Source of the DNA: Pseudobutyrivibrio sp. YE44
GTDB taxonomy: Bacteria; Bacillota; Clostridia; Lachnospirales; Lachnospiraceae
Length of the DNA stretch: 64,000 nt
Assembly: GCF_900104335.1 (NCBI RefSeq)
Contig: NZ_FMXT01000010.1
Location: 1 to 64,000 of the forward strand
Direction of reading: 5' to 3'
Part shown: positions 1-64,000 of the stretch, piece after piece
How positions within the stretch are numbered: position 1 is the stretch's first letter
How the letters are laid out: each line of letters starts with the position of its first letter
The notes under the pieces: model-generated
The model's database searches: none
What the model was told of the DNA's origin: nothing
The model's input: only the letters and a program-made list of their open reading frames with translations
Made by a program: the position numbers and the translations under genes

Positions 1-68
1 CCTTGGCGAAGATCAGTGTAACCTGTAGCAATGTATATCTTCTTAAAACTGGTAGTGTCATTGAGCAT
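1..68 (-). CDS. tnpB: IS66 family TnpB-like protein (5' end only, runs off the window)
   Basis: A minus-strand ATG at 66-68 opens a frame that runs off the left edge and reads MLNDTTSFKKIYIATGYTDL, followed by R-Q-G. The ATGYTDLR stretch matches the start of IS66 Orf2/TnpB proteins, which usually read as ATGPTDLRKG. The start overlaps the stop of the upstream tnpA by 11 bases, the usual translational coupling of the two IS66 accessory genes. Only about 22 codons are visible, so I cannot say whether the element is intact or whether the large transposase tnpC follows. Confidence 0.75.
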   Translation of the reverse strand, partial: MLNDTTSFKKIYIATGYTDLRQ

Positions 69-438
69 GGCTTATTGCTCCTATCAGTTTTAATAGAAAC
101 TCTTCCGAAATATCTTCTGATATTTCTATACGAGCATTGCCACAAATGATTGAAGCTACTCCATACGTTACTGGTTTTGGTTCAGTGATAGCAGGTGATA
201 TTTCAACAAAAGTAGGTTCACTAACAACCATCTGATTAGATTCATCTATAGACTGAAGCTGACCTGCGAAATAGTCCTGAACTCTTCGCATGTGATCATA
301 GAACGTTGGTGGTTTAATATCGTGAATGGCACACCATTCACGAACTGTCATGTCTTTGGGTCTGGAATTGAAGTCTTTAACTTCTTCAACCCATTGCTGA
401 TAACGCATCTGTTTTTTTAAGGCAGCTGAATTTTTCAT
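58..438 (-). CDS. tnpA: IS66 family insertion sequence accessory protein TnpA
   Basis: This 126-residue protein fits IS66 Orf1/TnpA. It has a basic N-terminus, a helix-turn-helix-like segment around residues 15-55 (WVEEVKDF..MTVREWCAIHDI..PTFYDHMRRV), and a C-terminal part that in the family ends with a short beta segment such as ARIEISEDISEEFLLKLI. TnpA is a small DNA-binding accessory protein needed with TnpB for transposition by the DDE transposase TnpC. A GGAGGA ribosome binding site lies just upstream of the ATG at 438. It is translationally coupled to the partial tnpB. The tnpC gene would lie outside the window. Confidence 0.8.
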   Translation of the reverse strand: MKNSAALKKQMRYQQWVEEVKDFNSRPKDMTVREWCAIHDIKPPTFYDHMRRVQDYFAGQLQSIDESNQMVVSEPTFVEISPAITEPKPVTYGVASIICGNARIEISEDISEEFLLKLIGAISHAQ

Positions 439-690
439 ATGAGTATCCTCCTGTATGTTCGGGTTTTATGACTTGTATGAGAACTATGTCCATAGTTTCC
501 ATACAATCCATAGTTGTTATACAGAATTATCTCAAATCTGAACAAATGGAACGAGGTACTCATGATTTACCGTTTACTTTGTTGATAATTTTTGAAGTTA
601 TTATTAAATTGCAAATTGCAAATGAACGCTGTTAAAAAAGAGGAATATACATTTTATTACACTCTATGTATGTAGAATGATAGTTCCAAA

Positions 691-772
691 AGGGGTACAG
701 ACAAAAATGACAGTCCTGCAAACCTCCTTTTTACTAGTGTTTGCGAATACACCCAATATTCGAGTCCCGTCT
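691..772. repeat. 82-bp direct repeat, copy A
   Basis: This block recurs at 1897-1978 with about four mismatches, and the two copies flank the gene at 1101-1763. Its end (TTCGAGTCCCGTCT) resembles the T-loop and 3' half of a tRNA, but the 5' half of the T-stem does not pair, so it is not a tRNA. Such 3'-tRNA-like blocks are common in attachment sites of integrative elements. An old att duplication is possible but unproven. Confidence 0.75.
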
Positions 773-832
773 GCCGGATCAGTCGGTGCTTCTGCTTCGC
801 AGAGGTGTCCACTGGACACCCGCACCCCGTCT
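773..832. repeat. 60-bp palindromic insertion with 7-bp duplication
   Basis: Compared with copy B, copy A is interrupted after CCCGTCT by 60 bp that end in a second CCCGTCT (766-772 and 826-832). The sequence then continues with CACGCTC, matching CGCGCTC after copy B. The insert is GC-rich and contains the perfect hairpin GGTGTCC-ACT-GGACACC (804-820) inside weaker GGTGC/GCACC arms. This resembles a tiny REP- or MITE-like insertion with a target-site duplication. The comparison rests on only two copies. Confidence 0.55.
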
Positions 833-1100
833 CACGCTCATAATATTGGAATGTTTTTTATGGGAAAGAATTCGTTGAATAAAAGAGTAATATAGCTGAG
901 ATAACTGAATAGTGAATAATGAAACAAGGAGGGCAATGATGCTCTCCTTTAAAAGTCTAAATAAGCTATATTAAAAGATTTTGACGTACAAAAGATATTG
1001 TTTGTTTGGACTAAATTATTATTGATAAATACCGATATAGATATAGGGATGTTGTGGGCAAAAGGATTTGCTCTGTATCAACACAAGGAGGTTTATCTCT

Positions 1101-1763
1101 ATGGGTATTACAGGAATTAATGGACATGGAGTCCAAGACAATTATCAGTATAAAACTATAAATAAAAATAGTTTGCAATATAAAGCTGCTGCCAAGGATA
1201 ACCTTGCTGGAATCTTAGAAGCTGAAATGATGATGACACCAGAGCAAAAAATGCTGTATGAAATGCTCGGTGGACGTGAAGCTAACATGAGAGCGCATAT
1301 GCAGTGGTATGATTCCAAAGGGAATCTATTAAATGGACCTGGTGGAGTTGCAGGAATGTCTATGGATGGAGTAAGTCTTGAAGAGGCTCATCAAATCATT
1401 GATGTTCCAGAAGAATGGAAAGAAAAGATGTTCCAAGAAACAAAGAGGCATTATATTCAAGAGAATGGTGTTTCGAATGGTGACACTACCAGACGTTCTG
1501 AGATATTCGAAGGCTATCAACGGAGCACTAGTATCAATAAACGTTTAAAGGGGACCTGGACGCTTGGTCAGTATGAGCAAGCTTATAAAATGGCTTTTTA
1601 TAATGCAGTGAAAAAGGAAAATCCAAACTGGCAGATCGGTCAATCGTTTGACTCAAGTATCATAAATAAGATTTCAAGAAAAGATATCGAAGCATCACTT
1701 GTGAAAACTCAAGGTGAGTATGGTACTAATCTTGTGAGTAAAGGATTTGATATATCATTATAG
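1101..1763 (+). CDS. Hypothetical protein flanked by direct repeats
   Basis: This gene encodes 220 residues if translation begins at the ATG at 1101, which has AAGGAGG at 1085-1091. The upstream in-frame ATG at 1068 has no such site. The N-terminus starts GITGINGHG, then come acidic and basic helices, and the C-terminus ends GTNLVSKGFDISL. I see no signal peptide, membrane segment or known catalytic motif and do not recognise the family. It stands alone between two 82-bp repeats, is followed by its own terminator, and is not in an operon. Codon use and the clean Shine-Dalgarno make it a real gene. The repeats suggest it may be cargo of a lost mobile unit. Confidence 0.7.
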   Translation: MGITGINGHGVQDNYQYKTINKNSLQYKAAAKDNLAGILEAEMMMTPEQKMLYEMLGGREANMRAHMQWYDSKGNLLNGPGGVAGMSMDGVSLEEAHQIIDVPEEWKEKMFQETKRHYIQENGVSNGDTTRRSEIFEGYQRSTSINKRLKGTWTLGQYEQAYKMAFYNAVKKENPNWQIGQSFDSSIINKISRKDIEASLVKTQGEYGTNLVSKGFDISL

Positions 1764-1767
1764 ATTG

Positions 1768-1806
1768 AGAGTCATTAGCTTGTTATTGAGCTAATGGCTC
1801 TTTTGT
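1768..1806 (+). terminator. Rho-independent terminator of the orphan gene
   Basis: The arms AGAGTCATTAGCT and AGCTAATGGCTCT enclose an 8-base loop and are followed by TTTTG. It begins 4 bases after the stop codon of the gene ending at 1763. Confidence 0.85.
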
Positions 1807-1896
1807 TAAAATATTGACTACCACGGTATCGAATTTAAAATTCAAAATTTATTATTGATAATACTTATATATAAGGATTCAATATAGGGGTACAAA

Positions 1897-1978
1897 AAGG
1901 GTACAGATAAAAATGACAGTCCTGCAAACCTCCTTTTTACTAGTGTTTGTGAACACACCCAATATTCGAGTCCCGTCT
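1897..1978. repeat. 82-bp direct repeat, copy B
   Basis: This is the second copy of the block at 691-772, in the same orientation. Here CCCGTCT continues directly into CGCGCTC, which I take as the uninterrupted arrangement. Its last bases form the outer arm of a long hairpin that follows. No gene is seen between 1807 and 2130. Confidence 0.75.
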
Positions 1979-2059
1979 CGCGCTCTTTTAATACAAAAAA
2001 GTCATCCCAAATTTGGGTGACTTTTTTTGTATTAAAGAGCACTTCAATCGAGACGGGAC
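1970..2059. repeat. 90-base inverted repeat / long hairpin
   Basis: Outer arms GTCCCGTCTCG (1970-1980) and CGAGACGGGAC (2049-2059) surround inner arms of nearly 30 bases. The left inner arm starts GCTCTTTTAATAC and the right one ends GTATTAAAGAGC, and they meet around AAATTT near 2010. In RNA this would form an almost continuous 40-bp stem with a long U-tract on either strand. It may be a bidirectional terminator or a miniature inverted-repeat element. Confidence 0.7.
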
Positions 2060-2066
2060 GACCTAA

Positions 2067-2110
2067 ATAAAAAAGCCCTAATGGCTAGCCTTCATCTAAC
2101 CACTAGAGCT
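2067..2110 (-). terminator. Rho-independent terminator of the 120-residue gene
   Basis: Plus-strand arms AGCCCTAATGGCTAG (2074-2088) and CTAACCACTAGAGCT (2096-2110) pair with a few G-U pairs. On the minus strand the stem is followed by TTTTTTATT. It lies about 20 bases past the stop of the gene at 2131-2493. Confidence 0.8.
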
Positions 2111-2130
2111 TCTACTCTCAATAAATTCAA

Positions 2131-2493
2131 TTATGAATATAATCTCAATACGTTGCTTTCAACCACATTGTCAGCCTTAATCTTAAACTCGCCATTAAGG
2201 AAAGCTTCAAGCTGGCCGTAAGTGTTAATAGCTTTTCCGTTAACTAAAATGATAAATGGCTTCTGACCATCTGCATTAAGTGTCATTCTATAATCAACAC
2301 GATCAAGTGCATACTCAATACCCATTTCATAAGTGCTGAAATAAGCTGTCGCATTCCCCAAAGTATGGTCTGAAGTAATCCAATACTCTTCCACCAAATT
2401 TATATTAGCATCAATCATGCTCATCTTAACAAATTTTTCTTCAACTTCTTCACGTAATAATTTATATTCTTTGTTAAGTGTTGTAAGTTCCAT
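2131..2493 (-). CDS. Hypothetical protein, 120 residues
   Basis: A small soluble acidic protein whose family I do not recognise. The first 25 residues (LNKEYKLLREEVEEKFVKM) look like an amphipathic helix. The remainder looks like an alpha/beta fold, with VEEYWITSDHTLGNATAYF and a strand FIILVNGKAINTYGQLEAFLNGEF. There is no signal peptide or membrane segment. GAGGTGAAGT precedes the ATG at 2493, and a terminator follows the stop, so it is probably a single-gene transcript. Nothing in the neighbourhood indicates a role. Confidence 0.7.
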   Translation of the reverse strand: MELTTLNKEYKLLREEVEEKFVKMSMIDANINLVEEYWITSDHTLGNATAYFSTYEMGIEYALDRVDYRMTLNADGQKPFIILVNGKAINTYGQLEAFLNGEFKIKADNVVESNVLRLYS

Positions 2494-2632
2494 ACTTCAC
2501 CTCTTTCATACTAATTTTTCACTCTCAATTGGCAACACTTTAACATCTAAAACGTTATATGTCAACTATTATTTGAAATAAATTTATATTTTATAACGCC
2601 TCTCCTCGAAGAGAAACCTTGACACCTGAAAT

Positions 2633-3964
2633 CTATGAATTCGCCTTTGCCCACAATCTTCTAACAGGAACCGTAAGGAAAATCGCCTTCAAAACATTAT
2701 CTGCAATCATACAACACCAAACGTAAATCAAGCCCATCCCAAAGAAATGAATCCCAATGAAGGTGGATAAAATGCGAACCAGCCACATGCCACAACACTC
2801 AATAATAAATGGATAACGAGTACGCCCAAGGCCGTAATAGATACCTTCAGAAATAATATATAGGCCGAAGAAAGGCTCGTTAAAGGCAACCATTCTAAGC
2901 ACAGTTGTGCCTAAAGCTATTACTTCTGGATCATTAGTGAAAAAGCCCATCAGATTTCCTGCAAAAGCGTACAGCAAAACACCGCTGATAGTCATTATTC
3001 CAATTGTAGCAATAATGCTGCTTCGACAAACTGCGCGATACTTCTCATAGTTCTGCTCACCATACGATATTCCAACCATAGTGTTAGCAGCGGATTTGAA
3101 GCCATATCCTCCAATGTAAAACAGCTCTTCTGCACCAACAGCAATACTGTGGGCAGCAAAAATTATTGTGCCCATATGAGACACTAATCCTGCAAAGACC
3201 ACGTATCCTGAGGTGGAAGCCACATTTATCAAAAGCACTGGCAACGCCAGCTTCCACATACGGGTCACACTTTCTTTGTCAATCTCAAAGAATTTTCCTT
3301 CGAACCTAAACTCTTTATGCTTTAAGAAGGCTATAAGGGTACACACACCTCCAGCCACGGCTGCGATACAGGTGGCATAAGCAGCTCCATCTACTCCCAA
3401 TGCAAACCAATAGATAAAAACATAATCTAATACCACGTTTAAAAGATTGGCCCCAATGCCTATGTACATAGGGGTTTTGGTATCTTTGGTGGCACGGATA
3501 GCCGAGGCAAGTACAATATTCAAGGATTTGAATACTATAGGTACTGATACCCAAAAGAAGTAGCGAGTTGCAGCCTCAGAGATAGCCTCAGAAGCTCCCA
3601 TCCATCCTGCCACGAAAGGACAGCAAACAAGACAAATAGCCTCAACAACTACACCAACACCCACAGCAAAAAAAAGGCTCAGTTTTGCCACCTGAGATAT
3701 CTTATGAGACTCTCCTGCGCCAATAGCCTGAGCTATCTGTGTCATTGCTCCAACACCAAAAGCAACTGGTATGCTACCAATGAGCCAAGTAATAGTCGTT
3801 GATGTTGAAACGGCGGCTGTAGCGTTAGCCCCTAAGTGCCCTACCATAGCTGTATCTACATACTGCATAAGAACAGACAGAATCTGCTCTAACATGGTAG
3901 GTAATGCAACCATTACAACCGACCAAAATATATTTACTGTGAGATTATTCTTTTTTATCCTCAT
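2633..3964 (-). CDS. MATE family multidrug/Na+ efflux transporter
   Basis: 443 residues with about twelve hydrophobic segments in two MatE halves (roughly 15-175 and 235-400), the length and layout of NorM/MepA-type exporters. The N-terminal LPTMLEQILSVLMQYVDTAMVG is the typical first MATE helix. MATE proteins export cationic drugs or metabolites in exchange for Na+ or H+ across the inner membrane. The substrate cannot be predicted. The start overlaps the end of the upstream J-domain gene by 20 bases, so it is the last gene of the degV-folC-dnaJ-like-MATE operon. Confidence 0.9.
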   Translation of the reverse strand: MRIKKNNLTVNIFWSVVMVALPTMLEQILSVLMQYVDTAMVGHLGANATAAVSTSTTITWLIGSIPVAFGVGAMTQIAQAIGAGESHKISQVAKLSLFFAVGVGVVVEAICLVCCPFVAGWMGASEAISEAATRYFFWVSVPIVFKSLNIVLASAIRATKDTKTPMYIGIGANLLNVVLDYVFIYWFALGVDGAAYATCIAAVAGGVCTLIAFLKHKEFRFEGKFFEIDKESVTRMWKLALPVLLINVASTSGYVVFAGLVSHMGTIIFAAHSIAVGAEELFYIGGYGFKSAANTMVGISYGEQNYEKYRAVCRSSIIATIGIMTISGVLLYAFAGNLMGFFTNDPEVIALGTTVLRMVAFNEPFFGLYIISEGIYYGLGRTRYPFIIECCGMWLVRILSTFIGIHFFGMGLIYVWCCMIADNVLKAIFLTVPVRRLWAKANS

Positions 3965-4415
3965 TATCCTTCCCTAGTCCGTTAGCCCAAATCATGGACT
4001 GAATAGCTCTGGCTGCCCTGATTGCATCAATGGCCTCCATAGCTCGTTTATAGTCTGCCTCCTGCTTTTCGTACATTGCAGAAAGATCCTTTTGCTTCTG
4101 TTCAAACTCCTGAGCCTTACGCTTTTTCTGCTTTTCCATCTTCTTTTGAAAGGCAGCATAGTCAGCGTTGCTTGAAGAGTATCTTGAAGTGGTTCTTCCT
4201 ACCACCTTTGAATGAGTTAAAGGTCGCTGACCCGCATCTGCACAAAGAAACTGATAGGCCTCAACAATTTTATTGTAAAGGGTGGCATCATCACTACCAG
4301 TTACATCTGGATGACAACGTTTTACCAAATCCTTATAGGCCATTTTTATCTTTTCCTGAGATGCATTTGGCCCTAATCCAAGGGTCCTAAGTGCTTCTGT
4401 GCGCGTTTTAATCAT
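3945..4415 (-). CDS. J-domain (DnaJ-like) protein
   Basis: 156 residues. An N-terminal J-domain (about 5-70) carries the diagnostic HPD tripeptide at residues 35-37 (KRCHPDVTG), so it should stimulate a DnaK ATPase. The rest is a highly charged segment (residues 88-135, rich in K, E and Q) likely to form a coiled coil. There is no Gly/Phe region, zinc centre or substrate-binding domain as in full DnaJ, so it is a short, specialised co-chaperone. It sits between folC (18 bases upstream) and the MATE gene (overlapping). A partner other than DnaK is not apparent. Confidence 0.85.
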   Translation of the reverse strand: MIKTRTEALRTLGLGPNASQEKIKMAYKDLVKRCHPDVTGSDDATLYNKIVEAYQFLCADAGQRPLTHSKVVGRTTSRYSSSNADYAAFQKKMEKQKKRKAQEFEQKQKDLSAMYEKQEADYKRAMEAIDAIRAARAIQSMIWANGLGKDNEDKKE

Positions 4416-4433
4416 AACCCAATTCCCCGTCTA

Positions 4434-5636
4434 TTAATAATCCTTCAATACTTCTCCAATAAAGTAAAGAGAACCGAAAACTATAGTCCTAAGGCCTGTT
4501 TCCACAGATAAATCCCGGGCCTGCTCATAAGAGATGCAGGACTTTGCGTTGATGGATAAATCCGATAACTCTTCTGCCAATTTCTTAGCCTGAAGGGCTC
4601 TATCCGAATCCACAGTAACTGTAAATATAGATTCTGCCACTGGGCTGATTATCTGAGCCATCTCCACATAATCTTTATCTGCCATTACTGCCATTATAAA
4701 TGAAAATCTCTCATTTGGAAATTCCGCAGTCAAACTATCATAGAGAGCCCTCACTCCAGAAGGATTATGGGCCCCATCCACCAAAATATAAGGCTTACGG
4801 GATATGATTTGCATCCTTCCAGGCCATTTGGCATTTGCAAGACCATCTGCAATCGTCTGATTATCTATATTAATTTGCAAACATTTAACTGTTTCCACAG
4901 CAACTGCCGCATTTTTGCGCTGATATTCACCAAATAATCCCAATTCTTGATTTTTGTCCACAGAAGTAGCTTTAATAAGGTTACAGCCAAGTTCCTGACA
5001 ACGATTTTCAATTACTGTCTCTGCCTCAGAATCCATCTGACCAATTACAACTGGCACTCCCTTCTTAATTATGCCAGCTTTCTCCCCTGCAATGGCACCA
5101 AGAGTGTTCCCCAAGTACTGAGTGTGCTCTAAGCCAATAGAGGTGATACAACAAACCTCTGGCCGCTGCGCCAAGCCGTTAGTAGAATCTTTTGTCCCCC
5201 CCAGGCCAGTTTCAAGAACTATATAGTCCACCTGCTGTTCCTTAAAGTAGATCAAGGCCATAGCTAGCCAGTAATCAAACATTGTAGGCTCTAGCTCTAG
5301 CTTAATATCCAGAAGCTGCCCACCAATTCGTGTAACATCCTCCCTGGATATCTGTTTGCCATTTATCTGAATTCGCTCTGTATAATCTATTAAGTGTGGT
5401 GATGTAAACAATCCCACCTTAAAAGGATTTTCAGACGCAAAAGAAGCAGCCTGTAAGATACTACTCACAAAAGCTGCTACTGAACCTTTGCCATTGGTTC
5501 CAGCAATGTGGATGATATGCTTACCCATTTCTGGATGCCTTAAGACCTCCATGAATTCTGTAGTAACATCTCGCCCACATGCCTTACCAAATCGGCGTTT
5601 ATTATCAATTGTATTTACTATCTGTTCGTATGTCAT
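4434..5636 (-). CDS. folC: Bifunctional folylpolyglutamate synthase / dihydrofolate synthase
   Basis: 400 residues of the Mur-ligase-like FolC family. Visible motifs are the P-loop GTNGKGS (46-52), TSPHLIDYTERI (79-89), the EKAGIIKKG segment (185-193), WPGRMQ (271-276) and the C-terminal-domain DGAHNPSG (287-294). FolC adds glutamate to dihydropteroate or reduced folates with ATP in the cytoplasm, retaining folate in the cell. It is the second gene of the operon, directly downstream of degV (6-base gap). The length is slightly short of the usual 420-430 but all key motifs are present. Confidence 0.93.
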   Translation of the reverse strand: MTYEQIVNTIDNKRRFGKACGRDVTTEFMEVLRHPEMGKHIIHIAGTNGKGSVAAFVSSILQAASFASENPFKVGLFTSPHLIDYTERIQINGKQISREDVTRIGGQLLDIKLELEPTMFDYWLAMALIYFKEQQVDYIVLETGLGGTKDSTNGLAQRPEVCCITSIGLEHTQYLGNTLGAIAGEKAGIIKKGVPVVIGQMDSEAETVIENRCQELGCNLIKATSVDKNQELGLFGEYQRKNAAVAVETVKCLQINIDNQTIADGLANAKWPGRMQIISRKPYILVDGAHNPSGVRALYDSLTAEFPNERFSFIMAVMADKDYVEMAQIISPVAESIFTVTVDSDRALQAKKLAEELSDLSINAKSCISYEQARDLSVETGLRTIVFGSLYFIGEVLKDY

Positions 5637-5642
5637 GCTTAA

Positions 5643-6479
5643 TTATACGACCAAAATTACTCCACCATCATTTGCATACATAGTGCTGACGCCACGCATG
5701 TCTACAATGAAGATATCCTTAAAGTTGGCCAACGACTCCATTTTTTTCTTTAATGATAGAGCACGTTCTGGACAGTTGCAATGAGAAATTGCAACAATAC
5801 GCTCTTCGCAATTTGTAGTAACATCCATAACACACTTTGTCATCTTATCGATGGTCTGAGCCATGCCACGTCCCTTTGCAAGCTGTTGGATATATCCAGT
5901 GTCTGTGGAGCCCATAACAGGCTTGATATTAAGAGTGTCTGCAATAACTGCCTTGAGACCTGATAAACGTCCAGACTTTCTAAAAGTCTCGAGTGTCTCA
6001 AGTACAAAGAAGGTATGCTGCTGCTCGATATAAGCATCAACAGCCTCAACAACCTGTTCAAAAGACATTCCTGCATTCTCACACTCTGCAATTTTCATAG
6101 CAATAAGTGTCTCACCAATGGATGCTGACTTTGAATTGAAAATATGGATGTTCTTAGAATCATCCTCTTCCTCAAACAAATCCTTTCCAAGACAAGCACT
6201 GTTGTAAGAACCTGAAAGCTCTGCTGATAATGTAACAACATAGATATTATCTGCATCACATTCCATCTCAAGCATATATGCATTTGGCGATGGACACGCT
6301 GACTTTGGTGCGTTAGGGCTGGCCTTTACCTTCTGGATGAAGCTAGCCTGATCAAAAGTCTCGTCATCGATTATCTGCTCATCATCTATTTCTAAAGTAA
6401 GTGGAACATTAACAAAGCGGCCGTCAGCTTTCATCTCCTCTGTAAGCTCTCCACAACTGTCTAAAATGATTTTATACAT
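5643..6479 (-). CDS. DegV family fatty-acid-binding protein
   Basis: I place the start at the ATG at 6477-6479, preceded by GGAGGATTACC, giving 278 residues. The frame stays open to 6548 but that extension has no ribosome binding site. The protein opens with MYKIILDSCGEL and has the central SACPSPNAY loop, fitting the DegV fold of two alpha/beta domains that bind a fatty acid for FakA-type kinases. The C-terminus (MRGVSTMYANDGGVILVV) departs from the usual GPVIGTHTGPG signature, so ligand binding may differ. First gene of the operon; no fakA nearby. Confidence 0.85.
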   Translation of the reverse strand: MYKIILDSCGELTEEMKADGRFVNVPLTLEIDDEQIIDDETFDQASFIQKVKASPNAPKSACPSPNAYMLEMECDADNIYVVTLSAELSGSYNSACLGKDLFEEEDDSKNIHIFNSKSASIGETLIAMKIAECENAGMSFEQVVEAVDAYIEQQHTFFVLETLETFRKSGRLSGLKAVIADTLNIKPVMGSTDTGYIQQLAKGRGMAQTIDKMTKCVMDVTTNCEERIVAISHCNCPERALSLKKKMESLANFKDIFIVDMRGVSTMYANDGGVILVV

Positions 6480-6503
6480 GGTAATCCTCCGAATAAATAA
6501 TGG

Positions 6504-6545
6504 ATAGCTTCTTTTAGGCAGTACAATACTCTGCCGACAAGAAGT
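6504..6545. promoter_or_regulatory. Inverted repeat in the degV leader
   Basis: GGCAG (6515-6519) and CTGCC (6531-6535) arms, extended by CTTCTT/AAGAAG-type flanks, lie 25-65 bases upstream of the degV start. This could be an operator or a leader hairpin. No U-tract follows, so it is not a terminator. Confidence 0.4.
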
Positions 6546-6650
6546 CATAATTATCCTCGAGAAGATTATAGCACTAGGCCTTTTCCACGTAAATAGTTTT
6601 TATTATTTCAACATGTAGTATTTAAAACCACATGTGTCAAAAATCGCGCA

Positions 6651-7790
6651 TTACCACTGAATTGTTAGTACATTTGCGTTCTCATCTAGTAAATAATAGA
6701 CAGATATTTGGCCCTGAATGTAGTCTGATAGGTGATTATCATCTATAAAAAAGCTTATTACCCTAGAATATAGGTCAGAACTGCTAAATTTTAATGAAAT
6801 CTCCTTATCACCGGCATTATAGGACTGAGCAAGTCGATTTCCAATGGCATCCACCCCAAACCAATCATAATATAACCCCTGATGAACAAAGTAATTATCA
6901 ACGTTTGAAAGGCATTCTGGTACCTCAAAAGAAGATGTAATTACATGGTTCTGGCTTATCTCCTCTGTGGTCATGGCCAAATACGCATAGTTTACACGCT
7001 TTGTTTTTTCATTGTTGCCATTGAGATAACGGCTATTTCCCCAAGTTACATCCATATAGTAATAAGCGCCGTCCAAATATACCAGGTTCCAGGCATGGCT
7101 TTCTCCATTCGCTGTTCCTGTGATAACAGTGCTCTTTATTCCAAGCTTTTCCAACAAGTACCAGGCAGCATCTGCATACCCCTGACAAACTGTAGACTGA
7201 TAAAGGAAAACACTAAGAATATTCTGATTTTCAGGGCTTTCTGTATCATAATCTACCTTTTGAATCAAGGTTTCAAAAACATAGAGAGCCTTATCAAAAT
7301 CGCTAGCATCCTGACTTATTCCAGAAAGCCACTCATTTGCAGTTTCCTCAATGGTAGCCTTGTAAATGTCACGCTGTTCCTTTGACACTGTATATTTAGG
7401 CAGAAACTCCACACCATCCACAGACTCTCCAGAGGTGTAGGTGTTGTACTGATAACCACTTACCCAAAACAAGTCACCATAGTCTGCCATAACTGCTTCG
7501 TAGGCCCTTTGTAATACAGAACTGCTTTTGGTAGAGACTGTAATCTTGTCATCATATTCGTTTATACAATTGTAGATTTGGTCATATGTTTGTTTCTCTT
7601 CGTCTGACAGCTGTTGATATGCATATCTATCATAAGATACGCTTTCCACCACAACAGGCTCATCCAACATTGGACTAATCACTTCATCCGACTTGTACCT
7701 ATTCAGGACATAGCAGCCCAAAACAAAAATAACACTGGCCAATATAAGTGAAATTAAAGTAGATATAAATGCTCTAATTAATCGTTTCAA
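6651..7790 (-). CDS. Membrane-anchored transglutaminase-like domain protein
   Basis: 379 residues. One N-terminal membrane segment (about 8-29) follows a short basic start, with the rest outside the cell. The transglutaminase-core triad is visible: Cys202 in STVCQGYADAAW, His232 in GESHAWNLV and Asp247 in YYMDVTWG. Bacterial proteins of this type often act as peptidases or cross-linking enzymes on extracellular substrates, but the substrate is unknown. The C-terminal 100 residues show no known domain. The gene stands alone downstream of the csp terminator. Function beyond the fold is inference. Confidence 0.82.
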   Translation of the reverse strand: MKRLIRAFISTLISLILASVIFVLGCYVLNRYKSDEVISPMLDEPVVVESVSYDRYAYQQLSDEEKQTYDQIYNCINEYDDKITVSTKSSSVLQRAYEAVMADYGDLFWVSGYQYNTYTSGESVDGVEFLPKYTVSKEQRDIYKATIEETANEWLSGISQDASDFDKALYVFETLIQKVDYDTESPENQNILSVFLYQSTVCQGYADAAWYLLEKLGIKSTVITGTANGESHAWNLVYLDGAYYYMDVTWGNSRYLNGNNEKTKRVNYAYLAMTTEEISQNHVITSSFEVPECLSNVDNYFVHQGLYYDWFGVDAIGNRLAQSYNAGDKEISLKFSSSDLYSRVISFFIDDNHLSDYIQGQISVYYLLDENANVLTIQW

Positions 7791-7800
7791 AAATCCTCCT

Positions 7801-7837
7801 AAAAAAAAGCAGCGTAATCAAAACAATTACGCTGCCT
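7801..7837 (-). terminator. Rho-independent terminator of the cold-shock gene
   Basis: Perfect 10-bp arms GCAGCGTAAT (7809-7818) and ATTACGCTGC (7826-7835) enclose a 7-base loop. On the minus strand they are followed by eight T residues. It separates csp from the transglutaminase-like gene. Confidence 0.92.
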
Positions 7838-7926
7838 CTCCCCTTAATCATCTTTGTATTGCCTTAAAGCCTGTTTTTCATAACACAACCAAAGGTATCC
7901 CAAACTTATGATTAAATGAATTCTGA

Positions 7927-8130
7927 TTAACGTACAACTGTTACGTTAACAGCCTGTGGTCCCTTTGCTCCGTCAGTTACTTCGTACTCAACTGTAGCGC
8001 CCTCTTCAAGAGTCTTGAACCCCTCAGAATTAATTCCGCTGAAATGAACGAATACATCGTTACCAGCCTCGTCTGAAATAAAACCGTAGCCCTTAGAATT
8101 GTTGAACCACTTAACTGTACCTTTGCTCAT
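7927..8130 (-). CDS. Cold-shock domain protein (CspA family)
   Basis: 67 residues from the ATG at 8128-8130, preceded by TTGGAGG. The longer in-frame start at 8205 adds 25 residues foreign to the family. It contains both RNA-binding motifs: RNP1 KGYGFI (13-18) and RNP2 DVFVHF (25-30). It is a single OB-fold that binds single-stranded RNA/DNA and melts RNA structure. It is monocistronic with a strong terminator. A plausible promoter (TTTACT, 17 bases, TACACT) reads leftward near 8180-8215. Confidence 0.95.
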
Positions 8131-8311
8131 GCTAAAGTACCTCCAATATATTACTTGCCAAACCCTATGTTCGACTAGATTTAGTGTAACAGAACGCTTT
8201 ATCAAAGTAAAGGAAATGTCCGAATATTTTGAACAAATTTTCCAAAACGTTACTTATTCACCATTAATTTCAAATGCCCATCGGAGAACATAACTTCAAC
8301 ATACAAATATT

Positions 8312-9829
8312 TTAATTTGCTGCAGCTTTTTCAGGTATCATTCCTGCAGTACGAACCAGGATTCTAGGTCCACCTTTTTTCTCAATATAGTCTTCTGTAA
8401 TGATGACTTGACCTATATTATCATCCTTTGGAATCTCGTACATAATATCAAGCATGAACTCTTCTATGATTGAACGAAGACCTCTTGCACCAAGTTTTTT
8501 ATCAAGAGCCTTTCGTGCAATTGCATGAAGCGCCTCATCCTCAAATTCAAGCTTAACTTCATCAAGTTCAAGAAGCTTTGCATACTGCTTTATGATAGCG
8601 TTTTTTGGCTCCCTAAGAATACGAACCAACATATCCTCATCTAACATCTCTGTAGCAAAGACAATTGGAAGACGTCCAATAAACTCAGGAATCATACCAA
8701 ACTCTCTTAAATCTTCTACAGTAACCTTCTGAAGGATATTTTTATCATCATCATATTTATCCTTCAAATCTGCCATGAAGCCCATAGATGAATGCTTGTT
8801 TAATCTTGCCTTGATGATCTCGTCCATAGCTGGGAACGCACCACCACAGATAAAAAGGATATTTCTAGTATTGATTGTAGTGGTAGGAACCATAGCGTTC
8901 TTGCTGGAAGCACCGATTGGAACCTCAACATCTGCGCCCTCAAGGAGCTTAAGCATACCCTGCTGAACAGACTCACCACTAACATCACGCTGATTTGTAT
9001 TTTTCTTTTTTGCCAGCTTATCAATCTCATCGATAAAGATGATACCCTGCTGACAACGCTCAACATCGTTTCCTGCTGCTGCAAGAAGCTTGCTGACAAC
9101 TGACTCAATATCATCACCGATGTAGCCTGCTTCTGTAAGAGAAGTAGCATCAGTGATAGCAAGAGGTACATCCAAAAGTTTTGCAAGAGTACGAACTAAA
9201 TAAGTCTTTCCCGAACCTGTTGGTCCCAGCATAAGCATATTAGACTTTTCGATTTCAATATCGTCCATAGTACCTGTAGCAACACGCTTGTAATGGTTGT
9301 AAACAGCTACTGACATTACCTTTTTAGCATAATCCTGACCTACTACATACTCATCAAGCTTTTCCTTGATTTTGTGAGGTGGGATGATGTTGTTGATATC
9401 GATGGCTGGCTCAGGTCTCTTCTCATCCTGCTTTGCAGTAGATGAACCGTGGGCGTTTTTCACCTTAGGGCCTTCTCCAAAAAGATTACCCAAGTTCAAA
9501 AAGCTGATATTTGGCATTTTGCTCATATCCACGTTGCTCTTTGAATTGTCGCCTCCGCCAAAGCCAAAGTTGCCCATGGAATCGAAGGTCTTCTGCATAC
9601 AATCTGAGCAAACACCCATACCAGGTGCCATCTTAATAAGTGGACCACAGATTGTATCTGGTCTACGACACATATAGCAAAATTCTGTTGGCTTTTTTTC
9701 TTTATTTTCATCATTGGTCTCGGAGCTGTTGTGTCCGCTTCCGTTTGTGACCTCTTCAATTACTTCGTCTGAAATATCTGTTCCATTTGAGTTTTCTGGA
9801 TCAAACTCTCTAAAATCCTGATCTGACAT
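8312..9829 (-). CDS. clpX: ClpX-like AAA+ unfoldase, atypical
   Basis: 505 residues from the ATG at 9827-9829 with AAGGAG upstream; a second ATG lies 18 bases earlier. About 50 acidic residues precede a zinc-binding domain (Cys51, 54, 74, 77). Then come Walker A GPTGSGKT (202-209), pore loop GYIG (235-238), Walker B FIDEID (265-270), PEFIGRLP (381-388) and a sensor-2 GARGLRS, so the ATPase core is complete. Two features are odd. The RKH pore loop is replaced by SSKNAMVP near 308, and the ClpP-docking loop reads MGF (349-351) instead of IGF. No clpP is adjacent. It could be a paralogue with its own substrates. Last gene of the SseB-like/GDPD/hydrolase operon. Confidence 0.85.
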   Translation of the reverse strand: MSDQDFREFDPENSNGTDISDEVIEEVTNGSGHNSSETNDENKEKKPTEFCYMCRRPDTICGPLIKMAPGMGVCSDCMQKTFDSMGNFGFGGGDNSKSNVDMSKMPNISFLNLGNLFGEGPKVKNAHGSSTAKQDEKRPEPAIDINNIIPPHKIKEKLDEYVVGQDYAKKVMSVAVYNHYKRVATGTMDDIEIEKSNMLMLGPTGSGKTYLVRTLAKLLDVPLAITDATSLTEAGYIGDDIESVVSKLLAAAGNDVERCQQGIIFIDEIDKLAKKKNTNQRDVSGESVQQGMLKLLEGADVEVPIGASSKNAMVPTTTINTRNILFICGGAFPAMDEIIKARLNKHSSMGFMADLKDKYDDDKNILQKVTVEDLREFGMIPEFIGRLPIVFATEMLDEDMLVRILREPKNAIIKQYAKLLELDEVKLEFEDEALHAIARKALDKKLGARGLRSIIEEFMLDIMYEIPKDDNIGQVIITEDYIEKKGGPRILVRTAGMIPEKAAAN

Positions 9830-9847
9830 ATAAATCTCCTTACCCAT

Positions 9848-10819
9848 TTACGGGTTTTTGTAAAAATCAAACACTGTCTTGTAGTATTCAAGGATAATAT
9901 CATCAGTGGCATTGAAAATCTCGTGCTTTGCACCCTCAAAACGAATGAGCTTGCAATTTGCTGCCGCTTCAGAAAACTTACCTTGGCCCTCAGGAGCAAC
10001 AAGTGAATCCTGTGACGCTTGCATTAGTATAACAGGAATTTTTACTAAATGGGCGTTTTTAAGAATTTTTTTATAAACATTAAAAGCCTCTCGTCCCCAA
10101 CCGAAGGTAGCCCCACTTGTTCTGTAATGAGGTTCCTCCTCTCGAAGGTTAAAGACATAGTCGTATCTAGGCTTTGACATCATAGAACACCGAGGATATT
10201 TGTAGGTGCTGTTGTAGTCGTGATGACCTGGCAAATATAGCTTGTTTATTATAGGAAGACCAGAAATCTTGCAAACCAAAGCTAGCAAAAACTTGTGACT
10301 AGTGTTTACCTTAAGCTGAAGCATAGGTGATGTTAGTACTGCTTTTTTGAAAACATCTGGATGTTTTTCCAAATACATTGCGCCTACACCGCCACCCATA
10401 GAATGAGCGAACAGATAGAGATTCTCTGTTAAGCTCTCTGGTATTACAATCTTCTCAATGAATAGGTTGAAATCAGAGATATAATCCTCAAAGTGCTTTA
10501 CGTGAACCTTTGAAAAACCCTCTACAAGCCTATCTGAGAAGCCATGTCCTCTGTGTTCTATGATGAACACCGAATATCCCATTTCATAAAAATAATATAA
10601 AAGCTCATCGTATTTCGGAATAAACTCACAGAACCCATGGGAGATTACAATAGCAGCCTCCTCCTTAGGATTCACCATAAACCTGTAATGGAGTTTCAAG
10701 CCATCTTTTGCTGTAATATACCCCTCTTTAGAATGTTCATTTAGAAAAGGGAGGATTTCGCCTTCCATTTTCTTGGCAAAATCCTCTTCCTTTATAATTA
10801 AGTCTTCAATTAATTTCAT
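9848..10819 (-). CDS. Alpha/beta hydrolase (monoacylglycerol lipase / lysophospholipase-like)
   Basis: 323 residues with the alpha/beta hydrolase fold of the serine aminopeptidase S33 / Hydrolase_4 group. The nucleophile Ser140 lies in AHSMGGG, Asp271 in QASQDSLV and His299 in GAKHEIF complete the triad, and SHGFCEF (60-66) forms the oxyanion region. Members hydrolyse monoacylglycerols or lysophospholipids in the cytoplasm. The upstream neighbour is a glycerophosphodiesterase, so the pair may degrade phospholipid in two steps (deacylation, then head-group cleavage). That link is inference. It starts 31 bases after the GDPD gene. Confidence 0.85.
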   Translation of the reverse strand: MKLIEDLIIKEEDFAKKMEGEILPFLNEHSKEGYITAKDGLKLHYRFMVNPKEEAAIVISHGFCEFIPKYDELLYYFYEMGYSVFIIEHRGHGFSDRLVEGFSKVHVKHFEDYISDFNLFIEKIVIPESLTENLYLFAHSMGGGVGAMYLEKHPDVFKKAVLTSPMLQLKVNTSHKFLLALVCKISGLPIINKLYLPGHHDYNSTYKYPRCSMMSKPRYDYVFNLREEEPHYRTSGATFGWGREAFNVYKKILKNAHLVKIPVILMQASQDSLVAPEGQGKFSEAAANCKLIRFEGAKHEIFNATDDIILEYYKTVFDFYKNP

Positions 10820-10850
10820 AGTAGCCCCTCGAAAAGCTAGGTGATAAATT

Positions 10851-11585
10851 CTAAGCTCTACTGTTTACTATTTCTAATGCTACATCTGGATAATTTGTAA
10901 TGATTCCATCCAGGCCCATATCACAGGCCATTTTCATATAATCCTTTGTGTTGATGGTCCATGAATTGATTTTTAAACCAAGCTCATGAGCACGCTCTAC
11001 AAAGTTTGGATACTGAACATTAAAATATGCTGGGTGCAAAGCCTCAACACCGTGCTCTTTACCATATTCTGGCATATTCAGAATACCATCCTTGTAAAGG
11101 AAGCCTGTGCGAGCACTAGGATCCAGTTCCTTTATTTTCATTATAGAGTAATGATTGAAGGATGAGTATAAAACCCTATCCTCCATACCAAATTCCTTTG
11201 TCATAGCAAGGATATCAGCCTCGATGTTGTCATAGAAAATAACACCTGTCTTAATCTCGATATTAATCATAAGATCAGTTGGCTTAATCAGCTCAAAAAC
11301 CTCTCGCATTGTAGGAATGTCAGCATGCTTACACTCTGGATGTGTAGAGTTGTAGTTGAATTTTCTAAGCTCCTCTAAAGTGTAGTCAGCAACGTTGCCT
11401 TTGCCGTTTGAGGTTCTATCGATTTTTTCATCGTGGATAACCACCAGCTGTCCATCCTTTGTCTTGTGGATATCAAGCTCTATTCCGTCTGCTCCCATTT
11501 CCACAGCCTTCTCAAATGCTGGCATAGTGTTTTCTGGAAGATAACCGCTGGCGCCTCTGTGTGCCCATACTAAAGGTCTATTCAT
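10851..11585 (-). CDS. Glycerophosphodiester phosphodiesterase
   Basis: 244 residues from the ATG at 11583-11585, which has TAGAGG seven bases upstream. The frame is open to an ATG at 11678 (16 bases after the upstream gene), which would add a very basic 31-residue segment; I cannot exclude that start. The GDPD TIM-barrel motifs are clear: HRGASGYLPENT (9-20, His9-Arg10), ELDIHKTKDG (36-45) and IHDEKIDRTSNG (50-61). It cleaves glycerophosphodiesters to glycerol-3-phosphate and an alcohol with a divalent metal. It has no signal peptide, so is probably cytoplasmic. It is in an operon with the lipase-like hydrolase. Confidence 0.9.
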   Translation of the reverse strand: MNRPLVWAHRGASGYLPENTMPAFEKAVEMGADGIELDIHKTKDGQLVVIHDEKIDRTSNGKGNVADYTLEELRKFNYNSTHPECKHADIPTMREVFELIKPTDLMINIEIKTGVIFYDNIEADILAMTKEFGMEDRVLYSSFNHYSIMKIKELDPSARTGFLYKDGILNMPEYGKEHGVEALHPAYFNVQYPNFVERAHELGLKINSWTINTKDYMKMACDMGLDGIITNYPDVALEIVNSRA

Positions 11586-11694
11586 ATTGGTGCCTCTATT
11601 TCTGATACCTCGTAGATTGTAAAATCCTACACGTATCCTTTTAAGTAATAACCTTGTTCTATAAAATCTGCGCTTCATAATACCTTTGAAGTCC

Positions 11695-12963
11695 TTACTT
11701 TGTATAAATCAACATCTGTTCCTGGTGCTGATTTACCACATCATCAATTGCTGGAATTGAACCCTTGATTGCATATTCAATCTGAGTGATTTCATGAGCC
11801 AATGGATTTAATTCCTGATAAATTGCCTCCATGTGTCCCTTCATATCATCCTTTGCATAATCCTGTGGGAACTCAAGGACCACAAGATGACGAACCACCT
11901 TTGTCTCCTCCTCAATCTTTGTAAGGAAAGAAATTGAGTGAATTTCCTGATGTGACTGTCCATACTCTACTAGCTTCTGACGGATAGCATCATTCTCCTC
12001 ACATACCTTTGGTACTCCAAGAAGAATTTTCTGTCCAGCCTTAATCTTCTGCTCCTGGACATTTGCCTGTCCCTCTGGTGCAGGATTCTTTGGGCCAAAC
12101 TCTGCCTGGTATCCTGGTGTGCCAGTGATTGTATCAAGATATGGAACTGGCAATGTGCAAGGAATCTTGTTGAATGGATTGATTGCAATACCAGCGTAAG
12201 CACCGCCACGCTTAAGCATAGCGTAAACATCCTGGAAAGTAAGAACCTGAGTGTGAATTCTCTCGCCATTCTTTGCTAAGCCTTCCCAATTGCGAAGTGA
12301 AGTCCAGTCTGTAAACAATGGAAGAACCATGCTCTCTGAACCCTCTGGTGTGCCAGCAAGCTTTACTGTTGACTTGAGCATGTAGAAGCCAATCTTTGTA
12401 TCCTTTTTAATAACAGCAACGCCCTGCTCATTAACCTCTGGAGCAATGTCCATCTTGATAGGTGTAATGAAACGAGCATGGCTTACCCAATATGCAACTG
12501 CTGCATGGAAAACATTGTCTTCAGCATGTACCTGTAAACCGTTGATAATTCCAGCAAGAGCAGGATTTTCAACAGATACCTTTGGATCAAGCTTTTCCTG
12601 TGGAGCAATATTTGTGACGATAGCGTATTTCTTAACATTTGCATCATCTGGAAGTGTAAGCTGAAGGGAAACAGCTGTATCCTCTGCTTCGTTTACAATA
12701 GTGCTACGACCATCAACAGTAGCCTCGATTGCCTGTACCTCACACTGGATTGGCTGTGTTGCCGCCATGCAAACATATACCTTGTCGCCCTTTGCAATCT
12801 TTCCAAAAAGCTGACCTGTAACAATGCTGCCATTACCATCAAGCATGCTGGTAACGCCTTCTATAAGAACGTGAAATCTTCTTCCTGCATCAACAGTTGA
12901 TGTAACATCAGTATCTTCTACAGCAATATTCTCTTCTGTCTTTTTCTTGTCAAATAAACCCAT
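11695..12963 (-). CDS. SseB-like protein with N-terminal EF-Tu domain-2-like barrel
   Basis: 422 residues. Residues 30-120 (FHVLIEGVTSMLDGNGSIV.. GKIAKGDKVYV) resemble the beta-barrel domain 2 of translation GTPases, without any GTPase domain. Residues about 135-290 match the SseB N-terminal domain (PLFTDWTSLRNW.. TFQDVYAMLKRGG.. GIAINPF), and about 310-400 fit an SseB C-terminal domain. SseB is named for enhanced serine sensitivity in E. coli; its biochemical role is unresolved. It is the first gene of the operon leading to clpX. The domain combination is unusual, and function is unknown. Confidence 0.75.
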   Translation of the reverse strand: MGLFDKKKTEENIAVEDTDVTSTVDAGRRFHVLIEGVTSMLDGNGSIVTGQLFGKIAKGDKVYVCMAATQPIQCEVQAIEATVDGRSTIVNEAEDTAVSLQLTLPDDANVKKYAIVTNIAPQEKLDPKVSVENPALAGIINGLQVHAEDNVFHAAVAYWVSHARFITPIKMDIAPEVNEQGVAVIKKDTKIGFYMLKSTVKLAGTPEGSESMVLPLFTDWTSLRNWEGLAKNGERIHTQVLTFQDVYAMLKRGGAYAGIAINPFNKIPCTLPVPYLDTITGTPGYQAEFGPKNPAPEGQANVQEQKIKAGQKILLGVPKVCEENDAIRQKLVEYGQSHQEIHSISFLTKIEEETKVVRHLVVLEFPQDYAKDDMKGHMEAIYQELNPLAHEITQIEYAIKGSIPAIDDVVNQHQEQMLIYTK

Positions 12964-13161
12964 AACATAATCTCCTAGTTTTATATATTCCTACTTAGAC
13001 ATAGTAATGATATTATAGCCTACTTGACCTATAAATAAAACCTGACAAACTAAGGTATTTGTCTTTGTTGAATAATTTTAATGAATTACTTTTTATTTAA
13101 TAATGATACTGCTACAATATATAAAGTTAGATGAATAATTCACACATAAAGGGAGGTAGTC

Positions 13162-13608
13162 ATGAGCGAAAAAAAAGGTTTCGTTACAGAATTTAAAGAT
13201 TTCATCATGCGTGGAAACGTGATGGATATGGCTGTCGGTGTTATCGTTGGTGGCGCTTTTACTGCTATCGTAACATCTCTAAACGAGGATATTCTCACAC
13301 CAATCCTTGGGATATTTGGTGGTACAGACTTCTCGCAGTTAAAGGTTACACTTGGAACAGGTGAAAATGCACCTACACTTCTATATGGAAATTTCATCAC
13401 TGCAATAATCAATTTCCTTATTACAGCACTTGTTATTTTCTGCATCATTAAGGGACTTAACAGAGCTACAGAAAGAGCTACTGCTCTTGTAAAGAAAAAT
13501 AAAGAAGAAGCCGAAGCAGCAGCTCCAACCGAAAAGGATTGTCCTTACTGCTTCAGCAAAATAAATATCAAAGCAACTCGCTGCCCACACTGTACAGCAC
13601 AGCTTTAA
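13162..13608 (+). CDS. mscL: Large-conductance mechanosensitive channel with C-terminal zinc ribbon
   Basis: 148 residues. MscL features are the N-terminal amphipathic FVTEFKDFIMRGNVMDMAVG, TM1 (about 20-42), a periplasmic loop and TM2 (about 76-98). The cytoplasmic tail ends with a four-cysteine zinc ribbon (CPYC 127-130 and CPHC 141-144) that ordinary MscL lacks. MscL opens on membrane tension to release solutes during hypo-osmotic shock. GGGAGG precedes the ATG. It is monocistronic, and its stop overlaps by four bases the stop of the convergent lipoprotein gene. Confidence 0.93.
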   Translation: MSEKKGFVTEFKDFIMRGNVMDMAVGVIVGGAFTAIVTSLNEDILTPILGIFGGTDFSQLKVTLGTGENAPTLLYGNFITAIINFLITALVIFCIIKGLNRATERATALVKKNKEEAEAAAPTEKDCPYCFSKINIKATRCPHCTAQL

Positions 13609-14753
13609 TTCAGTAATTGTAAACGCGCAGGATCATCTTCAAAGACCTCCTGGGCGTTTTCTTTTGTCACAAGCACTGGTGGTAATTCATAGATTGGCAC
13701 TACAATTCGTCCATTTCCTGCAGATGCACTGGTACCTGGCATACCCTTTCCAGCCTGAAGAGAGTTTATAATCTCCATTGTCTTTTTAACCAATCCACTT
13801 GTAGGCTTTGCCACCGTTGAATACTGGCGGCCTTGCCATACCCACTTTACAGATTCATCCTCAGCATCAAGTCCCGAAACCACAGGCACCTGCTGTCCAG
13901 CATTTTCGCATTCTATCACTACTGTTCTAGCGATACCATCATTTGGACAAAGAACTCCAGCTATATCTTTATCAGAATAATGATCCTTCAATAACTTATC
14001 TATTCTTTCCCTCGCCTTTTCGTTGTTCCAGCCTTCAGTTGCACAGGTTTCAAAATCAGTCTCCCCTGAAACCACTACTATAGTTCCATCATCAATCATT
14101 GGTTGAAGGATAGCCATTGCACCTTTAAAGAAGTTTGGTGCGTTTGGGTCAGTTGGACTTCCACCGAACAACTCTATATTGTATGGACCTTCACCTTTAA
14201 GTTTTTCCAAGCCCTCCAAAAGAGCTTTTGCTTGAATTTCACCGGTTTTTAAACTACTATACTGAACTACACCATCTACACCGGTTGTCTCTTCTAAAAT
14301 GCGATCATATCCAATAATATATATTCCTTGTGATTTAGCCTTTTCAAGAACCTCGCTTAGCCTGGTGCTATCCACAGGACCAACAACAATAACCTTTGCA
14401 CCCTCATCTATCATGGACTGAATTTGCTCTTGTTGAGTTTCCACCTTCTGATCAGCCTGCTTGATTATTGGTGTGTAACCAGCTGCTGTAAGCTCATCTG
14501 TAAACATAGTTTGAGCCTCAGTCCAGTTCTGGGTTCCAAGCCATGGAAGAGATACTCCAATGATTGAATCCTTTTCAAAACCTGGATATTCCTCCTTATC
14601 TTCGATATTGGCATTCTCATCTGTTTGAACTTCAGTTTTAGACTCTTCCTTCTCTTCAGTGGCTGAGGAGTTTTCCGTATTTCCGCAACCACTCATCAAA
14701 GTAACGCCCATAAACATAACAAGTATCAAAGACAAAAAGCTTTTTTTAATCAT
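13605..14753 (-). CDS. Sugar ABC transporter substrate-binding lipoprotein (ChvE/XylF-like)
   Basis: 382 residues. A lipoprotein signal peptide ends at LMSGC (Cys23), followed by an acidic Ser/Glu-rich linker. A periplasmic-binding-protein type 1 domain follows: IGVSLPWLGTQNWTEAQTMF, KVIVVGPVDSTRL, IIGYDRILEET, GGSPTDPNAPNFFKGA and GLDAEDESVKWVW. These match the ChvE/xylose-binding branch that captures monosaccharides. No permease or ATPase is adjacent, so it either serves a transporter encoded elsewhere or feeds a sensor kinase. The neighbouring sugar symporter on the same strand supports a carbohydrate context. A GGAGGGAAGG ribosome binding site precedes the ATG. Confidence 0.88.
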   Translation of the reverse strand: MIKKSFLSLILVMFMGVTLMSGCGNTENSSATEEKEESKTEVQTDENANIEDKEEYPGFEKDSIIGVSLPWLGTQNWTEAQTMFTDELTAAGYTPIIKQADQKVETQQEQIQSMIDEGAKVIVVGPVDSTRLSEVLEKAKSQGIYIIGYDRILEETTGVDGVVQYSSLKTGEIQAKALLEGLEKLKGEGPYNIELFGGSPTDPNAPNFFKGAMAILQPMIDDGTIVVVSGETDFETCATEGWNNEKARERIDKLLKDHYSDKDIAGVLCPNDGIARTVVIECENAGQQVPVVSGLDAEDESVKWVWQGRQYSTVAKPTSGLVKKTMEIINSLQAGKGMPGTSASAGNGRIVVPIYELPPVLVTKENAQEVFEDDPARLQLLN

Positions 14754-14775
14754 CTAACCTTCCCTCCTTAGATGA

Positions 14776-14823
14776 AAAAAACACATCTCATTAGTGTAAT
14801 TCTACCAACAAGATGTGTTTTTG
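14776..14823 (-). terminator. Rho-independent terminator of the GPH symporter gene
   Basis: Arms AACACATCT and AGATGTGTT close a loop of about 22 bases and are flanked by A- and T-tracts on both sides. It sits 30 bases past the symporter stop and upstream of the binding-protein gene, separating the two transcripts. Confidence 0.8.
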
Positions 14824-14852
14824 TTATGTTTATTTATTATAAAATTCGGTCT

Positions 14853-16220
14853 CTAGATTTCGTCGCTCCCCTTAAGCTCTCTGATGGTACTAAGAATCTT
14901 TTTCTCATTGAAGGTGAAGAAGATGCAGGCACCAATGAAGCAGGTGATAAAGGCGATAAGTGCTGTAGTTCTGTAGCTTTGCTTTGTTCCAGAAACAGTA
15001 ACAGATGTGAATACAACCATAGCAATAGCTTGGCCCATCTTGAAAGCAAAGGTACGAGCTGCAAAGAACATACCACTTCTGTCTTCACCTGTCTCAAGTC
15101 TGGTAAGCTCGGCAACGTCAGCAACACAAGCCTGTGGCAAAATACCAAGGATTGCCATAGGAATGGCAGCTGTAACTGCTACGATAAAGCCCCAGTGAAG
15201 TCCCACACCACACATTGTAGTGATAAGGAAAACTACACTGTATGCAAAGAAACCTATGATAATAAGCTGCTTCTTTCCAATTTTCTTTGCAAGGATATTT
15301 ACAACCGGATACAAGCAAACACTAATGAAAGTCATTGTTGCTGTAAGCAGGAAGGTGTATGTATCTTCGATTTCCATAAGCTGTGTCTCATAAAAAGCAA
15401 GACCTGTCTGGAAAAGGGTAAGCGCGAAGAAGTAAATCACATCACTGGCAACAAAGCGTCTAAACTGGCCGTTTGAGAAAGTCTTAACAAGTGATTTGAA
15501 AGGCTTTGTGTCACTAGGCTTGCTGTCGATGTAGTCGCGTTCATTAATGTAAAACGCTGGGAACAACATGGCAAGACAAGCGATTGTGGCCATAATTGCA
15601 ACAGCCATTCTGATACCACCTGCCTGACCAAAGGAACCCGTAAGAGCTCCTGCAAGATTTGGAAGCAAGAATGAAATTGACTGACCAACAATAAAGGTAA
15701 GGGAAATGTAAGTACTAACATTAATTCTGTGGCGCTGTGTGTCACCAAGCTCTGCAATAAGAGCATTGTATGGTGTGCAGAACATAGTCATAAACAGATA
15801 GAACACCATCAAAAGAATGAACAATGCAGTATCATTCAGCCCCTGATTTGAAGTCTGTGGAATTGTGAAAAGACCAATTGTACAAAGAGCAAATGGAATA
15901 GCCATAACACGCATGAAAGGAATACGGCGGCCTCCTTTATAATTGCTTCTGTCAGACCAACCTGCAATAAGTGGGTCTGTCACAGCATCAAATATACGAC
16001 CAACTGCAAGCACAAGGCCAAACAGTGTAAGCTTAAAAAAGATTGGATTCTGTGTGATGCCTGCAGCAAAAATACCAGTGTTTGGATTCTGCTCAGATGG
16101 TGTGCCTGTGTAGTAATAAACCATCCAGTTTGATACCACACCTGAAAGCAAGCTCCAGCCAAACTGCCCCAGGGCAAATATCCATAACAGCTTGTTTGTA
16201 ATTGGTTTTAGTTGTTTCAT
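14853..16220 (-). CDS. GPH family glycoside-pentoside-hexuronide:cation symporter (MelB-like)
   Basis: 455 residues with about twelve membrane segments of the MFS_2 group. Typical features include the early DAVTDPLIAGWSDRSNYKGGRRIPFM (loop 2-3, residues about 79-105) and PYNALIAELGDTQRHR. These symporters import disaccharides, pentosides or hexuronides with Na+ or H+. The conserved Asp residues of the cation site region (DAVTDP) are present. The specific sugar cannot be told, as no glycosidase is adjacent. An AGGGGGA ribosome binding site precedes the ATG. Confidence 0.9.
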   Translation of the reverse strand: MKQLKPITNKLLWIFALGQFGWSLLSGVVSNWMVYYYTGTPSEQNPNTGIFAAGITQNPIFFKLTLFGLVLAVGRIFDAVTDPLIAGWSDRSNYKGGRRIPFMRVMAIPFALCTIGLFTIPQTSNQGLNDTALFILLMVFYLFMTMFCTPYNALIAELGDTQRHRINVSTYISLTFIVGQSISFLLPNLAGALTGSFGQAGGIRMAVAIMATIACLAMLFPAFYINERDYIDSKPSDTKPFKSLVKTFSNGQFRRFVASDVIYFFALTLFQTGLAFYETQLMEIEDTYTFLLTATMTFISVCLYPVVNILAKKIGKKQLIIIGFFAYSVVFLITTMCGVGLHWGFIVAVTAAIPMAILGILPQACVADVAELTRLETGEDRSGMFFAARTFAFKMGQAIAMVVFTSVTVSGTKQSYRTTALIAFITCFIGACIFFTFNEKKILSTIRELKGSDEI

Positions 16221-16284
16221 TGAAAAATCCCCCTAATGTAAAACCTTATTAATAAAAAAGCAGCTTAACACTACATATTATGAC

Positions 16285-16319
16285 TTCTTGCTGGCAGAAC
16301 AAGGAATTGCCAGCAAGAA
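16285..16319. promoter_or_regulatory. 12-bp inverted repeat upstream of the symporter gene
   Basis: Perfect arms TTCTTGCTGGCA (16285-16296) and TGCCAGCAAGAA (16308-16319) are separated by 11 bases, about 65 bases upstream of the symporter start. No U-tract follows on either strand, so it may be an operator or leader hairpin rather than a terminator. Confidence 0.5.
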
Positions 16320-16343
16320 TCTATAGTAATTAGGCTACTTTGA

Positions 16344-16799
16344 TTATACCTTATAAGGAACTGAGTTTTCAAGTTTTAGTTTCCTATTGCATAAACCTGT
16401 CTCATTCTCTAAAATGTTTCCAGATTTATTATCAGCTTTTACCTCATAATTGAAGGCTCGAGCTTCATAAACACTGCAGTAATAGGAACCATCTTCCTGT
16501 TTAATAATATTGCAGCATCCATATGTAGTTGAATAATTGTCTATGCAGTAAATACCACTGTAATCAGGCTTGCCATCATCTATTGATGGATATTCTTTAT
16601 GTTCAAAAGACACTTCTACAAAATCATTAAAGTCATCAAGCACATTTACAATTTCTTCTTTTACTTGATCTTGTGTGTCTTCTGCAATTTCTTCCACATC
16701 GGTTTTAGATTCCTTATCATCAGATTCTAATTGCTTTTGTCCGCCACAACTAGTGGTTATCAACATCATAATAACTAGTAAACATATCTGCTTCTTCAT
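16344..16799 (-). CDS. Small lipoprotein of unknown function
   Basis: 151 residues. A signal peptide with lipobox TTSC (Cys18) makes it a membrane-anchored lipoprotein. An acidic linker (residues 22-55) precedes a small beta-rich domain with SGIYCIDNYSTTYGCCNIIKQ and YYCSVYEARAFNYE. I do not recognise the family. It lies between the symporter and another small secreted protein but has its own intergenic spacing on both sides. It is probably a single-gene unit. Confidence 0.7.
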   Translation of the reverse strand: MKKQICLLVIMMLITTSCGGQKQLESDDKESKTDVEEIAEDTQDQVKEEIVNVLDDFNDFVEVSFEHKEYPSIDDGKPDYSGIYCIDNYSTTYGCCNIIKQEDGSYYCSVYEARAFNYEVKADNKSGNILENETGLCNRKLKLENSVPYKV

Positions 16800-16842
16800 T
16801 TCTACCTCTTAAAAAAAATTATTCTCTACAATAATAAAGAAA

Positions 16843-16893
16843 AAGAACGAGCAACCCGCTCCATATTATATGACTCGCGGTAAAAAACCCGTT
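16843..16893 (-). terminator. Probable terminator of the 142-residue secreted-protein gene
   Basis: GAACG (16845-16849) and CGTTC (16889-16893) outer arms surround imperfect inner pairing between ACCCGCTC and GACTCGCGG. On the minus strand it is followed by TTTTTCTTTATTATT. The pairing is imperfect, hence the low score. Confidence 0.45.
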
Positions 16894-17032
16894 CCCAAAG
16901 AAATCTTATTTACTTAATCATCAGAATCGATATGAGTCTTAACCTTATCCACTGTTGGTTTTAATACTAATCTACATGCTTATATACGTCAATAATAAAC
17001 TTTATTCTTCTATATACAATCAATTTTCAGTC

Positions 17033-17461
17033 TCATCTGAGCTGTTCAACTTCATAAGCAGAAATATCTTCAAGAGCATACACAACACTCTCATCTGTAA
17101 TGATAAATCTACTATTATCCATCTCAAAATATGTGAAGGTTACACCACTTACGTCAAAACGCTCAGCATAGGTTGTCCCTGTCATTGTTTTAGGAGTAAC
17201 TGTGTAGGTGCCATAGAATTTGGTATTACCATCACGAATAAATGCGATGTCTTTCTTTCCATTATTATAAAGTGCAAGAACCATTTCCTGTCCATCATCA
17301 CTCTTTCCATATACTCCAGTTACAAACTGTGATTCCTTCACAGAAAAAGATGAAACCTGAGCCGCGTATACTGTGCACGTCGTCCCCTTGAAAAAAATTC
17401 CCATACCAAAGATAATTACTGTAGCTAATAATGTTCCCCTAAACTTGGATAGTTTTTTCAT
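17033..17461 (-). CDS. Secreted protein of unknown function
   Basis: 142 residues from the ATG at 17459-17461, which has GGAGG nine bases upstream; the ATG three codons earlier touches the GGAGG and is less likely. A Sec signal peptide (basic start, hydrophobic LLATVIIFGMGIFF) ends near VYAAQVS. The mature part is about 105 residues, predicted mostly beta strands (EMVLALYNNGKKDIAFI, KFYGTYTVTP, FTYFEMDNSRFII). I do not recognise a family, and no partner gene is apparent. Confidence 0.65.
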   Translation of the reverse strand: MKKLSKFRGTLLATVIIFGMGIFFKGTTCTVYAAQVSSFSVKESQFVTGVYGKSDDGQEMVLALYNNGKKDIAFIRDGNTKFYGTYTVTPKTMTGTTYAERFDVSGVTFTYFEMDNSRFIITDESVVYALEDISAYEVEQLR

Positions 17462-17561
17462 TATTTCCATCCTCCTTTTCTTTATTTACGATAGGGTCAT
17501 ATTAGCACTGTAAATATCACATTCGTGTCACAGGAATTTTTTCTTGTTATTGTTCTGTGAT

Positions 17562-18344
17562 TTAGTCTTCTACTTCAAGCTTCCTAATCTTGTATCCAAA
17601 TATACAGTCATAAGTTTTTATACTTGCTGGTTCTCCATATTCAACATTTTTCCATACATTTCTAGATACTTGAAAGTTCTCCGCATCCCCATTATCGTGC
17701 CTTATTTCGACACTGTAGGTTATTGAACTAGATCTTCGACTATGATGTACACTCTTATCTCTCTCAATTACTTTAACAGTTTCGGTTGTTGGTCTACCAT
17801 CTGTAAAAACCATTCCTACTCCAACAGATGATATTCCCACACAGATTACTCCTATGATTAGGACAAGCCACACAGCATCAAAAAAATCATCTATATACCG
17901 ATTCTTAACCTTCACAACATATATTCTGAACAAAGAAGCTAGTATATATAAGCAGACCGTAGCAAAAATTACAAACAGCAAACGGTTTGTCCCACCTTCC
18001 ACATCCATGGCTAAACTAAATTTGAATAAAATGGAAAAATTAGCAATAACAGCCACAACTCCAGCTATACTAATTAAGCCATGATGATCACTGACACTAT
18101 TACTAAACTCCCAAAAGTTTTTAAAGGACATTACTCTAAAAGCGCACAACAATGGATACCAAATGACCATTGTTTGTAACACATCCCAATCACCAAAGAA
18201 ATAATCTATTATTGCAATTACGCCAACAATAATATGAAAAATAGTAATTGGGACTACCATTCCTTGATAATACTTAGGAGCTAGTCTATTTTTCTTTCTT
18301 TTTGGTTCCTCGCGCTTAGGTTCCTTTATCAGCTTGTTAGACAA
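17562..18344 (-). CDS. DUF3592-like membrane protein
   Basis: 260 residues. A basic cytoplasmic start (KEPKREEPKRKKNR) is followed by about five hydrophobic segments (residues 28-52, 57-75, 88-108, 120-140, 153-175). A C-terminal soluble domain (SSSITYSVEIRHDNGDAENF.. ASIKTYDCIFGYKIRKLEV) resembles DUF3592-type domains exposed outside membranes. The assignment rests on that C-terminal pattern only. The function is unknown and it appears to stand alone. Confidence 0.6.
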   Translation of the reverse strand: MSNKLIKEPKREEPKRKKNRLAPKYYQGMVVPITIFHIIVGVIAIIDYFFGDWDVLQTMVIWYPLLCAFRVMSFKNFWEFSNSVSDHHGLISIAGVVAVIANFSILFKFSLAMDVEGGTNRLLFVIFATVCLYILASLFRIYVVKVKNRYIDDFFDAVWLVLIIGVICVGISSVGVGMVFTDGRPTTETVKVIERDKSVHHSRRSSSITYSVEIRHDNGDAENFQVSRNVWKNVEYGEPASIKTYDCIFGYKIRKLEVED

Positions 18345-18508
18345 TGCACCAGTCTCCTTCTAAAATAGGCTCTTTTATATATCACAAATCTAATTATACG
18401 AAAATAGTATGAAAATATGGATATTTATTGAATCAAACTGTTTTTGTAATCCGCCATAACTTTTTAAACCCATCGAATTCGATAAGTTTAAGATTTAAAA
18501 TATCATTC

Positions 18509-18859
18509 TTATAATTCTTCCATTTGTGACAACTCTCTTAGCTTCTTGGCATAAGCCATCAGGCGTTTCTTCGCATCACTATTCAGTTCTCCATATTCAG
18601 CTATTAATTGCTTTCCTTGATAATCCAACTGATACTCAACTGAATCCTCAACACTATCAATGCCCGTTCCTGTCAGAAGTTGTTCAGGAGATACATTAAG
18701 CGCAGCACAAATATCCATAATCTTATCAGCTGACGGTGTAAAGCCTTTCCTCTTCCAATCGCTAATAGTACTAGGAGCAATACCTGTTGCAATAGAAAAA
18801 TCTTTCTGTGTCATTCCTTTTTGCTTTAATAAACAAAAAATTCGTTCTGTTATTGTCAT
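18509..18859 (-). CDS. XRE/Cro-CI type transcriptional regulator
   Basis: 116 residues. A helix-turn-helix (residues 8-62: LKQKGMTQKDFSIATGIAPSTISDWKRKG.. DKIMDICAALNVSPEQLLTG) is followed by a short helical tail with the pattern ELNSDAKKRLMAYAKKLRELS. It closely resembles the regulator at 41232-41615 in layout and tail, so the two are paralogues. There is no adjacent structural gene clearly under its control; autoregulation is typical of the family. Confidence 0.85.
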   Translation of the reverse strand: MTITERIFCLLKQKGMTQKDFSIATGIAPSTISDWKRKGFTPSADKIMDICAALNVSPEQLLTGTGIDSVEDSVEYQLDYQGKQLIAEYGELNSDAKKRLMAYAKKLRELSQMEEL

Positions 18860-18961
18860 ATTCGTTTTCCTTTAAAAATCATTTAATAACATATTGACTT
18901 TTTCATCTTTACATTTTAATATCATAGTAAAGAAACGAAGTTTTCAACCGTACAGCATATG

Positions 18962-19252
18962 CTAAAGCGGCGCGCTCGTTTCTTTTTTTATTTGAACCAA
19001 ATCATACAGATACAATTGCTCATTCTCTTCACAACGTACTAACATTCTTGCTCTGAATACGTTATATCGTTCCAGTTCTCCCTCTTGATTATAAACAGGA
19101 ATTCCAAATCTTACATCGTATCGATACCATCCATTTTTAGCTTTCTTCCCATGCTTATCACCATAATCTGGAGTTTCAGATTTATTGTTGGCAATTGCAA
19201 CTAATTCTTTAAGTGCAACAAAAGCATTTGCTTTTGCTTTTTCCATCTGCAT
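18962..19252 (-). CDS. Short protein resembling the end of a polyvalent/nuclease-associated domain
   Basis: 96 residues. The segment DVRFGIPVYNQEGELERYNVFRARMLVR..LYLYDLVQIKKETSAPL resembles the end of small domains found in large mobile-element and phage proteins of Lachnospiraceae, where IKKE(T)S-P-L is followed by further domains. Here the protein stops right after that motif. It may be a remnant of a larger mobile-element protein or a free-standing small domain. The likeness is from memory and not verified. Confidence 0.45.
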   Translation of the reverse strand: MQMEKAKANAFVALKELVAIANNKSETPDYGDKHGKKAKNGWYRYDVRFGIPVYNQEGELERYNVFRARMLVRCEENEQLYLYDLVQIKKETSAPL

Positions 19253-19642
19253 CCTTTACAATTGTCACATTTCTACTTGTATTCAAAAATCTATTTATCC
19301 TCCAAATCAATTCGTTTAATCGAACATCTCATACGGTTACCCGAATAATATATCATATTCCTAAAAATTTGTCAGCAATAAATGTCTAAGCAAAATCTCA
19401 AATCTCGAGTCAACAGCATAAATAAAAAAAACATTAGGTTAGTCTTTTAGTAAAAAATAGCATCAGATTAGTATTTACAATAAGTAATCTGATGCTACTA
19501 TTAATTAGTTTTATACAATCAACTATCCAAATATATCCATTTTAACTACATATGCTAATCAAGCTTTGTCAATTCTGCGATACTCTCAAGCGCATTTTTA
19601 TTGTCACAACTAATTATAGTTTCATTTGAAAGCGACGGCAAA
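19253..19642. other. AT-rich intergenic stretch without a gene
   Basis: The stretch contains a hairpin with 12-bp arms AGCATCAGATTA and TAATCTGATGCT (about 19459-19496). On the minus strand, 19561-19640 reads NETIISCDNKNALESIAEL followed by TKLD and a stop. This looks protein-like and recalls the last helix of HPr domains, but no full domain or start is present. I treat it as non-coding, possibly holding gene remnants. Confidence 0.4.
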
Positions 19643-19735
19643 GTGCTAATCAACAATATTGGCACTACCATCGGTAGCCATTCTGGTCCTGGCACAGTAT
19701 CAATCTTCTTTTGGGGAGCTCCTCGCACAAGCTAA
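19643..19735 (+). pseudogene. Remnant of a DegV family gene (C-terminal end)
   Basis: The plus-strand frame reads VLINNIGTTIGSHSGPGTVS, then IFFWGAPRTS and a stop. IG..IGSH.GPGT.. FF is the signature end of DegV proteins (fatty-acid-binding loop and last strand). Nothing upstream in frame matches the rest of DegV, so only about 30 codons remain. A terminator-like hairpin (GGGGAGCT/AGCTCCCC, 19713-19742) overlaps its end. It is distinct from the intact degV at 5643-6479, which lacks this signature. Confidence 0.5.
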
Positions 19736-19748
19736 GCTCCCCTTAGAT

Positions 19749-22319
19749 TTAGCCTGTTAATAAAAAGTGCTCTGTTTTTAAATCATTAAATATTTGTAGA
19801 TTTTCATCACTGACACTATAGACCTGTACAATATCTTTCAATTCATCACCACCCTCAAATTTCTCAGTGATGTTATCATAGCTTTTAAGATATTCTGGAT
19901 TAAAAATCGTACCTTCTTTTCCAGAAAATACTGCTGTGTACAAAATGTCCTGTTCCACCAAATCTTGAAACATATGACTTCCATATGATAACTCTGGATT
20001 GTATCCAGCTTTTCTTTCTTCCATCTCGCATATAGCTTCAAAACCGCTTATATCAGCAAAAGTAGTTGGTACACCAAGCTCCGGTGATGATGTGCCTATT
20101 CTGCCTGGGCACATAAGAAAAGCTCGCTTATCATTCTCAGAAATAAAGCCATTTATTCTACTAATAAGATTAGCTACTTTAACTTTTTCATAATGAGGCA
20201 TATTGTAATATTCGATTGGATTAACATAGACTACTATATCTAATTTTGTCGATCTAGAAAGTCCCATGGAGCATCCGTAACTCTCAAGAATTATCCGGTC
20301 TTTTCCAATATCACTTGGAATTTGCACTACTCCTAAATCTTTATGAACCTGAAGTGGTCTGCACTGAAGAAGATTAATCATATACTCGTCATTTTCAGAG
20401 AGATTGATAGCAAATTCTATATCCACCGGATGTTGATATTCAGCTTGGATGCAGGCCATTATATTCTTAAGAGCCCCCATTATCTCCGGCCGTTTGACCA
20501 GTCCTCTGCATGATACAAACATAACTTCATCGTTTCTTCCAACTTCACGCAGATGAGTTTCTGCTTCATAATCATAATCCAACAGCATAGTCTTGTGATA
20601 GAAAGTGATATTAGGAAGTAATTCCTTTACTTCAAGCTGTTTTAAGCTCTTGCTCTTCGTATCTACCACCTCTATTTTTCTTTGAGAAAACTTATGCATA
20701 TCTGCCGAATTCGTATATACAGTTTTCTCAGGCGCTCCCAAACTAACAAGTCTAGGATATGAACCTTCTGTTCTATCTACAGCTGATGTACCAAGTCCCA
20801 TTACCAGTCGAAGCATTCCCTTGCTTTGGTCAATTTCTTTTATAAATTTGTATGGACTATATGAGTAGCCAACACCAGCTGCACAAGGCATAAAGCTATC
20901 TCCATAATATGAACCCGAAACTCTTTGAATTAATAGCGCCATTTGCTCATCGCGTTTTTCTAGCCCTCGTCTCTTTCTATACTCCAATGCCGAAAGACTC
21001 ATTGTACTGGCATATACTGTTCGAACTGCATTTTCAAACTCTAGTAATCGCTCTTCAGCTGTACCACGATTAGCACAAAATACTGATTCATACTTCCCTG
21101 CAAATGCATTTCCAAAACCGTCTTCTAGAATGCTACTTGAGCGAATAATATATGGATCCTGTCCATAATATTCTATTATGTCCCTAAACTGCTCTTCGAT
21201 TGCATTATCAAAAGAACCGCTAAGAAGTTCCTTGGAAAATTGTTCTGCCAATGTAAAGAATCCTTCTTCGGTTCTTTGTTTGACCCTTAAATCCCAGAAA
21301 TCATTATCAACGATATATGTGTAGTAAACATCAGAACCTACATAAAATGAATCATGAGGCTCAATATTTTCATATATTTCAGGCAGCTTATTTCTTACTA
21401 TTGCTCGCGAAAGCAGCATTCCACAGGATTTTCCACCTATCATGCCTGTGCCAATCATATGCTCTCGAACTTCAAAATAATCTTCAAGCGTAAAATTTTC
21501 TTTTACCATAAGACGCATTTTTTCATCACGAGTCATCATGATATTGCACATTTTGTCCCCGTACTCTTTAACATCCTGACCGCTTTCATATAAAGCTTTT
21601 GTTTTATTAAAAAATCTATCCCAATAGTCTGAATGTTGGTCTTTTTGAGAGCGCTGCAGTTTTCCAAGAATTTGATAAAAACGACTGGATTGAACGCCAT
21701 CAATTATTGGGTAAAAATCACCGATATCTTTGTCATAAATATGCGGCATAAGCATTTTTTCATCATGTCTATTCCATACTTTTTCAGGACGAACATACAT
21801 ATTTTTGTCATCTGAATAAACATCAATAAATACCTGCGCCGTGTTCTTTATTTTATTAATTGCATAAGTGGAATGCATTCCTCTAAGCACTGGGAAATAT
21901 GCTACAGTATCCAATGTAAATAGAAACGGACAAGTCACTCTAAAGAAATTTCCCATCATCAAATCTGTAGCCCAAGCTGCTTGAAGTTCTGATAAACAAT
22001 CAAACACATAAAATGCATCCAATCCCTCATCAGCAATAACATTATGGATATCAACTGTGAAGGTCTCAAATCTGTGGGACAAAGGAATATCTATACGCTT
22101 TATTTCTGGGCAGTCTTCAACTAATGGCGCATGACTTGCAAATCTGAAATAGATTATATTTCTTTTATCAATCTTAGCCTGCTCTATGTATGGATTTAGA
22201 AAAACTTTGAATTCCTCTAGAGTTGTCACTCGAAATACTACATTATCCCCAAGCCTAATGTTATCAAGTGCTTCATCCATCTTTGGAATCCCTGATTTAA
22301 TTCTTTCAAATGCTGCCAT
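19749..22319 (-). CDS. PEP/pyruvate-binding domain protein with N-terminal RecA/KaiC-like domain
   Basis: 856 residues. The first 230 start with AAFERIKSGIPKMDEALDNIRLGDNVVF and look like a KaiC/RecA-like fold lacking an obvious Walker A. The middle (about 275-660) is the ATP-grasp PEP/pyruvate-binding domain of PPDK/PEP synthase (GTGMIGGKSCGMLLSRAIVR, IIRSSSILEDGFGNAFAGKYES, EFAINLSENDEYMINLLQCRPL). The swivelling phosphohistidine and C-terminal TIM-barrel domains of true PPDK are absent, so it cannot interconvert PEP and pyruvate by itself. It may phosphorylate another protein or small molecule. It follows the ADH terminator and has its own promoter region. Confidence 0.75.
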   Translation of the reverse strand: MAAFERIKSGIPKMDEALDNIRLGDNVVFRVTTLEEFKVFLNPYIEQAKIDKRNIIYFRFASHAPLVEDCPEIKRIDIPLSHRFETFTVDIHNVIADEGLDAFYVFDCLSELQAAWATDLMMGNFFRVTCPFLFTLDTVAYFPVLRGMHSTYAINKIKNTAQVFIDVYSDDKNMYVRPEKVWNRHDEKMLMPHIYDKDIGDFYPIIDGVQSSRFYQILGKLQRSQKDQHSDYWDRFFNKTKALYESGQDVKEYGDKMCNIMMTRDEKMRLMVKENFTLEDYFEVREHMIGTGMIGGKSCGMLLSRAIVRNKLPEIYENIEPHDSFYVGSDVYYTYIVDNDFWDLRVKQRTEEGFFTLAEQFSKELLSGSFDNAIEEQFRDIIEYYGQDPYIIRSSSILEDGFGNAFAGKYESVFCANRGTAEERLLEFENAVRTVYASTMSLSALEYRKRRGLEKRDEQMALLIQRVSGSYYGDSFMPCAAGVGYSYSPYKFIKEIDQSKGMLRLVMGLGTSAVDRTEGSYPRLVSLGAPEKTVYTNSADMHKFSQRKIEVVDTKSKSLKQLEVKELLPNITFYHKTMLLDYDYEAETHLREVGRNDEVMFVSCRGLVKRPEIMGALKNIMACIQAEYQHPVDIEFAINLSENDEYMINLLQCRPLQVHKDLGVVQIPSDIGKDRIILESYGCSMGLSRSTKLDIVVYVNPIEYYNMPHYEKVKVANLISRINGFISENDKRAFLMCPGRIGTSSPELGVPTTFADISGFEAICEMEERKAGYNPELSYGSHMFQDLVEQDILYTAVFSGKEGTIFNPEYLKSYDNITEKFEGGDELKDIVQVYSVSDENLQIFNDLKTEHFLLTG

Positions 22320-22360
22320 AACAAATCTCCTTTTCTTTAGAAGAACGTGTATATAGACAA

Positions 22361-22402
22361 AAAAGCAGACATTGAGTCCCTGATGAGACTACATTGTCTG
22401 CT
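22361..22402 (-). terminator. Terminator of the prdF-aminotransferase-ADH operon
   Basis: Arms around GCAGACATTGAGTC (22365-22378) and GACTACATTGTCTGC (22387-22401) pair with one bulge. On the minus strand the stem is followed by TTTTTTGTC. It lies 73 bases past the alcohol dehydrogenase stop. Confidence 0.85.
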
Positions 22403-22473
22403 TCAATATCATTTTATCACGATATAGCAGGTGATTACAATAAAACAGAGGTGAGATATTTATATACGATATG

Positions 22474-23622
22474 TCACATTGCGTCTTTATATAATTCTAC
22501 AATATCTTCATATTCAGTTTTCCTTGGATTTGCCATGATATTGCCGCTTTTCATAGCATCCTCAGCCATAGCCTTTATATATTCTTCCTTTACACCTACA
22601 GAAGCTAAGTTAGCTGGGATTCCAAGCTCAGCATTTAACTTTCTAAAAGCGTCTGCAAGCATTTCTGGCTTAAAACGCTCTTTAGTAACTGGTTCTACCG
22701 ATATGTAATTATATATTTTTAAATACTTTCCTTCATCAGATGTTGAATTATATTTTGCAATTGTTGGAAGAAGTATTCCATTAGCCACACCATGCGGAAC
22801 ATCAAAATAAGCGCTGACAGGATGGCTCATAGCATGTACGTTTCCTAACCTTGCCCACGAAAAAGCTATTCCTGCAAATAAGGAACCCAGCAGCATATCT
22901 TCTGCTGCCGCCTCATTCTCTCTATTAGCCACAAATTGTCTTATACTTCTCCCAATTAACTCCATCGCTTTTTCCGACATAGCTTCAGTAAATGGTGATG
23001 CATCTCTTGAAATATATGATTCTTCCGCGTGAATAAAAGCGTCGATTCCACATGCTGCAGCAACTGATGCTGGTGATGTCATTATTAGTTCTGGATCTAG
23101 AATTGCATAATCTGGAATCAACTCATAACTAAAAACTGTAAGCTTATAATCCCTTATGTGATCCGTTATTACAGAAAAAGCAGTAACTTCAGATCCCGTA
23201 CCTGCAGTGGTAGGGATTGCAATCATTGGCACTACTTTACCCGGGACCCTATGCGCTCCTTCGTAATCTGTGATAGAGCCTCCATACTTTGCAACGACAG
23301 CCACAGCCTTGGCCACATCTAAAGGAGAGCCTCCGCCAAGTGCAACAATGTAATCAGCCCCAGATTCTATAAAAGCTCTGGTTGCTTTATCTACTGTTGT
23401 AACAGAGGGATTTGCTTCGATATCAGTGAAAAAGTCTACCTCTATTGAGACTTCATAAAGAATACGAGCTACCTTTGATACAACTCCCATCTTTTCCAAA
23501 TTGGGACCAGAAATAATAAATGCATGCTTACCATTTAGATTAATTGAAATCTGTCCAACCTTTTCCAATGAGCCTTTTCCAACTATAACTTTTTGCGGAA
23601 TTGAAAATGTAAAATCATTCAT
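22474..23622 (-). CDS. Iron-containing alcohol dehydrogenase
   Basis: 382 residues from the ATG at 23620-23622 with AATAGGAGG upstream; the frame extends 10 codons further without a site and overlaps the upstream gene. Family III features are the NAD-binding GGGSPLDVAKAVAVVAKYGG, IPTTAGTGSEVT, and metal-binding region HAMSHPVSAYFDVPHGVANGILLP. Such enzymes reduce aldehydes to alcohols with NAD(P)H. Its position after a class III aminotransferase and proline racemase suggests glutarate semialdehyde reduction to 5-hydroxyvalerate, as in 5-aminovalerate fermenters. That is an inference from context; other short-chain aldehydes are possible. Confidence 0.9.
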   Translation of the reverse strand: MNDFTFSIPQKVIVGKGSLEKVGQISINLNGKHAFIISGPNLEKMGVVSKVARILYEVSIEVDFFTDIEANPSVTTVDKATRAFIESGADYIVALGGGSPLDVAKAVAVVAKYGGSITDYEGAHRVPGKVVPMIAIPTTAGTGSEVTAFSVITDHIRDYKLTVFSYELIPDYAILDPELIMTSPASVAAACGIDAFIHAEESYISRDASPFTEAMSEKAMELIGRSIRQFVANRENEAAAEDMLLGSLFAGIAFSWARLGNVHAMSHPVSAYFDVPHGVANGILLPTIAKYNSTSDEGKYLKIYNYISVEPVTKERFKPEMLADAFRKLNAELGIPANLASVGVKEEYIKAMAEDAMKSGNIMANPRKTEYEDIVELYKDAM

Positions 23623-23635
23623 AAAGCGCCTCCTA

Positions 23636-24853
23636 TTATAGTAAAGCTTCAACAGATTCCTTTATAATAGCAACCGCTTTATCACAATCTTCCTCAGTAA
23701 CAATAAGTGGTGGAATCATACGAATCATATGAGCCCCAATAGCTGTAATCAAAAGATGTCTATGCAAACATTCATGTTTAACTTCCACTCCAGAAATACT
23801 ATCATCAAACTCAACACCCACTAATAAGCCCATACCTCTAACTTCCTTCACATGTGGTAATTCTGCTGCAAGTTTCTTCATGAAGTAGTCACCAATTTTT
23901 TTAGCATTTCCAGCCAAATCTCTATCTAGAAGCTCATTTACTTCAGCTAAGGCTGCTGCGCAGGAAACTGGATGTCCGCCAAATGTAGTTCCATGTGATC
24001 CCATTGAAAAAGCTTTTGCTACTTCTTCTGTTGCGCAGATTGCACCGATAGGCATTCCACCTCCAAGAGCTTTTGCCATAGAAACAATATCCGGTTTGAT
24101 GCCGTAATTCATAAAGCACATTGGAGCACCTGTTCTGCACCATCCTGTCTGAACCTCATCAATGAGAAGAAGCATTCCATTTTCATCACAGAATTCTCTC
24201 AAGCCGCAAAGAAATTCCTTAGTAGCTGGATGTACACCTCCTTCGCCCTGAACTGGCTCAACCATAATAGCAATGGTATTTTCTGTGCATGCATCCTTAA
24301 ATGCTTGTAAATCATTATATGGTGCATATGAAAATCCATAAGTCATAGGACCAAAACCAATCTGACATCCATTACCAGGCTGTCCTGTTGCAGACATAGC
24401 TCCAAAAGTACGTCCATGAAATCCCATTTTTGCAGTAACGATATGGTATTTGTTAGGACCATACTTTTCGATACCATATTTCCTGGCCATCTTTATCATA
24501 GCTTCATTAGCTTCTGTTCCTGAATTCTGATAGAAAATCTTATCCATTCCAATTGTAGTACAAACCTTCTCGGCGAGAAGTGCCTGTGGAATTGTATATG
24601 GGTAATTGAAGGTATGCATAATATCTGAAACCTGATCCTTTACTGCCTCTACAACCTTCTCGTTACAATTACCAGCTGAATTTACTGCGATACCTGCGTA
24701 AAAATCTAAATATGCTTCACCCTTTTCATCATAGATGTACTGCTCCTTAGCTGTCTCTGCAATGAAATCAAAACGCTCATAGGTTTCAATCATATATTTA
24801 CTTACTTTGTCTTTAATGTCCTGTGCTGTTAATCCTGTGTCATTGAGTTTCAT
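23636..24853 (-). CDS. Class III PLP-dependent aminotransferase (ArgD/GabT/RocD-like)
   Basis: 405 residues with class III fold motifs: QNSGTEANEAMIKMARKYG, GFHGRTFGAMSATG, EPVQGEGGVHPA, LLIDEVQTGWCRTG (PLP-ring Asp) and the PLP-lysine segment SMAKALGGGMPIGA. These transfer the terminal amino group of ornithine, acetylornithine, 4-aminobutyrate or 5-aminovalerate to 2-oxoglutarate. In this proline-reduction locus, 5-aminovalerate is the attractive substrate because it is the product of D-proline reductase. Ornithine, which would supply proline, is an alternative. It lies 21 bases downstream of proline racemase and ends 14 bases before the dehydrogenase start. Confidence 0.9.
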   Translation of the reverse strand: MKLNDTGLTAQDIKDKVSKYMIETYERFDFIAETAKEQYIYDEKGEAYLDFYAGIAVNSAGNCNEKVVEAVKDQVSDIMHTFNYPYTIPQALLAEKVCTTIGMDKIFYQNSGTEANEAMIKMARKYGIEKYGPNKYHIVTAKMGFHGRTFGAMSATGQPGNGCQIGFGPMTYGFSYAPYNDLQAFKDACTENTIAIMVEPVQGEGGVHPATKEFLCGLREFCDENGMLLLIDEVQTGWCRTGAPMCFMNYGIKPDIVSMAKALGGGMPIGAICATEEVAKAFSMGSHGTTFGGHPVSCAAALAEVNELLDRDLAGNAKKIGDYFMKKLAAELPHVKEVRGMGLLVGVEFDDSISGVEVKHECLHRHLLITAIGAHMIRMIPPLIVTEEDCDKAVAIIKESVEALL

Positions 24854-24873
24854 AATTTTGTCCTCCTATTTAG

Positions 24874-25914
24874 TTAATTTGTTTGATGTTCCCCCAAAAG
24901 GAATCCATATTTCAATGGATCATTTTCATCAATAATCCATTCATTAAGCCCTGTTATCCAAGCACTACCATTAATTCTTGGTATAATCCCTTTCATGCCT
25001 GCCACATCCACTTCTTCAACTGCAGTTCCAGTAAATAAAGAGCCGGTGATACTTTCGTATACAAATTTTTCATTGAGCTTTAATTCCCCCTTTGAATATA
25101 ATGCAGCTAGCTTTGCAGATGTCCCTGTGCCGCAAGGACTTCTATCTGCTTGAGCGTCTCCAAAAATCACACAATTTTTCATATCTGCTTGTTTTGTGTT
25201 TGTGTGAGAATAAAATTCCACCAAATCCACTGTAGTAATATCCAAATATGGATGTTTTATTTCAACCTGTTTGTTAATCTTTGAAATAAGTTCCATGCCA
25301 AGCTTTGTAATTTCTTCCATATTTTCTATTTCCAAATCAAGCCCAATTTTTTCGGCATTAACCAATGCAAAAAAAGAACCTCCAAAGGATATATCAAAAA
25401 TGATTTCTCCATACCTATCGATATTGATTGATAAGTTTTCTTTATACAAAAAAGCAGGTACATTCAATAAACTAACATCTAGCGCCTCTCCTTTTTCCAC
25501 ATGAACCTTGGTTCTTATAAGTCCACTAGGTGCATCTAAAACCACATATGTATAAGGTTCTGTCACCTCCACCAGTCCAGTTTCAACCAACATGGATGCC
25601 GTTCCGATAGTTCCGTGTCCACACATATTTAAGCAGGACCCGCTATCCATGAAAATTACTCCAAAGTCTGCCTCTTCATGAACCGGCTCTGTTAGCGTTG
25701 CTCCAAACATATCTCTATGGCCTCTCGGCTCTAGCATTAATGCTGTCCTAAGGAAATCATAGTTTTTCATAAGATATTTTTTCTTTTCCATCATTGTTGT
25801 ACCTTCCAACTTAGGAAAACCTTCATAACAGATCCGTGTATATTCTCCTTCTGTATGTGAATCTATAGTTTTTAAATGATATGCATATTCTTTACATTTA
25901 GGTGTTAGCTCCAT
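24874..25914 (-). CDS. prdF: Proline racemase
   Basis: 346 residues from the ATG at 25912-25914, preceded by AAGGAGGAGG; the earlier ATG would place that ribosome binding site inside the coding region. The two catalytic cysteines are present: Cys98 in NMCGHGTIG and Cys261 in RSPCGTGTSA. The enzyme interconverts L- and D-proline without a cofactor and supplies D-proline to the reductase encoded at 30-33 kb. 4-Hydroxyproline 2-epimerases share both cysteines, so context decides the call. It is the first gene of the operon with the aminotransferase and dehydrogenase, and is divergent from a LysR regulator. Confidence 0.9.
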   Translation of the reverse strand: MELTPKCKEYAYHLKTIDSHTEGEYTRICYEGFPKLEGTTMMEKKKYLMKNYDFLRTALMLEPRGHRDMFGATLTEPVHEEADFGVIFMDSGSCLNMCGHGTIGTASMLVETGLVEVTEPYTYVVLDAPSGLIRTKVHVEKGEALDVSLLNVPAFLYKENLSINIDRYGEIIFDISFGGSFFALVNAEKIGLDLEIENMEEITKLGMELISKINKQVEIKHPYLDITTVDLVEFYSHTNTKQADMKNCVIFGDAQADRSPCGTGTSAKLAALYSKGELKLNEKFVYESITGSLFTGTAVEEVDVAGMKGIIPRINGSAWITGLNEWIIDENDPLKYGFLLGEHQTN

Positions 25915-26037
25915 ATCTGCCTCCTCCTTTTTGTCCAATAATGCTATTAATACGTTTTTTTGTAAACTGACTATTTTGAATACACATCATTCGAAAATGT
26001 AATGACTGAATAGTAAAGTTATTCTAGACAGTTATGG

Positions 26038-26057
26038 TGACATTACGTATAATGTCA
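26038..26057. promoter_or_regulatory. Candidate LysR operator between prdF and lysR
   Basis: Perfect 8-bp arms TGACATTA and TAATGTCA are separated by CGTA. The inner part fits the T-N11-A pattern of LysR boxes. It lies midway in the divergent intergenic region, about 125 bases upstream of prdF and 85-100 upstream of the regulator. Confidence 0.6.
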
Positions 26058-26073
26058 ACTAATAACTCAAGCC

Positions 26074-26113
26074 AAAGGAGGCATTTCCCATTTCGGGAAT
26101 GCCTCCTTTTTTA
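26074..26113 (+). terminator. Terminator-like hairpin in the lysR leader
   Basis: AAAGGAGGCATTCCC-type arms (26074-26088 and 26095-26110) form a strong stem followed by TTTTTTATT on the plus strand, about 25 bases before the LysR start. The stem contains an AGGAGG that is repeated at the real ribosome binding site (26125-26130). It could insulate the gene from upstream transcription or act as an attenuator. Confidence 0.7.
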
Positions 26114-26139
26114 TTACTAGATATAGGAGGGATATGATT

Positions 26140-27006
26140 ATGGAGATTAATAAGTACGTTCTTTTTGCAGATATTGCCGAAACGAAGAATTTTACAAGAA
26201 GCGGCGAAAAAATGGGATACACTCAACCTGGCGTCAGTCATATATTAAAATCCATGGAGCAAGAGCTAGGTTTCCCTCTTTTCAATCGAACCAGGCAGGG
26301 CATAGAGCTTACTGCCAATGCAGAAGTTCTCCTGCCTATTATAAGAAGAATGCTCTCAATAAATGAGCAACTAGAGCAGACTGTAGCGTCTCTTAATGGC
26401 CTTGATATTGGCCATCTAACCATAGCATCATTCGCTTCCACTTCTAGGATGTGGCTACCAAAAGTATTAAACAGGTTTCAACATCAATATCCCGGAATTG
26501 AAGTTGAGCTACTTGAGGGTGGGACTGATGAAATAATAAATTGGGTGAATAACAGCATTGCAGATTTTGGTCTTATGAGCCGAAGGAATACTGATGAATT
26601 GGAATGGATTCATATTGCAGACGACCCTCTTATTGCGGTTCTTCCAAAGGATTATGTTGGGGAAAATGTATCCTCATTTCCTATCACTCGCATGCACCAA
26701 CAACCATTTATTATTTCAGCTGAAGGAACTGACTATGATATTCATTACGCATTAGATGATTCAGGTGTCGTGCCTAACATGAAGTATTCCTCAAAAGACG
26801 ATAGCGCAATTGTCTCTATGGTCTCTAATAACCTAGGATTATCTATTTTACCAAAACTAGTAGTTGAAGGAATTGATTTTGACTATTTGGCTTTACCACT
26901 TGATCCACCCTATTCTAGAGAACTAGGTGTTGCTTATAGAGCTTCTACCGCCCTTTCTCCTGCTGCTCGCCATTTTATAGACTTATTGATTGAAGAAATT
27001 GATTAG
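26140..27006 (+). CDS. LysR family transcriptional regulator
   Basis: 288 residues from the second ATG (26140), nine bases after AGGAGG; an ATG two codons earlier is only three bases from it. The N-terminal winged HTH (1-60: YVLFADIAETKNFTRSGEKMGYTQPGVSHILKSMEQELG) is followed by a LysR substrate domain (about 88-285). It is divergent from the prdF operon with a palindrome between them, so it probably controls prdF and the neighbouring genes in response to a pathway metabolite. The effector is unknown. It is followed by its own terminator. Confidence 0.92.
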   Translation: MEINKYVLFADIAETKNFTRSGEKMGYTQPGVSHILKSMEQELGFPLFNRTRQGIELTANAEVLLPIIRRMLSINEQLEQTVASLNGLDIGHLTIASFASTSRMWLPKVLNRFQHQYPGIEVELLEGGTDEIINWVNNSIADFGLMSRRNTDELEWIHIADDPLIAVLPKDYVGENVSSFPITRMHQQPFIISAEGTDYDIHYALDDSGVVPNMKYSSKDDSAIVSMVSNNLGLSILPKLVVEGIDFDYLALPLDPPYSRELGVAYRASTALSPAARHFIDLLIEEID

Positions 27007-27027
27007 ATGTTTTATTTCTAACATCCA

Positions 27028-27058
27028 AAAGGCTGTAGTTTTTACTACAGCCTTTGTT
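27028..27058. terminator. Bidirectional terminator between lysR and the ABC operon
   Basis: Arms AAAGGCTGTAGT (27028-27039) and ACTACAGCCTTT (27044-27055) close a four-base loop and are followed by GTTTG on plus and TTGGATG on minus. It serves the LysR gene and the convergent binding-protein gene. Confidence 0.85.
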
Positions 27059-27091
27059 TGGAATGTATATTATGGAATGAGATAGTTACCT

Positions 27092-27973
27092 TTATTCAAG
27101 CCATTTCTTTGAAAGCTCATCATATGTACCATCAGCAATTAAATCTTCTACAGCCTTATTGAATATTTCTACAATCTCAGGATTTTTGTCTACACAATCG
27201 AATGAAAATGCAATTGCATATGGAGACTGCCCCTGATTAAATGGTTCTCCAACAATTTTTACTTTTGTATCATCAGCGGTCTTAATATAATAAGCTAAAC
27301 CAGGTGTATCCTGCATTACTGCATCAACCTTGCCCTGCTCCAATGATTCATAAGCTGTTGTAATTTCATCATGAACCTCAAGTGAACTTTCTGGCACACC
27401 AATCTTCTGTGCGTACATATGTGAAGCTGTTCCTTTTTCAACAGCAAGTTTGTAATCTCCACTTGAAAGCATATCTACAGAATTCAATTCAGACGGAGAT
27501 GTCTCAGTGTTAATACCAATTGATAATCCTGAATCACAGTATGTATTAGTAAAGCTCATCACCTCTTTTCGTTCATCTGTTGCACAAAGGGCTGCCATAC
27601 CAAAATCTAACTTACCCTCGGCCAAGGATGTTCCAAGTGCAGAATAGTCCATTGCTTGCATCTCACCATCAATCTCAAAACCTAAGTAATCTTGTAGTGC
27701 ATTACAGAAATCAATATCAAATCCTATTAGATTTCCATCTTCATCGTAATAAGAAAACGGAGCGAATAATCCTGATGTACCAAATGACAATGTAACCCCC
27801 TTTAGCGCACCTTCTACAGACTCTGGTGCAGATGATTCAGCAGAATCTTCAGCGGTCTCTACAACGCTTTCTGTAGTCTCTGCTGCTTCTTCCTCACCAC
27901 ATGCCACCATGGACAAAGGCATTACCAATGCCAGCAAAGTCCCAACAATTCTTTTCACCATTCTAATCTTCAT
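27092..27973 (-). CDS. Amino-acid ABC transporter substrate-binding lipoprotein
   Basis: 293 residues. A lipoprotein signal ends at SMVAC (Cys25), followed by an acidic Glu/Ser linker and an SBP_bac_3 domain (LSFGTSGLFAPFSYYDEDGNLIGFDIDFCNAL, MAALCATDERKEVMSFT, AVEKGTASHMYAQ, GQSPYAIAFS). The family binds polar or aromatic amino acids and delivers them to the permease. AAAGGAGG precedes the ATG. It is the last gene of permease-ATPase-kinase-like-SBP. Proline or another Stickland acceptor is a reasonable ligand from context, but nothing in the sequence fixes it. Confidence 0.92.
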   Translation of the reverse strand: MKIRMVKRIVGTLLALVMPLSMVACGEEEAAETTESVVETAEDSAESSAPESVEGALKGVTLSFGTSGLFAPFSYYDEDGNLIGFDIDFCNALQDYLGFEIDGEMQAMDYSALGTSLAEGKLDFGMAALCATDERKEVMSFTNTYCDSGLSIGINTETSPSELNSVDMLSSGDYKLAVEKGTASHMYAQKIGVPESSLEVHDEITTAYESLEQGKVDAVMQDTPGLAYYIKTADDTKVKIVGEPFNQGQSPYAIAFSFDCVDKNPEIVEIFNKAVEDLIADGTYDELSKKWLE

Positions 27974-28012
27974 ACGTTAGTCCTCCTTTGTTAATCTGCT
28001 TATAAATAAACC

Positions 28013-28609
28013 CTACATAAATCTATCCTTCGCGATAGTTGCAAGGATTTTTGATGTATCATGAATTCCAAACAAACTTGAATTAATCATTAAATGAGTA
28101 TACTCGAAATCTGCTGGAGAATGTCCTGCATATCGATGCCAATATTGTTCTCTGGCTCTATCTACTTCTTCCATCATTTTTTTAGCCTCTTTTGGAGACA
28201 TTTTAAGAGCATTTACACAATTCAAGTAACGTTCTTTTTCAGGAGCATAAATATAGATATTTAAAACATTTGGGTAATCTTTAAGTATATAATCCGCACA
28301 TCTGCCGACGAATATAGCCGAATCCTTTTCAGCAAAATCTGTAATTATCTTTTTTTGAGCCTCAAAAATCTTATCTTGCTTATCTATGCTATCTGTACCT
28401 AATGGAAAAAGCATATTCAAAAAGCTGCTCTTGACACTTTTCTCTTCCTCAGAATGTATAACTGAAACAGGAAGCTTTAATTCCTTTGATGCAGCTTCAA
28501 CAATATCTCTGTCGTAATATTCAATGCCAAGCATTTCAGATAGTTCCTTAGCAATTGGCCTACCTAAACTACCAAATTGTCTCGCTATAGTAATGTAATA
28601 CTTTCCCAT
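28013..28609 (-). CDS. Cytidylate kinase-like family protein
   Basis: 198 residues from the ATG at 28607-28609, six bases after GGAGG; the frame is open far upstream, but that part is a shadow of the ABC ATPase gene. It starts KYYITIARQFGSLGRPIAKELSEMLG, a P-loop-like segment of the cytidylate kinase-like family, with YYDRDIVEAA and FVGRCADYIL further on. These are annotated as nucleotide kinases but many sit beside transporters and their substrate is unknown. Here it lies inside an amino-acid ABC operon, between ATPase and binding protein. Confidence 0.85.
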   Translation of the reverse strand: MGKYYITIARQFGSLGRPIAKELSEMLGIEYYDRDIVEAASKELKLPVSVIHSEEEKSVKSSFLNMLFPLGTDSIDKQDKIFEAQKKIITDFAEKDSAIFVGRCADYILKDYPNVLNIYIYAPEKERYLNCVNALKMSPKEAKKMMEEVDRAREQYWHRYAGHSPADFEYTHLMINSSLFGIHDTSKILATIAKDRFM

Positions 28610-28625
28610 GTTCATCCTCCAATCA

Positions 28626-29366
28626 CTAGTTTTCCAAAACCCTCGATAAGAAAGCTTTAGTTCTTTCGTTTTTGGGATTAGTAAAAATATCCTCCGGCTT
28701 TCCCTCTTCCACGATATAACCATCAGCCATGAAAATAACTCTGTCTGCCACTTCTCTCGCAAATCCCATTTCATGAGTTACCACTATCATGGTCATACCT
28801 TCTTTTGCCAAATCCTTCATTACCTTAAGCACATCTCCCACAAGTTCCGGATCAAGGGCCGATGTAGGCTCATCAAATAGTAATGCTACTGGCTCCATTG
28901 CCAGCGCCCTTGCGATGGCGACTCTCTGTTGCTGGCCTCCAGAAAGTGTTACTGGTTTCACAGTAGCCTTATCGGCTAAGCCAACTTTGGCTAAAAGCTC
29001 CATTGCTTTTTCTTTCGCTTCAATTTTATTCTTTCTTTTAGTAAGAACAGGAGCTAGCATTACATTGTGAAGAACTGTCTTCATTGGGAAAAGATTAAAC
29101 CTTTGGAACACCATACCAACCTCTTCTCTAAAATCTCTTAAAGAGATTTGACTTGGGTCCATTACATTTTTGTTCTTATACCAAATTTCACCACTTGTAG
29201 GTGTTTCTAGCTGATTAATGCATCTGAGAAATGTACTTTTGCCGGAACCAGAAGGGCCTATTACAACTATCACTTCTCCTTCATTAACATCCATGCTTAT
29301 ATCTTTTAGCACTTCTAAGTCTCCAAAGCTTTTCATTATATTATTTATCTTTAATAATGGTTCCAT
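28626..29366 (-). CDS. Amino-acid ABC transporter ATP-binding protein
   Basis: 246 residues, the GlnQ/HisP type. Walker A is GPSGSGKST (about 37-45), signature [15 protein letters not shown], Walker [14 protein letters not shown], and the H-loop is in VVTHEMGFA. It powers import with the adjacent permease and binding protein. It starts five bases after the permease stop, so the two are translationally close. A class-typical Q-loop ([10 protein letters not shown]) is present. Confidence 0.95.
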
Positions 29367-29370
29367 AGCA

Positions 29371-30018
29371 TCACCTCGATATCTTTCTCTCCACCATCTT
29401 CTGTAAAATGATTAAAACTGAAATAAGTGTCAAATAAAACAAAGCCAATGTTGTATAGGTAGGAATTGTTTTATAGCTTAAAGCCGCGTAGTTTTGCGCC
29501 TGATGAGTTATTTCATTTACAACTATTACTGATAAGAGAGCAGTATCCTTAACAGAAATAATAAACTGATTAAACAATGCTGGTAGAATGGACTTAAATG
29601 CTGGTGGAACAATAATATGCCATGTGGTTTGAGTTGGAGTCAGTCCCAAGGAAACACCTGCTTCCCGTTGACCTGGGTCAATGCCATTCAACGCCCCTCT
29701 AACTATCTCTGCAATAAAAGCTCCTGAATTCAATGTAATTACTAGTATTCCGGCAGTATTACTTTCCAAATCTATTCCAAAAAGTTTTGGAATAACATAA
29801 TAAACGTATAAAGCCTGTACAATTAGAGGTGTTCCTCTAATAACCCATATATAAATATTTGCTACTCCCCTAAAAAATTTATATTTACTTTCTAAAGCAA
29901 AACCAGCAATTGTACCTAAAATAAATCCAAGAAAAATACCTACAATAGCAATGAGGATTGTAACTTTTAATCCAACAAATAACATTGGCAAAAGCTTTGA
30001 TAAAAAGCTTAAATTCAT
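29371..30018 (-). CDS. Amino-acid ABC transporter permease
   Basis: 215 residues of the HisMQ/GlnP group with about five membrane segments and the cytoplasmic EAA loop [22 protein letters not shown] (about 128-149) that contacts the ATPase. It is the first gene of the transporter operon, about 150 bases downstream of prdB and beyond a strong hairpin. It may be transcribed on its own or by read-through from the prd genes. Confidence 0.93.
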
Positions 30019-30041
30019 TTTGCGATCCTCCCTTTTATAAA

Positions 30042-30088
30042 AACAAAAGCGCCCACACGAAGTAACCTTACGTGTGAACGCCTTTGTT
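30042..30088 (-). terminator. Terminator between prdB and the ABC permease gene
   Basis: Arms AACAAAAGCGCCCACACG (30042-30059) and CGTGTGAACGCCTTTGTT (30071-30088) pair over most of their length. On the minus strand the stem ends in TTTTGTTTTTAT. It probably ends the prd transcript, possibly with partial read-through. Confidence 0.75.
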
Positions 30089-30172
30089 CAAGATTTGTAT
30101 TAATATATCATTGACTTAAATCACTGTCTAATAAGAAATGGTTATGCTTATCATTATGATTATTAATCCTAC

Positions 30173-30895
30173 TTATACATTATGTCTGTATTCGTAAGGA
30201 AGTACCTTCATCTGGTTATAGCTTGGACAATCACGAACCCACTCTAATGACTCCTTCACGATAGCAGTCTGCTGAGGTACATTGTTTGGTTCTCCTGCAT
30301 TAGAACCAATTGGAACGTGAGGAGCAGTGATTCTTGGTGCCCCCTGCTGGCGAGCAATTGGTGGCAGCGCAGCAATAACCACACAACTCATACCAAGCTC
30401 CTCACAGCATCTAGTTACGATGGTGGCAGATCTATGACACGTACCACAACCACCTGTGCAAAGGACAATATCCACCTCCTGGTCTTTAAGCTTTCTAGCA
30501 ATTTCAGGTCCTGTTTCGTTCTTAAACTTCTCCACATTTCCACCACCTCCCATAAAGGTATATGTTTCTGTAGCAAGTGAACCAATAAATCCCGCATCAA
30601 CAAGCTCATGTAATCTATCAATAGGGAACATTGCATTGACATCCTTATTAATATCCGAGTTATCAAAACCTCCATGAGTAACCATAAGCTCTGATGATGG
30701 AGTCGAAAACTCTATTGTTCTGTATGAAAAATCTCCCGATGTATTAAATGGTGTTTGGCTCTTTTTATGAATTCCACCAGCTGTAATAAAAGCTACTTTA
30801 CATTCGCTAAGTGGCTTTTTTAATTCAGAAAACACTGGCTTTGGAGTAACTGGTACAAATATTTCTGACTGCATTCCTTCTTTTGTTGTTAACAT
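30173..30895 (-). CDS. prdB: D-proline reductase, PrdB subunit (cysteine form)
   Basis: 240 residues matching PrdB, the subunit that attacks D-proline. The motif LCTGGCGTCHRSATIV (145-160) corresponds to the site where Clostridium sticklandii PrdB has selenocysteine; here position 150 is Cys, encoded by TGT/TGC and not TGA. The enzyme reductively cleaves D-proline to 5-aminovalerate together with the pyruvoyl subunit made from PrdA. It is cytoplasmic. It lies 13 bases downstream of the small prd protein. The selenocysteine position is from memory of the family; activity of the Cys form is inference. Confidence 0.9.
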   Translation of the reverse strand: MLTTKEGMQSEIFVPVTPKPVFSELKKPLSECKVAFITAGGIHKKSQTPFNTSGDFSYRTIEFSTPSSELMVTHGGFDNSDINKDVNAMFPIDRLHELVDAGFIGSLATETYTFMGGGGNVEKFKNETGPEIARKLKDQEVDIVLCTGGCGTCHRSATIVTRCCEELGMSCVVIAALPPIARQQGAPRITAPHVPIGSNAGEPNNVPQQTAIVKESLEWVRDCPSYNQMKVLPYEYRHNV

Positions 30896-30908
30896 ATCAT
30901 TTTCCTCC

Positions 30909-31352
30909 TTATATCGATTCTACTGGTATATCTCTTTTTCCAACTAGATTCATGCAGCTAAAATAGAACTCAACATATGAACCTTCTTTAAGTGGGATAT
31001 CTGTAAAATACCAGCGTCTTGGAACTGCTACTGTGCCAAGATTATTCATTATCTCCACCTTAGCAGCAGTATCATTCACTTCTGTTATCTTTCCTCCAAG
31101 TAAACATGGAGAAATCTCATGTTCGGTAACCATATCTGAACTGTCATAATCATATGGATTTTCAACAACTTTAATGTAACTAAAGTAGAATTCCATCTCA
31201 TGACCTGGTTCTAGTTTTTCCATTGTAATTACCAATTCTTTTGGGACTGTTATAACACCCAATCTCCCGTGCAGATGGACTTTAATTTGGCTGTCATCCA
31301 CCTCTTTTACAAGGCCTCCCATTTTAATTGGATTGATTATGTAATCTAGCAT
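30909..31352 (-). CDS. Small proline-reductase-cluster protein (CBO2463/CBO2479-like domain)
   Basis: 147 residues made of two similar halves: GGLVKEVDDSQIKVHLHGRL..EFYFSYIKVV (12-63) and GGKITEVNDTAAKVEIMNNL..EFYFSCMNLV (85-136), each probably a small beta barrel. Proteins of this kind are encoded between prdA and prdB in clostridia and carry the CBO2463/CBO2479 domain name; their role is unknown, perhaps assembly of the reductase. The start overlaps the prdA stop by one base, indicating translational coupling. The duplication is directly visible; the family assignment is from memory. Confidence 0.75.
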   Translation of the reverse strand: MLDYIINPIKMGGLVKEVDDSQIKVHLHGRLGVITVPKELVITMEKLEPGHEMEFYFSYIKVVENPYDYDSSDMVTEHEISPCLLGGKITEVNDTAAKVEIMNNLGTVAVPRRWYFTDIPLKEGSYVEFYFSCMNLVGKRDIPVESI

Positions 31353-33127
31353 TAGTGCAATGTTCCATTATCTAAAAGTACTGTTTCAGGAAGTCCAAGA
31401 AGTTTATTGTTAGCATTAATCACATCATTATTCCACTTCTTAGGCGCTGGCTTAATTTCAACACCTGCCATCTTATTCTTTAACATCTGAATTGCACGGG
31501 CAGCAACTTCCTTTGTAACACATGAGCAACCTGCTACATTATTTTCAAAGCCACCTTTATCCATGTTTTCTTCAACCATTGCTGTTGCATATTCATTTCC
31601 AACAACAAGCTGTCCTTGATATGCACAGAAGGATACTCCAACAACTGGTATTCCTCTCTTACCTGCCTGACCAATATGCTGGATGAAATCAATGTGGTTA
31701 TTTCCAAATCCTTCAGTTGTGATGATACATCCATCACAATCAAGAGATTCTAATAATGAACCTAATCTTTCAGAAACCCATAGTTTTTCATCATTTACCT
31801 GAGGCGAACCAATAAAGATTACACCGATAAGATCTAGTTCTGTATCTGCTGCAAGTCCCTCTACAAGTGGCTCGCGAATATAATGACGAGTCATTTCTTT
31901 TGTAGCTGGTCCAATGCATGTAAGCGCATGAATAGAGCCATCACGAACCTGATTTGGAGTTAGCACAATTGGAACATTTCCACAATCAACGTTCTTCTGA
32001 CCTCCCAAAATACCGCAAGGCTCTGTTGGACAAATTACATTATCATGCATAGCTCCCTGTCCCATGATTTCCTTTACGAGAACTACTCTAGGATTTCCTT
32101 CTCTTCTAACATCCTCACAAATCTCTTCTCTAATTACTTCACCTTCATACTTCTTAAGTTCATCCCTAATAGTTTGAATTACATAATCCTGGCACTTATG
32201 AGCTGCAAATGGACCTGGTCTAGTCATTCCTGTAAGTCTTTCAATAACAGCGTGACATCTTATAATAATGTCATTTTCATCAGCGCAACCTGGATGGCCA
32301 AAATACATTTTCTCATCTAGATATCCCTCTGAGGAACCAAATTCATGTACCTGAACACCATCCTCATCAACACCTGTTAGCATAAATACAACACCATCAG
32401 CAACTTTTGTGACACCTTCGCCAAGTTCGCCTTCCACCTTTGTAGCGATTGGGCAAACATCCATAATTGTTTCTGTATACTGATGTCTTTCATCAGGGTA
32501 GATAATATCAAGTGCAAGACTCTTACAAAGCGGATCTTCAAGGACCGCTTTATCTACAACACTTTTATCGATGGTTAATACTCCATCAACAATTGATGTT
32601 TTATCCCCTAATTCTACCTTAGAGATCTTCATATGCTTTTTCTTTAATGTTCTGATAACCTTTTTTTCTCCAGCTGGGGCTGCTCCTGGTGCAGGTACAA
32701 AAGACTCTGTAGTTGTAGCACTGCCAATAGGCAAATCTAATTTCAAGCCTTCAATATGATCCGCCTTAGCTATTTCTATATGTAACATTCCTTCTCCTCC
32801 AATCTTTGTAGTAACTATTGGTTTTGACTCATTAACTACTGGGGCTTTTTCTTTTTCAGACGAAGAATTTACATCATTAACTTTATCTAAAACCTCTGCT
32901 GTAATCGGTGTTAATGCTTCTACATCTGTAAGTAAAGTACTTCCTAGCACCTGCTCAATCCTTAATCCTTCAGGACTAAGTGTTAATAAACCAGCATCAA
33001 CCATATCATCAAACAATGATGGATCCTCTAAATCCGCTGCGCTAATTACTAGTCCTTTTTCTCTTCTACAGCAAAAGATTGCTGGGTCCTTCAAATGCTG
33101 TTCTAATGTTTCTTTTGTAATAGACAT
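31352..33127 (-). CDS. prdA: D-proline reductase proprotein PrdA
   Basis: 591 residues of the PrdA/GrdE-like family. The protein is made as a proprotein that self-cleaves before a cysteine to leave a pyruvoyl group. The likely site here is Thr403-Cys404 in HALTCIGPATKEM, which would leave a C-terminal fragment of 188 residues, near the 23-kDa size reported for C. sticklandii. The pyruvoyl group binds D-proline for reduction by PrdB. Many cysteines (GCADEND, CPTEPCGILGG, AGCSCVTKE) are present. The order prdC-prdA-small protein-prdB with tight spacing indicates one operon. Confidence 0.93.
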   Translation of the reverse strand: MSITKETLEQHLKDPAIFCCRREKGLVISAADLEDPSLFDDMVDAGLLTLSPEGLRIEQVLGSTLLTDVEALTPITAEVLDKVNDVNSSSEKEKAPVVNESKPIVTTKIGGEGMLHIEIAKADHIEGLKLDLPIGSATTTESFVPAPGAAPAGEKKVIRTLKKKHMKISKVELGDKTSIVDGVLTIDKSVVDKAVLEDPLCKSLALDIIYPDERHQYTETIMDVCPIATKVEGELGEGVTKVADGVVFMLTGVDEDGVQVHEFGSSEGYLDEKMYFGHPGCADENDIIIRCHAVIERLTGMTRPGPFAAHKCQDYVIQTIRDELKKYEGEVIREEICEDVRREGNPRVVLVKEIMGQGAMHDNVICPTEPCGILGGQKNVDCGNVPIVLTPNQVRDGSIHALTCIGPATKEMTRHYIREPLVEGLAADTELDLIGVIFIGSPQVNDEKLWVSERLGSLLESLDCDGCIITTEGFGNNHIDFIQHIGQAGKRGIPVVGVSFCAYQGQLVVGNEYATAMVEENMDKGGFENNVAGCSCVTKEVAARAIQMLKNKMAGVEIKPAPKKWNNDVINANNKLLGLPETVLLDNGTLH

Positions 33128-33140
33128 ATATTCTTCCTCC

Positions 33141-34523
33141 TTATTTGATTTTTCTAATTAATTTATGATTAACAGCCCTAAGTGCCTGGTCTGTGCAATG
33201 ATAAACAGGTAACCCCAACTGAGGCGCACAAGACATTACTGTGTTAGAACAATCTGTGCAGTTACTGATTATTAAAGCCTGCGCTCCTGCTTTTTTTAGA
33301 GCTAACACCTTTGCAACTTGTCCCGGACATTTTCCTGGATTTTCACATTTTCTAGTACCCTTTACTTCCATTGCCTGTTTACAGTACTCTACTCCTACTA
33401 CCTCTGACTCAAGAGATTCCGCCAGCTGCTCCATTCTTTCTTTATTTGCTCCACAGGCGCATACTAATAATCCAATCTTTTCTGGTCCTTTCATGAAACA
33501 CTCTGTGGCAATTAGGCCGCCAGTTGTTTTAATAATAGGATCCTCCAAACTGACTCTCTTTCCTGTAAATGGGCCACCCATTATTATTTCTCCATATTCC
33601 TTAGCTAACCCACCTACCATTTCAAAAACATCCGATACTCTTTTGCCTAAAGGAACATCTAGAATTACGTGAACTTTGTTCTCTTTTTCACAACCTGTAA
33701 GCTTTCCTGCCACTGTCATATCTTTATCTATAAGCGGTTTCTTTAATTCTACTGCTTCTTGCATTCTGCAGGCTGTTTCTGCATTAATTACAATGGCATC
33801 GGCCTCTAAGGGTAATGATGTAACTGGCAATATCTTTCCGAGGACTTCTCTAATTACTGCTCTTTCTTCTCCCATTGGATATACATTCTCAAGTGTTGTG
33901 ATTGAAATCTTTGGATTCGTATTTACGTTTTCCAACGCCGCAATTGCTTTTCTGTGATAATCCTTTATAGCTATGTAACCATGATTAGCATTACTAATCT
34001 TCATAGCTATTTCCAAACCTCTGAGAAGCTGCTTTGGATTCTCTTCTATCCTTTTAATATTGTGACTGAGAATAGGTTCACATTCTGCTGCATTAATAAT
34101 TACATTCCCTCCACTTTCGAAAGGCTTTGAAAACTTTGCATATGTAGGAAAGCCTGCGCCACCTAAACCAACCAAGCCTGCCTCCTTGATTAGTTCCAAC
34201 GCTATTTCACTCTTTAATGGGATGTAATCTTTTGACTGTTTATCATCCGCCTCTACATATACTGCTTCTTCTGTTACTTTTACTACTGTTCCTGAAACGC
34301 TTGAAAAAATATTGCACCCGAGACTTTCTCCCTGTAATGCAAGAAGCTGCCCCCTGTGAATTACGTCTCCTTTGACGACACAAGCGGCAGCCTTATTTCC
34401 TATATGCTGTTTCAGTGGAAATTCAAAAATATCACTCATCCCTTCACACTTTCTAACGCATATACGTTTTTTATTAACGGATTTGTTATCTCCGTTTAAG
34501 TTAGTGCTAGTATATACATCCAT
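33141..34523 (-). CDS. prdC: Proline reductase-associated electron transfer protein PrdC (RnfC-like, cysteine form)
   Basis: 460 residues with an RnfC/Nqo1-like core: VGLGGAGFPTYAKF (about 118-131), INAAECEPILSHN and PMGEERAVIREVLGKILP. A cysteine-rich C-terminal part follows (LLVCACGANKE, RKCENPGKCPGQ, NCTDCSNTVMSC with Cys425). It passes electrons, probably from NADH, to the reductase. Known PrdC proteins contain selenocysteine; here the frame has no internal TGA and all such positions are Cys. The NCTDC motif is my candidate for the replaced residue. It lies 13 bases upstream of prdA. Confidence 0.85.
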   Translation of the reverse strand: MDVYTSTNLNGDNKSVNKKRICVRKCEGMSDIFEFPLKQHIGNKAAACVVKGDVIHRGQLLALQGESLGCNIFSSVSGTVVKVTEEAVYVEADDKQSKDYIPLKSEIALELIKEAGLVGLGGAGFPTYAKFSKPFESGGNVIINAAECEPILSHNIKRIEENPKQLLRGLEIAMKISNANHGYIAIKDYHRKAIAALENVNTNPKISITTLENVYPMGEERAVIREVLGKILPVTSLPLEADAIVINAETACRMQEAVELKKPLIDKDMTVAGKLTGCEKENKVHVILDVPLGKRVSDVFEMVGGLAKEYGEIIMGGPFTGKRVSLEDPIIKTTGGLIATECFMKGPEKIGLLVCACGANKERMEQLAESLESEVVGVEYCKQAMEVKGTRKCENPGKCPGQVAKVLALKKAGAQALIISNCTDCSNTVMSCAPQLGLPVYHCTDQALRAVNHKLIRKIK

Positions 34524-34575
34524 CTCTCATTAGTAAAAGGACAGTTTCTTATCGCTTCCATAACAAAGTGTTATG

Positions 34576-35043
34576 TCACATTTTCCAATACTTTTCTCTA
34601 TGTTCAACCGAAGTGGAAAAAACAATCAAAGTCTTTGTTTTTCCAAACCTTTGAAGTTCTCCAATAAACTGATCGAGTTCGATTGTATTATGAAACATAA
34701 CCTCTAGTAACATTGAAAAATCTCCAGTCACACAATTACATTGCACTATATTATCGATAGCATCTATATATGGATAAAACTCCTTCTTTTGATTTGGTTC
34801 CACTTCAACGCTAATAAAAGCCTTTGTGTAAAAGCCTAAAGCTAATGGATTCACTTTAGCGTTAAAGCCTGTTATTATGCCCTTCTTTATTAGATTATCT
34901 ATACGGGTTGCTACTGATGTAGACGAAAGATAAACATTCTGCGCTATTTCCTTAGCAGAAATTCTTGCATTTTCTTGAAGCAATTCTATTATTTTAAAAT
35001 CAATCTCATCTAATTCTTCAGTATAATTTTTTGGAATAGTCAT
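34576..35043 (-). CDS. Lrp/AsnC family transcriptional regulator
   Basis: 155 residues. N-terminal HTH (about 10-60: IDFKIIELLQENARISAKEIAQNVYLSSTSVATRIDNLIKKG) and C-terminal AsnC_trans_reg/RAM ligand domain (about 72-145) are both complete. Lrp-type proteins sense amino acids and usually act locally. It is the first gene ahead of prdC (52 bases), so it probably controls the prd operon, taking the place of the sigma-54 activator PrdR of Clostridioides. It is preceded by the gdh terminator. Confidence 0.92.
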   Translation of the reverse strand: MTIPKNYTEELDEIDFKIIELLQENARISAKEIAQNVYLSSTSVATRIDNLIKKGIITGFNAKVNPLALGFYTKAFISVEVEPNQKKEFYPYIDAIDNIVQCNCVTGDFSMLLEVMFHNTIELDQFIGELQRFGKTKTLIVFSTSVEHREKYWKM

Positions 35044-35065
35044 TTTTTACCTCCATTTTTCAAAT

Positions 35066-35102
35066 AAAAAAAGAGGCACTACACTTCGGTAGTACCTCTT
35101 TG
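35066..35102 (-). terminator. Terminator of the glutamate dehydrogenase gene
   Basis: Arms AAGAGGCACTAC (35071-35082) and GTAGTACCTCTT (35089-35100) close a six-base ACTTCG loop, followed on the minus strand by TTTTTTTATTTG. It separates gdh from the lrp-prd operon. Confidence 0.9.
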
Positions 35103-35147
35103 TACGTCCTAAATAGTACAAGAGAATATATTTTATTGCAATAACTA

Positions 35148-36404
35148 TTATGGGAATAACCCCTTTACCTCATTTGCTTTTATAAGTCTACTAAGGGCGA
35201 CAATATACGCAGCCATTCTCCATGAACATTTCTTTTCATCAACAACTTTTTTCATTTCAGAAAAAGCATTTGTAAGAATATCCTCTAACATTTCATTTAT
35301 CTGCTCTCTACTCCATGTAAGTGTTTGGATATTCTGTACCCATTCAAAATAAGAAACCACAACACCACCACTGTTAGCAAAAATATCTGGAATTAGTATA
35401 ATACCTCTTTCTTTAAGTATTTCATCAGCCTCTGCTGTTGTAGGGCCGTTTGCTGCTTCCACAATAAATCTACATTTGAGCTCTTTGGCATTTTCAGAGG
35501 TAATTTGATTCTCAAGGGCAGCTGGAATTAAAACATCACAATCAGTAAGTAATAGCTCCTGATTTGAAATATGTTCAACGCCTTCCTGATTATATTCAGC
35601 CAAAACATGTCCGTCTTCTATAAATTTCGATATAGCGTCAGCATCTAGCCCCTTCTCACATCTGATTGCTCCCGATACATCAGAAAGAGCTACAATGACA
35701 GCTCCTCTATGGTATGCAATTCGTGCCGTATTCGCGCCTACATTTCCAAATCCCTGAATCGCAATTCTACTACCAGAAAGCACCTTTTCATGTTCAGCCA
35801 ATATTAGTTTTGTACTAATAACTACTCCTCGACCTGTTGCTGATGGTCTACCTTTTGAGCCGCCTAATTCCAGTGGCTTTCCTGTACATACACCTGGGCA
35901 AGGTTTTCCATTTAACATGCTATATGTATCTAATACCCATGCCATTGTCTGGGCATTAGTATTAACATCAGGCGCCGGAATATCTTTATCTGGGCCAATA
36001 ATTGATTCAATTGCAAAAGTGTATCTTCTAGTAAGTCGCATGAGTTCATTCTTTGAAAGCTTATTAGGGTCTACAGTAATACCACCCTTTGCGCCACCAT
36101 ATGGAATATTTACAACTGCACATTTTAGTGACATCCATGTAGCTAAAGCTTTTACCTCATTAAGGTCTGTATTCTGATGAAATCTAATTCCACCTTTGAA
36201 TGGGCCTCTAATATTTGAATGCTGAACTCGATAACCTTCAAACACCTTAATAGCTCCGTTATCCATTCTAATTGGTAGATAGACTTTAAGTTCACGTTGA
36301 GGATTTCTAATCATCTCATACGTATCAGTTGATAGTCCACCTAATTCCACAGCTTCATCCATTACCTTTAAAACATTCTCATATGGATTATATGTTGTTG
36401 CCAT
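35148..36404 (-). CDS. gdhA: Glutamate dehydrogenase (NAD(P)-dependent)
   Basis: 418 residues, the Glu/Leu/Phe/Val dehydrogenase family of about 420-residue hexameric enzymes. Motifs: GGIRFH, the substrate/catalytic PYGGAKGGI with its lysine, DVNTNAQTMAWV, nucleotide-binding IQGFGNVGANTARI, and the C-terminal ANSGGVVVSYFEW. It interconverts glutamate and 2-oxoglutarate plus ammonia. Next to the aminotransferase and prd genes it can regenerate the amino acceptor and supply NADH. Cofactor choice cannot be settled by eye. It is monocistronic, with a clear promoter and terminator. Confidence 0.93.
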   Translation of the reverse strand: MATTYNPYENVLKVMDEAVELGGLSTDTYEMIRNPQRELKVYLPIRMDNGAIKVFEGYRVQHSNIRGPFKGGIRFHQNTDLNEVKALATWMSLKCAVVNIPYGGAKGGITVDPNKLSKNELMRLTRRYTFAIESIIGPDKDIPAPDVNTNAQTMAWVLDTYSMLNGKPCPGVCTGKPLELGGSKGRPSATGRGVVISTKLILAEHEKVLSGSRIAIQGFGNVGANTARIAYHRGAVIVALSDVSGAIRCEKGLDADAISKFIEDGHVLAEYNQEGVEHISNQELLLTDCDVLIPAALENQITSENAKELKCRFIVEAANGPTTAEADEILKERGIILIPDIFANSGGVVVSYFEWVQNIQTLTWSREQINEMLEDILTNAFSEMKKVVDEKKCSWRMAAYIVALSRLIKANEVKGLFP

Positions 36405-36468
36405 CTTTTTTCCTCCTGATGTTCTGATTAAAACATCCAGCGCTGGAGTATTGTTTTCAACGCCACGG

Positions 36469-36497
36469 AGTATAATACTTGCCTCCTACAATGACAA
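36469..36497 (-). promoter_or_regulatory. Sigma-70-type promoter of gdh
   Basis: On the minus strand, TTGTCA (36492-36497), a 17-base spacer and TATACT (36469-36474) form a near-consensus promoter about 65 bases before the start codon. A perfect palindrome CCAGCGCTGG at 36437-36446 lies in the transcribed leader and may be an operator. Confidence 0.7.
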
Positions 36498-36610
36498 TAC
36501 ATTCTGCCACAAACCTTTTTTGGTTATTAAAAGTTACTATTTCACTTGATAAAATAAATAAATTTTGCCATATCACTTAAAATAATAAAATACTTTTTCT
36601 TACAAAATAT

Positions 36611-37433
36611 TTATGCACTTTCAATGCACTTATATAATCTTTGAACTATTTCTTCTTTTTCATATCCCTTTCCAATAAAGACTACTTGGTTACATCTATC
36701 TCCATAAGTCTCATCCCAATCATCCATAATATCTGGGAAATCATTGATTACTGGTTCAATCTGCTCTTTGGGCCAAGCTGAAACCCATTCAGTTACTTCT
36801 GTGATAGACGCGTTACGGCCTGCCTGCTCAAACAGTTGCACATGCTTCTAATCATCTGAGAACCAAATATATCCTTTGGAGCGGATAAGCTGTTCTGGAT
36901 AATCTTCCACAAGCTGGTTGAACTTTTCTCTATTAAAAGGACTCTTTTCTTCAAAAACAAATGATGATATTCCATACTCATCAACACACGCCTTTTCATC
37001 ATCATGCTCACAATTGTTCAGCGCTCTTTGCACAGCACTATAGGCCTCTACTTCATCGAAATCAAAGTCCTCTCTATTAAGAAGAACATCCAAATCCACT
37101 TCGCCATTTACGTATGGAATCATTTCTGCGTCCTGACGCCTCCACAAAAATAGCTTCAATAGTAGTATCTACTGCGAGTCGTTCTATTTCTGCCATAAAT
37201 TCATCTCGAAGGGTACAACAAATACAGCCATTTTGCATTTCTACCATTTCTACTTGCGCAACTTGATTTCCTGTTTTATTTAAAATTGAAGCATCTATGT
37301 TAATGCTTCCCATATCGTTTACAATAAGCGCAATTTTCCGCTGTTCCTGTTTCAGGATATTCTGCATAAGTGTAGTTTTTCCTGAACCAAGATATCCAGT
37401 AATTACGACTATAGGTACTTCCTTCTTTGACAT
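36611..37433 (-). pseudogene. Broken CobW/G3E family metal-chaperone GTPase
   Basis: The first part (37077-37433) is a good CobW start: VVITGYLGSGKTTLMQNIL (P-loop) and the metal-binding GCICCTL. After IFVEASG the frame shifts and about 100 or more residues of the usual middle are missing. The reading continues in another frame as RQDAEMIPYVNGEVDLD..SKGYIWFSDD, meets an in-frame TAG at 36848-36850, and goes on as QLFEQAGRNASITEV..DRCNQVVFIGKG to 36611. Family members deliver zinc or other metals to target proteins. One internal deletion with frameshift plus one nonsense codon make function unlikely. Confidence 0.85.
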
Positions 37434-37448
37434 GACAAATCTCCTTAT

Positions 37449-37865
37449 CTAAAAATATAAAAAAATATTATCCGGCTTTTCTGCTTTTTGTAATTGATAA
37501 ACCTTCAACAGAATAATCAACTGATGCCCATCCAACTCGCCCTTTTGTATCTCCGCCTCTATATGAACCCAATCTCCTTCTTTTGGTATTTCACCATCAT
37601 ATTGTGCGATAAATCCAATAAACTGAGCATCTGCTTCCTTTAATGGTTCCATGATGGTTTGTCTCATATTTTTCAAATACAATTCGTATGTGCTAGCATC
37701 AACTAGGCCAAAAACATTTGTTACATACCAACCTGCAGGCATTGTCATATCTAAAAAAGCCTTTAAATTCCACATACCATTGTATTCAATAAAAACTCGA
37801 TCCGGGTCATACTTTTCTGCCGCATCCGCTAAGAATTCTTCTGTAAAATCTTCAGGTGCTTCCAC
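37449..37865 (-). pseudogene. Fusion remnant: CobW GTPase segment joined to TIGR03943-like C-terminus
   Basis: The 138-codon frame starts MEAPEDFTEEFLADAA and lacks a P-loop. Residues 1-80 (DPDRVFIEYNGMWNLKAFLD.. TNVFGLVDASTYELYLKNM) look like the middle of a second CobW-type GTPase. Residues 82-138 (FIGFIAQYDGEIPKEGDWVHIEAEI.. EKPDNIFLYF) resemble the end of the DUF1980/TIGR03943 proteins encoded next to metal permeases. I read it as a deletion junction between two genes of a lost metal-uptake operon. A new functional fusion is less likely. Confidence 0.65.
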
Positions 37866-37901
37866 ATTAACGACAGGTTACATTTTAGAACTCGTCAATA
37901 G

Positions 37902-37922
37902 ATTTGCAACACTGTTGCAAAT
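37902..37922. promoter_or_regulatory. Candidate Fur/Zur-type operator
   Basis: Perfect 9-bp arms ATTTGCAAC (37902-37910) and GTTGCAAAT (37914-37922) are separated by ACT. It lies just upstream of the CobW remnants and downstream of the Fur-family gene terminator. The position fits a metal-regulated promoter. The exact box consensus for this organism is unknown. Confidence 0.55.
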
Positions 37923-37929
37923 TGTTTTC

Positions 37930-37962
37930 AAAAAAAGAACGCCCGCAAATCTGCGAACGTTC
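37930..37962 (-). terminator. Terminator of the Fur-family gene
   Basis: GAACG-CGCA type arms (37938-37947) pair with TGCG-CGTTC (37952-37962). On the minus strand they are followed by TTTTTTTG. It starts five bases past the stop at 37967. Confidence 0.8.
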
Positions 37963-37966
37963 AAAT

Positions 37967-38375
37967 TTACTTGTTAATGCAATCGCTACATCTACACATG
38001 ATGACAGTCTTGCTATAATCAATCTCTATTCCATACTCTGCTTTCATGCTAACCGCTGCTTTTTTCAAATGTTTATTATCCACGTGAAAAATCTTACCGC
38101 ATATCACACACTGCGCATGAGTATGATCGTGACAAGAGCCATGGCCTTCCGAATACTGATAACAGGCAGCATTTATATCGCTCTCCTTGTATTTAACCAG
38201 CTGGCCATCCTTCCAAAGCCTCTCAAGATTTCTATAAATAGTTGACCTATCAAGAATATCGCCATCACTATTTATAGCTCTATATATGTCTCTTGCAGTA
38301 AACCTAGTATCTGCATTTTCTTTAAGATATTCTATAATTGTATTTCGTGGCTTTGTTTTTATATTCGCCTTTCAT
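37967..38375 (-). pseudogene. Frameshifted Fur/Zur family metalloregulator
   Basis: The ATG at 38373-38375, preceded by GGGGGAAGG, begins MKGEYKN, but the frame stops after 17 codons. Shifting by one base at the five-A run (plus-strand TTTTT, 38356-38360) restores a full Fur protein: TKPRNTIIEYLKENADTRFT, DRSTIYRNLERLWKDGQLV, GHGSCHDHTHAQCVICGKIF and CRCSDC before the stop. Both CxxC zinc-site pairs are intact. An extra A in the run explains the break: a recent mutation, slippage-controlled expression or a sequence error. The mobile element at 38.4 kb sits directly upstream and may have removed the promoter. Confidence 0.8.
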
Positions 38376-38386
38376 AACCTTCCCCC

Positions 38387-40069
38387 TTATTTGGACAAAA
38401 GTGCACACGTCTCGATTTGCGAACCATTGTCCAAACTAATCTTCATATCCTTTGAAATGATAGGAAGCTTGAATTCTATGGACTTAAGCCACTGACCGTT
38501 AGCCTGCTCTTCTTCGTAGATCTCAACTTTTTCAATGAATTGTGTCAGGAACTCCCTGCGTTCCGCTTCATTCATCGGCTCATACATTTTGTCAAAAAAG
38601 ATTAGCGCTTTGTAGATATTATCTCCACAAACCTTTTCAGCAAGTATCGACCTCTTCTTAGCTTTAGCTTCTACTAAAACGTTTTCTGTCTCTTCGATTT
38701 TATCATAAGTCTTACTAAGGCGGTCCTCTAAATCTGCTTTCCTTCTCTTGTAATGCTTATCTTCATAATCCAAGTTGTCCAAATCTGAAAGTATGGCATC
38801 TTTATTCAAGTAACTCTGGCGTAGCGTCTTTTCCTGAGCATATATTTCCTGATCAAGTGCTGATGTATCAACTTCCATATTGATTTTCTCACGCATCATT
38901 CCGGCAAATTTCTTATTGCTCACCAACTTACGAAGCACTTCAACTACCGCACCATCCAACTTCGTCTCTGAAACCTGCTTTCGATAGTCGCATTTATGCC
39001 CTCTTGTCATATTGCGATGCTTACAGCCATAGTAAAAATAATCACTGTACTTTGTGCCATCTTTTCTATGCTTAATACTTTTATTCCCATACATGCCTGC
39101 ACCACAGACAGGGCACCTTAATACACCTGATAAAAGATGTATTTTCTCACCTTTAGGTGAATTTACTTTTTCATATTTTTTAGCCTGTGCCACGGCTTTG
39201 ATTTGTGCCTGCTCCCATACTTCTTCTGATACTAAAGCCTCATGAAGCCCATCTACAAGCAAATAATCATCCTTATAAACCTGACGATAATCATTTCTTG
39301 TTCCATGAACCTTTTCTGTTCTTCTCCTGCCATAGGCAATTTTGCCGCAATATACAGGATTCTGAATAATACGTCGGATAAGTGAAGCATCAAAAAGTGG
39401 ATTCTTTCCATTTTGTCTGGCTATTTTGTGTATTCCATGATTTTCCAAATATTTTGCGATTCCGTTTGACCCCATATCTGTATTTACGTACTGGTCAAAG
39501 ATGGTTCTGATAGCTACAGCTTCCTCTTCATTTATTTCAAGCTTTCCATCAACCAAGGCATATCCATAAGGAGCAAAGCCACCATTCCACTTACCTTCTC
39601 TAGCCTTTTGCATACGGCCTTCCATAGTCTGTACACGTATGTTTTCACGCTCAATCTCAGCGACTGCCGACAGTACAGAAATCATAAGTCTTCCTGCTTC
39701 TTTTGATGAATCAATACCGTCCTCGACACAGATCAGATTCACTCCAAAGTCTTGCATAATCTGAAGTGAATTGAGAACATCAGCCGCATTTCTGCCAAAT
39801 CTGGAAAGCTTAAATACAAGAACAAAAGAGACATCATCTTTTCCTGATTTGATGTCCTCCATCATGTTGTTGAAGGCAACACGCCCTTCAATAGATTTGC
39901 CGGACTTGCCTGCATCTTCATATTCACCGACTATCTCATATTCATTAAACTCACAGAATGCTTTCATCCTTGACTTCTGTGCATCCAAGGAATATCCATC
40001 TATCTGCATTGATGTGGAAACACGGGTATATAGATATACTTTTGCTTTTTCTTTCCCCAATAATATCAT
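38387..40069 (-). CDS. Large serine recombinase
   Basis: 560 residues. The resolvase domain starts YLYTRVSTSMQIDGYSLDAQ with catalytic Ser18 and has SRFGRNAADVLNSL further on. A recombinase domain (about 155-270), a zinc ribbon (CPVCGAGMYG.. CKHRNMTRGHKC, about 318-360) and a long coiled coil (about 400-480) follow. Such enzymes integrate and excise phages and mobilizable elements at short att sites in a directional reaction. The stop codon lies 12 bases from the fur start codon, so one att site should overlap that junction. Confidence 0.95.
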   Translation of the reverse strand: MILLGKEKAKVYLYTRVSTSMQIDGYSLDAQKSRMKAFCEFNEYEIVGEYEDAGKSGKSIEGRVAFNNMMEDIKSGKDDVSFVLVFKLSRFGRNAADVLNSLQIMQDFGVNLICVEDGIDSSKEAGRLMISVLSAVAEIERENIRVQTMEGRMQKAREGKWNGGFAPYGYALVDGKLEINEEEAVAIRTIFDQYVNTDMGSNGIAKYLENHGIHKIARQNGKNPLFDASLIRRIIQNPVYCGKIAYGRRRTEKVHGTRNDYRQVYKDDYLLVDGLHEALVSEEVWEQAQIKAVAQAKKYEKVNSPKGEKIHLLSGVLRCPVCGAGMYGNKSIKHRKDGTKYSDYFYYGCKHRNMTRGHKCDYRKQVSETKLDGAVVEVLRKLVSNKKFAGMMREKINMEVDTSALDQEIYAQEKTLRQSYLNKDAILSDLDNLDYEDKHYKRRKADLEDRLSKTYDKIEETENVLVEAKAKKRSILAEKVCGDNIYKALIFFDKMYEPMNEAERREFLTQFIEKVEIYEEEQANGQWLKSIEFKLPIISKDMKISLDNGSQIETCALLSK

Positions 40070-40074
40070 CTCCT

Positions 40075-41109
40075 TTAGATACTTTTATCTGGAAGTTTTA
40101 ACAAAGCATCAATAACCGGACAAATCATTTGTACTGATTCTACCTTGTTAATAGCACAGAGCTTTCGTCCTGCATCCTTACTTGATGCTCCACAGTGGAA
40201 TGCCTGCTCTGTTGGCAATCCATAATCGAGAACAATAAGTCTATCATGACAATCCGGATTTGGTTTAATCCGAAGCGGTGGGTACTGGTTTATAAAATCA
40301 TTAACCACAGATGTCGTAAGAAATCCTCTCTTGCCATGCCCATTCTCCGTAAAAAGGATTACTTCCACGCCTGGATTCTTCTGTGATAATAACTGCAATG
40401 ATTTTGTATTCATATAATCGTCAACAACATAAATTGATTTTGCTGCCTGCTGATAGATATCTATGTAAGCCACATCAGCTTCAAACTTCTGACCTTTATA
40501 GATTATAAAATTCTTAAAATCCTTATCCGAAACAAAATTTTCATTCAGGGTATCAATACTCTTCTGAATATCTTCAATTGCCTTATCCGTTTTCTTCTGA
40601 TGATCAATTGCTCCTGCCATTTGCACAGATAACTCTGAAACCTTAGCAGTAACCATGCTCATTTCGGACTGAGTTACAAACTGCTGATTCTGACGGATAT
40701 AATGACGCATTTCCTTAAAAGCTCGCATAATAAAAATGCTTTGTTGCTCAGCTAACTCACCTCTAAGAACTGTCGCTAACATATAGATTCCTTGCTCTGT
40801 AAAAACATAAGGCATTTTTCTTCTACCACCATCCTGCCCTTCAAATAATGAATCATTCCGTGAAGTCGCATTTTGCGACTTCACCAAATCAACTTCCTCT
40901 CTTGTCAATTGAAACATAAAATCTTCCGGAAATCTGTTTATATTTCGTTTAACCTGCTCATTTAATCTTTTGACTTCATATCCATAAATATCAGCTAAAT
41001 CACTGTCGAGCATCACCTGTTGCCCGCGTATCGTATATACACAGTTTCTAATAGACTCAACTGTGAGTAAGTCTGTTGTATTTTTCATAAACACTATATT
41101 CCTTTGCAT
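40075..41109 (-). CDS. ORF6N domain-containing DNA-binding protein
   Basis: 344 residues. The N-terminal ORF6N domain (about 15-105: VYTIRGQQVMLDSDLADIYGYEVKRLNEQVKRNINRFP and GRRKMPYVFTEQGIYMLATVLRG) is the KilA-N-related module of phage and mobile-element regulators. The C-terminal half (about 210-344: EADVAYIDIYQQAAKSIYVVDDYM.. HDRLIVLDYGLPTEQAFHCGASSKDAG) has a phospholipase-D-like HxRxIVLD pattern but only one copy. An ATG at 41086-41088 with AAAGGA upstream is an alternative start. The gene contains and is preceded by near-identical palindromes, suggesting autoregulation. Confidence 0.85.
   Translation of the reverse strand: MQRNIVFMKNTTDLLTVESIRNCVYTIRGQQVMLDSDLADIYGYEVKRLNEQVKRNINRFPEDFMFQLTREEVDLVKSQNATSRNDSLFEGQDGGRRKMPYVFTEQGIYMLATVLRGELAEQQSIFIMRAFKEMRHYIRQNQQFVTQSEMSMVTAKVSELSVQMAGAIDHQKKTDKAIEDIQKSIDTLNENFVSDKDFKNFIIYKGQKFEADVAYIDIYQQAAKSIYVVDDYMNTKSLQLLSQKNPGVEVILFTENGHGKRGFLTTSVVNDFINQYPPLRIKPNPDCHDRLIVLDYGLPTEQAFHCGASSKDAGRKLCAINKVESVQMICPVIDALLKLPDKSI
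40861..40883. promoter_or_regulatory. 23-base palindrome inside the ORF6N coding region
   Basis: Perfect 10-bp arms TGAAGTCGCA and TGCGACTTCA are separated by TTT. It encodes part of the KSQNATS stretch of the protein. The same palindrome, with one symmetric base change, is found at 41120-41142. Confidence 0.65.
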
Positions 41110-41119
41110 TTTCTTTTTT

Positions 41120-41142
41120 TGAAGTCACAAATTGTGACTTCA
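41120..41142. promoter_or_regulatory. 23-base palindrome upstream of the ORF6N gene
   Basis: Perfect 10-bp arms TGAAGTCACA and TGTGACTTCA are separated by AAT. It lies 11 bases (or 32, for the alternative start) before the ORF6N start codon, where an operator would be expected. Confidence 0.65.
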
Positions 41143-41231
41143 TGTATTCTATATTCAAACAAAGATGTTTTTTGTGGTCGAAAAAATCGACCGCAAACCA
41201 CTGGTCCAAATTTTTAATCGAATAATTTTAA

Positions 41232-41615
41232 CTACATATCCTCAAGACTCTCTATCTTCTTCAAGGCTTCCATATAAGCCATAAGACGCTTCTGCTGTTC
41301 TTCCTTAAGATTATGATAATCTTCAATCATCTGAACATCGCCTGGAGTGAATTTACTTTCAGGACTTGCTGCAGCAATTTCCTCTTCATCCTCAATTCCT
41401 TTACCGGTAAGAAGTTGCTCCGGGGTAATTTGCAAAACATTACAGATGTCCATTATCTTATCTACAGTAGGATTGGTCTTTCTCTTTTTCCATTCGCTTA
41501 TGGTACTGGTCGAAATACCTACCTGCTTTGCAAACTCCGCCTGAGTCATATTGCGTTCTTTCAAAACCTTTATAATTCTTTCGCTGATAATCATGAGTGA
41601 TGCCTCGCTTGCCAT
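41232..41615 (-). CDS. XRE/Cro-CI type transcriptional regulator
   Basis: 127 residues; a start at the internal MIISERIIKVL (7 codons later) is possible. The HTH domain spans about 12-68 (LKERNMTQAEFAKQVGISTSTISEWKKRKTNPTVDKIMDICNVLQITPEQLLTG), followed by a helical tail EDYHNLKEEQQKRLMAYMEALKKIESLE. It is a paralogue of the regulator at 18509-18859. An inverted repeat ATTCACT..AGTGAAT (41614-41644) overlaps its start codon and is a likely operator for self-repression. It is part of the mobilizable element. Confidence 0.88.
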   Translation of the reverse strand: MASEASLMIISERIIKVLKERNMTQAEFAKQVGISTSTISEWKKRKTNPTVDKIMDICNVLQITPEQLLTGKGIEDEEEIAAASPESKFTPGDVQMIEDYHNLKEEQQKRLMAYMEALKKIESLEDM

Positions 41616-41644
41616 TCACTTATATAACATTCATATTAGTGAAT
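41614..41644. promoter_or_regulatory. Inverted repeat at the XRE gene start
   Basis: Arms ATTCACT (41614-41620) and AGTGAAT (41638-41644) are separated by 17 AT-rich bases, abutting the start codon of the regulator. This is a candidate autoregulatory operator. Confidence 0.5.
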
Positions 41645-41679
41645 TTATTTTACCACACCTCATGATATCCTTCAATGTT

Positions 41680-41874
41680 CTACTTCGTTTTCTTATTACG
41701 GAACTTCATATACGCCTTATAAGATTCATATATATATCTTTTTTGAAGATAGACATCAGGATCCGGTAATGAATCAAAATCAATTTCATCAGCGTATTTT
41801 GCTATTATATTTCCGATAAAGTTTGCAAGAGAACTCCATTCATCTTTGTCTTTTACTATCACTTTATTCTTCAC
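41680..41874 (-). CDS. Small element-encoded protein of unknown function
   Basis: 64 residues starting from GTG at 41872-41874, with the strong site GGAAGGGG seven bases upstream. The protein is mixed-charge (VIVKDKDEWSSLANFIGNII..) with a basic C-terminus (KAYMKFRNKKTK). I do not recognise it. Its place next to oriT within the element suggests a mobilization or regulatory accessory role, but this is only position. Confidence 0.6.
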   Translation of the reverse strand: MKNKVIVKDKDEWSSLANFIGNIIAKYADEIDFDSLPDPDVYLQKRYIYESYKAYMKFRNKKTK

Positions 41875-41917
41875 AGCTATCCCCTTCCTTAAATGAGATT
41901 TTTGGGCCTTTCACAAA

Positions 41918-42010
41918 TTGGCAAGCAGTGCATCGGTGTACACCTGATGCGATTTTGCTTGTTGGGGAGTGTGCCCCAATCCCCCTGATTGCCGATTTTC
42001 ATCGACAAGC
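41918..42010. other. Putative origin of transfer (oriT)
   Basis: The region is GC-richer than its surroundings and has two clear inverted repeats: GCATCGGTGT/ACACCTGATGC (41930-41950) and TTGGGG-AGTGTG-CCCCAA (41962-41979), followed by TCCCCCTG. A CAAGCA/TGCTTG pair brackets the first. This arrangement, directly downstream of mobC, is typical of oriT regions of Gram-positive mobilizable elements with MobA/MobL-type relaxases, with the nick near the CCCCAA stretch. The nick site is inferred. Confidence 0.65.
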
Positions 42011-42039
42011 TACGCCTGCAAAGCGGGCTAAAAGCGAAG

Positions 42040-42390
42040 TCAGTAAATGTCCAAATATTTGTTGAAAGTCTTTTCCACCTTTTTCAAAACTCGTTCATGA
42101 TTCTCCTTCATATCAGAAATTGTTTTGCTATCTACAGTGCCACATGAATTGGCAACTTTTGCAATCTGGTTGATATTGTTGCTGTCAATTTTCAGAAGTT
42201 TGATGATTTCTAATAACTCACTGAAATCAATGTGAATGTAATATCCATCGATTGCCATCTTCCTAATGTAGGCGCTCATGTTTTTGATTCCTACCTGCTC
42301 CATCCTGTCGTGAATCATTTGTAATTCATTTTCGGGAATCTTGATATGAATCTGTTTGTTACATGGAACGTATCCCTGATTTAACAACAT
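42040..42390 (-). CDS. mobC: MobC-like relaxosome accessory protein
   Basis: 116 residues. The N-terminal ribbon-helix-helix-like part (KQIHIKIPENELQMIHDRMEQVGIKNMSAYIRKMAIDGYYIHID) and the central LLKIDSNNINQIAKVANSCGTV match MobC proteins, which bind oriT and help the relaxase open the strand. GAGGAGGTG precedes the ATG. In intact elements the relaxase gene follows, overlapping mobC. Here the next 160 bases hold the oriT-like region and no relaxase is found. Confidence 0.85.
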   Translation of the reverse strand: MLLNQGYVPCNKQIHIKIPENELQMIHDRMEQVGIKNMSAYIRKMAIDGYYIHIDFSELLEIIKLLKIDSNNINQIAKVANSCGTVDSKTISDMKENHERVLKKVEKTFNKYLDIY

Positions 42391-42596
42391 TTGCTTTTCA
42401 CCTCCTCTCGTTATCGTTGTTCATGGACTAATTATCCAAGATTTAGAAGCCCAACTCCGTATATCCAAGAGGTAGGAAATAGCTGCTCTACTCAAAATTT
42501 TCCACGATATTGGAATTCATCATTTATAGCAAACTTACATTCTGTTATGATTTACATATACAAGGACTTTAGGAAAAGCACTGGGGGAATAAAGCA

Positions 42597-43409
42597 TTGA
42601 AGTGTAAATTATCAATTCAGGAAAAACTAAAAGATTTGAGAATAGAAAAAGGTCTGTCTCTGCAAGAATTGTCAGAGCAGACCGGAATATCAAGAGCATC
42701 ACTTGGAAATTATGAAACGGATGATTACAAAGAAATCTCTCACAAGGCCATCATCACGCTTGCAGATTTTTATGGAGTAACATCAGACTATCTTCTTGGA
42801 CTTACTGAAAACAGAGAACAGCATCAGTTCCCTGTAGACGAACTTGGATTGGATGATGAAACTGTAGATTTACTAAAAAGCGGAAAGCTTAATGTCAGAT
42901 TGATTTGTGAAATGATTAAGCATCCAGATTTTAAAAATTTTCTTTCAGACATGGAAATCTATGTTGATAATCTTGCAGGAATGCAATTTCGAAACATCAA
43001 CAAAATGATTGAACAGACAAGAGTTCGGCTTCAAAATAAAGGCATTTCCGATGAAGACCATTACATGAAAACTTTAGAAGCTGCAACTATATCTGAAGAC
43101 AACTACTTTAACAATCTCCTTGGAAATGACGTAGTAAAAATTGCAAAAGATATAAGAGATGCCCATGGCAAAGACGCAGAAACCGGTGAAGCTACTACGC
43201 CTGTTGACGATATACTTGACTCATTTGAGGAATTAAAAACTGCAGACAATGCCACTCAGGCTCAAATGGTTATGTACAGCAAACTTTTCAAAATCAATTT
43301 TACCAAAATGGATCCATACGAGTTTAAGACCTTTACCGACATTTTGCAGCGCTACTCTGATCTCTGCAAACCAGTTAAAGGAAGTGGACGTGGCAAGAAG
43401 AAAAAATAA
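42597..43409 (+). CDS. XRE family regulator with long C-terminal domain
   Basis: 270 residues starting from a TTG at 42597 with GGGGGA eight bases upstream. The HTH occupies about 6-68 (LKDLRIEKGLSLQELSEQTGISRASLGNYETDD.. DFYGVTSDYLLGLTENRE). The rest is helical and of unknown function, ending in a lysine-rich tail (GRGKKKK). It is the only plus-strand gene of the element and is divergent from mobC. It may control transfer or maintenance. Its stop is three bases from the convergent kinase stop. Confidence 0.82.
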   Translation: MKCKLSIQEKLKDLRIEKGLSLQELSEQTGISRASLGNYETDDYKEISHKAIITLADFYGVTSDYLLGLTENREQHQFPVDELGLDDETVDLLKSGKLNVRLICEMIKHPDFKNFLSDMEIYVDNLAGMQFRNINKMIEQTRVRLQNKGISDEDHYMKTLEAATISEDNYFNNLLGNDVVKIAKDIRDAHGKDAETGEATTPVDDILDSFEELKTADNATQAQMVMYSKLFKINFTKMDPYEFKTFTDILQRYSDLCKPVKGSGRGKKKK

Positions 43410-43411
43410 TC

Positions 43412-44737
43412 CTAAAACAACACAGATATAGTCGTTCCTACTCCAGGTGCACTATCTAACTCAATTTTGGCATCATGAATCTCAACTATGTGTTTTACAA
43501 TCGCAAGACCAAGCCCTGTTCCACCTGTAGCTTTTGATCTGCTTTTATCAACACGATAAAATCGTTCAAAAATTCGCTGCTGCTCTGAAGCAGGTATTCC
43601 TATTCCATTGTCCTTAACTGTAAGCGCAACCTGACCATCAATTGTTCCCACAGAAATCTTCACCTTGCCATTGGGATTATTGTATCTGATTGCATTCTGC
43701 CCCAGATTTTCAACCAACTCTTTGAGCATATCTTTGTTTCCGCAAACAATACTCGTTTTCCCCTCAAGCTCTATTGTCACGTTTCTTTGTTTCGCATTAA
43801 CTGATAAGACTTCCATACATTCTGAGACAGTCTCATATAAGTCAACCTCGGTAAAATGTAACTCAGAATCTTTTCTATCCAAATCCGAGAGTCTCAAAAT
43901 ATCATTTATCAATGCAAGTAATCTGTCGGCATTCTTTCTGATTTCCTGATAAAAATGCTTCTGCTTCTCAGCGCCTACCATTCCTCCCTCTAACAATTCA
44001 GCATAACCAGAAATAGCGGTCAACGGTGTCTTCAGCTCGTGTGAAACATTAGCCGTAAAATCCTGCCTGGCTTTTGCAGCAGATAAAATATCTGTATGCT
44101 GGGTGCGAAGCATTTCTGCCAAAGGATCCAATTCCCTGTACGGTGATTCATAATCAGCATTCTCCAAATTTTCCGCCATCATCTCTATTGGTTTTAAAAA
44201 CTGTTTTGTAAGCAGATGAGAAATCGCTATGCAAATTGAAATGATAAGGAGAATAATTAATAAAATAATTGGTATCGCTGATATGAATACCGCCCAAATG
44301 CTCTGTGCATTGGTAGCAACACGAAGAACCGTTCCATTATCTAAACGCAACGCATAATAGAAAGTATCCTCATTCATAGTGTCAGATCTTCTAACTGCTT
44401 CCCCTTCACCCCGTTCAAAAGCCGCCTGTATCTCTGGTCTATCAAAATGATTTTGCAATAGCTCCGCTGAGGCATCATTGTCATATAAAACAGTTCCATC
44501 TTTATCAATCCAAGTTACACGCAGCTCATCTAAATCAGTAGATAAATCTATCTGATCTACATCAATATCTACTGATTCAAAATAATGGGTATCCTTTAGA
44601 AGTTTCGCACTGACAGATAGATCTGATCGCACCTGACCCTCAAAGAGATTGTAATATATAATTGTAATTCCAATAACTGTTGCGATGATTGCTAATATCG
44701 CAATTCCAACCAGTCTTATATTTATTCTTATTTTCAT
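43412..44737 (-). CDS. phoR: PhoR-type sensor histidine kinase
   Basis: 441 residues. Two membrane helices (about 8-28 and 145-172) flank an extracytoplasmic domain of about 115 residues. A short linker leads to the HisKA domain with FTANVSHELKTPLTAISGYAELL and an HATPase_c domain (ENLGQNAIRYNN, VKDNGIGIPASEQQRIFERFYR, GGTGLGLAIVKHI). All kinase boxes are intact. It overlaps the response regulator by four bases and lies beside the Na/Pi and pst genes, which makes a phosphate-starvation sensor the natural call. Confidence 0.88.
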   Translation of the reverse strand: MKIRINIRLVGIAILAIIATVIGITIIYYNLFEGQVRSDLSVSAKLLKDTHYFESVDIDVDQIDLSTDLDELRVTWIDKDGTVLYDNDASAELLQNHFDRPEIQAAFERGEGEAVRRSDTMNEDTFYYALRLDNGTVLRVATNAQSIWAVFISAIPIILLIILLIISICIAISHLLTKQFLKPIEMMAENLENADYESPYRELDPLAEMLRTQHTDILSAAKARQDFTANVSHELKTPLTAISGYAELLEGGMVGAEKQKHFYQEIRKNADRLLALINDILRLSDLDRKDSELHFTEVDLYETVSECMEVLSVNAKQRNVTIELEGKTSIVCGNKDMLKELVENLGQNAIRYNNPNGKVKISVGTIDGQVALTVKDNGIGIPASEQQRIFERFYRVDKSRSKATGGTGLGLAIVKHIVEIHDAKIELDSAPGVGTTISVLF

Positions 44738-45402
44738 TCGATTACATATCCTACATTTCTCACGGTCTTGATTCTACTCCCATAATCCCCTAATTTTTGG
44801 CGAAGAGTTTTTACATGCATGTCTATAGTTCTTGATTCCCCCTCGTAATCAGCTCCCCATACCTGCTCCATGATAGTGTCACGGTTCAGTACGATTCCTT
44901 TGTTTAATACAAGAAAAGACAAAAACTCATACTCCTTATAGGTTAGCTCAACATGATTTTCACTGATAGTAACCTCATGCTTTTCATTATTTATAACTAG
45001 TTCGTCCAGCCTAAGTTCTTTTATATCCTCAGCCTGAGTTCTACGAAGCAGGGCTTTCACCCTTGAGATTAGTTCCATAACCGAAAATGGCTTCTTGATA
45101 TAATCATCAGCACCATCCTCAATTCCTCTAACTAAATCAAGCTCTGTTGTTTTAGCTGTAACCATAATCACAGGAAGCATCTTTGTCTCAGGATTTTTTC
45201 TAAGCTTCTTTACTATTTCATTGCCACTCTCATCCGGAAGCATAATATCCACTAAGCATAAATCCGGAATCACATCATTCATCTTGTCATAAAAATCTTT
45301 TGCACATGAAAATCCTAATACCTTATGCCCCGCATTTATGAGGGCCAGCTCTTCGATTTCCCTTATGCTGTCATCATCTTCAATTATATAAATAAGCGCC
45401 AT
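44734..45402 (-). CDS. phoP: PhoB/PhoP-type response regulator
   Basis: 222 residues of the OmpR family. The receiver domain has EDDDSI, the phospho-acceptor aspartate in LCLVDIMLP (about 53) and conserved Lys in DYIKKPFS. The C-terminal winged helix (about 130-222) ends with DMHVKTLRQKLGDYGSRIKTVRNVGYVIE. It should bind the 11-bp-spaced repeats found before pstS, the Na/Pi gene and a small membrane protein gene. It lies 10 bases downstream of the Na/Pi gene. Confidence 0.9.
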   Translation of the reverse strand: MALIYIIEDDDSIREIEELALINAGHKVLGFSCAKDFYDKMNDVIPDLCLVDIMLPDESGNEIVKKLRKNPETKMLPVIMVTAKTTELDLVRGIEDGADDYIKKPFSVMELISRVKALLRRTQAEDIKELRLDELVINNEKHEVTISENHVELTYKEYEFLSFLVLNKGIVLNRDTIMEQVWGADYEGESRTIDMHVKTLRQKLGDYGSRIKTVRNVGYVIE

Positions 45403-45411
45403 TCTTCTCTC

Positions 45412-47208
45412 CTATTGTGCGTCCTTAGACTGTTCTATCTCTTTCTTACTGATGGGGTACTGCTTAATCAGTTCTTCATACTCCTTGTTGAAGCTCTTTC
45501 TGCCTTCACTAGATAAGCTTTCAAAATACTCATGCGTATTATAATCATCGTCTAAAATAGTTATCATTTCAACAGCTATATTTGAACAATGATCAGATAC
45601 TCGCTCCAGACCGGTTAATACATCATCCAAAATAAATCCCATCTCAATAGTAGACTTTCCCTTCTTCAATCTCTTAATATGATTCTCCTTAATGGTCTTG
45701 CATAGTGTATCAATAACTTCTTCAAGAGGTTCAACATGAGTAGCTTGCTCTACATCATTTCTACAAAAGCTATCAACTGTTAGTGCACATATATCATTAA
45801 CGGCTCCACAAAGAGCTTTCATTTCTCTGAGCTGCCCCTTCTTGAACTCTAAGCCCTTATCTTTTATTTCTTCTGCTGATTTAACAATCTCTAAGGCATG
45901 ATCTGAAATCCTTTCAAGATCACTGATACTATGCAAAATAATGGACATACTTTGGCTATCTGATTTTGAAATATTCTTACTTGATACTTTAACCAAATAT
46001 GAGCCAATTGCATCCTCGTACTTATCGACTACAGCTTCAAGTCTTTTAACTTCCTTAACCTTTTGCTTATCATATTCTAATAGGGCTTCCAATGATAAGG
46101 TGATAGATTTCTGGCAATACTCTGCCATTTCTCTTACTTTTCCACGGCATAATTCCATTGCAAATGCCGGCCTGTCCAAGAATCTCTCGTCAATAATGAT
46201 AGAATCCTTTTTAGCCTCCGGCTCTTTTGCTCCATCTGGTATGGTTATTTCAGCCAGCTTTACAAGCTTATCCGCAAATGGGAAAAGAAGTATTGTCGCA
46301 CCAATATTAAATAAACTATGAATCACAGCTATCCCGGCTGCATTAGCAGCCTTATCTAAAAAAACAAAATCTATAACTGTATTCAAAGAATAGAATACAA
46401 CCATAAAAATAATTGTTCCTATAAGATTAAAATATAAATGAATCATCGCTGAGCGACGTGCGTTTCTGTTTGCCCCAACAGATGAAATAATTGAGGTTAC
46501 ACAGGTTCCGATATTCTGCCCCATAATGATCGGAAGCGCTACTGCATAATGTACAGCTCCGGTAGAACAAAGTGCCTGCAAAATACCAACAGATGCAGAT
46601 GAACTTTGAATTACTGCCGTTAGAATTGCACCAACAGCCATTCCAAGTATAGGATTCCTAAAAGCTGTCATCATTCTTGTAAAAGAAGTATTGTCTGCTA
46701 GCCCAGACACAGCTCCACTCATTGTTTCCATTCCAAACATGAGAATCGCAAATCCAAGTAAGATTCCACCAACATCCTTTTTCTTAGATTCTTCTTTGTT
46801 TGACATAACTAAAATAATACCTATTGCCGCTAATATAGGCGAAAATGATGAAGGCTTTAGCATCTTAAGCCAAATGGTACTTCCCTCGATTCCTGTAAGT
46901 GAAAGCATCCAGGATGTAATAGTTGTACCCACATTTGCCCCCATAATAATACCTACAGCCTGATTTAGCTTCATAATGCCTGAATTTACAAATCCAACTA
47001 CCATGACAGTAGTTGCAGATGATGATTGAATAACTGCCGTAACTCCTGCGCCAAGCAACACCGCAAATATCCTCTTTGAAGTAAGCTTCTCAAGAATTAT
47101 TTCCAACTTTCCGCCTGCCATCTTTGACAGTTCATTCCCCATCATACTCATTCCATATAGAAACAGGGATAGCCCACCTATCATATTTAGAACATTAAAA
47201 ATATCCAT
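45412..47208 (-). CDS. Na/Pi cotransporter family protein with PhoU-like C-terminal domain
   Basis: 598 residues. The membrane part (about 1-310) contains two QSSSATT/QSSSASVG repeats (VTAVIQSSSATTVMVVGFVNSG and LTAVIQSSSASVGILQALCS), the hallmark of NptA/SLC34-type Na+-phosphate transporters. The C-terminal 230 residues form PhoU-like helical bundles (SDLERISDHALEIV, LERVSDHCSNIAVEMI). It imports or exports phosphate and may sense phosphate status. Four Pho-box-like repeats lie upstream, and the two-component genes follow in the same direction. Confidence 0.92.
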   Translation of the reverse strand: MDIFNVLNMIGGLSLFLYGMSMMGNELSKMAGGKLEIILEKLTSKRIFAVLLGAGVTAVIQSSSATTVMVVGFVNSGIMKLNQAVGIIMGANVGTTITSWMLSLTGIEGSTIWLKMLKPSSFSPILAAIGIILVMSNKEESKKKDVGGILLGFAILMFGMETMSGAVSGLADNTSFTRMMTAFRNPILGMAVGAILTAVIQSSSASVGILQALCSTGAVHYAVALPIIMGQNIGTCVTSIISSVGANRNARRSAMIHLYFNLIGTIIFMVVFYSLNTVIDFVFLDKAANAAGIAVIHSLFNIGATILLFPFADKLVKLAEITIPDGAKEPEAKKDSIIIDERFLDRPAFAMELCRGKVREMAEYCQKSITLSLEALLEYDKQKVKEVKRLEAVVDKYEDAIGSYLVKVSSKNISKSDSQSMSIILHSISDLERISDHALEIVKSAEEIKDKGLEFKKGQLREMKALCGAVNDICALTVDSFCRNDVEQATHVEPLEEVIDTLCKTIKENHIKRLKKGKSTIEMGFILDDVLTGLERVSDHCSNIAVEMITILDDDYNTHEYFESLSSEGRKSFNKEYEELIKQYPISKKEIEQSKDAQ

Positions 47209-47265
47209 ACAAATTCCTTTCTGGGTATGCTAAAAAAATACGCCAATTATTAGCATACTGAATGA

Positions 47266-47306
47266 AAGTAAAATGTATGAATGTCCTATGTAAAATCTAT
47301 GTAAAA
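47266..47306 (-). promoter_or_regulatory. Pho-box-like repeats upstream of the Na/Pi gene
   Basis: Plus-strand units AAGTAAAA (47266), ATGAATGT (47277), ATGTAAAA (47288) and ATGTAAAA (47299) are spaced exactly 11 bases, one helical turn; on the minus strand they read TTTTACAT. A hairpin GTATGCTAA/TTAGCATAC (47225-47258) lies between them and the start codon. Confidence 0.7.
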
Positions 47307-47325
47307 TTATAAACTTTGCTTACTA

Positions 47326-47988
47326 TTACAATGCTTTATTTCCATTAACCATTAATCTAAACGTTACTCCCAATAGTTCTGAAGCTTTTCTACACATCAG
47401 CATTCTACCGAGAAAAATATCAAAATATTCATACATGGTACAGATTTTCTCATCAATTTCGAGATTTAATGAAATTTGCTTTTTATCCTTATCAATAATA
47501 AGATCTGTTTTGGTAACAGCATAATTCACTCTATCATGAACATCAAAGTTGGCTTTTGGTTTCTGACGCACCCTGTTTCTTCTAACATCTGTTTTGTCTG
47601 CTATAATGAGTGCAGCTGATATTACATCTGTAGCTCCACCTGTTGACTCGTCATGATGGGCGATTGCAGAAACCACTGTAAGTCTCTCCTGCCTATCCAT
47701 GCCTGTTTCCTTTAATATGTCATTTGCAAGTAATGAACCATACTCTGCATGCCTACTACGATTGATAGCATTCCCAATGTCATGCATAAATGCAGCCACC
47801 TTAACAAGTTCAATCTGTTTCTTACTGTATCCAAGAATCTCAAGAATATTGGTGGCACGCTCGGCTACCAAAGCTGCATGTACTTCTGAATGGTCTGTAT
47901 ACCCCAATATTCCAAGGTTTTCATTTCCCTTCGCTATTAATGCCAGTACCTCTTCATTCTCTTTAATATCTTTATACTTCATCTTCAT
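47326..47988 (-). CDS. HD domain phosphohydrolase
   Basis: 220 residues. The HD metal-binding pattern is visible: HSEVHAALVAERA (His of the first motif), AAFMHDIGNAINRSRHAEYG (HD pair) and a later SAIAHHDESTGG. Such domains hydrolyse nucleotides or cyclic nucleotides. The start overlaps the end of phoU by 17 bases, so it is translationally coupled to the phosphate operon. That is an unusual place for an HD protein and suggests a nucleotide messenger in phosphate control, but the substrate is unknown. Confidence 0.87.
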   Translation of the reverse strand: MKMKYKDIKENEEVLALIAKGNENLGILGYTDHSEVHAALVAERATNILEILGYSKKQIELVKVAAFMHDIGNAINRSRHAEYGSLLANDILKETGMDRQERLTVVSAIAHHDESTGGATDVISAALIIADKTDVRRNRVRQKPKANFDVHDRVNYAVTKTDLIIDKDKKQISLNLEIDEKICTMYEYFDIFLGRMLMCRKASELLGVTFRLMVNGNKAL

Positions 47989-48625
47989 TCTCCTTCTGCT
48001 TTAGTGAATAAATTACCCACTCTGCTATATTTGTTGCATGATCCCCTATTCGTTCAAAGTACTTTGCTATCATCAAAATATCGGCTGCCTCCTCACCTTC
48101 TTCAGGATTATTTAAGATAAGTTGGATAACATCCTTTTTTGCCTTTACAAACAGCTCATCAACAATATCATCATGTTCAATAACTTCCCTAGCTTTTACA
48201 ACATCCTTTTCTACATAAGCTTCAATACTATGATTGAGCATTATCATTGTCTCGCTTGCCATCTCTGAAATATGATTAAACTTATCTATTTGACTATTCT
48301 GCCCCATAAGTATAGTCATTTCCGAAATATCTGCCGCATGATCACCTATTCGCTCCATGTCAGTAACCATTTTCATTGCTGCTGTCACTGTTCGAAGATC
48401 TCTTGCAACTGGCTGCTGTTGTATCAAAAGATTAAAGCATATACTTTCGATTACTTTCTGGAGATGATCAATTTCTGCGTCACCATCCATAATCAGCTTT
48501 GCCTGATCAATATCTCGGGCTACCAACGCTTCTATAGCCTTCTGAATCGAGGATATTATATTGTTTCCCATCTCAATCATCTTATGATTAAGTTCTAAAA
48601 GCTGTTCATCAAATTTACTTCTCAT
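47972..48625 (-). CDS. phoU: Phosphate-specific transport system accessory protein PhoU
   Basis: 217 residues from the ATG at 48623-48625 with AGAAGGGA upstream; the open frame further upstream overlaps pstB and is a shadow. Two repeated helical bundles carry the metal-binding MKMVTDMERIGDHAADISE and AKYFERIGDHATNIAEWV motifs. PhoU links the Pst transporter to the PhoR kinase and represses the Pho response when phosphate is sufficient. It lies 43 bases after pstB. Confidence 0.95.
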   Translation of the reverse strand: MRSKFDEQLLELNHKMIEMGNNIISSIQKAIEALVARDIDQAKLIMDGDAEIDHLQKVIESICFNLLIQQQPVARDLRTVTAAMKMVTDMERIGDHAADISEMTILMGQNSQIDKFNHISEMASETMIMLNHSIEAYVEKDVVKAREVIEHDDIVDELFVKAKKDVIQLILNNPEEGEEAADILMIAKYFERIGDHATNIAEWVIYSLKQKENEDEV

Positions 48626-48668
48626 TCGAATATTCCCTTCTATAATTCTTACTAATTCACTAAGCATA

Positions 48669-49427
48669 TTAGCCAAACCTTCCGGTGATATAATCCTCAG
48701 TTCTTTTATCATTTGGGTAAGAGAAAATCTGCTTGGTTGTACCAAATTCCACCATCTCACCTACAAGGAAAAATGCAGTATAGTCCGATACTCTCACGGC
48801 CTGCTGCATATTATGTGTGACCACAGCTACTGTATAGTTCTTTTTTAATTCCTCCATAAGGTCTTCAATCTTTGTGGTAGAGATAGGATCAAGAGCCGAT
48901 GTAGGTTCATCCATCAGCAGAATCTCAGGTTCTACGGCCAGAGCTCTGGCTATACATATTCTTTGCTGCTGTCCCCCGGAAAGTGATAAAGCGGATTTCT
49001 TTAATCTGTCTTTCACCTCTTCCCAAATCGCAGCTCCTCTCAAGCTATCTTCTACAATTTTATCAAGCTTTTTCTTGTCCTTAATGCCATGGACCCTTGG
49101 ACCATAAGCCACATTATCATATATACTCATTGGAAATGGATTTGGCTGCTGAAATACCATGCCTACTTTTTTTCTAAGTAGCGTAGTGTCTATATCTCTA
49201 CCATAAATATCCTCTCCATCGATTTTTACCGTCCCGTCAATTCTTACTCCCTCAACTAAATCATTCATCCTGTTTAGAGTTTTCAAAAAGGTAGATTTAC
49301 CGCAACCTGATGGCCCAATAAATGCCGTAATAGCCTTCTCCTTTATTTCCATGCTTACATTTTTTAATGCATGATTTTTTCCATAATATAAATTCAAATC
49401 ATTAACACTGATTTTTGTTTCTCCCAT
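48669..49427 (-). CDS. pstB: Phosphate ABC transporter ATP-binding protein PstB
   Basis: 252 residues. Walker [10 protein letters not shown], the PstB-typical [11 protein letters not shown]-loop [25 protein letters not shown], signature [16 protein letters not shown] and Walker [14 protein letters not shown] are all present. It energises high-affinity phosphate import. It starts two bases after pstA. Confidence 0.97.
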
Positions 49428-49429
49428 TA

Positions 49430-50299
49430 CTATTCCTTTCTTGTCACATCAAATCGTTTTGTTAATGCTTTTGTTGCAAGGTTTATAGCCAATACGATAA
49501 TCAAAAGCACTACAGCTATTCCAAATGCTGTTTCGAAATCACCTTCACTTGTGGCAGATAGATACATCTGAATAGTAAGGGTTCCTCCAGACTGAAATGG
49601 TTTAGCTAAAAGTCCGCTAATCCCTTTGGGTAATAACTTGGCACTTCCAGCTGTAAATAAAAGTGCTGCTGATTCTCCCACAATTCTTCCTATGGCAAGT
49701 ATTGCTCCTGTGATTATTCCTGGCATAGCACTTGGAAGAAGTATTGTTCGTATCATGTGCCATTTGCCACTTCCAAGTCCGATTGCACCATTCCGATACG
49801 AACTTGGTACAGTTTTTAATGCTTCCTGAGTATTTCGTGTTATCAAAGGAAGAACCATGAGAATCAATGTTAAAGATCCTGTCAAAAGTGAATAACCTAA
49901 TCCGAGCTTTTCTCCAAAAAACATCATTCCAAATAGGCCGAAGATAATGGATGGTATACCGGTCAAGGTTTCTGTTGCATATTCTATTGCTGTTACAACT
50001 CTCCCAGACCTTGCATATTCATTAAGATATATTGCACTACCTACACCGATTGGAGTTGCAATTATCATGGTGATAAGAATAATCAGTAATGTATTTACAA
50101 TATTACCTGCAATCCCCACAGTTCCTTTCAATACGCTTGTTACTGAAGTAAGAAATGTTATGTTAACCGCAGAAATCCCTCTTATTAACACATATCCAAT
50201 AATTCCAAGTAACAAAAGTACTGAAAATGTCGAGCAGATATTTATTAAAAAACGCAGGATACAATCGATAAACTTTCTTCTACTAATCGACATCATCAA
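49430..50299 (-). CDS. pstA: Phosphate ABC transporter permease PstA
   Basis: 289 residues with six membrane segments and the permease loop [28 protein letters not shown]. The frame opens with three consecutive ATG codons (50291-50299); which is used is unclear. It overlaps the end of pstC by 17 bases. It forms the membrane channel with PstC. Confidence 0.95.
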
Positions 50300-51185
50300 T
50301 CCCCGCTTTCCTTGCTCTTAGCAATGCATAGTTCACAATCATGATAAAAATATATAAGACTAATCCCACTGTGAATAATACTTGTCTATGCGTACCTTGG
50401 GCATAACCCATTTCACTTACAATTTGAGTGGTAAGAGTACGTACAGAATTAAATGGTAACGGAATATTAACTGCTCCCCCTGCAACCATATTTATAGCCA
50501 TTGCCTCACCAAGTGCCCTACCTGTACCTAACACTACACCTGTAAGTATTCCTGATTTCGCCGCTGGAATAACTGCTTTGAATATTGTCTGTTCTTTTGT
50601 TGCACCAAGTGCTAACGACGCTGCTCTAAGAGTGTCAGATACAGCTTTTAACGACGATGTGCTTACGCTTATTACCGTTGGCAAAATCATGATTGTCAGT
50701 ACAATAATTGCAGAAAGCATGTTTGCTCCTCCAGTAAACTGATGAGAACTATCGTCTTCAAATATTATTTGCTCAAATCCAAACATAATCGGATTAAGTA
50801 CCATCATTCCAATTAATCCATATATTACTGATGGAATGGCAGCCAATAATTCTATTGCAGTTCGTACAATGTTTCCTGTTGTTTTTCCTGCCATTTCTGA
50901 TATATATACAGCAGCTAACAATCCTATCGGAACTCCAAGAAAAAGTGCAGTGGTAGTTCCTACTACCGAAGCCAAAATAATAAATCCAATACCATAAGAT
51001 GGTTCACTTGCAGTTGGCTTCCATATGGTTTTAAAAAGTAAATCAAAAACCCCGACTTCCTTTAAAGCCGGGGCACCTTTCATGAACATATAGATAGTAA
51101 TAGCACAAACTGCAAATATAGCCACTACTGCACAAAGCTCGAATAATGTTTTGGCAGTTTTTTCTATAAATGCTTTTCTCTTCAT
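50283..51185 (-). CDS. pstC: Phosphate ABC transporter permease PstC
   Basis: 300 residues with six membrane segments and the loop AASLALGATKEQTIFKAVIPAAKSGILTG that docks on PstB. TIWKPTASEPSYGIGFIILASVVGT is typical of PstC. AAGGGG precedes the ATG. It begins nine bases after the pstS stop. Confidence 0.95.
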   Translation of the reverse strand: MKRKAFIEKTAKTLFELCAVVAIFAVCAITIYMFMKGAPALKEVGVFDLLFKTIWKPTASEPSYGIGFIILASVVGTTTALFLGVPIGLLAAVYISEMAGKTTGNIVRTAIELLAAIPSVIYGLIGMMVLNPIMFGFEQIIFEDDSSHQFTGGANMLSAIIVLTIMILPTVISVSTSSLKAVSDTLRAASLALGATKEQTIFKAVIPAAKSGILTGVVLGTGRALGEAMAINMVAGGAVNIPLPFNSVRTLTTQIVSEMGYAQGTHRQVLFTVGLVLYIFIMIVNYALLRARKAGIDDVD

Positions 51186-51194
51186 GTATACCCC

Positions 51195-52073
51195 TTATTG
51201 TGGAATAATAAGTCCAACTTGTTTGATAACTTCCTTACCATCATCAGAATTGATATAGTTAAACCAAGCCTGAACCAATTCATTCTGCCCTGACATTTCG
51301 CCCTTTGTAGCCATTACAAACGGTCTCTGAAGCATGTAATTTCCTGCTAGGATTTCTTCTTCTGTTGGCTCCACTCCATCAATCTTTAATCCTGACACGG
51401 TGTCATCAACCACATCAAGCGAAACGTAACCGATTGCTCCTGGTGTAGTTGCTACTTTTGCAAGAACTGCTCCTGTTGAATCCAACTCCTGTGCATACAC
51501 GCAACCATCCTTTACTTCAAGTAACTCTTCAAATGCATCTCTTGTGCCTGAACCTGCCTCTCTACCAATTACAATGATTGGCTGCTCCTTAGCACCAAGC
51601 TCAGCCCAATCTGTAATTTCGCCCGAATAGATTTTAGCAAGATCCTTTGATGTCACATCCTTGATACTACAAGATTTATTAGTAATCACTGCAATACCGT
51701 CAATTGCCACAATATTTTCTACTGCACCACTTGCCTTTTCCTCATCCTTCAGGCCTCTGGAAGCATTTCCGATATCTACAGAACCGGCTGCAAGAGATTC
51801 CAAACCTGCACCTGAGCCAGTATATTCAACGGTAACTGTCACTCCTGGGTTTCTCTCCATGAAACTCTCAGCCATAGCCTCGCAAAGTTTTTCCATAGAA
51901 GTTGAGCCTGCAAGTTTAATAGTTCCATTTAATTCTACAGATTCCACATTTTTTCCCTGCTCTGCAGCATCAGCACTTTGGGGACTCTCGCTTCCACATC
52001 CTACTAGCCCAAATGTCATTATGCTTACTGCTGCCATAATAGCAATTATTCTTCTCTTCATAATATTTTTCAT
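51195..52073 (-). CDS. pstS: Phosphate-binding lipoprotein PstS
   Basis: 292 residues. The lipoprotein signal ends at GLVGC (Cys26). Phosphate-contact motifs are AGSTSMEKLCEAMAESF, EYTGSGAGLESLAAGSVDIGNASR and VIGREAGSGTRDAFEELL. It captures phosphate outside the membrane for PstCAB. It is the first gene of pstS-C-A-B-phoU-HD, with Pho-box-like repeats upstream. Confidence 0.96.
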   Translation of the reverse strand: MKNIMKRRIIAIMAAVSIMTFGLVGCGSESPQSADAAEQGKNVESVELNGTIKLAGSTSMEKLCEAMAESFMERNPGVTVTVEYTGSGAGLESLAAGSVDIGNASRGLKDEEKASGAVENIVAIDGIAVITNKSCSIKDVTSKDLAKIYSGEITDWAELGAKEQPIIVIGREAGSGTRDAFEELLEVKDGCVYAQELDSTGAVLAKVATTPGAIGYVSLDVVDDTVSGLKIDGVEPTEEEILAGNYMLQRPFVMATKGEMSGQNELVQAWFNYINSDDGKEVIKQVGLIIPQ

Positions 52074-52134
52074 TCCTTTCTAAACTTACATAATTTGGCG
52101 CCGTATTTTTTACAATGACAATAATATTCGCCTA

Positions 52135-52176
52135 ATGTAAAATCCATAACCATCTTTATGTAAAAGTTCAGTAAAA
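52135..52176 (-). promoter_or_regulatory. Pho-box-like repeats upstream of pstS
   Basis: Plus-strand units ATGTAAAA (52135-52142), ATGTAAAA (52158-52165) and CAGTAAAA (52169-52176), with a weaker ATAACCAT at 52146, repeat at about 11-base steps 60-100 bases before the pstS start. The spacing and sequence match the set at 47266-47306. Confidence 0.7.
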
Positions 52177-52187
52177 GTCTTGAAAAA

Positions 52188-52424
52188 TCATATGAACTCA
52201 TGATTGTATAGATAGATTACCCCGCCAAACAGTCCCATGAACACCGCAGGGTACCCTATAAAGCAAAATAGCCAAGTTATTTCAGGTAATATCAATCTTC
52301 CAATCAATCCCCATATCAAACCGCCAGTTAATCCATATAGTATTGTTGTAAGCCAAATAAACATTGTGATTTTATGATTCTTCTTGACCTTCAAGTCATT
52401 TACAAAACTCCATATTTTAGACAT
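52188..52424 (-). CDS. Small two-helix membrane protein, probable Pho regulon member
   Basis: 78 residues from the ATG at 52422-52424, eight bases after AGGAGG; a GTG three codons earlier overlaps that site. Two hydrophobic helices (about 20-42 and 48-72: TMFIWLTTILYGLTGGLIWGLIG and ITWLFCFIGYPAVFMGLFGGVIYLY) follow a basic start. I do not recognise the family. It lies just upstream of pstS in the same direction and has the same 11-base-spaced repeats in its promoter, so it is probably induced by phosphate starvation. Confidence 0.7.
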   Translation of the reverse strand: MSKIWSFVNDLKVKKNHKITMFIWLTTILYGLTGGLIWGLIGRLILPEITWLFCFIGYPAVFMGLFGGVIYLYNHEFI

Positions 52425-52458
52425 GCTCTGCACCTCCTAGCGCAATGCTAGCAGATAC

Positions 52459-52499
52459 ATGTAAAATCTATTATCAACATTGGTAAAAAGTACGTAAAA
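52459..52499 (-). promoter_or_regulatory. Pho-box-like repeats upstream of the small membrane protein gene
   Basis: Plus-strand units ATGTAAAA (52459-52466), TGGTAAAA (52481-52488) and ACGTAAAA (52492-52499) lie at 22- and 11-base steps, 35-75 bases before the start codon. They abut the rlmD terminator. Confidence 0.6.
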
Positions 52500-52540
52500 A
52501 AACTCGTGACCACCAAATACCGATAGTCACGAGTTTTTAT
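52498..52540. terminator. Terminator of rlmD (bidirectional appearance)
   Basis: Arms AAAACTCGTGAC and GTCACGAGTTTT close a 15-base loop and are followed by a long T-tract on the minus strand. It begins directly at the rlmD stop. Confidence 0.88.
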
Positions 52541-54211
52541 TTATATCATCTGAAAATGTTTTAAAGCTTCTTCAATTGCTTTAACCTTTTCTTCCGGACA
52601 TCCAGGCTGTCTGCTATTCTCAGATTTCGGCTTATTGTAATTCTCTCTTTCTATAATTCCATGTTTCTGCTTCACCTGTGCAATATTCAGGTTTGTTACA
52701 TGAAATCCGTAGTGCTCCTGCACCCATTCCTCAATCTCTTTGTATGTTGCCTTAGCTTCCGCACTTGTAAGATCAAGCTCGTCCATATCAACCTTAACGT
52801 TAATATGATGCTTCGCTTCGTGAAGTTTGGACAATAAACATACCGTCTCGCAATGATAAGTTCCAGGGAACATATCGACGCAGGCAAGGCGTGTAACCTT
52901 GTAGCCGCGGGCGAGAAATACCTCAAGGTCACGAGCAAGGCTGGTTGGCTTACATGAAATGTAGACAAGGGAGTCTACACCGTAGTCAATAATCTTCTCA
53001 AGAGCCTTTGGATGAATACCATCCCTAGGTGGATCCAAAATAATGTAGTCTGGCTTTTCAGTAATATCATCCAAAACTTTGAGTACATCTCCTGCAATGA
53101 AATCGCAGTTATCAAGGCCATTGAGCTTGGCGTTTTCCTTGGCAGCCTCTACTGCCTCAGCGATAATTTCAACACCTGTTACATGCTTTGCTGCTGGTGC
53201 GATAACCTGAGCAATAGTACCTGTACCTGAATAAAGATCATAAACTTCTGCACCATCTGCACCTGAAGCTATGAAATCACGAGCAGTGCTGTAGAGCACT
53301 TCTGCTCCAAGGGAGTTGGTCTGGAAGAAAGAAAATGGGCTAATAGTAAAGGACAAACCAAGAAGCTCTTCCTTAAACCAATCCTGGCCATAAAGGATTT
53401 CTGTACCTTCATCAGCAACAACATCTGCTTCTCTATCGTTCTTTGTATGAAGGATACCAGTAAGCTTTCCTTCCCAATCTGGACAATTAATCAGCGCCTG
53501 TTTCCATCCCTCTAAAAGAGCAATTTCATAGATTGATGAAATCTGTGTACTTGTAACCAAGTCCACAAGAATTTCACCTGTCTTTGCTGCCTTACGGACA
53601 AGTAAATGACGAAGATATCCCTCATGAGTATTCTTACGATAATATGGCTGCTTCGCATTTGCGAAGTAATCCAAAGTGATGTTGAGAACACGTCTCATAT
53701 CAGCATCAATAATCTGGCAGCCATCCACTGTAACAACATCGTAGAAGCTTCCCTTCTTGTGCATTCCAAGAGTAAGCGGGCCATCCTTTACTTCGTCACC
53801 AAAAGAAAACTCCATCTTATTTCTATATTCAAACTGCTTAGGACTGGCTTTGATGCCTTCATATGTAGCATTCCAAACATCCTCTCCAATAACTGGAGCC
53901 ATAAGGTCATGAATCATACCTTCCTTTATCTTTAACTGCTGCTCATATGGCAGAGACTGGTATGTACAACCGCCGCACTTTCCAAAATGAACACAGGCAG
54001 GAGTATCCATCTCAAGTGGTGATGGCTCATCCACCGAGAGAAGGTTTCCCTGAGCCTTTTCCTTTGAAGACTTCCTTACACGGACAGACACAGTCTGGCC
54101 TGGAAGAACGCCCTTTACGCGAAGGCGGTCACCCTCAGCTGTCTCGACTATACCTTTGTTTGGGAAGTTTACCTTTACTACTTTGCCTTGTACTATTTCT
54201 CCACGTTTCAT
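52541..54211 (-). CDS. rlmD: 23S rRNA (uracil-5-)-methyltransferase RlmD-like, with C-terminal extension
   Basis: 556 residues. A TRAM domain (1-60) precedes an iron-sulfur cysteine cluster (CVHFGKCGGCTYQ, about 74-86). The SAM-binding core has SFFQTNSLGAEVLY, DLYSGTGTIAQVIA, DPPRDGIHPKALE and catalytic YISCKPTSLARD. It methylates a uracil in 23S rRNA. About 90 residues after the usual end (DMFPGTYHCETVCLL) form an extra helical tail of unknown role. pcrA ends one base upstream of its start codon. Confidence 0.92.
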   Translation of the reverse strand: MKRGEIVQGKVVKVNFPNKGIVETAEGDRLRVKGVLPGQTVSVRVRKSSKEKAQGNLLSVDEPSPLEMDTPACVHFGKCGGCTYQSLPYEQQLKIKEGMIHDLMAPVIGEDVWNATYEGIKASPKQFEYRNKMEFSFGDEVKDGPLTLGMHKKGSFYDVVTVDGCQIIDADMRRVLNITLDYFANAKQPYYRKNTHEGYLRHLLVRKAAKTGEILVDLVTSTQISSIYEIALLEGWKQALINCPDWEGKLTGILHTKNDREADVVADEGTEILYGQDWFKEELLGLSFTISPFSFFQTNSLGAEVLYSTARDFIASGADGAEVYDLYSGTGTIAQVIAPAAKHVTGVEIIAEAVEAAKENAKLNGLDNCDFIAGDVLKVLDDITEKPDYIILDPPRDGIHPKALEKIIDYGVDSLVYISCKPTSLARDLEVFLARGYKVTRLACVDMFPGTYHCETVCLLSKLHEAKHHINVKVDMDELDLTSAEAKATYKEIEEWVQEHYGFHVTNLNIAQVKQKHGIIERENYNKPKSENSRQPGCPEEKVKAIEEALKHFQMI

Positions 54212-54212
54212 A

Positions 54213-56555
54213 TTACACCTTTTTTAACTTTGCGAAGCTCGCGAACATTTTCTTTACGCCTACACCATCGAACTCAACAGTGACTTCGTAATCGCGACCT
54301 TCATCAATAATATCTTTAACTGTTCCTTCTTTGAATTTGATATGACTGACGCGGTCGCCAATGCCATATTCTAACTCACCTTTTTCGATTTTAGTGCCGT
54401 TTTTATTGGCTACTGCCGTGGTAGAGCTGCCTACTGTGAAGCTGGCTGGCTTGCTATAGCTAGAACCACCGTTGAAGCTGCTAGTTGGCTTTGATCCAGA
54501 GGAGCTACCATAAGTTGTTCCTAAAAATGGCTTTCCAAAACCTGTTGGCTTCTGATAAACAGAATACTCTCCAATAGGAGTGCTTGAATAATCCTCCATT
54601 GGCTTTGGTTCCCAGAGATTGCCATGAAGTAAATCCTCTGGAATCTCCTTAACAAAACGAGATATCTTGTGGAAGGCTGTCTCTCCACGAACCATTCGCA
54701 TGCGAGCGGAAGTCATGGTAAGATGCTCTCTTGCTCTAGTGATACCAACATAGGCAAGACGACGTTCCTCTTCCATTTCCGAATCAGCTCCGCCACCGTC
54801 AAAGATTGCGCTCTGACCTGGGAAAAGACCGTCTTCCATACCTGCCATATATACACGTGGGAACTCTAGACCCTTTGCACCATGCAAAGTCATAAGCACC
54901 ACATAATTGTCGCTTTCCTCGTAGCTATCAATATCAGCAACAAGAGCTACATCCTCTAAGAAACCTGAAAGTGTAGGCTCTTCACCGTCAAGTCTGGCAT
55001 CCTTTTCATAGGCAACTGCCTTTGTAAGCAACTCGTCGATATTTTCGATACGAGCCTTTGCCTCGTCAGTGCCCTCAGCCTTAAGCTCTGCCACATAATC
55101 TGTCTGATCTAAAATCTCTTCCACCAACGCAGAAACCGACTCCTCATCAGCTATCTTACGAAGCTTTTCGATCAAGCCTGTAAAGCCCTGGATTTTTGTA
55201 GCAGCTTTTCCAAGGGATGGAATCTCTTCGCAATGAACAAGTGCCTCATAGAAATTCAAACCACGTTCACGAGCAAAATCAGATACCTTTGAGATTGTGG
55301 TAGCACCGATTCCTCGCTTTGGAATATTGATAATACGCTGTACAGCGATATCATCACTACCGTTATCAACAGTCTTTAAATATGCAAGAACATCTTTAAT
55401 TTCCTTACGGCTGTAGAAGTTTACACCACCTACAATCTTGTAAGGGATGCCCTCGTAAATCATTTTTTCTTCTATGAGACGCGACTGTGCATTGGTACGA
55501 TAAAGCACCGCGCAATCACGATAATCAGCCTCACCCTTGCGAACATAGCTGGCAATATTGCTGGCGATATAGCTGGCCTCTTCATAAGCGCTATCAAACT
55601 GCTGGAATTCGATTTTGTCACCAGCCTCAGCCTCTGTCCAAAGAGCCTTTTCCTTACGCCCTTCATTGTTAGCGATGACAGAGTTGGCAGCATCAAGGAT
55701 ATTTCCTGTGCTTCGATAATTCTGCTCCAGCTTTATTACATGAGCATTTGGAAAATGCTGTTCAAAATTCAAAATATTGTAAATGTCCGCACCACGGAAC
55801 TTGTAAATAGACTGGTCGTCATCACCAACTACGCAAAGATTTTCCCTACCGCTGGAAAGCAAACGCACAAGCTCAAACTGAGCTGCGTTTGTATCCTGAT
55901 ACTCATCCACCATAATGTAATGGAACTTGTTTTGATAGTAGGCCTGAACCTCAGAATCCATCTTCAAAAGCTCTACAGTCTTCATAATCAAATCATCAAA
56001 ATCAAAAGCATTGTTCTGACGGAGACGAGCCTGGTATTCACGATAAACTGTGGCCTGGCGAGACATATTGAAATCTCCCATGGCTCGATTAGTAAATTCC
56101 TCAGGTCCGATAAGCTTGTTCTTAGCATCGGAAATCACGTTTAAGAAGGTGCGCTCCTTAAACTGCTTTGTATCTATCTGAAGATATTTGCAAACCTCTT
56201 TCATAAGAGTCTTGCAATCGTCTGTATCGTAAATTGTGAAATTGCTGCCATAGCCAAGGCGCTCTCCAAAACGACGGAGAATGCGAACACAAGAAGCGTG
56301 GAAGGTGGCAACCCAAACACCATCTGAGCCAAAGCCAACGATATTATCAATACGCTCTCGCATTTCGCGAGCTGCCTTATTAGTGAAGGTAATGGCCATG
56401 ATATTGTATGGCATAACCCCCTGTTCAATTAAATAAGCAACACGATGGGTGAGCACTCTAGTCTTTCCAGAGCCGGCTCCAGCCAATATCAAGACTGGGC
56501 CGTCTATAGTCTCAACGCCCTCACGTTGCTTGTCATTTAACATACTTAAATCCAT
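54213..56555 (-). CDS. pcrA: ATP-dependent DNA helicase PcrA/UvrD
   Basis: 780 residues, superfamily 1A. Motif I GAGSGKTRVLTHR (about 26-38), motif Ia AITFTNKAAREM, motif II VDEYQDTN, motif III GDDDQSIYKFRGAD, motif IV LEQNYRST, motif V LMTLHGAKGLEFP and motif VI RLAYVGITRA are all visible. A Ser/Gly-rich linker leads to a C-terminal Tudor-like domain (GIGDRVSHIKFKEGTVKDI.. VEFDGVGVKKM) known to contact RNA polymerase in PcrA. It unwinds DNA in repair and replication-fork rescue. Confidence 0.96.
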   Translation of the reverse strand: MDLSMLNDKQREGVETIDGPVLILAGAGSGKTRVLTHRVAYLIEQGVMPYNIMAITFTNKAAREMRERIDNIVGFGSDGVWVATFHASCVRILRRFGERLGYGSNFTIYDTDDCKTLMKEVCKYLQIDTKQFKERTFLNVISDAKNKLIGPEEFTNRAMGDFNMSRQATVYREYQARLRQNNAFDFDDLIMKTVELLKMDSEVQAYYQNKFHYIMVDEYQDTNAAQFELVRLLSSGRENLCVVGDDDQSIYKFRGADIYNILNFEQHFPNAHVIKLEQNYRSTGNILDAANSVIANNEGRKEKALWTEAEAGDKIEFQQFDSAYEEASYIASNIASYVRKGEADYRDCAVLYRTNAQSRLIEEKMIYEGIPYKIVGGVNFYSRKEIKDVLAYLKTVDNGSDDIAVQRIINIPKRGIGATTISKVSDFARERGLNFYEALVHCEEIPSLGKAATKIQGFTGLIEKLRKIADEESVSALVEEILDQTDYVAELKAEGTDEAKARIENIDELLTKAVAYEKDARLDGEEPTLSGFLEDVALVADIDSYEESDNYVVLMTLHGAKGLEFPRVYMAGMEDGLFPGQSAIFDGGGADSEMEEERRLAYVGITRAREHLTMTSARMRMVRGETAFHKISRFVKEIPEDLLHGNLWEPKPMEDYSSTPIGEYSVYQKPTGFGKPFLGTTYGSSSGSKPTSSFNGGSSYSKPASFTVGSSTTAVANKNGTKIEKGELEYGIGDRVSHIKFKEGTVKDIIDEGRDYEVTVEFDGVGVKKMFASFAKLKKV

Positions 56556-56638
56556 AACACTTTTTCCTAACTACCGGATATAATCCGAAAATATGTTCTA
56601 ATATTGTAACATAGAATGAATATTCTAGCTACCTTAAA

Positions 56639-57247
56639 TTATTTTTCTTTGGTATTCTTTTCTTCTTCACGACGACCAGAAATGTACTGTTCAATCATCA
56701 TTTTCTTAACAAATACATCGAAGGAAAGAAGACAAATAAAGGTGAAATCCTGAAGGATATCCTTGCTTTCCTCATCCTGATTAGCAAAAGCCTCACGGCT
56801 CTCATTGTATTTTTTAATAATGTCCTTGGTGACCTCTTTTGCAACCCTTCTTTCGTAGCCAACCATATCACAATAGATGTCGAATATATCTAGACTCTCA
56901 TTATCTCCATAGTACTTTTCATTGATTGGATCAAGGATACTTTTGATATCCTTAAGGCCGAGGAAATTCTTGAAATAATATATGAAGATAAGATTCAACA
57001 TATGGTCTCTAGAGTATTTCTTTTTCTCCGGAGGAGGCATAAGCTGATTCTTAGTGTAGTTGTTAATCATGGTTTTGGTCATAGCTTTATCTTCTGTGGC
57101 TTCACGAACTGTACCTAGCTCCTGATCCAAAAAGGTTAGAACCTGATCCATATATAAATCTATATTTGGAATGTCCTCTGGATGGACATAATCTATTTCT
57201 GCAAGTTGATGAAGTATTGAATTTAATCTTTTTCTTGAGTTGTCCAT
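56639..57247 (-). CDS. DUF1836 domain-containing protein
   Basis: 202 residues from the ATG at 57245-57247 with TTTTGGAGGA upstream; the frame is open 20 codons further into a terminator hairpin and is not used. The sequence MDNSRKRLNSILHQLAEIDYVHPEDIPNIDLYMDQVLTFL and TKTMINNYTKNQLMPPPEKKKYSRDH fits DUF1836, a family with a MerR-like helix-turn-helix. The function is unknown; DNA binding is plausible. It follows yerC in the same direction. Confidence 0.88.
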   Translation of the reverse strand: MDNSRKRLNSILHQLAEIDYVHPEDIPNIDLYMDQVLTFLDQELGTVREATEDKAMTKTMINNYTKNQLMPPPEKKKYSRDHMLNLIFIYYFKNFLGLKDIKSILDPINEKYYGDNESLDIFDIYCDMVGYERRVAKEVTKDIIKKYNESREAFANQDEESKDILQDFTFICLLSFDVFVKKMMIEQYISGRREEEKNTKEK

Positions 57248-57260
57248 ATCTTCCTCCAAA

Positions 57261-57302
57261 AAAAATATGAGATGCGGTTTTATGAACCACATCCCATATT
57301 TT
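57261..57302 (-). terminator. Terminator of the TrpR-like gene
   Basis: Arms AAATATGAGATGCGGTT (57263-57279) and AACCACATCCCATATTT (57285-57301) pair with one mismatch around a five-base loop, with TTTTTTTT following on the minus strand. Confidence 0.9.
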
Positions 57303-57315
57303 AACATGTCTGATA

Positions 57316-57603
57316 TTACTTTCCAATACGCTTGAGAACCAAATCGTAGCCATCGTTGCCATAATTAAGTGCACGATTCACACGGCTGATTGTAGCTGAA
57401 CTTGCCCCTGTCTCGTCAGCGATATCCTGATATGTACGCTCCTCGCGAAGCATTTTAGCAACTTCAAAACGCTGCTTCATAGCTACCATTTCATTTACTG
57501 TACAAAGATCCTCAAAAAATTCGTATGCCTCCTCCACGGTTTCGAGGCTAAGTATGGCTCTAAGGAGCTCATCCATTTCTGCTGTTTCTAGTTTCTTATT
57601 CAT
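57316..57603 (-). CDS. yerC: YerC/YecD family TrpR-related protein
   Basis: 95 residues, the usual length. The TrpR-like helix-turn-helix is in FEVAKMLREERTYQDIADETGASSATISRVNRALNYG (about 46-82). The family is a conserved Firmicute regulator annotated as TrpR-like without evidence that it binds tryptophan. It is followed by its own terminator. Confidence 0.93.
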   Translation of the reverse strand: MNKKLETAEMDELLRAILSLETVEEAYEFFEDLCTVNEMVAMKQRFEVAKMLREERTYQDIADETGASSATISRVNRALNYGNDGYDLVLKRIGK

Positions 57604-57726
57604 TATCTAAATACTCCTACTAAAAATCAAAATCCCCACCCTATTGTGCTGAACTGGACGCAGTAATACTTTGCTCTGCATAGCTTTAGTTTAGCACAGT
57701 AAAGTTTTAAAGTAAAGAACCACAAT

Positions 57727-57798
57727 AAAAAATATTGCTGCTATTTCTAGAAGCAATATTTACACAAGAAAATCGGCCCCCTAATTGAGAGCCGATGA
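57727..57798 (-). terminator. Tandem hairpins ending the asnS-asnA transcript
   Basis: A first hairpin on the minus strand (ATCGGC/GCCGAT, 57772-57796) is followed by a second (AATATTGCT/AGCAATATT, about 57730-57760) that runs into TTTTTTATTG. They lie 75-145 bases past the asnA stop. Confidence 0.75.
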
Positions 57799-57872
57799 TT
57801 ATTTTACGATAAAAATATGTAAATGTAAAGGATTTTGTTTGCCACAGAAAGACACTACGCCTCATCTGTCTT

Positions 57873-58883
57873 TTAAAGGATAACAACACCCTTTTCGCTA
57901 GCATACTGAACATCTGCTTCTGGCCAGAAAGAACACTGTACTTCACCGATGTGGCACTTGCGAAGGAAGAACATACAAATACGGCTCTGTCCAATACCAC
58001 CACCGATTGTATATGGAAGCTGCTTGTTAAGGATTGCCTTCTGGAATGGAAGCTCTGCTCTATCCTCACAGCCAGCCTTCTTAAGCTGAGATGCAAGGCT
58101 ATCCTCATCAACACGAATACCCATTGAAGAAAGCTCAAGTGAAATATCATCAACAGGATAGTAAACAATGATATCACCGTTTAACTGCCAGTCATCGTAG
58201 TCAGGAGCACGACCATCATGCTTCTCACCTGACTTAAGCAAATCTCCAATCTTCATAAGGAAGATTGCACCGTATTCCTTTGCTGCCTCATACTCACGCT
58301 GAGAGTGGTCAAGGTCTGGCCATCTATCCTCAAGCTCCTGAGTAGTGATAAAGTGAATCTCCTCTGGAAGGATGCACTGTACATAATCGTACGAATTTGC
58401 AATATATTTTTCTGTAACACGAAGAGCTGCATAAACGCTCTTTACATATTTCTTAAGAGTCTCTTCGTTACGAGCAGACTTTTCAATGATACATTCCCAG
58501 TCCCACTGATCAACATAGATTGAGTGGATATTATCTGTGTCTTCATCACGACGAATAGCGTTCATATCCGTGTAAAGACCTTCACCTACATTGAAGCCAT
58601 AACGTCCAAGTGCCATTCTCTTCCACTTTGCAAGAGAATGAACAACCTCCACCTCTTTATCGCCCTGTTCCTTTACACCGAAAGCAACTGGACGCTCAAC
58701 ACCATTTAAGTTGTCGTTCAAACCTGACTCAGGCTCTACAAATAAAGGTGCAGTAACACGATGCAAATTAAGCTCTGCAGTAAGCTGTGCCTGGAAGAAG
58801 TCCTTCACCTTCTTAATTGCAATCTGTGTCTCTTTTAAATTCAGCGCCGAAGCGTAACCCTCTGGGATGTATATTTTGCTCAT
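57873..58883 (-). CDS. asnA: Aspartate--ammonia ligase (asparagine synthetase A)
   Basis: 336 residues, related to class II aminoacyl-tRNA synthetases. Motifs include RVTAPLFVEPESGLNDNLNGVERPVAF, VVHSLAKWKRMALGRYGF, YVDQWDWECII and the C-terminal GGGIGQSRICMFFLRKCHIGEVQ. It makes asparagine from aspartate, ammonia and ATP. It follows asnS in the same direction across a GC-rich structured spacer with AGGAGG before the ATG, so both genes for charging and making asparagine are probably under the Asn leader at 60.6 kb. Confidence 0.96.
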   Translation of the reverse strand: MSKIYIPEGYASALNLKETQIAIKKVKDFFQAQLTAELNLHRVTAPLFVEPESGLNDNLNGVERPVAFGVKEQGDKEVEVVHSLAKWKRMALGRYGFNVGEGLYTDMNAIRRDEDTDNIHSIYVDQWDWECIIEKSARNEETLKKYVKSVYAALRVTEKYIANSYDYVQCILPEEIHFITTQELEDRWPDLDHSQREYEAAKEYGAIFLMKIGDLLKSGEKHDGRAPDYDDWQLNGDIIVYYPVDDISLELSSMGIRVDEDSLASQLKKAGCEDRAELPFQKAILNKQLPYTIGGGIGQSRICMFFLRKCHIGEVQCSFWPEADVQYASEKGVVIL

Positions 58884-58902
58884 AACTTGTTGTCCTCCTA
58901 AT

Positions 58903-59042
58903 ATGGCGACCCTCTATTTTCCCATGCTCCCGCAAGTCAACTCCCATTGGGAACAACAGAAACTCCCCGCCGGTGTGGGTCCCCTCTGTTGTCCCCATGG
59001 GGCCCCCTTGCTCGCGCCTGCCAAGGTTATGTAGTCGCCCTG
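58903..59042 (-). ncRNA. GC-rich structured RNA or palindromic element between asnS and asnA
   Basis: Read on the minus strand, nested inverted repeats are visible: GGCGAC pairs with GTCGCC at the ends, GCAAG with CTTGC inside, and a 17-18 bp arm starting CCCATGGGG with its partner ending CCCAATGGG (ACAACAGA against TCTGTTGT). The loop is GC-rich. Base composition is very unlike the surroundings. It does not show a T-box sequence or SRP/6S motifs I know. It may be a structured RNA in the operon or a mobile palindromic repeat. Confidence 0.5.
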
Positions 59043-59060
59043 TTTGCAAATAACTACGAA

Positions 59061-60461
59061 TTATAGATCACAATTTCCTACTGTACGTGGGAATGGGATT
59101 ACATCACGGATGTTGCCCATGCCTGTTAAGTACATTACGCAACGCTCGAAGCCGAGTCCGAAGCCTGCGTGACGTGATGAACCGTATTTACGAAGGTCAA
59201 GGTAGAACTGGTAATCCTCTTCCTTAAGACCACATTCCTGCATTCTCTTAACGAGTACATCGTAGTCGTCCTCACGCTGTGAACCACCGATGATTTCGCC
59301 GATACCAGGAACAAGACAGTCCATAGCTGCAACAGTCTTTCCATCCTCGTTAAGCTTCATATAGAAAGCCTTGATTTCCTTTGGATAATCTGTAACAAAT
59401 ACAGGCTTTCCAAAAATCTTTTCTGTAAGATATCTCTCGTGCTCTGTCTGAAGATCACAGCCCCAAGATACCTTGTAATCAAATTCGTCGTTGTGCTTCT
59501 CAAGCTCTGCTACAGCATCTGTGTATGTGATGCGACCGAAGTCTGAAGTAGCAACGTTATGAAGTCTATCAAGAAGTCCCTTGTCGATGAAGTTGTTGAA
59601 GAACTCCATCTCCTCTGGAGCATGCTCAAGAACATAATTAATAATGAACTTAATCATATCCTCAGCAAGTTGCATATCATCCTCAAGGTCAGCAAAAGAA
59701 ATCTCTGGCTCAATCATCCAGAACTCTGCTGCATGACGAGTTGTGTTTGAGTTCTCAGCTCTAAATGTAGGTCCAAAGGTGTAGATGTTCTTGAATGCCT
59801 GAGCATATGTCTCACCATTTAACTGACCTGACACTGTAAGATTTGTAGCATGTCCGAAGAAATCCTGTGAGAAATCAACCTTGCCATCCTCTGTCTTAGG
59901 AATGTTGTTAAGGTCCATTGTTGTAACCTGGAACATCTCGCCAGCACCCTCACAGTCAGAACCTGTGATAAGTGGAGTGTGAACATATACGAAATCACGC
60001 TCCTGGAAGAACTTGTGAATAGCATATGCGCAAAGAGAACGCACTCTGAATACTGCCTGGAATGTGTTTGTACGTGGACGAAGATGTGTCTGTGTACGAA
60101 GGTATTCCATTGTATGTCTCTTTGGCTGAATAGGATAATCAGGTGTTGACTTACCCTCTACGTCAATCTTTGTAGCCTGAATTTCGAATGGCTGCTTAGC
60201 CTCTGGTGTAAGTACAACAGTACCTGTAACATAAACTGCTGCACCAACATTAAGGTGTCTAACCTCATCAAAGTTGTCAATCTTGTCCTGGTTGAAAACA
60301 ACCTGTGCAGGATTGAAGAATGTACCATCAGCAAGTACTAAAAATCCAAATGTCTTTGAATCACGCATGTTACGAACCCAGCCGGATACTGTAACTTCTT
60401 TGTCAGCGTAATCTGCAAAGTTTCTTGAAAGTGTTCTAACGTCTGTAGTTTTAACGCTCAT
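59061..60461 (-). CDS. asnS: Asparagine--tRNA ligase
   Basis: 466 residues, class IIb. An N-terminal OB-fold anticodon-binding domain ([25 protein letters not shown]) precedes the catalytic domain with motif 2 ([25 protein letters not shown]), [16 protein letters not shown] and motif 3 ([28 protein letters not shown]). It charges tRNA-Asn. AAGGAG precedes the ATG. Its leader has an Asn-rich peptide and attenuator. asnA follows. Confidence 0.97.
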
Positions 60462-60488
60462 TGTTCTAACTCCTTATTATAAATTGGC

Positions 60489-60526
60489 TTAAAAATAGCC
60501 CCATCAAACTTGCGCTTGATGAGGCT
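60489..60526 (-). terminator. Attenuator terminator in the asnS leader
   Basis: Arms (minus strand) AGCCTCATCAA (60526-60516) and TTGATGGGGCT (60507-60497) close an 8-base loop with one G-U pair, followed by TATTTTTA. It lies between the leader peptide and the asnS start codon, so it acts before the gene. Its 5' arm is also complementary to an upstream leader segment (60560-60567), giving an alternative antiterminator. Confidence 0.85.
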
Positions 60527-60559
60527 TAAAATTCTTACATATTTGAACAATCTTCAAAT

Positions 60560-60567
60560 CTCATCAA
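60560..60567 (-). promoter_or_regulatory. Antiterminator segment of the asnS leader
   Basis: TTGATGAG on the minus strand is perfectly complementary to CTCATCAA, the main part of the terminator 5' arm (60516-60523). Extended to TGAGATT it can also pair with AATCTCA inside the leader peptide (60622-60628). It begins 10 bases after the leader stop codon, within reach of a ribosome stopped there. Confidence 0.7.
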
Positions 60568-60577
60568 CACAATAAAA

Positions 60578-60652
60578 TTAAATCCCCTGATTATTATTCA
60601 CGGAATTATTATTGTTATTATTGAGATTATTAAGCATAGATGTAAATGCCAT
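60578..60652 (-). CDS. Asparagine-rich leader peptide of the asnS-asnA operon
   Basis: A 24-codon frame with ATG at 60650-60652 and AAGGGG seven bases upstream. The peptide reads MAFTSMLNNLNNNNNNSVNN then NQGI and stop: 11 of 24 residues are Asn, six in a row, mostly AAT. It lies about 20 bases from the predicted transcription start and 50 bases before a terminator with a competing antiterminator. This is the classical layout of amino-acid leader peptides: scarcity of Asn-tRNA stalls the ribosome on the Asn codons and prevents termination. Because the gene controlled is asnS, the sensor and the product match. Confidence 0.85.
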   Translation of the reverse strand: MAFTSMLNNLNNNNNNSVNNNQGI

Positions 60653-60679
60653 GATTGTTCCCCTTCTTTATTTGAGTAA

Positions 60680-60708
60680 AGTATAGTTATTTAGATTTTC
60701 AATGTCAA
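60680..60708 (-). promoter_or_regulatory. Consensus sigma-70-type promoter of the asnS leader
   Basis: TTGACA (60703-60708), a 17-base spacer and TATACT (60680-60685) on the minus strand. Transcription should start near 60673, giving a short leader before the peptide start at 60652. Confidence 0.85.
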
Positions 60709-60732
60709 GTGCAAGCTACATTTATTTTCCCC

Positions 60733-60761
60733 TTGCTATAGATTTTTTTCATACTTATAAT
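60733..60761 (+). promoter_or_regulatory. Promoter of the DUF4317 gene
   Basis: TTGCTA (60733-60738), a 17-base spacer and TATAAT (60756-60761) on the plus strand, 36 bases before the start codon. It is divergent from the asnS promoter. Confidence 0.75.
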
Positions 60762-60796
60762 AGGTATCACGACATAAATTATTAGGAGATATATTT

Positions 60797-62020
60797 ATGA
60801 ATAAAAAAGAAATAAACGAAATAAAGCGCCGTTTTAAGAAGGATTCTTGTAACTTCGACAAGATGGTAGGCTGCTATGTAGACGCCAATAAAGAGATGGT
60901 GCTCACCTTCAAAGAAACCTTCCTTAATCTTGAGGATGAAGAGTTTCACAAATATCTGGAGATTGCAAACAAGGCTCTTTCAGGAACTGTTGGTAACAAC
61001 TTGTTAGAGCTTCCATTTGATCCAGAAAGAGAAATCGAAGGAAGCGGTCACGACCTTCTTATGAAGCTTCGTGAGACACGTCTTCAGGATGAAAAGCTTC
61101 TTATAGAGTATTACAACAGAATTATCGAGTCATACGACTTCGTTGGAAACTATCTGATTCTTCTCTATCACGATACTTATGATATCCCAGTAAAGACCAC
61201 TGACGATTTGAAGCTTGATGAATCTGAGGAAGTATACGACTACATCATCTGCGCTATCTGTCCAGTTGCTCTTTCAAAGCCAGGACTCGGTTATCGTGAA
61301 GCAGAAAATCGCATTGGCGCTAGAGACCGTGACTGGGTAGTTGGGCCTGTAGATACAGCCTTCACCTTCCCCTGCTTCTCAGAGCGTACTACAGATTTAC
61401 ACGCTTGCCTTGCTTACACAAAGAACACAAAGGAGCCTCATGTAGAATTTTGGGAGAATTGTATTGAGTGTGGTTCAAAGAAAACTACAACTCAGAAGAA
61501 GAACGCCTTCAACAACATTCTTGACCAGGCTCTCGGAGAAGAAACTGACGAGACCATCGAGACAAAGCTTGATATCCAGCAGAATCTTTCAGACTTCATC
61601 ACTGTTGAAAAGGAGCGCTTAGGCGAGGAGGAAACAATCGTTTTAGAGCCTCAGGATGTTGCAAACATTCTTACAGACTCAGGCCTTTCTGATATAAAGG
61701 TAGAAAAGATTCAGGCAAAGTTTGAAAACTACTTTGAGGAGCAGCTTCCTCTTGCAGAAGAAATCCTAGATGAGAAGGCCCTTAAGAACAATGAGCTTCG
61801 TGTAGAAAAGAATGTGCTAAAGGAGCGAGTTGTAGATCTTACAAAACAGCTTAAGGAAGTCAACGGTGTTACCGAGGACGGAAAGCAGGCAGACATTGTT
61901 GTAAAGGTTTCTGATACAAAGGCTGCTGATGTTACCACAGCTTTTGTTGATGGAAAGAAATGTGTATGTGTTCCTATTGAGCCAGATGAAATTTTTATGC
62001 TTAATGGTGAACAAATTTAA
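60797..62020 (+). CDS. DUF4317 family protein
   Basis: 407 residues, cytoplasmic and acidic, beginning NKKEINEIKRRFKKDSCNFDKMVGCYVD, which is typical of DUF4317. A central YDYIICAICPVALSKPGLGY and WVVGPVDTAFTFPCFSERTTDLHACLAY are conserved-looking. The C-terminal third is helical (about 320-360). The function is unknown in the whole family. TTAGGAGA precedes the ATG. It is monocistronic with a strong promoter and terminator. Confidence 0.9.
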   Translation: MNKKEINEIKRRFKKDSCNFDKMVGCYVDANKEMVLTFKETFLNLEDEEFHKYLEIANKALSGTVGNNLLELPFDPEREIEGSGHDLLMKLRETRLQDEKLLIEYYNRIIESYDFVGNYLILLYHDTYDIPVKTTDDLKLDESEEVYDYIICAICPVALSKPGLGYREAENRIGARDRDWVVGPVDTAFTFPCFSERTTDLHACLAYTKNTKEPHVEFWENCIECGSKKTTTQKKNAFNNILDQALGEETDETIETKLDIQQNLSDFITVEKERLGEEETIVLEPQDVANILTDSGLSDIKVEKIQAKFENYFEEQLPLAEEILDEKALKNNELRVEKNVLKERVVDLTKQLKEVNGVTEDGKQADIVVKVSDTKAADVTTAFVDGKKCVCVPIEPDEIFMLNGEQI

Positions 62021-62052
62021 ATCTTTTTTAACTAATAAAACCCAGTAAAATC

Positions 62053-62084
62053 AAGGAGTGAGATTAATTCTCACTCCTTTTTAT
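62053..62084 (+). terminator. Terminator of the DUF4317 gene
   Basis: Perfect 11-bp arms AAGGAGTGAGA and TCTCACTCCTT enclose TTAAT and are followed by TTTTATTTT. Confidence 0.93.
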
Positions 62085-62249
62085 TTTCTCCTTAAAGAAA
62101 CAAATGTAATTTATTTGTAACTTTTACTTCATTTTTGTGAAAATATGTGTTAAAGTATTATCTGTAATTACCTGATCAGAAAATTACATGTCCGGTTCTT
62201 GTGTTTAATCACAGGAATCTATGTATTGGGACACGCGAAAGGAAATGTT

Positions 62250-63578
62250 ATGAAAGACTTTACTAGAATGTTGGCCCCTGGTGTACTTGCTGCATCGTTG
62301 GCCGTTACTTGCACACCCGCATTTTCTAATATATATGCCGCCTCTAGTTCTATTAGAGTAGGCTCAGATGCCCCAACTATTTCGGACGCACTTGATATGG
62401 CAGACAGCGGAGATACCATCATCATTCCAGCAGGAACCTACGCTGAACAGATTTCTGTTGAAACTGACGGTATCACAATTCTTGCGGAGGATGGAGCGGT
62501 CCTAGACGGCTCCAGACTTAAGCCATCGTCAGGTGACAGTTCTATGGTCTATATCCAAGCCTCAGGCGTCACCGTGGACAATCTTGAAATCAAGGGATTA
62601 AAGCTAAAAAAACCTTCTTCTTCAATTACTCCTATTGGTATAGAAGTAGATGCTGGCTCACGCGACATCAGCATCACTAATTGCAAGATACACGACATGG
62701 GATGCTTGTACACTAAAGATTCTACAGAATACAACGCACACGGAATTTTGGTAGCAGCGGATGTAGACGAACCAATTGAGAATATCTCTATTAAAAAGTG
62801 CGAGCTTTACAAGCTAAACCTAGGAAATAGCGAAGCTCTTGCTTTAAATGGAAATGTGTCAAACTTTGCTATCTCAGAGAATTATATTCATGACTGTGAT
62901 AACATCGGCATTGACGCAATCGGATTTGAGAATGACTCTTCCAACGATTTGGATAGAGCACGAAATGGCAAAATTTTCAAAAATGTTGTAGATAGCATTT
63001 CTTCCGACCCAGCTGTAAATGTTACCTACGACAGCAAGTGTGCCGGTGGCATATATGTGGATGGCGGCAAAAACATCCAGATATATGATAACTATGTTAC
63101 AAACTGCGATATCGGTATTGAAATCGCCAGTGAGCACAAAGACACAGTTACCACTGGAATTAAAGTCAATAATAACACACTTGTTAATAATAACGGCTGG
63201 GCTGGAATCAGCTTTGGCGGTTATGATGTGGATGATACCGGCTGTGCTAAAAATTGCACCTTCACTAATAACACAGTCTACAATACTGATGGCACTGCCT
63301 TTGTAATCCAATATGCATGTGATTCTTCCAATATCATCACATCCAATCTGTTTATTGCTCAGAATGCAGCTGAGCTATACACAGAATGTTTTGGAGACAA
63401 CAGTGCAGGCAATACAGTAACTGGTAATACATCCAATTCAAGAATCACTTCAGACTCAGAAAACAATGTTGTGAAAATCACCGGCGTTTCTATCGACGAT
63501 GAAGACCGTACCATTGCTATCGGAGCTGATGATGAACTTTTCGACTGTGGTTCATCAAGAACCGTAGTTAATAATTAA
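62250..63578 (+). CDS. Secreted right-handed beta-helix repeat protein
   Basis: 442 residues from the ATG at 62250 with AAAGGA upstream; the frame is open 17 codons earlier without a site. A Sec signal peptide ends near NIYAASSS. The mature protein has parallel beta-helix coils: TIIIPAGTYAEQISVETDGITILAEDGAVLDGS, ISITNCKIHDMG, FAISENYIHDC, NIQIYDNYVTNCDIGIEIA, IKVNNNTLVNNNGWAGISFG and CTFTNNTVYNTDGTAFVI. This fold occurs in pectate lyases and other polysaccharide-active proteins. No cell-wall anchor is seen. The substrate is unknown; a plant-polysaccharide role is a guess. Confidence 0.85.
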   Translation: MKDFTRMLAPGVLAASLAVTCTPAFSNIYAASSSIRVGSDAPTISDALDMADSGDTIIIPAGTYAEQISVETDGITILAEDGAVLDGSRLKPSSGDSSMVYIQASGVTVDNLEIKGLKLKKPSSSITPIGIEVDAGSRDISITNCKIHDMGCLYTKDSTEYNAHGILVAADVDEPIENISIKKCELYKLNLGNSEALALNGNVSNFAISENYIHDCDNIGIDAIGFENDSSNDLDRARNGKIFKNVVDSISSDPAVNVTYDSKCAGGIYVDGGKNIQIYDNYVTNCDIGIEIASEHKDTVTTGIKVNNNTLVNNNGWAGISFGGYDVDDTGCAKNCTFTNNTVYNTDGTAFVIQYACDSSNIITSNLFIAQNAAELYTECFGDNSAGNTVTGNTSNSRITSDSENNVVKITGVSIDDEDRTIAIGADDELFDCGSSRTVVNN

Positions 63579-63617
63579 CCTCCCCTTCTTAATATAATAT
63601 ATTGAATAATGAATAAC

Positions 63618-63657
63618 AAAAGAGCCTCTAGCTTCGACACTAGAGGCTCATCTTTTT
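63618..63657. terminator. Bidirectional terminator between the beta-helix and pepF genes
   Basis: Perfect 10-bp arms GAGCCTCTAG (63622-63631) and CTAGAGGCTC (63640-63649) enclose CTTCGACA, with ATCTTTTTG after it on plus and TTTTGTTATT on minus. Confidence 0.88.
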
Positions 63658-63704
63658 GCTTTCTTCATTTTTTGTAGTCAGGACCAACTAGTCCCAAAAA
63701 ACTT

Positions 63705-64000
63705 CTATACCAAGCTTTCAAGCTCCTTTACTATCTCCCCCATCTTTGCAAGAGCTGCTTCAATAGGCGCAGGTGTTGTAAGGTCCACTCCCGCTATTTT
63801 AAGAAGCTCTACAGGTGCATCCGTGCAACCTGATGAAAGGAACTTTTTGTACCGAGCCACAGCAGGCTCTCCTTCCTTTAAAATCATATCTGCTATGGCA
63901 ACTGCAGCACAGAAGCTGGTAGCATACTGATATACATAGAAGTTGTAATAGAAATGAGGAATACGTGCCCACTCGTATGCGATTTCCTCATCAGAAATCA
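63705..64000 (-). CDS. pepF: Oligoendopeptidase F (C-terminal part, runs off the window)
   Basis: The minus-strand frame enters from the right edge and ends at 63705. It reads ISDEEIAYEWARIPHFYYNF, then YVYQYATSFCAAVAIADMIL, and ends KMGEIVKELESLV. This is the C-terminal region of M3 family oligoendopeptidase F (the HFYYNFYVYQYATS segment is diagnostic). About 98 codons are visible; the HEXXH zinc site lies beyond the window. The enzyme degrades short peptides in the cytoplasm. Confidence 0.88.
   Translation of the reverse strand, partial: ISDEEIAYEWARIPHFYYNFYVYQYATSFCAAVAIADMILKEGEPAVARYKKFLSSGCTDAPVELLKIAGVDLTTPAPIEAALAKMGEIVKELESLV

Follow-up and report, generated by a model that had tools for sequence, protein, structure and literature searches.

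A putative asparagine-codon leader attenuator before asnS-asnA in Pseudobutyrivibrio, apparently one member of a wider family of Lachnospiraceae leaders

Introduction

The asparagine--tRNA ligase gene asnS of the rumen bacterium Pseudobutyrivibrio sp. YE44 is preceded, on the minus strand of the window (the whole stretch of 64,000 nucleotides that was analysed), by an open reading frame (ORF) of 24 codons, 11 of which specify Asn, accompanied by a promoter, an antiterminator arm, and an intrinsic terminator, all of them lying 5' of the gene pair asnS-asnA. We consider it probable that transcription of the pair is attenuated here by the translating ribosome in response to the charging of tRNA-Asn, and that the RNA frame of the leader was inherited from a family of Lachnospiraceae leaders that elsewhere stand mainly before GNAT acetyltransferase, SAM-methyltransferase, and phosphorylase genes, became enriched in Asn codons in front of asnS, and later acquired an early stop codon. 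The leader would thus be one member of a wider and apparently undescribed attenuator family, which, judging by the sequences, is built from a covarying hairpin, an antiterminator, and a terminator.

When Asn-tRNA is scarce, the ribosome would stall on Asn codons 8, 9, 11–16, and 19–21 of the leader and would keep the upstream part of the leader unfolded, in which case segment 2 would pair with segment 3, the terminator would not form, and asnS-asnA would be transcribed. When Asn-tRNA is plentiful, the ribosome would instead reach the early stop codon and leave, and the released leader would refold, with the ribosome-binding site pairing with the stretch that follows segment 2, with or without a pairing of segments 1 and 2; such refolding would block both the 2:3 pairing and further translation of the leader, and the terminator would form. 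The parts of the first state are seen in the sequence and in folding, and the response to Asn-tRNA is what they suggest, while the second state, by release and refolding, is a prediction of the folding models.

An earlier note on this DNA had read the locus as an Asn leader-peptide attenuator, a reading that is partly supported here. Before asnS there do stand a leader with Asn codons, a terminator, and an antiterminator that excludes it, and these are kept across the genus, but the note had missed the attenuator family that precedes other genes.

The asnS-asnA Locus

The promoter, the ORF, segments 1–3, and the terminator all lie where the earlier note had placed them, as direct reading and a scan agree (Table 1); the terminator is likewise present before asnS, but its stem ends 35 bases, rather than 40–50, from the asnS start at 60461. 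The leader RNA (60674–60462) is far more stable than its shuffles (folding z = -6.2). Its family register is complete, with the H1 hairpin, segment 2, and a terminator of the GCCTCATCA type all present; H1, which lies inside the ORF, may serve transcription pausing. The promoter is near-identical in most of the other leaders read, its invariance in the alignment being there by construction because the alignment members were picked on TATACTTT, and the T tracts 3' of the terminator are interrupted in several species.

Table 1. Features of the leader region and of the genes downstream of it in the window.
Feature	Position	Strand	Basis or remark
Sigma-70-type promoter, TTGACA-17-TATACT (TTGACA 60708-60703, TATACT 60685-60680)	60680..60708	minus	11/12 consensus bases; direct reading and scan
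GGGGA, ribosome-binding site of the leader ORF	60659..60663	minus	with its surroundings, complementary to 60553-60544
Leader ORF, MAFTSMLNNLNNNNNNSVNNNQGI and stop (ATG 60652)	60578..60652	minus	11/24 codons Asn
Segment 1, AATCTCA, possible anti-antiterminator	60622..60628	minus	weak in asnS leaders
Hairpin H1 (AATTCCGTGA..TCAGGGGATT) within the ORF, common to the family	60581..60607	minus	covariation, codon use
Segment 2, TTGATGAG, 5' arm of the antiterminator	60560..60567	minus	
Stretch AGATTGTTCA, complementary to the ribosome-binding-site region of the same leader	60544..60553	minus	
Segment 3, CTCATCAA, common to antiterminator and terminator	60516..60523	minus	
Intrinsic terminator (stem 60526-60497, 13 pairs, and T tract)	60487..60526	minus	scan
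asnS, asparagine--tRNA ligase	59061..60461	minus	NCBIfam NF003037, TIGR00457 over cut-off
asnA, aspartate--ammonia ligase, probably cotranscribed	57873..58883	minus	NCBIfam TIGR00669 over cut-off

A scan of the gap between asnS and asnA in the window found no terminator-like site, and the leader therefore probably controls both genes. This agrees with the proposal of the earlier note that asnA would be switched as well, as does the gene order in the genus: of 28 genus loci (which include the two halves of one genome's split gene), 25 have asnA 3' of asnS and on its strand, at a distance of 23 to 428 bases, the stored stretch showing no asnA in the other three. The same arrangement occurs in 9 of 28 loci from other genera. 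The gap itself (58884–59060) is G+C-rich amid A+T-rich surroundings and is possibly an inserted repeat.

Distribution in Pseudobutyrivibrio and Beyond

A search of 29 genomes of the genus gave 27 asnS loci with the 5' end of the gene in the assembly, and the leader is present in 25 of them. The whole Asn-rich ORF is found in 24 of these 25, the remaining one (L010) having only its 3' part because the contig ends there. The two loci that have no leader before asnS, L020 and L022, come from genomes (G009, G019) in which a search with R1, a covariance model built from asnS leaders only, found no copy elsewhere; in L020, asnS directly follows a chemotaxis-receptor-like gene, and the sequence upstream in L022 is nearly the same. 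In four further loci (L008, L014, L015, and L016), extra hairpin-rich stretches between the terminator and asnS push the gene farther away.

Named genomes were also scanned by pattern, which gave 24 stretches, two of them chance matches and 22 of the Pseudobutyrivibrio type with asnS right after the leader, one of the latter in a record still named Butyrivibrio fibrisolvens 16/4; since these 22 records overlap the genus genomes, they give the genus its name and add no independent cases. Comparison of the upstream regions of asnS in relatives, as the earlier note had suggested, has a divided outcome: the Asn-rich frame and the terminator are kept genus-wide, but the closest asnS loci of other genera have an Asn-rich leader ORF in 0 of the 28 that were read, out of 236 genomes with an asnS match (238 matches, two of them own-genus). 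Beyond these 28 loci, the absence of the leader rests on model searches, with strict filters over 40 genomes, and asnS is the downstream gene at none of the loci that the family models led us to tabulate outside the genus.

A Leader Family Before Other Genes

The R1 model also finds second loci in the same genomes, with E down to 2.4e-10 (after a short calibration, which makes E values rough), and among its matches are loci from four further genera of the family, of which one is doubtful. Among the 15 R1 loci that were read, 12 have short ORFs with a related core in front of genes for a fusion of GNAT and methyltransferase, a GNAT protein, or a methyltransferase; two (L101 and L103) look like chance by eye, and one (L108, G064:C79:77055-77250, minus strand) is doubtful, having an R1 score of 37.5 bits before an RtcB-like gene and no R3 listing at E 0.001. 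L193, at the same place as L122, is a leader according to R3 (71 bits). A further copy (L104, G000:C16:852873-853033, minus strand), with MKTYTFANNFIAPNNGAGSVNPGFYFAMFGECVYKCIN, lies outside the window in the same genome, before a GNAT-methyltransferase fusion gene.

With the successor models R2 and R3, matches were obtained in 26 of the 29 genomes of the genus (E <= 0.05) and in 15 of 397 genomes of the family (E <= 0.001), two of these 15 being own-genus and two chance by eye; in the genus of G234, which we would guess is probably Butyrivibrio, 27 of 41 genomes match, with up to five copies per genome. Matches in G485 and G495, from other families of the order, are unconvincing. We tabulated 86 loci, from which 12 were dropped by eye for chance terminators or unreadable leaders and then L203, leaving 73 (6 asnS representatives and 67 others, hereafter paralogues). 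Two of the dropped loci, L176 and L186, are perhaps decayed members, since each stands before a GNAT-type gene; in L150, L154, and L167 the script took the start codon too far upstream. Several of the 67 paralogues are near-duplicates, and the 6 asnS leaders stand for many near-identical copies, so the counts given below are not independent.

Ten proteins encoded downstream of paralogues were compared with Pfam, in which GNAT acetyltransferase domains, SAM methyltransferase domains, and PNP_UDP_1 phosphorylases scored over the cut-off, and one AAA_18 and one nucleotidyltransferase match fell below it; among the NCBIfam matches listed for paralogue downstream proteins, no model was over its cut-off. 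Enzymes of such types include many antibiotic modifiers. An Rfam scan of eight family loci, taken up to E 1, gave nothing but a tRNA.

Conservation of the RNA Frame

In A6, an alignment of 59 members, H1 and the terminator are paired in 94.4% of cells, as against 33–55% in slid controls, and 97 cells have changed on both sides, as against 28.4 in shuffles (reached in 0 of 500); the alignment was fitted to the structure under test, which favours that structure, and a MAFFT alignment (A3) has the same trend, with 8 both-side-changed pairs against 3.3 (1 of 500). The terminator alone (helix 3) is paired in 98.6% of cells and covaries across the 59 members.

The core motif VNxxQG occurs in 60 of the 73 members, with Gln written as CAG in all 60 and the Val position as GTG in 57 and ATG in 3. 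The codon before is NNC even though its amino acid varies (P, S, L, or F), and the codon after CAG is mostly GGG, with four GGA and four GAG. Because the core codons are nearly fixed while the amino acid before them changes, we prefer conservation at the level of the RNA to conservation of the peptide.

The antiterminator is 88.5% paired in A6, as against 20–48% when slid, and it is absent from the structures of R2 and R3. Its covariation is modest: both-side changes occur at one pair in A6, a result reached by 476 of 500 shuffles, and at three pairs in A5 (22 sequences), reached by 198 of 500, the count of both-side-changed cells in A5 being 8 against 3.3 in shuffles (2 of 500). Tested against dinucleotide shuffles, the 2:3 pairing is better (p <= 0.05) in 5 of 6 asnS representatives and in 64 of 67 paralogues. 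The antiterminator pairing proposed in the earlier note is supported, with little covariation of its own.

Asparagine Codons and the Stalled Ribosome

The effect of a halted ribosome was modelled in a folding scan in which the covered stretch was hidden and transcripts ended just after segment 3. With the ribosome masked onto the first or the last Asn codon, 7.3–8.0 expected 2:3 pairs are predicted in 24 of 24 asnS leaders. A finer position scan of 18 leaders (6 asnS, 12 paralogues) places few 2:3 pairs (0.2–2.9) after stalls at codons 14–18, some of which are Asn, in L011 and L014. The earlier proposal that a ribosome stalled on Asn codons frees segment 2 agrees with the models at the first and last Asn codons in all 24 leaders, but not at these inner positions in two of them.

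The same scan bears on an alternative that we regard as unlikely, namely that the asnS leader retains a function that may be ancestral in the family and senses any slowing of the ribosome, for instance by translation inhibitors, with the Asn run acting as a slow, low-complexity stretch. When the 12 scanned paralogues are folded, 2:3 becomes free almost wherever the ribosome is stalled ahead of about codon 25, so that no specific codon is required; the RNA frame is common to leaders of acetyltransferase, methyltransferase, and phosphorylase genes; and bmrB of Bacillus subtilis, in the part of its description available (PMC4191407), offers a precedent. Against a general sensor stands, first, the identity of the genes downstream, asnS and asnA, which are exactly the Asn pathway, and, second, the behaviour of the Asn codons, which are most enriched in the asnS clade and drift synonymously. 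The Asn fraction is 0.39–0.50, with runs of 6–9, in the 6 asnS representatives, and in the 67 paralogues it has a mean of 0.136 and a maximum of 0.30, with runs of <=4. That maximum belongs to L196 (1398-1565), whose 33 codons include 10 for Asn and whose downstream gene has a weak AAA_18 (kinase-like) match, and Asn richness alone is therefore not wholly confined to asnS; Asn codons within H1 are also present in paralogues. Another member, L194 (1426-1587), is rich in Thr (TTTETVTTT), stands before a protein with a below-cut-off nucleotidyltransferase match, and is possibly another swapped sensor.

Across the 24 complete asnS leaders the Asn count is 10–14, with 231 of the 274 Asn codons being AAT and 43 AAC. 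The 16 leaders of the MAF type with 24 codons have 13 codon variants, 7 of them synonymous and 6 not (the random expectation is 18% synonymous), and two of the six are one Leu/Asn swap; within the Asn codons of these leaders, only AAT/AAC exchange is found, except for one AGC and that swap. This pattern also tells against a second alternative, to which we give very little credence, in which the Asn run has a purely structural part, keeping the leader exposed as an unpaired, A/U-rich spacer, and the operon is controlled by another signal, such as a protein, that acts on the terminator. Such a spacer would suit the A-rich character of the region and the weak 1:2 pairing of asnS leaders described below. 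It does not suit a ribosome-binding-site pattern matched in 24 of 24 complete Asn-rich ORFs, in-frame insertions and deletions of three bases, or N-terminal codons that are replaced (MAFTS, MSRSF, MYFTI, MAYVI, MTYSV) while the Asn codons, always next, persist, and no Rfam element was found in the window.

Termination When Asparagine Is Plentiful

In the earlier note, segment 1 was to pair with segment 2, and a ribosome at the leader stop codon was to cover the start of segment 2; neither survives well in asnS leaders. The 1:2 pairing is better than dinucleotide shuffles in 0 of 6 asnS representatives, and the sequence of segment 1 is not conserved, AATCTCA being missing from L011, L016, L024, L025, and L026. 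The wider family is more favourable to it, with 45 of 67 paralogues beating dinucleotide shuffles and 28 of 67 beating codon shuffles, and segment 1 of paralogues is often CTCRTCAA, a mimic of segment 3.

In 22 of 24 leaders, the stop codon precedes segment 2 by 10–11 bases. If the ribosome edge is taken as 12–13 bases, segment 2 is left unmasked by a ribosome on such a stop, and 2:3 is still predicted to form in these 22, the window included. Masking sets in gradually from an edge of 14 and is partial and variable at 16–17 (0.1–6.0 pairs left). The masking that the earlier note had envisaged fits only L025 and L026 among asnS leaders; these two, which have a late stop, and 12 of 12 scanned paralogues are fully masked at the stop in folding.

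The early-stop leaders differ from the late-stop ones in the absence of a ribosome as well. In folding, the 22 early-stop leaders then keep 0–4.2 2:3 pairs (21 of 22 keep <= 2.1), L011 having 4.3 with a longer 5' end as against 2.1 with a shorter one, and the two late-stop leaders keep 2:3 (6.7 and 7.5 pairs); among the 12 paralogues scanned, 2:3 is left unblocked in 3 (L095, L119, and L194). All 24 of 24 asnS leaders have complementarity between the ribosome-binding-site region and the bases that follow segment 2 (p <= 0.045, mononucleotide shuffles), as do 21 of 67 paralogues (p <= 0.05); in L025 and L026 both sides of this complementarity differ in sequence, and in L014 and L015 the 3' side has changed. 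Codon-shuffled leaders lose 2:3 without a ribosome as much or more in 0–60% of 40 shuffles per leader, for which reason selection of the off-state through codon order is not clear, and, with codon-shuffle controls this weak, the refolding off-state is put forward as a proposal only. The two versions of the asnS leader would seem, from these models, to reach the off-state differently, by masking in the older form and by release and refolding in the form found in the window.

Origin of the asnS Leader

A maximum-likelihood tree was built from 59 cores, 57 taken from the 73 members together with two more asnS leaders (L002 and L013); each core is short, and support is poor at several of the deep nodes. 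In this tree the 8 asnS leaders group together in a single clade (UFBoot 93), whose sister is L094, a Pseudobutyrivibrio leader before a GNAT-methyltransferase gene (UFBoot 94), and the late-stop leaders L026 and L025 branch first within the clade. The simplest reading of these sequences is that a single copy of the leader came to lie before asnS in an ancestor of Pseudobutyrivibrio, that its stretch from segment 1 to H1 became richer in Asn codons, and that the early stop arose after this recruitment.

More broadly, we give even chances to a modular attenuator, in which the H1 pause hairpin, the antiterminator, and the terminator would have been copied before many genes of Pseudobutyrivibrio and related Lachnospiraceae, would mostly read a general slowing of the ribosome, and would switch enzymes of the antibiotic-modifier type; in one lineage Asn codons would have taken the place of the sensor codons, so that a stress sensor became the amino-acid sensor of asnS-asnA.

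Relation to Known Systems

If the attenuator is real, a tRNA-synthetase gene of the Lachnospiraceae would be under Asn-specific leader control, and the leader would be a traceable case of how an amino-acid attenuator can originate: in a leader that serves other genes, the codons lying between two fixed RNA elements are exchanged. The parent family, for its part, leads to a testable claim about the inducers of many uncharacterised acetyltransferase and methyltransferase genes of rumen and gut bacteria. Among the open-licence papers listed in searches on attenuators, on asnS, and on upstream ORFs and antibiotics, none showed an Asn leader or described this family, and an earlier prediction is possible, for example in Lopatovskaya et al. 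2010. Leader-peptide attenuation itself is known in Firmicutes.

Among the closest parallels are the trp/his-type attenuators of Proteobacteria, which, in the available part of a model of them (Elf and Ehrenberg 2005, PMC1183508), likewise combine a short ORF holding cognate codons, a competing antiterminator, and an intrinsic terminator, with the cognate genes downstream. The leader in the window differs from them in its amino acid, in having a tRNA-synthetase gene first, and in its phylum; it has an additional hairpin, H1, inside the ORF, and the region of its ribosome-binding site is able to pair with the bases following segment 2; and its stop codon lies 10 bases before segment 2, where a ribosome does not mask that segment in the folding model. 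The earlier note had assigned this logic to Proteobacteria and T-boxes to Firmicutes, and T-boxes are indeed usual in the latter, but leader peptides occur among Gram-positive bacteria as well. As far as the accessible portions of these papers go, they include His leader peptides before hisS/hisZ in bacilli (Naville and Gautheret 2010, PMC2965389), candidate His attenuators in several Gram-positive orders (PMC9413887), the Leu attenuator of ilv-leu in S. aureus (PMC5794164), and further Firmicutes examples (listed in PMC4833913). They share with the asnS leader the use of leader peptides in Firmicutes where T-boxes are usual, including before a tRNA-synthetase gene, and differ in the amino acid and in being described, in those same portions, without an RNA frame common to genes outside amino-acid metabolism.

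The paralogues may resemble bmrB of B. subtilis (PMC4191407) and toiL of E. coli (PMC12121999), in which, according to the excerpts available, a ribosome slowed on a leader ORF switches RNA folding. They differ in that toiL acts through translation and Rho and that the asnS leader is marked by its Asn-rich codons. The kinds of genes downstream suggest that the paralogue leaders may be induced by ribosome-targeting drugs in the manner of bmrB.

With the T-box, finally, the asnS leader shares a task, the linking of tRNA charging to synthetase expression, and the same genome has three T-box matches at E 0.001 (L109, L110, and L111, one over the gathering score), read by eye as preceding trpD-like, thrS, and valS genes, so that the species seems to use both kinds of control. 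That a T-box or another known riboregulator governs asnS, with the ORF incidental, is nevertheless hardly credible at the sensitivity of the covariance-model and pattern searches, since no Rfam family, the T-box included, reached threshold in the window and a simple T-box pattern is absent upstream of the asnS loci read. T-box control of asnS is in any case reported for only a few Firmicutes in the available part of one survey (PMC2494555). The T-box senses tRNA directly, through conserved motifs that were not found in the leader of the window, whereas the asnS leader would sense it through the ribosome that translates its Asn codons.
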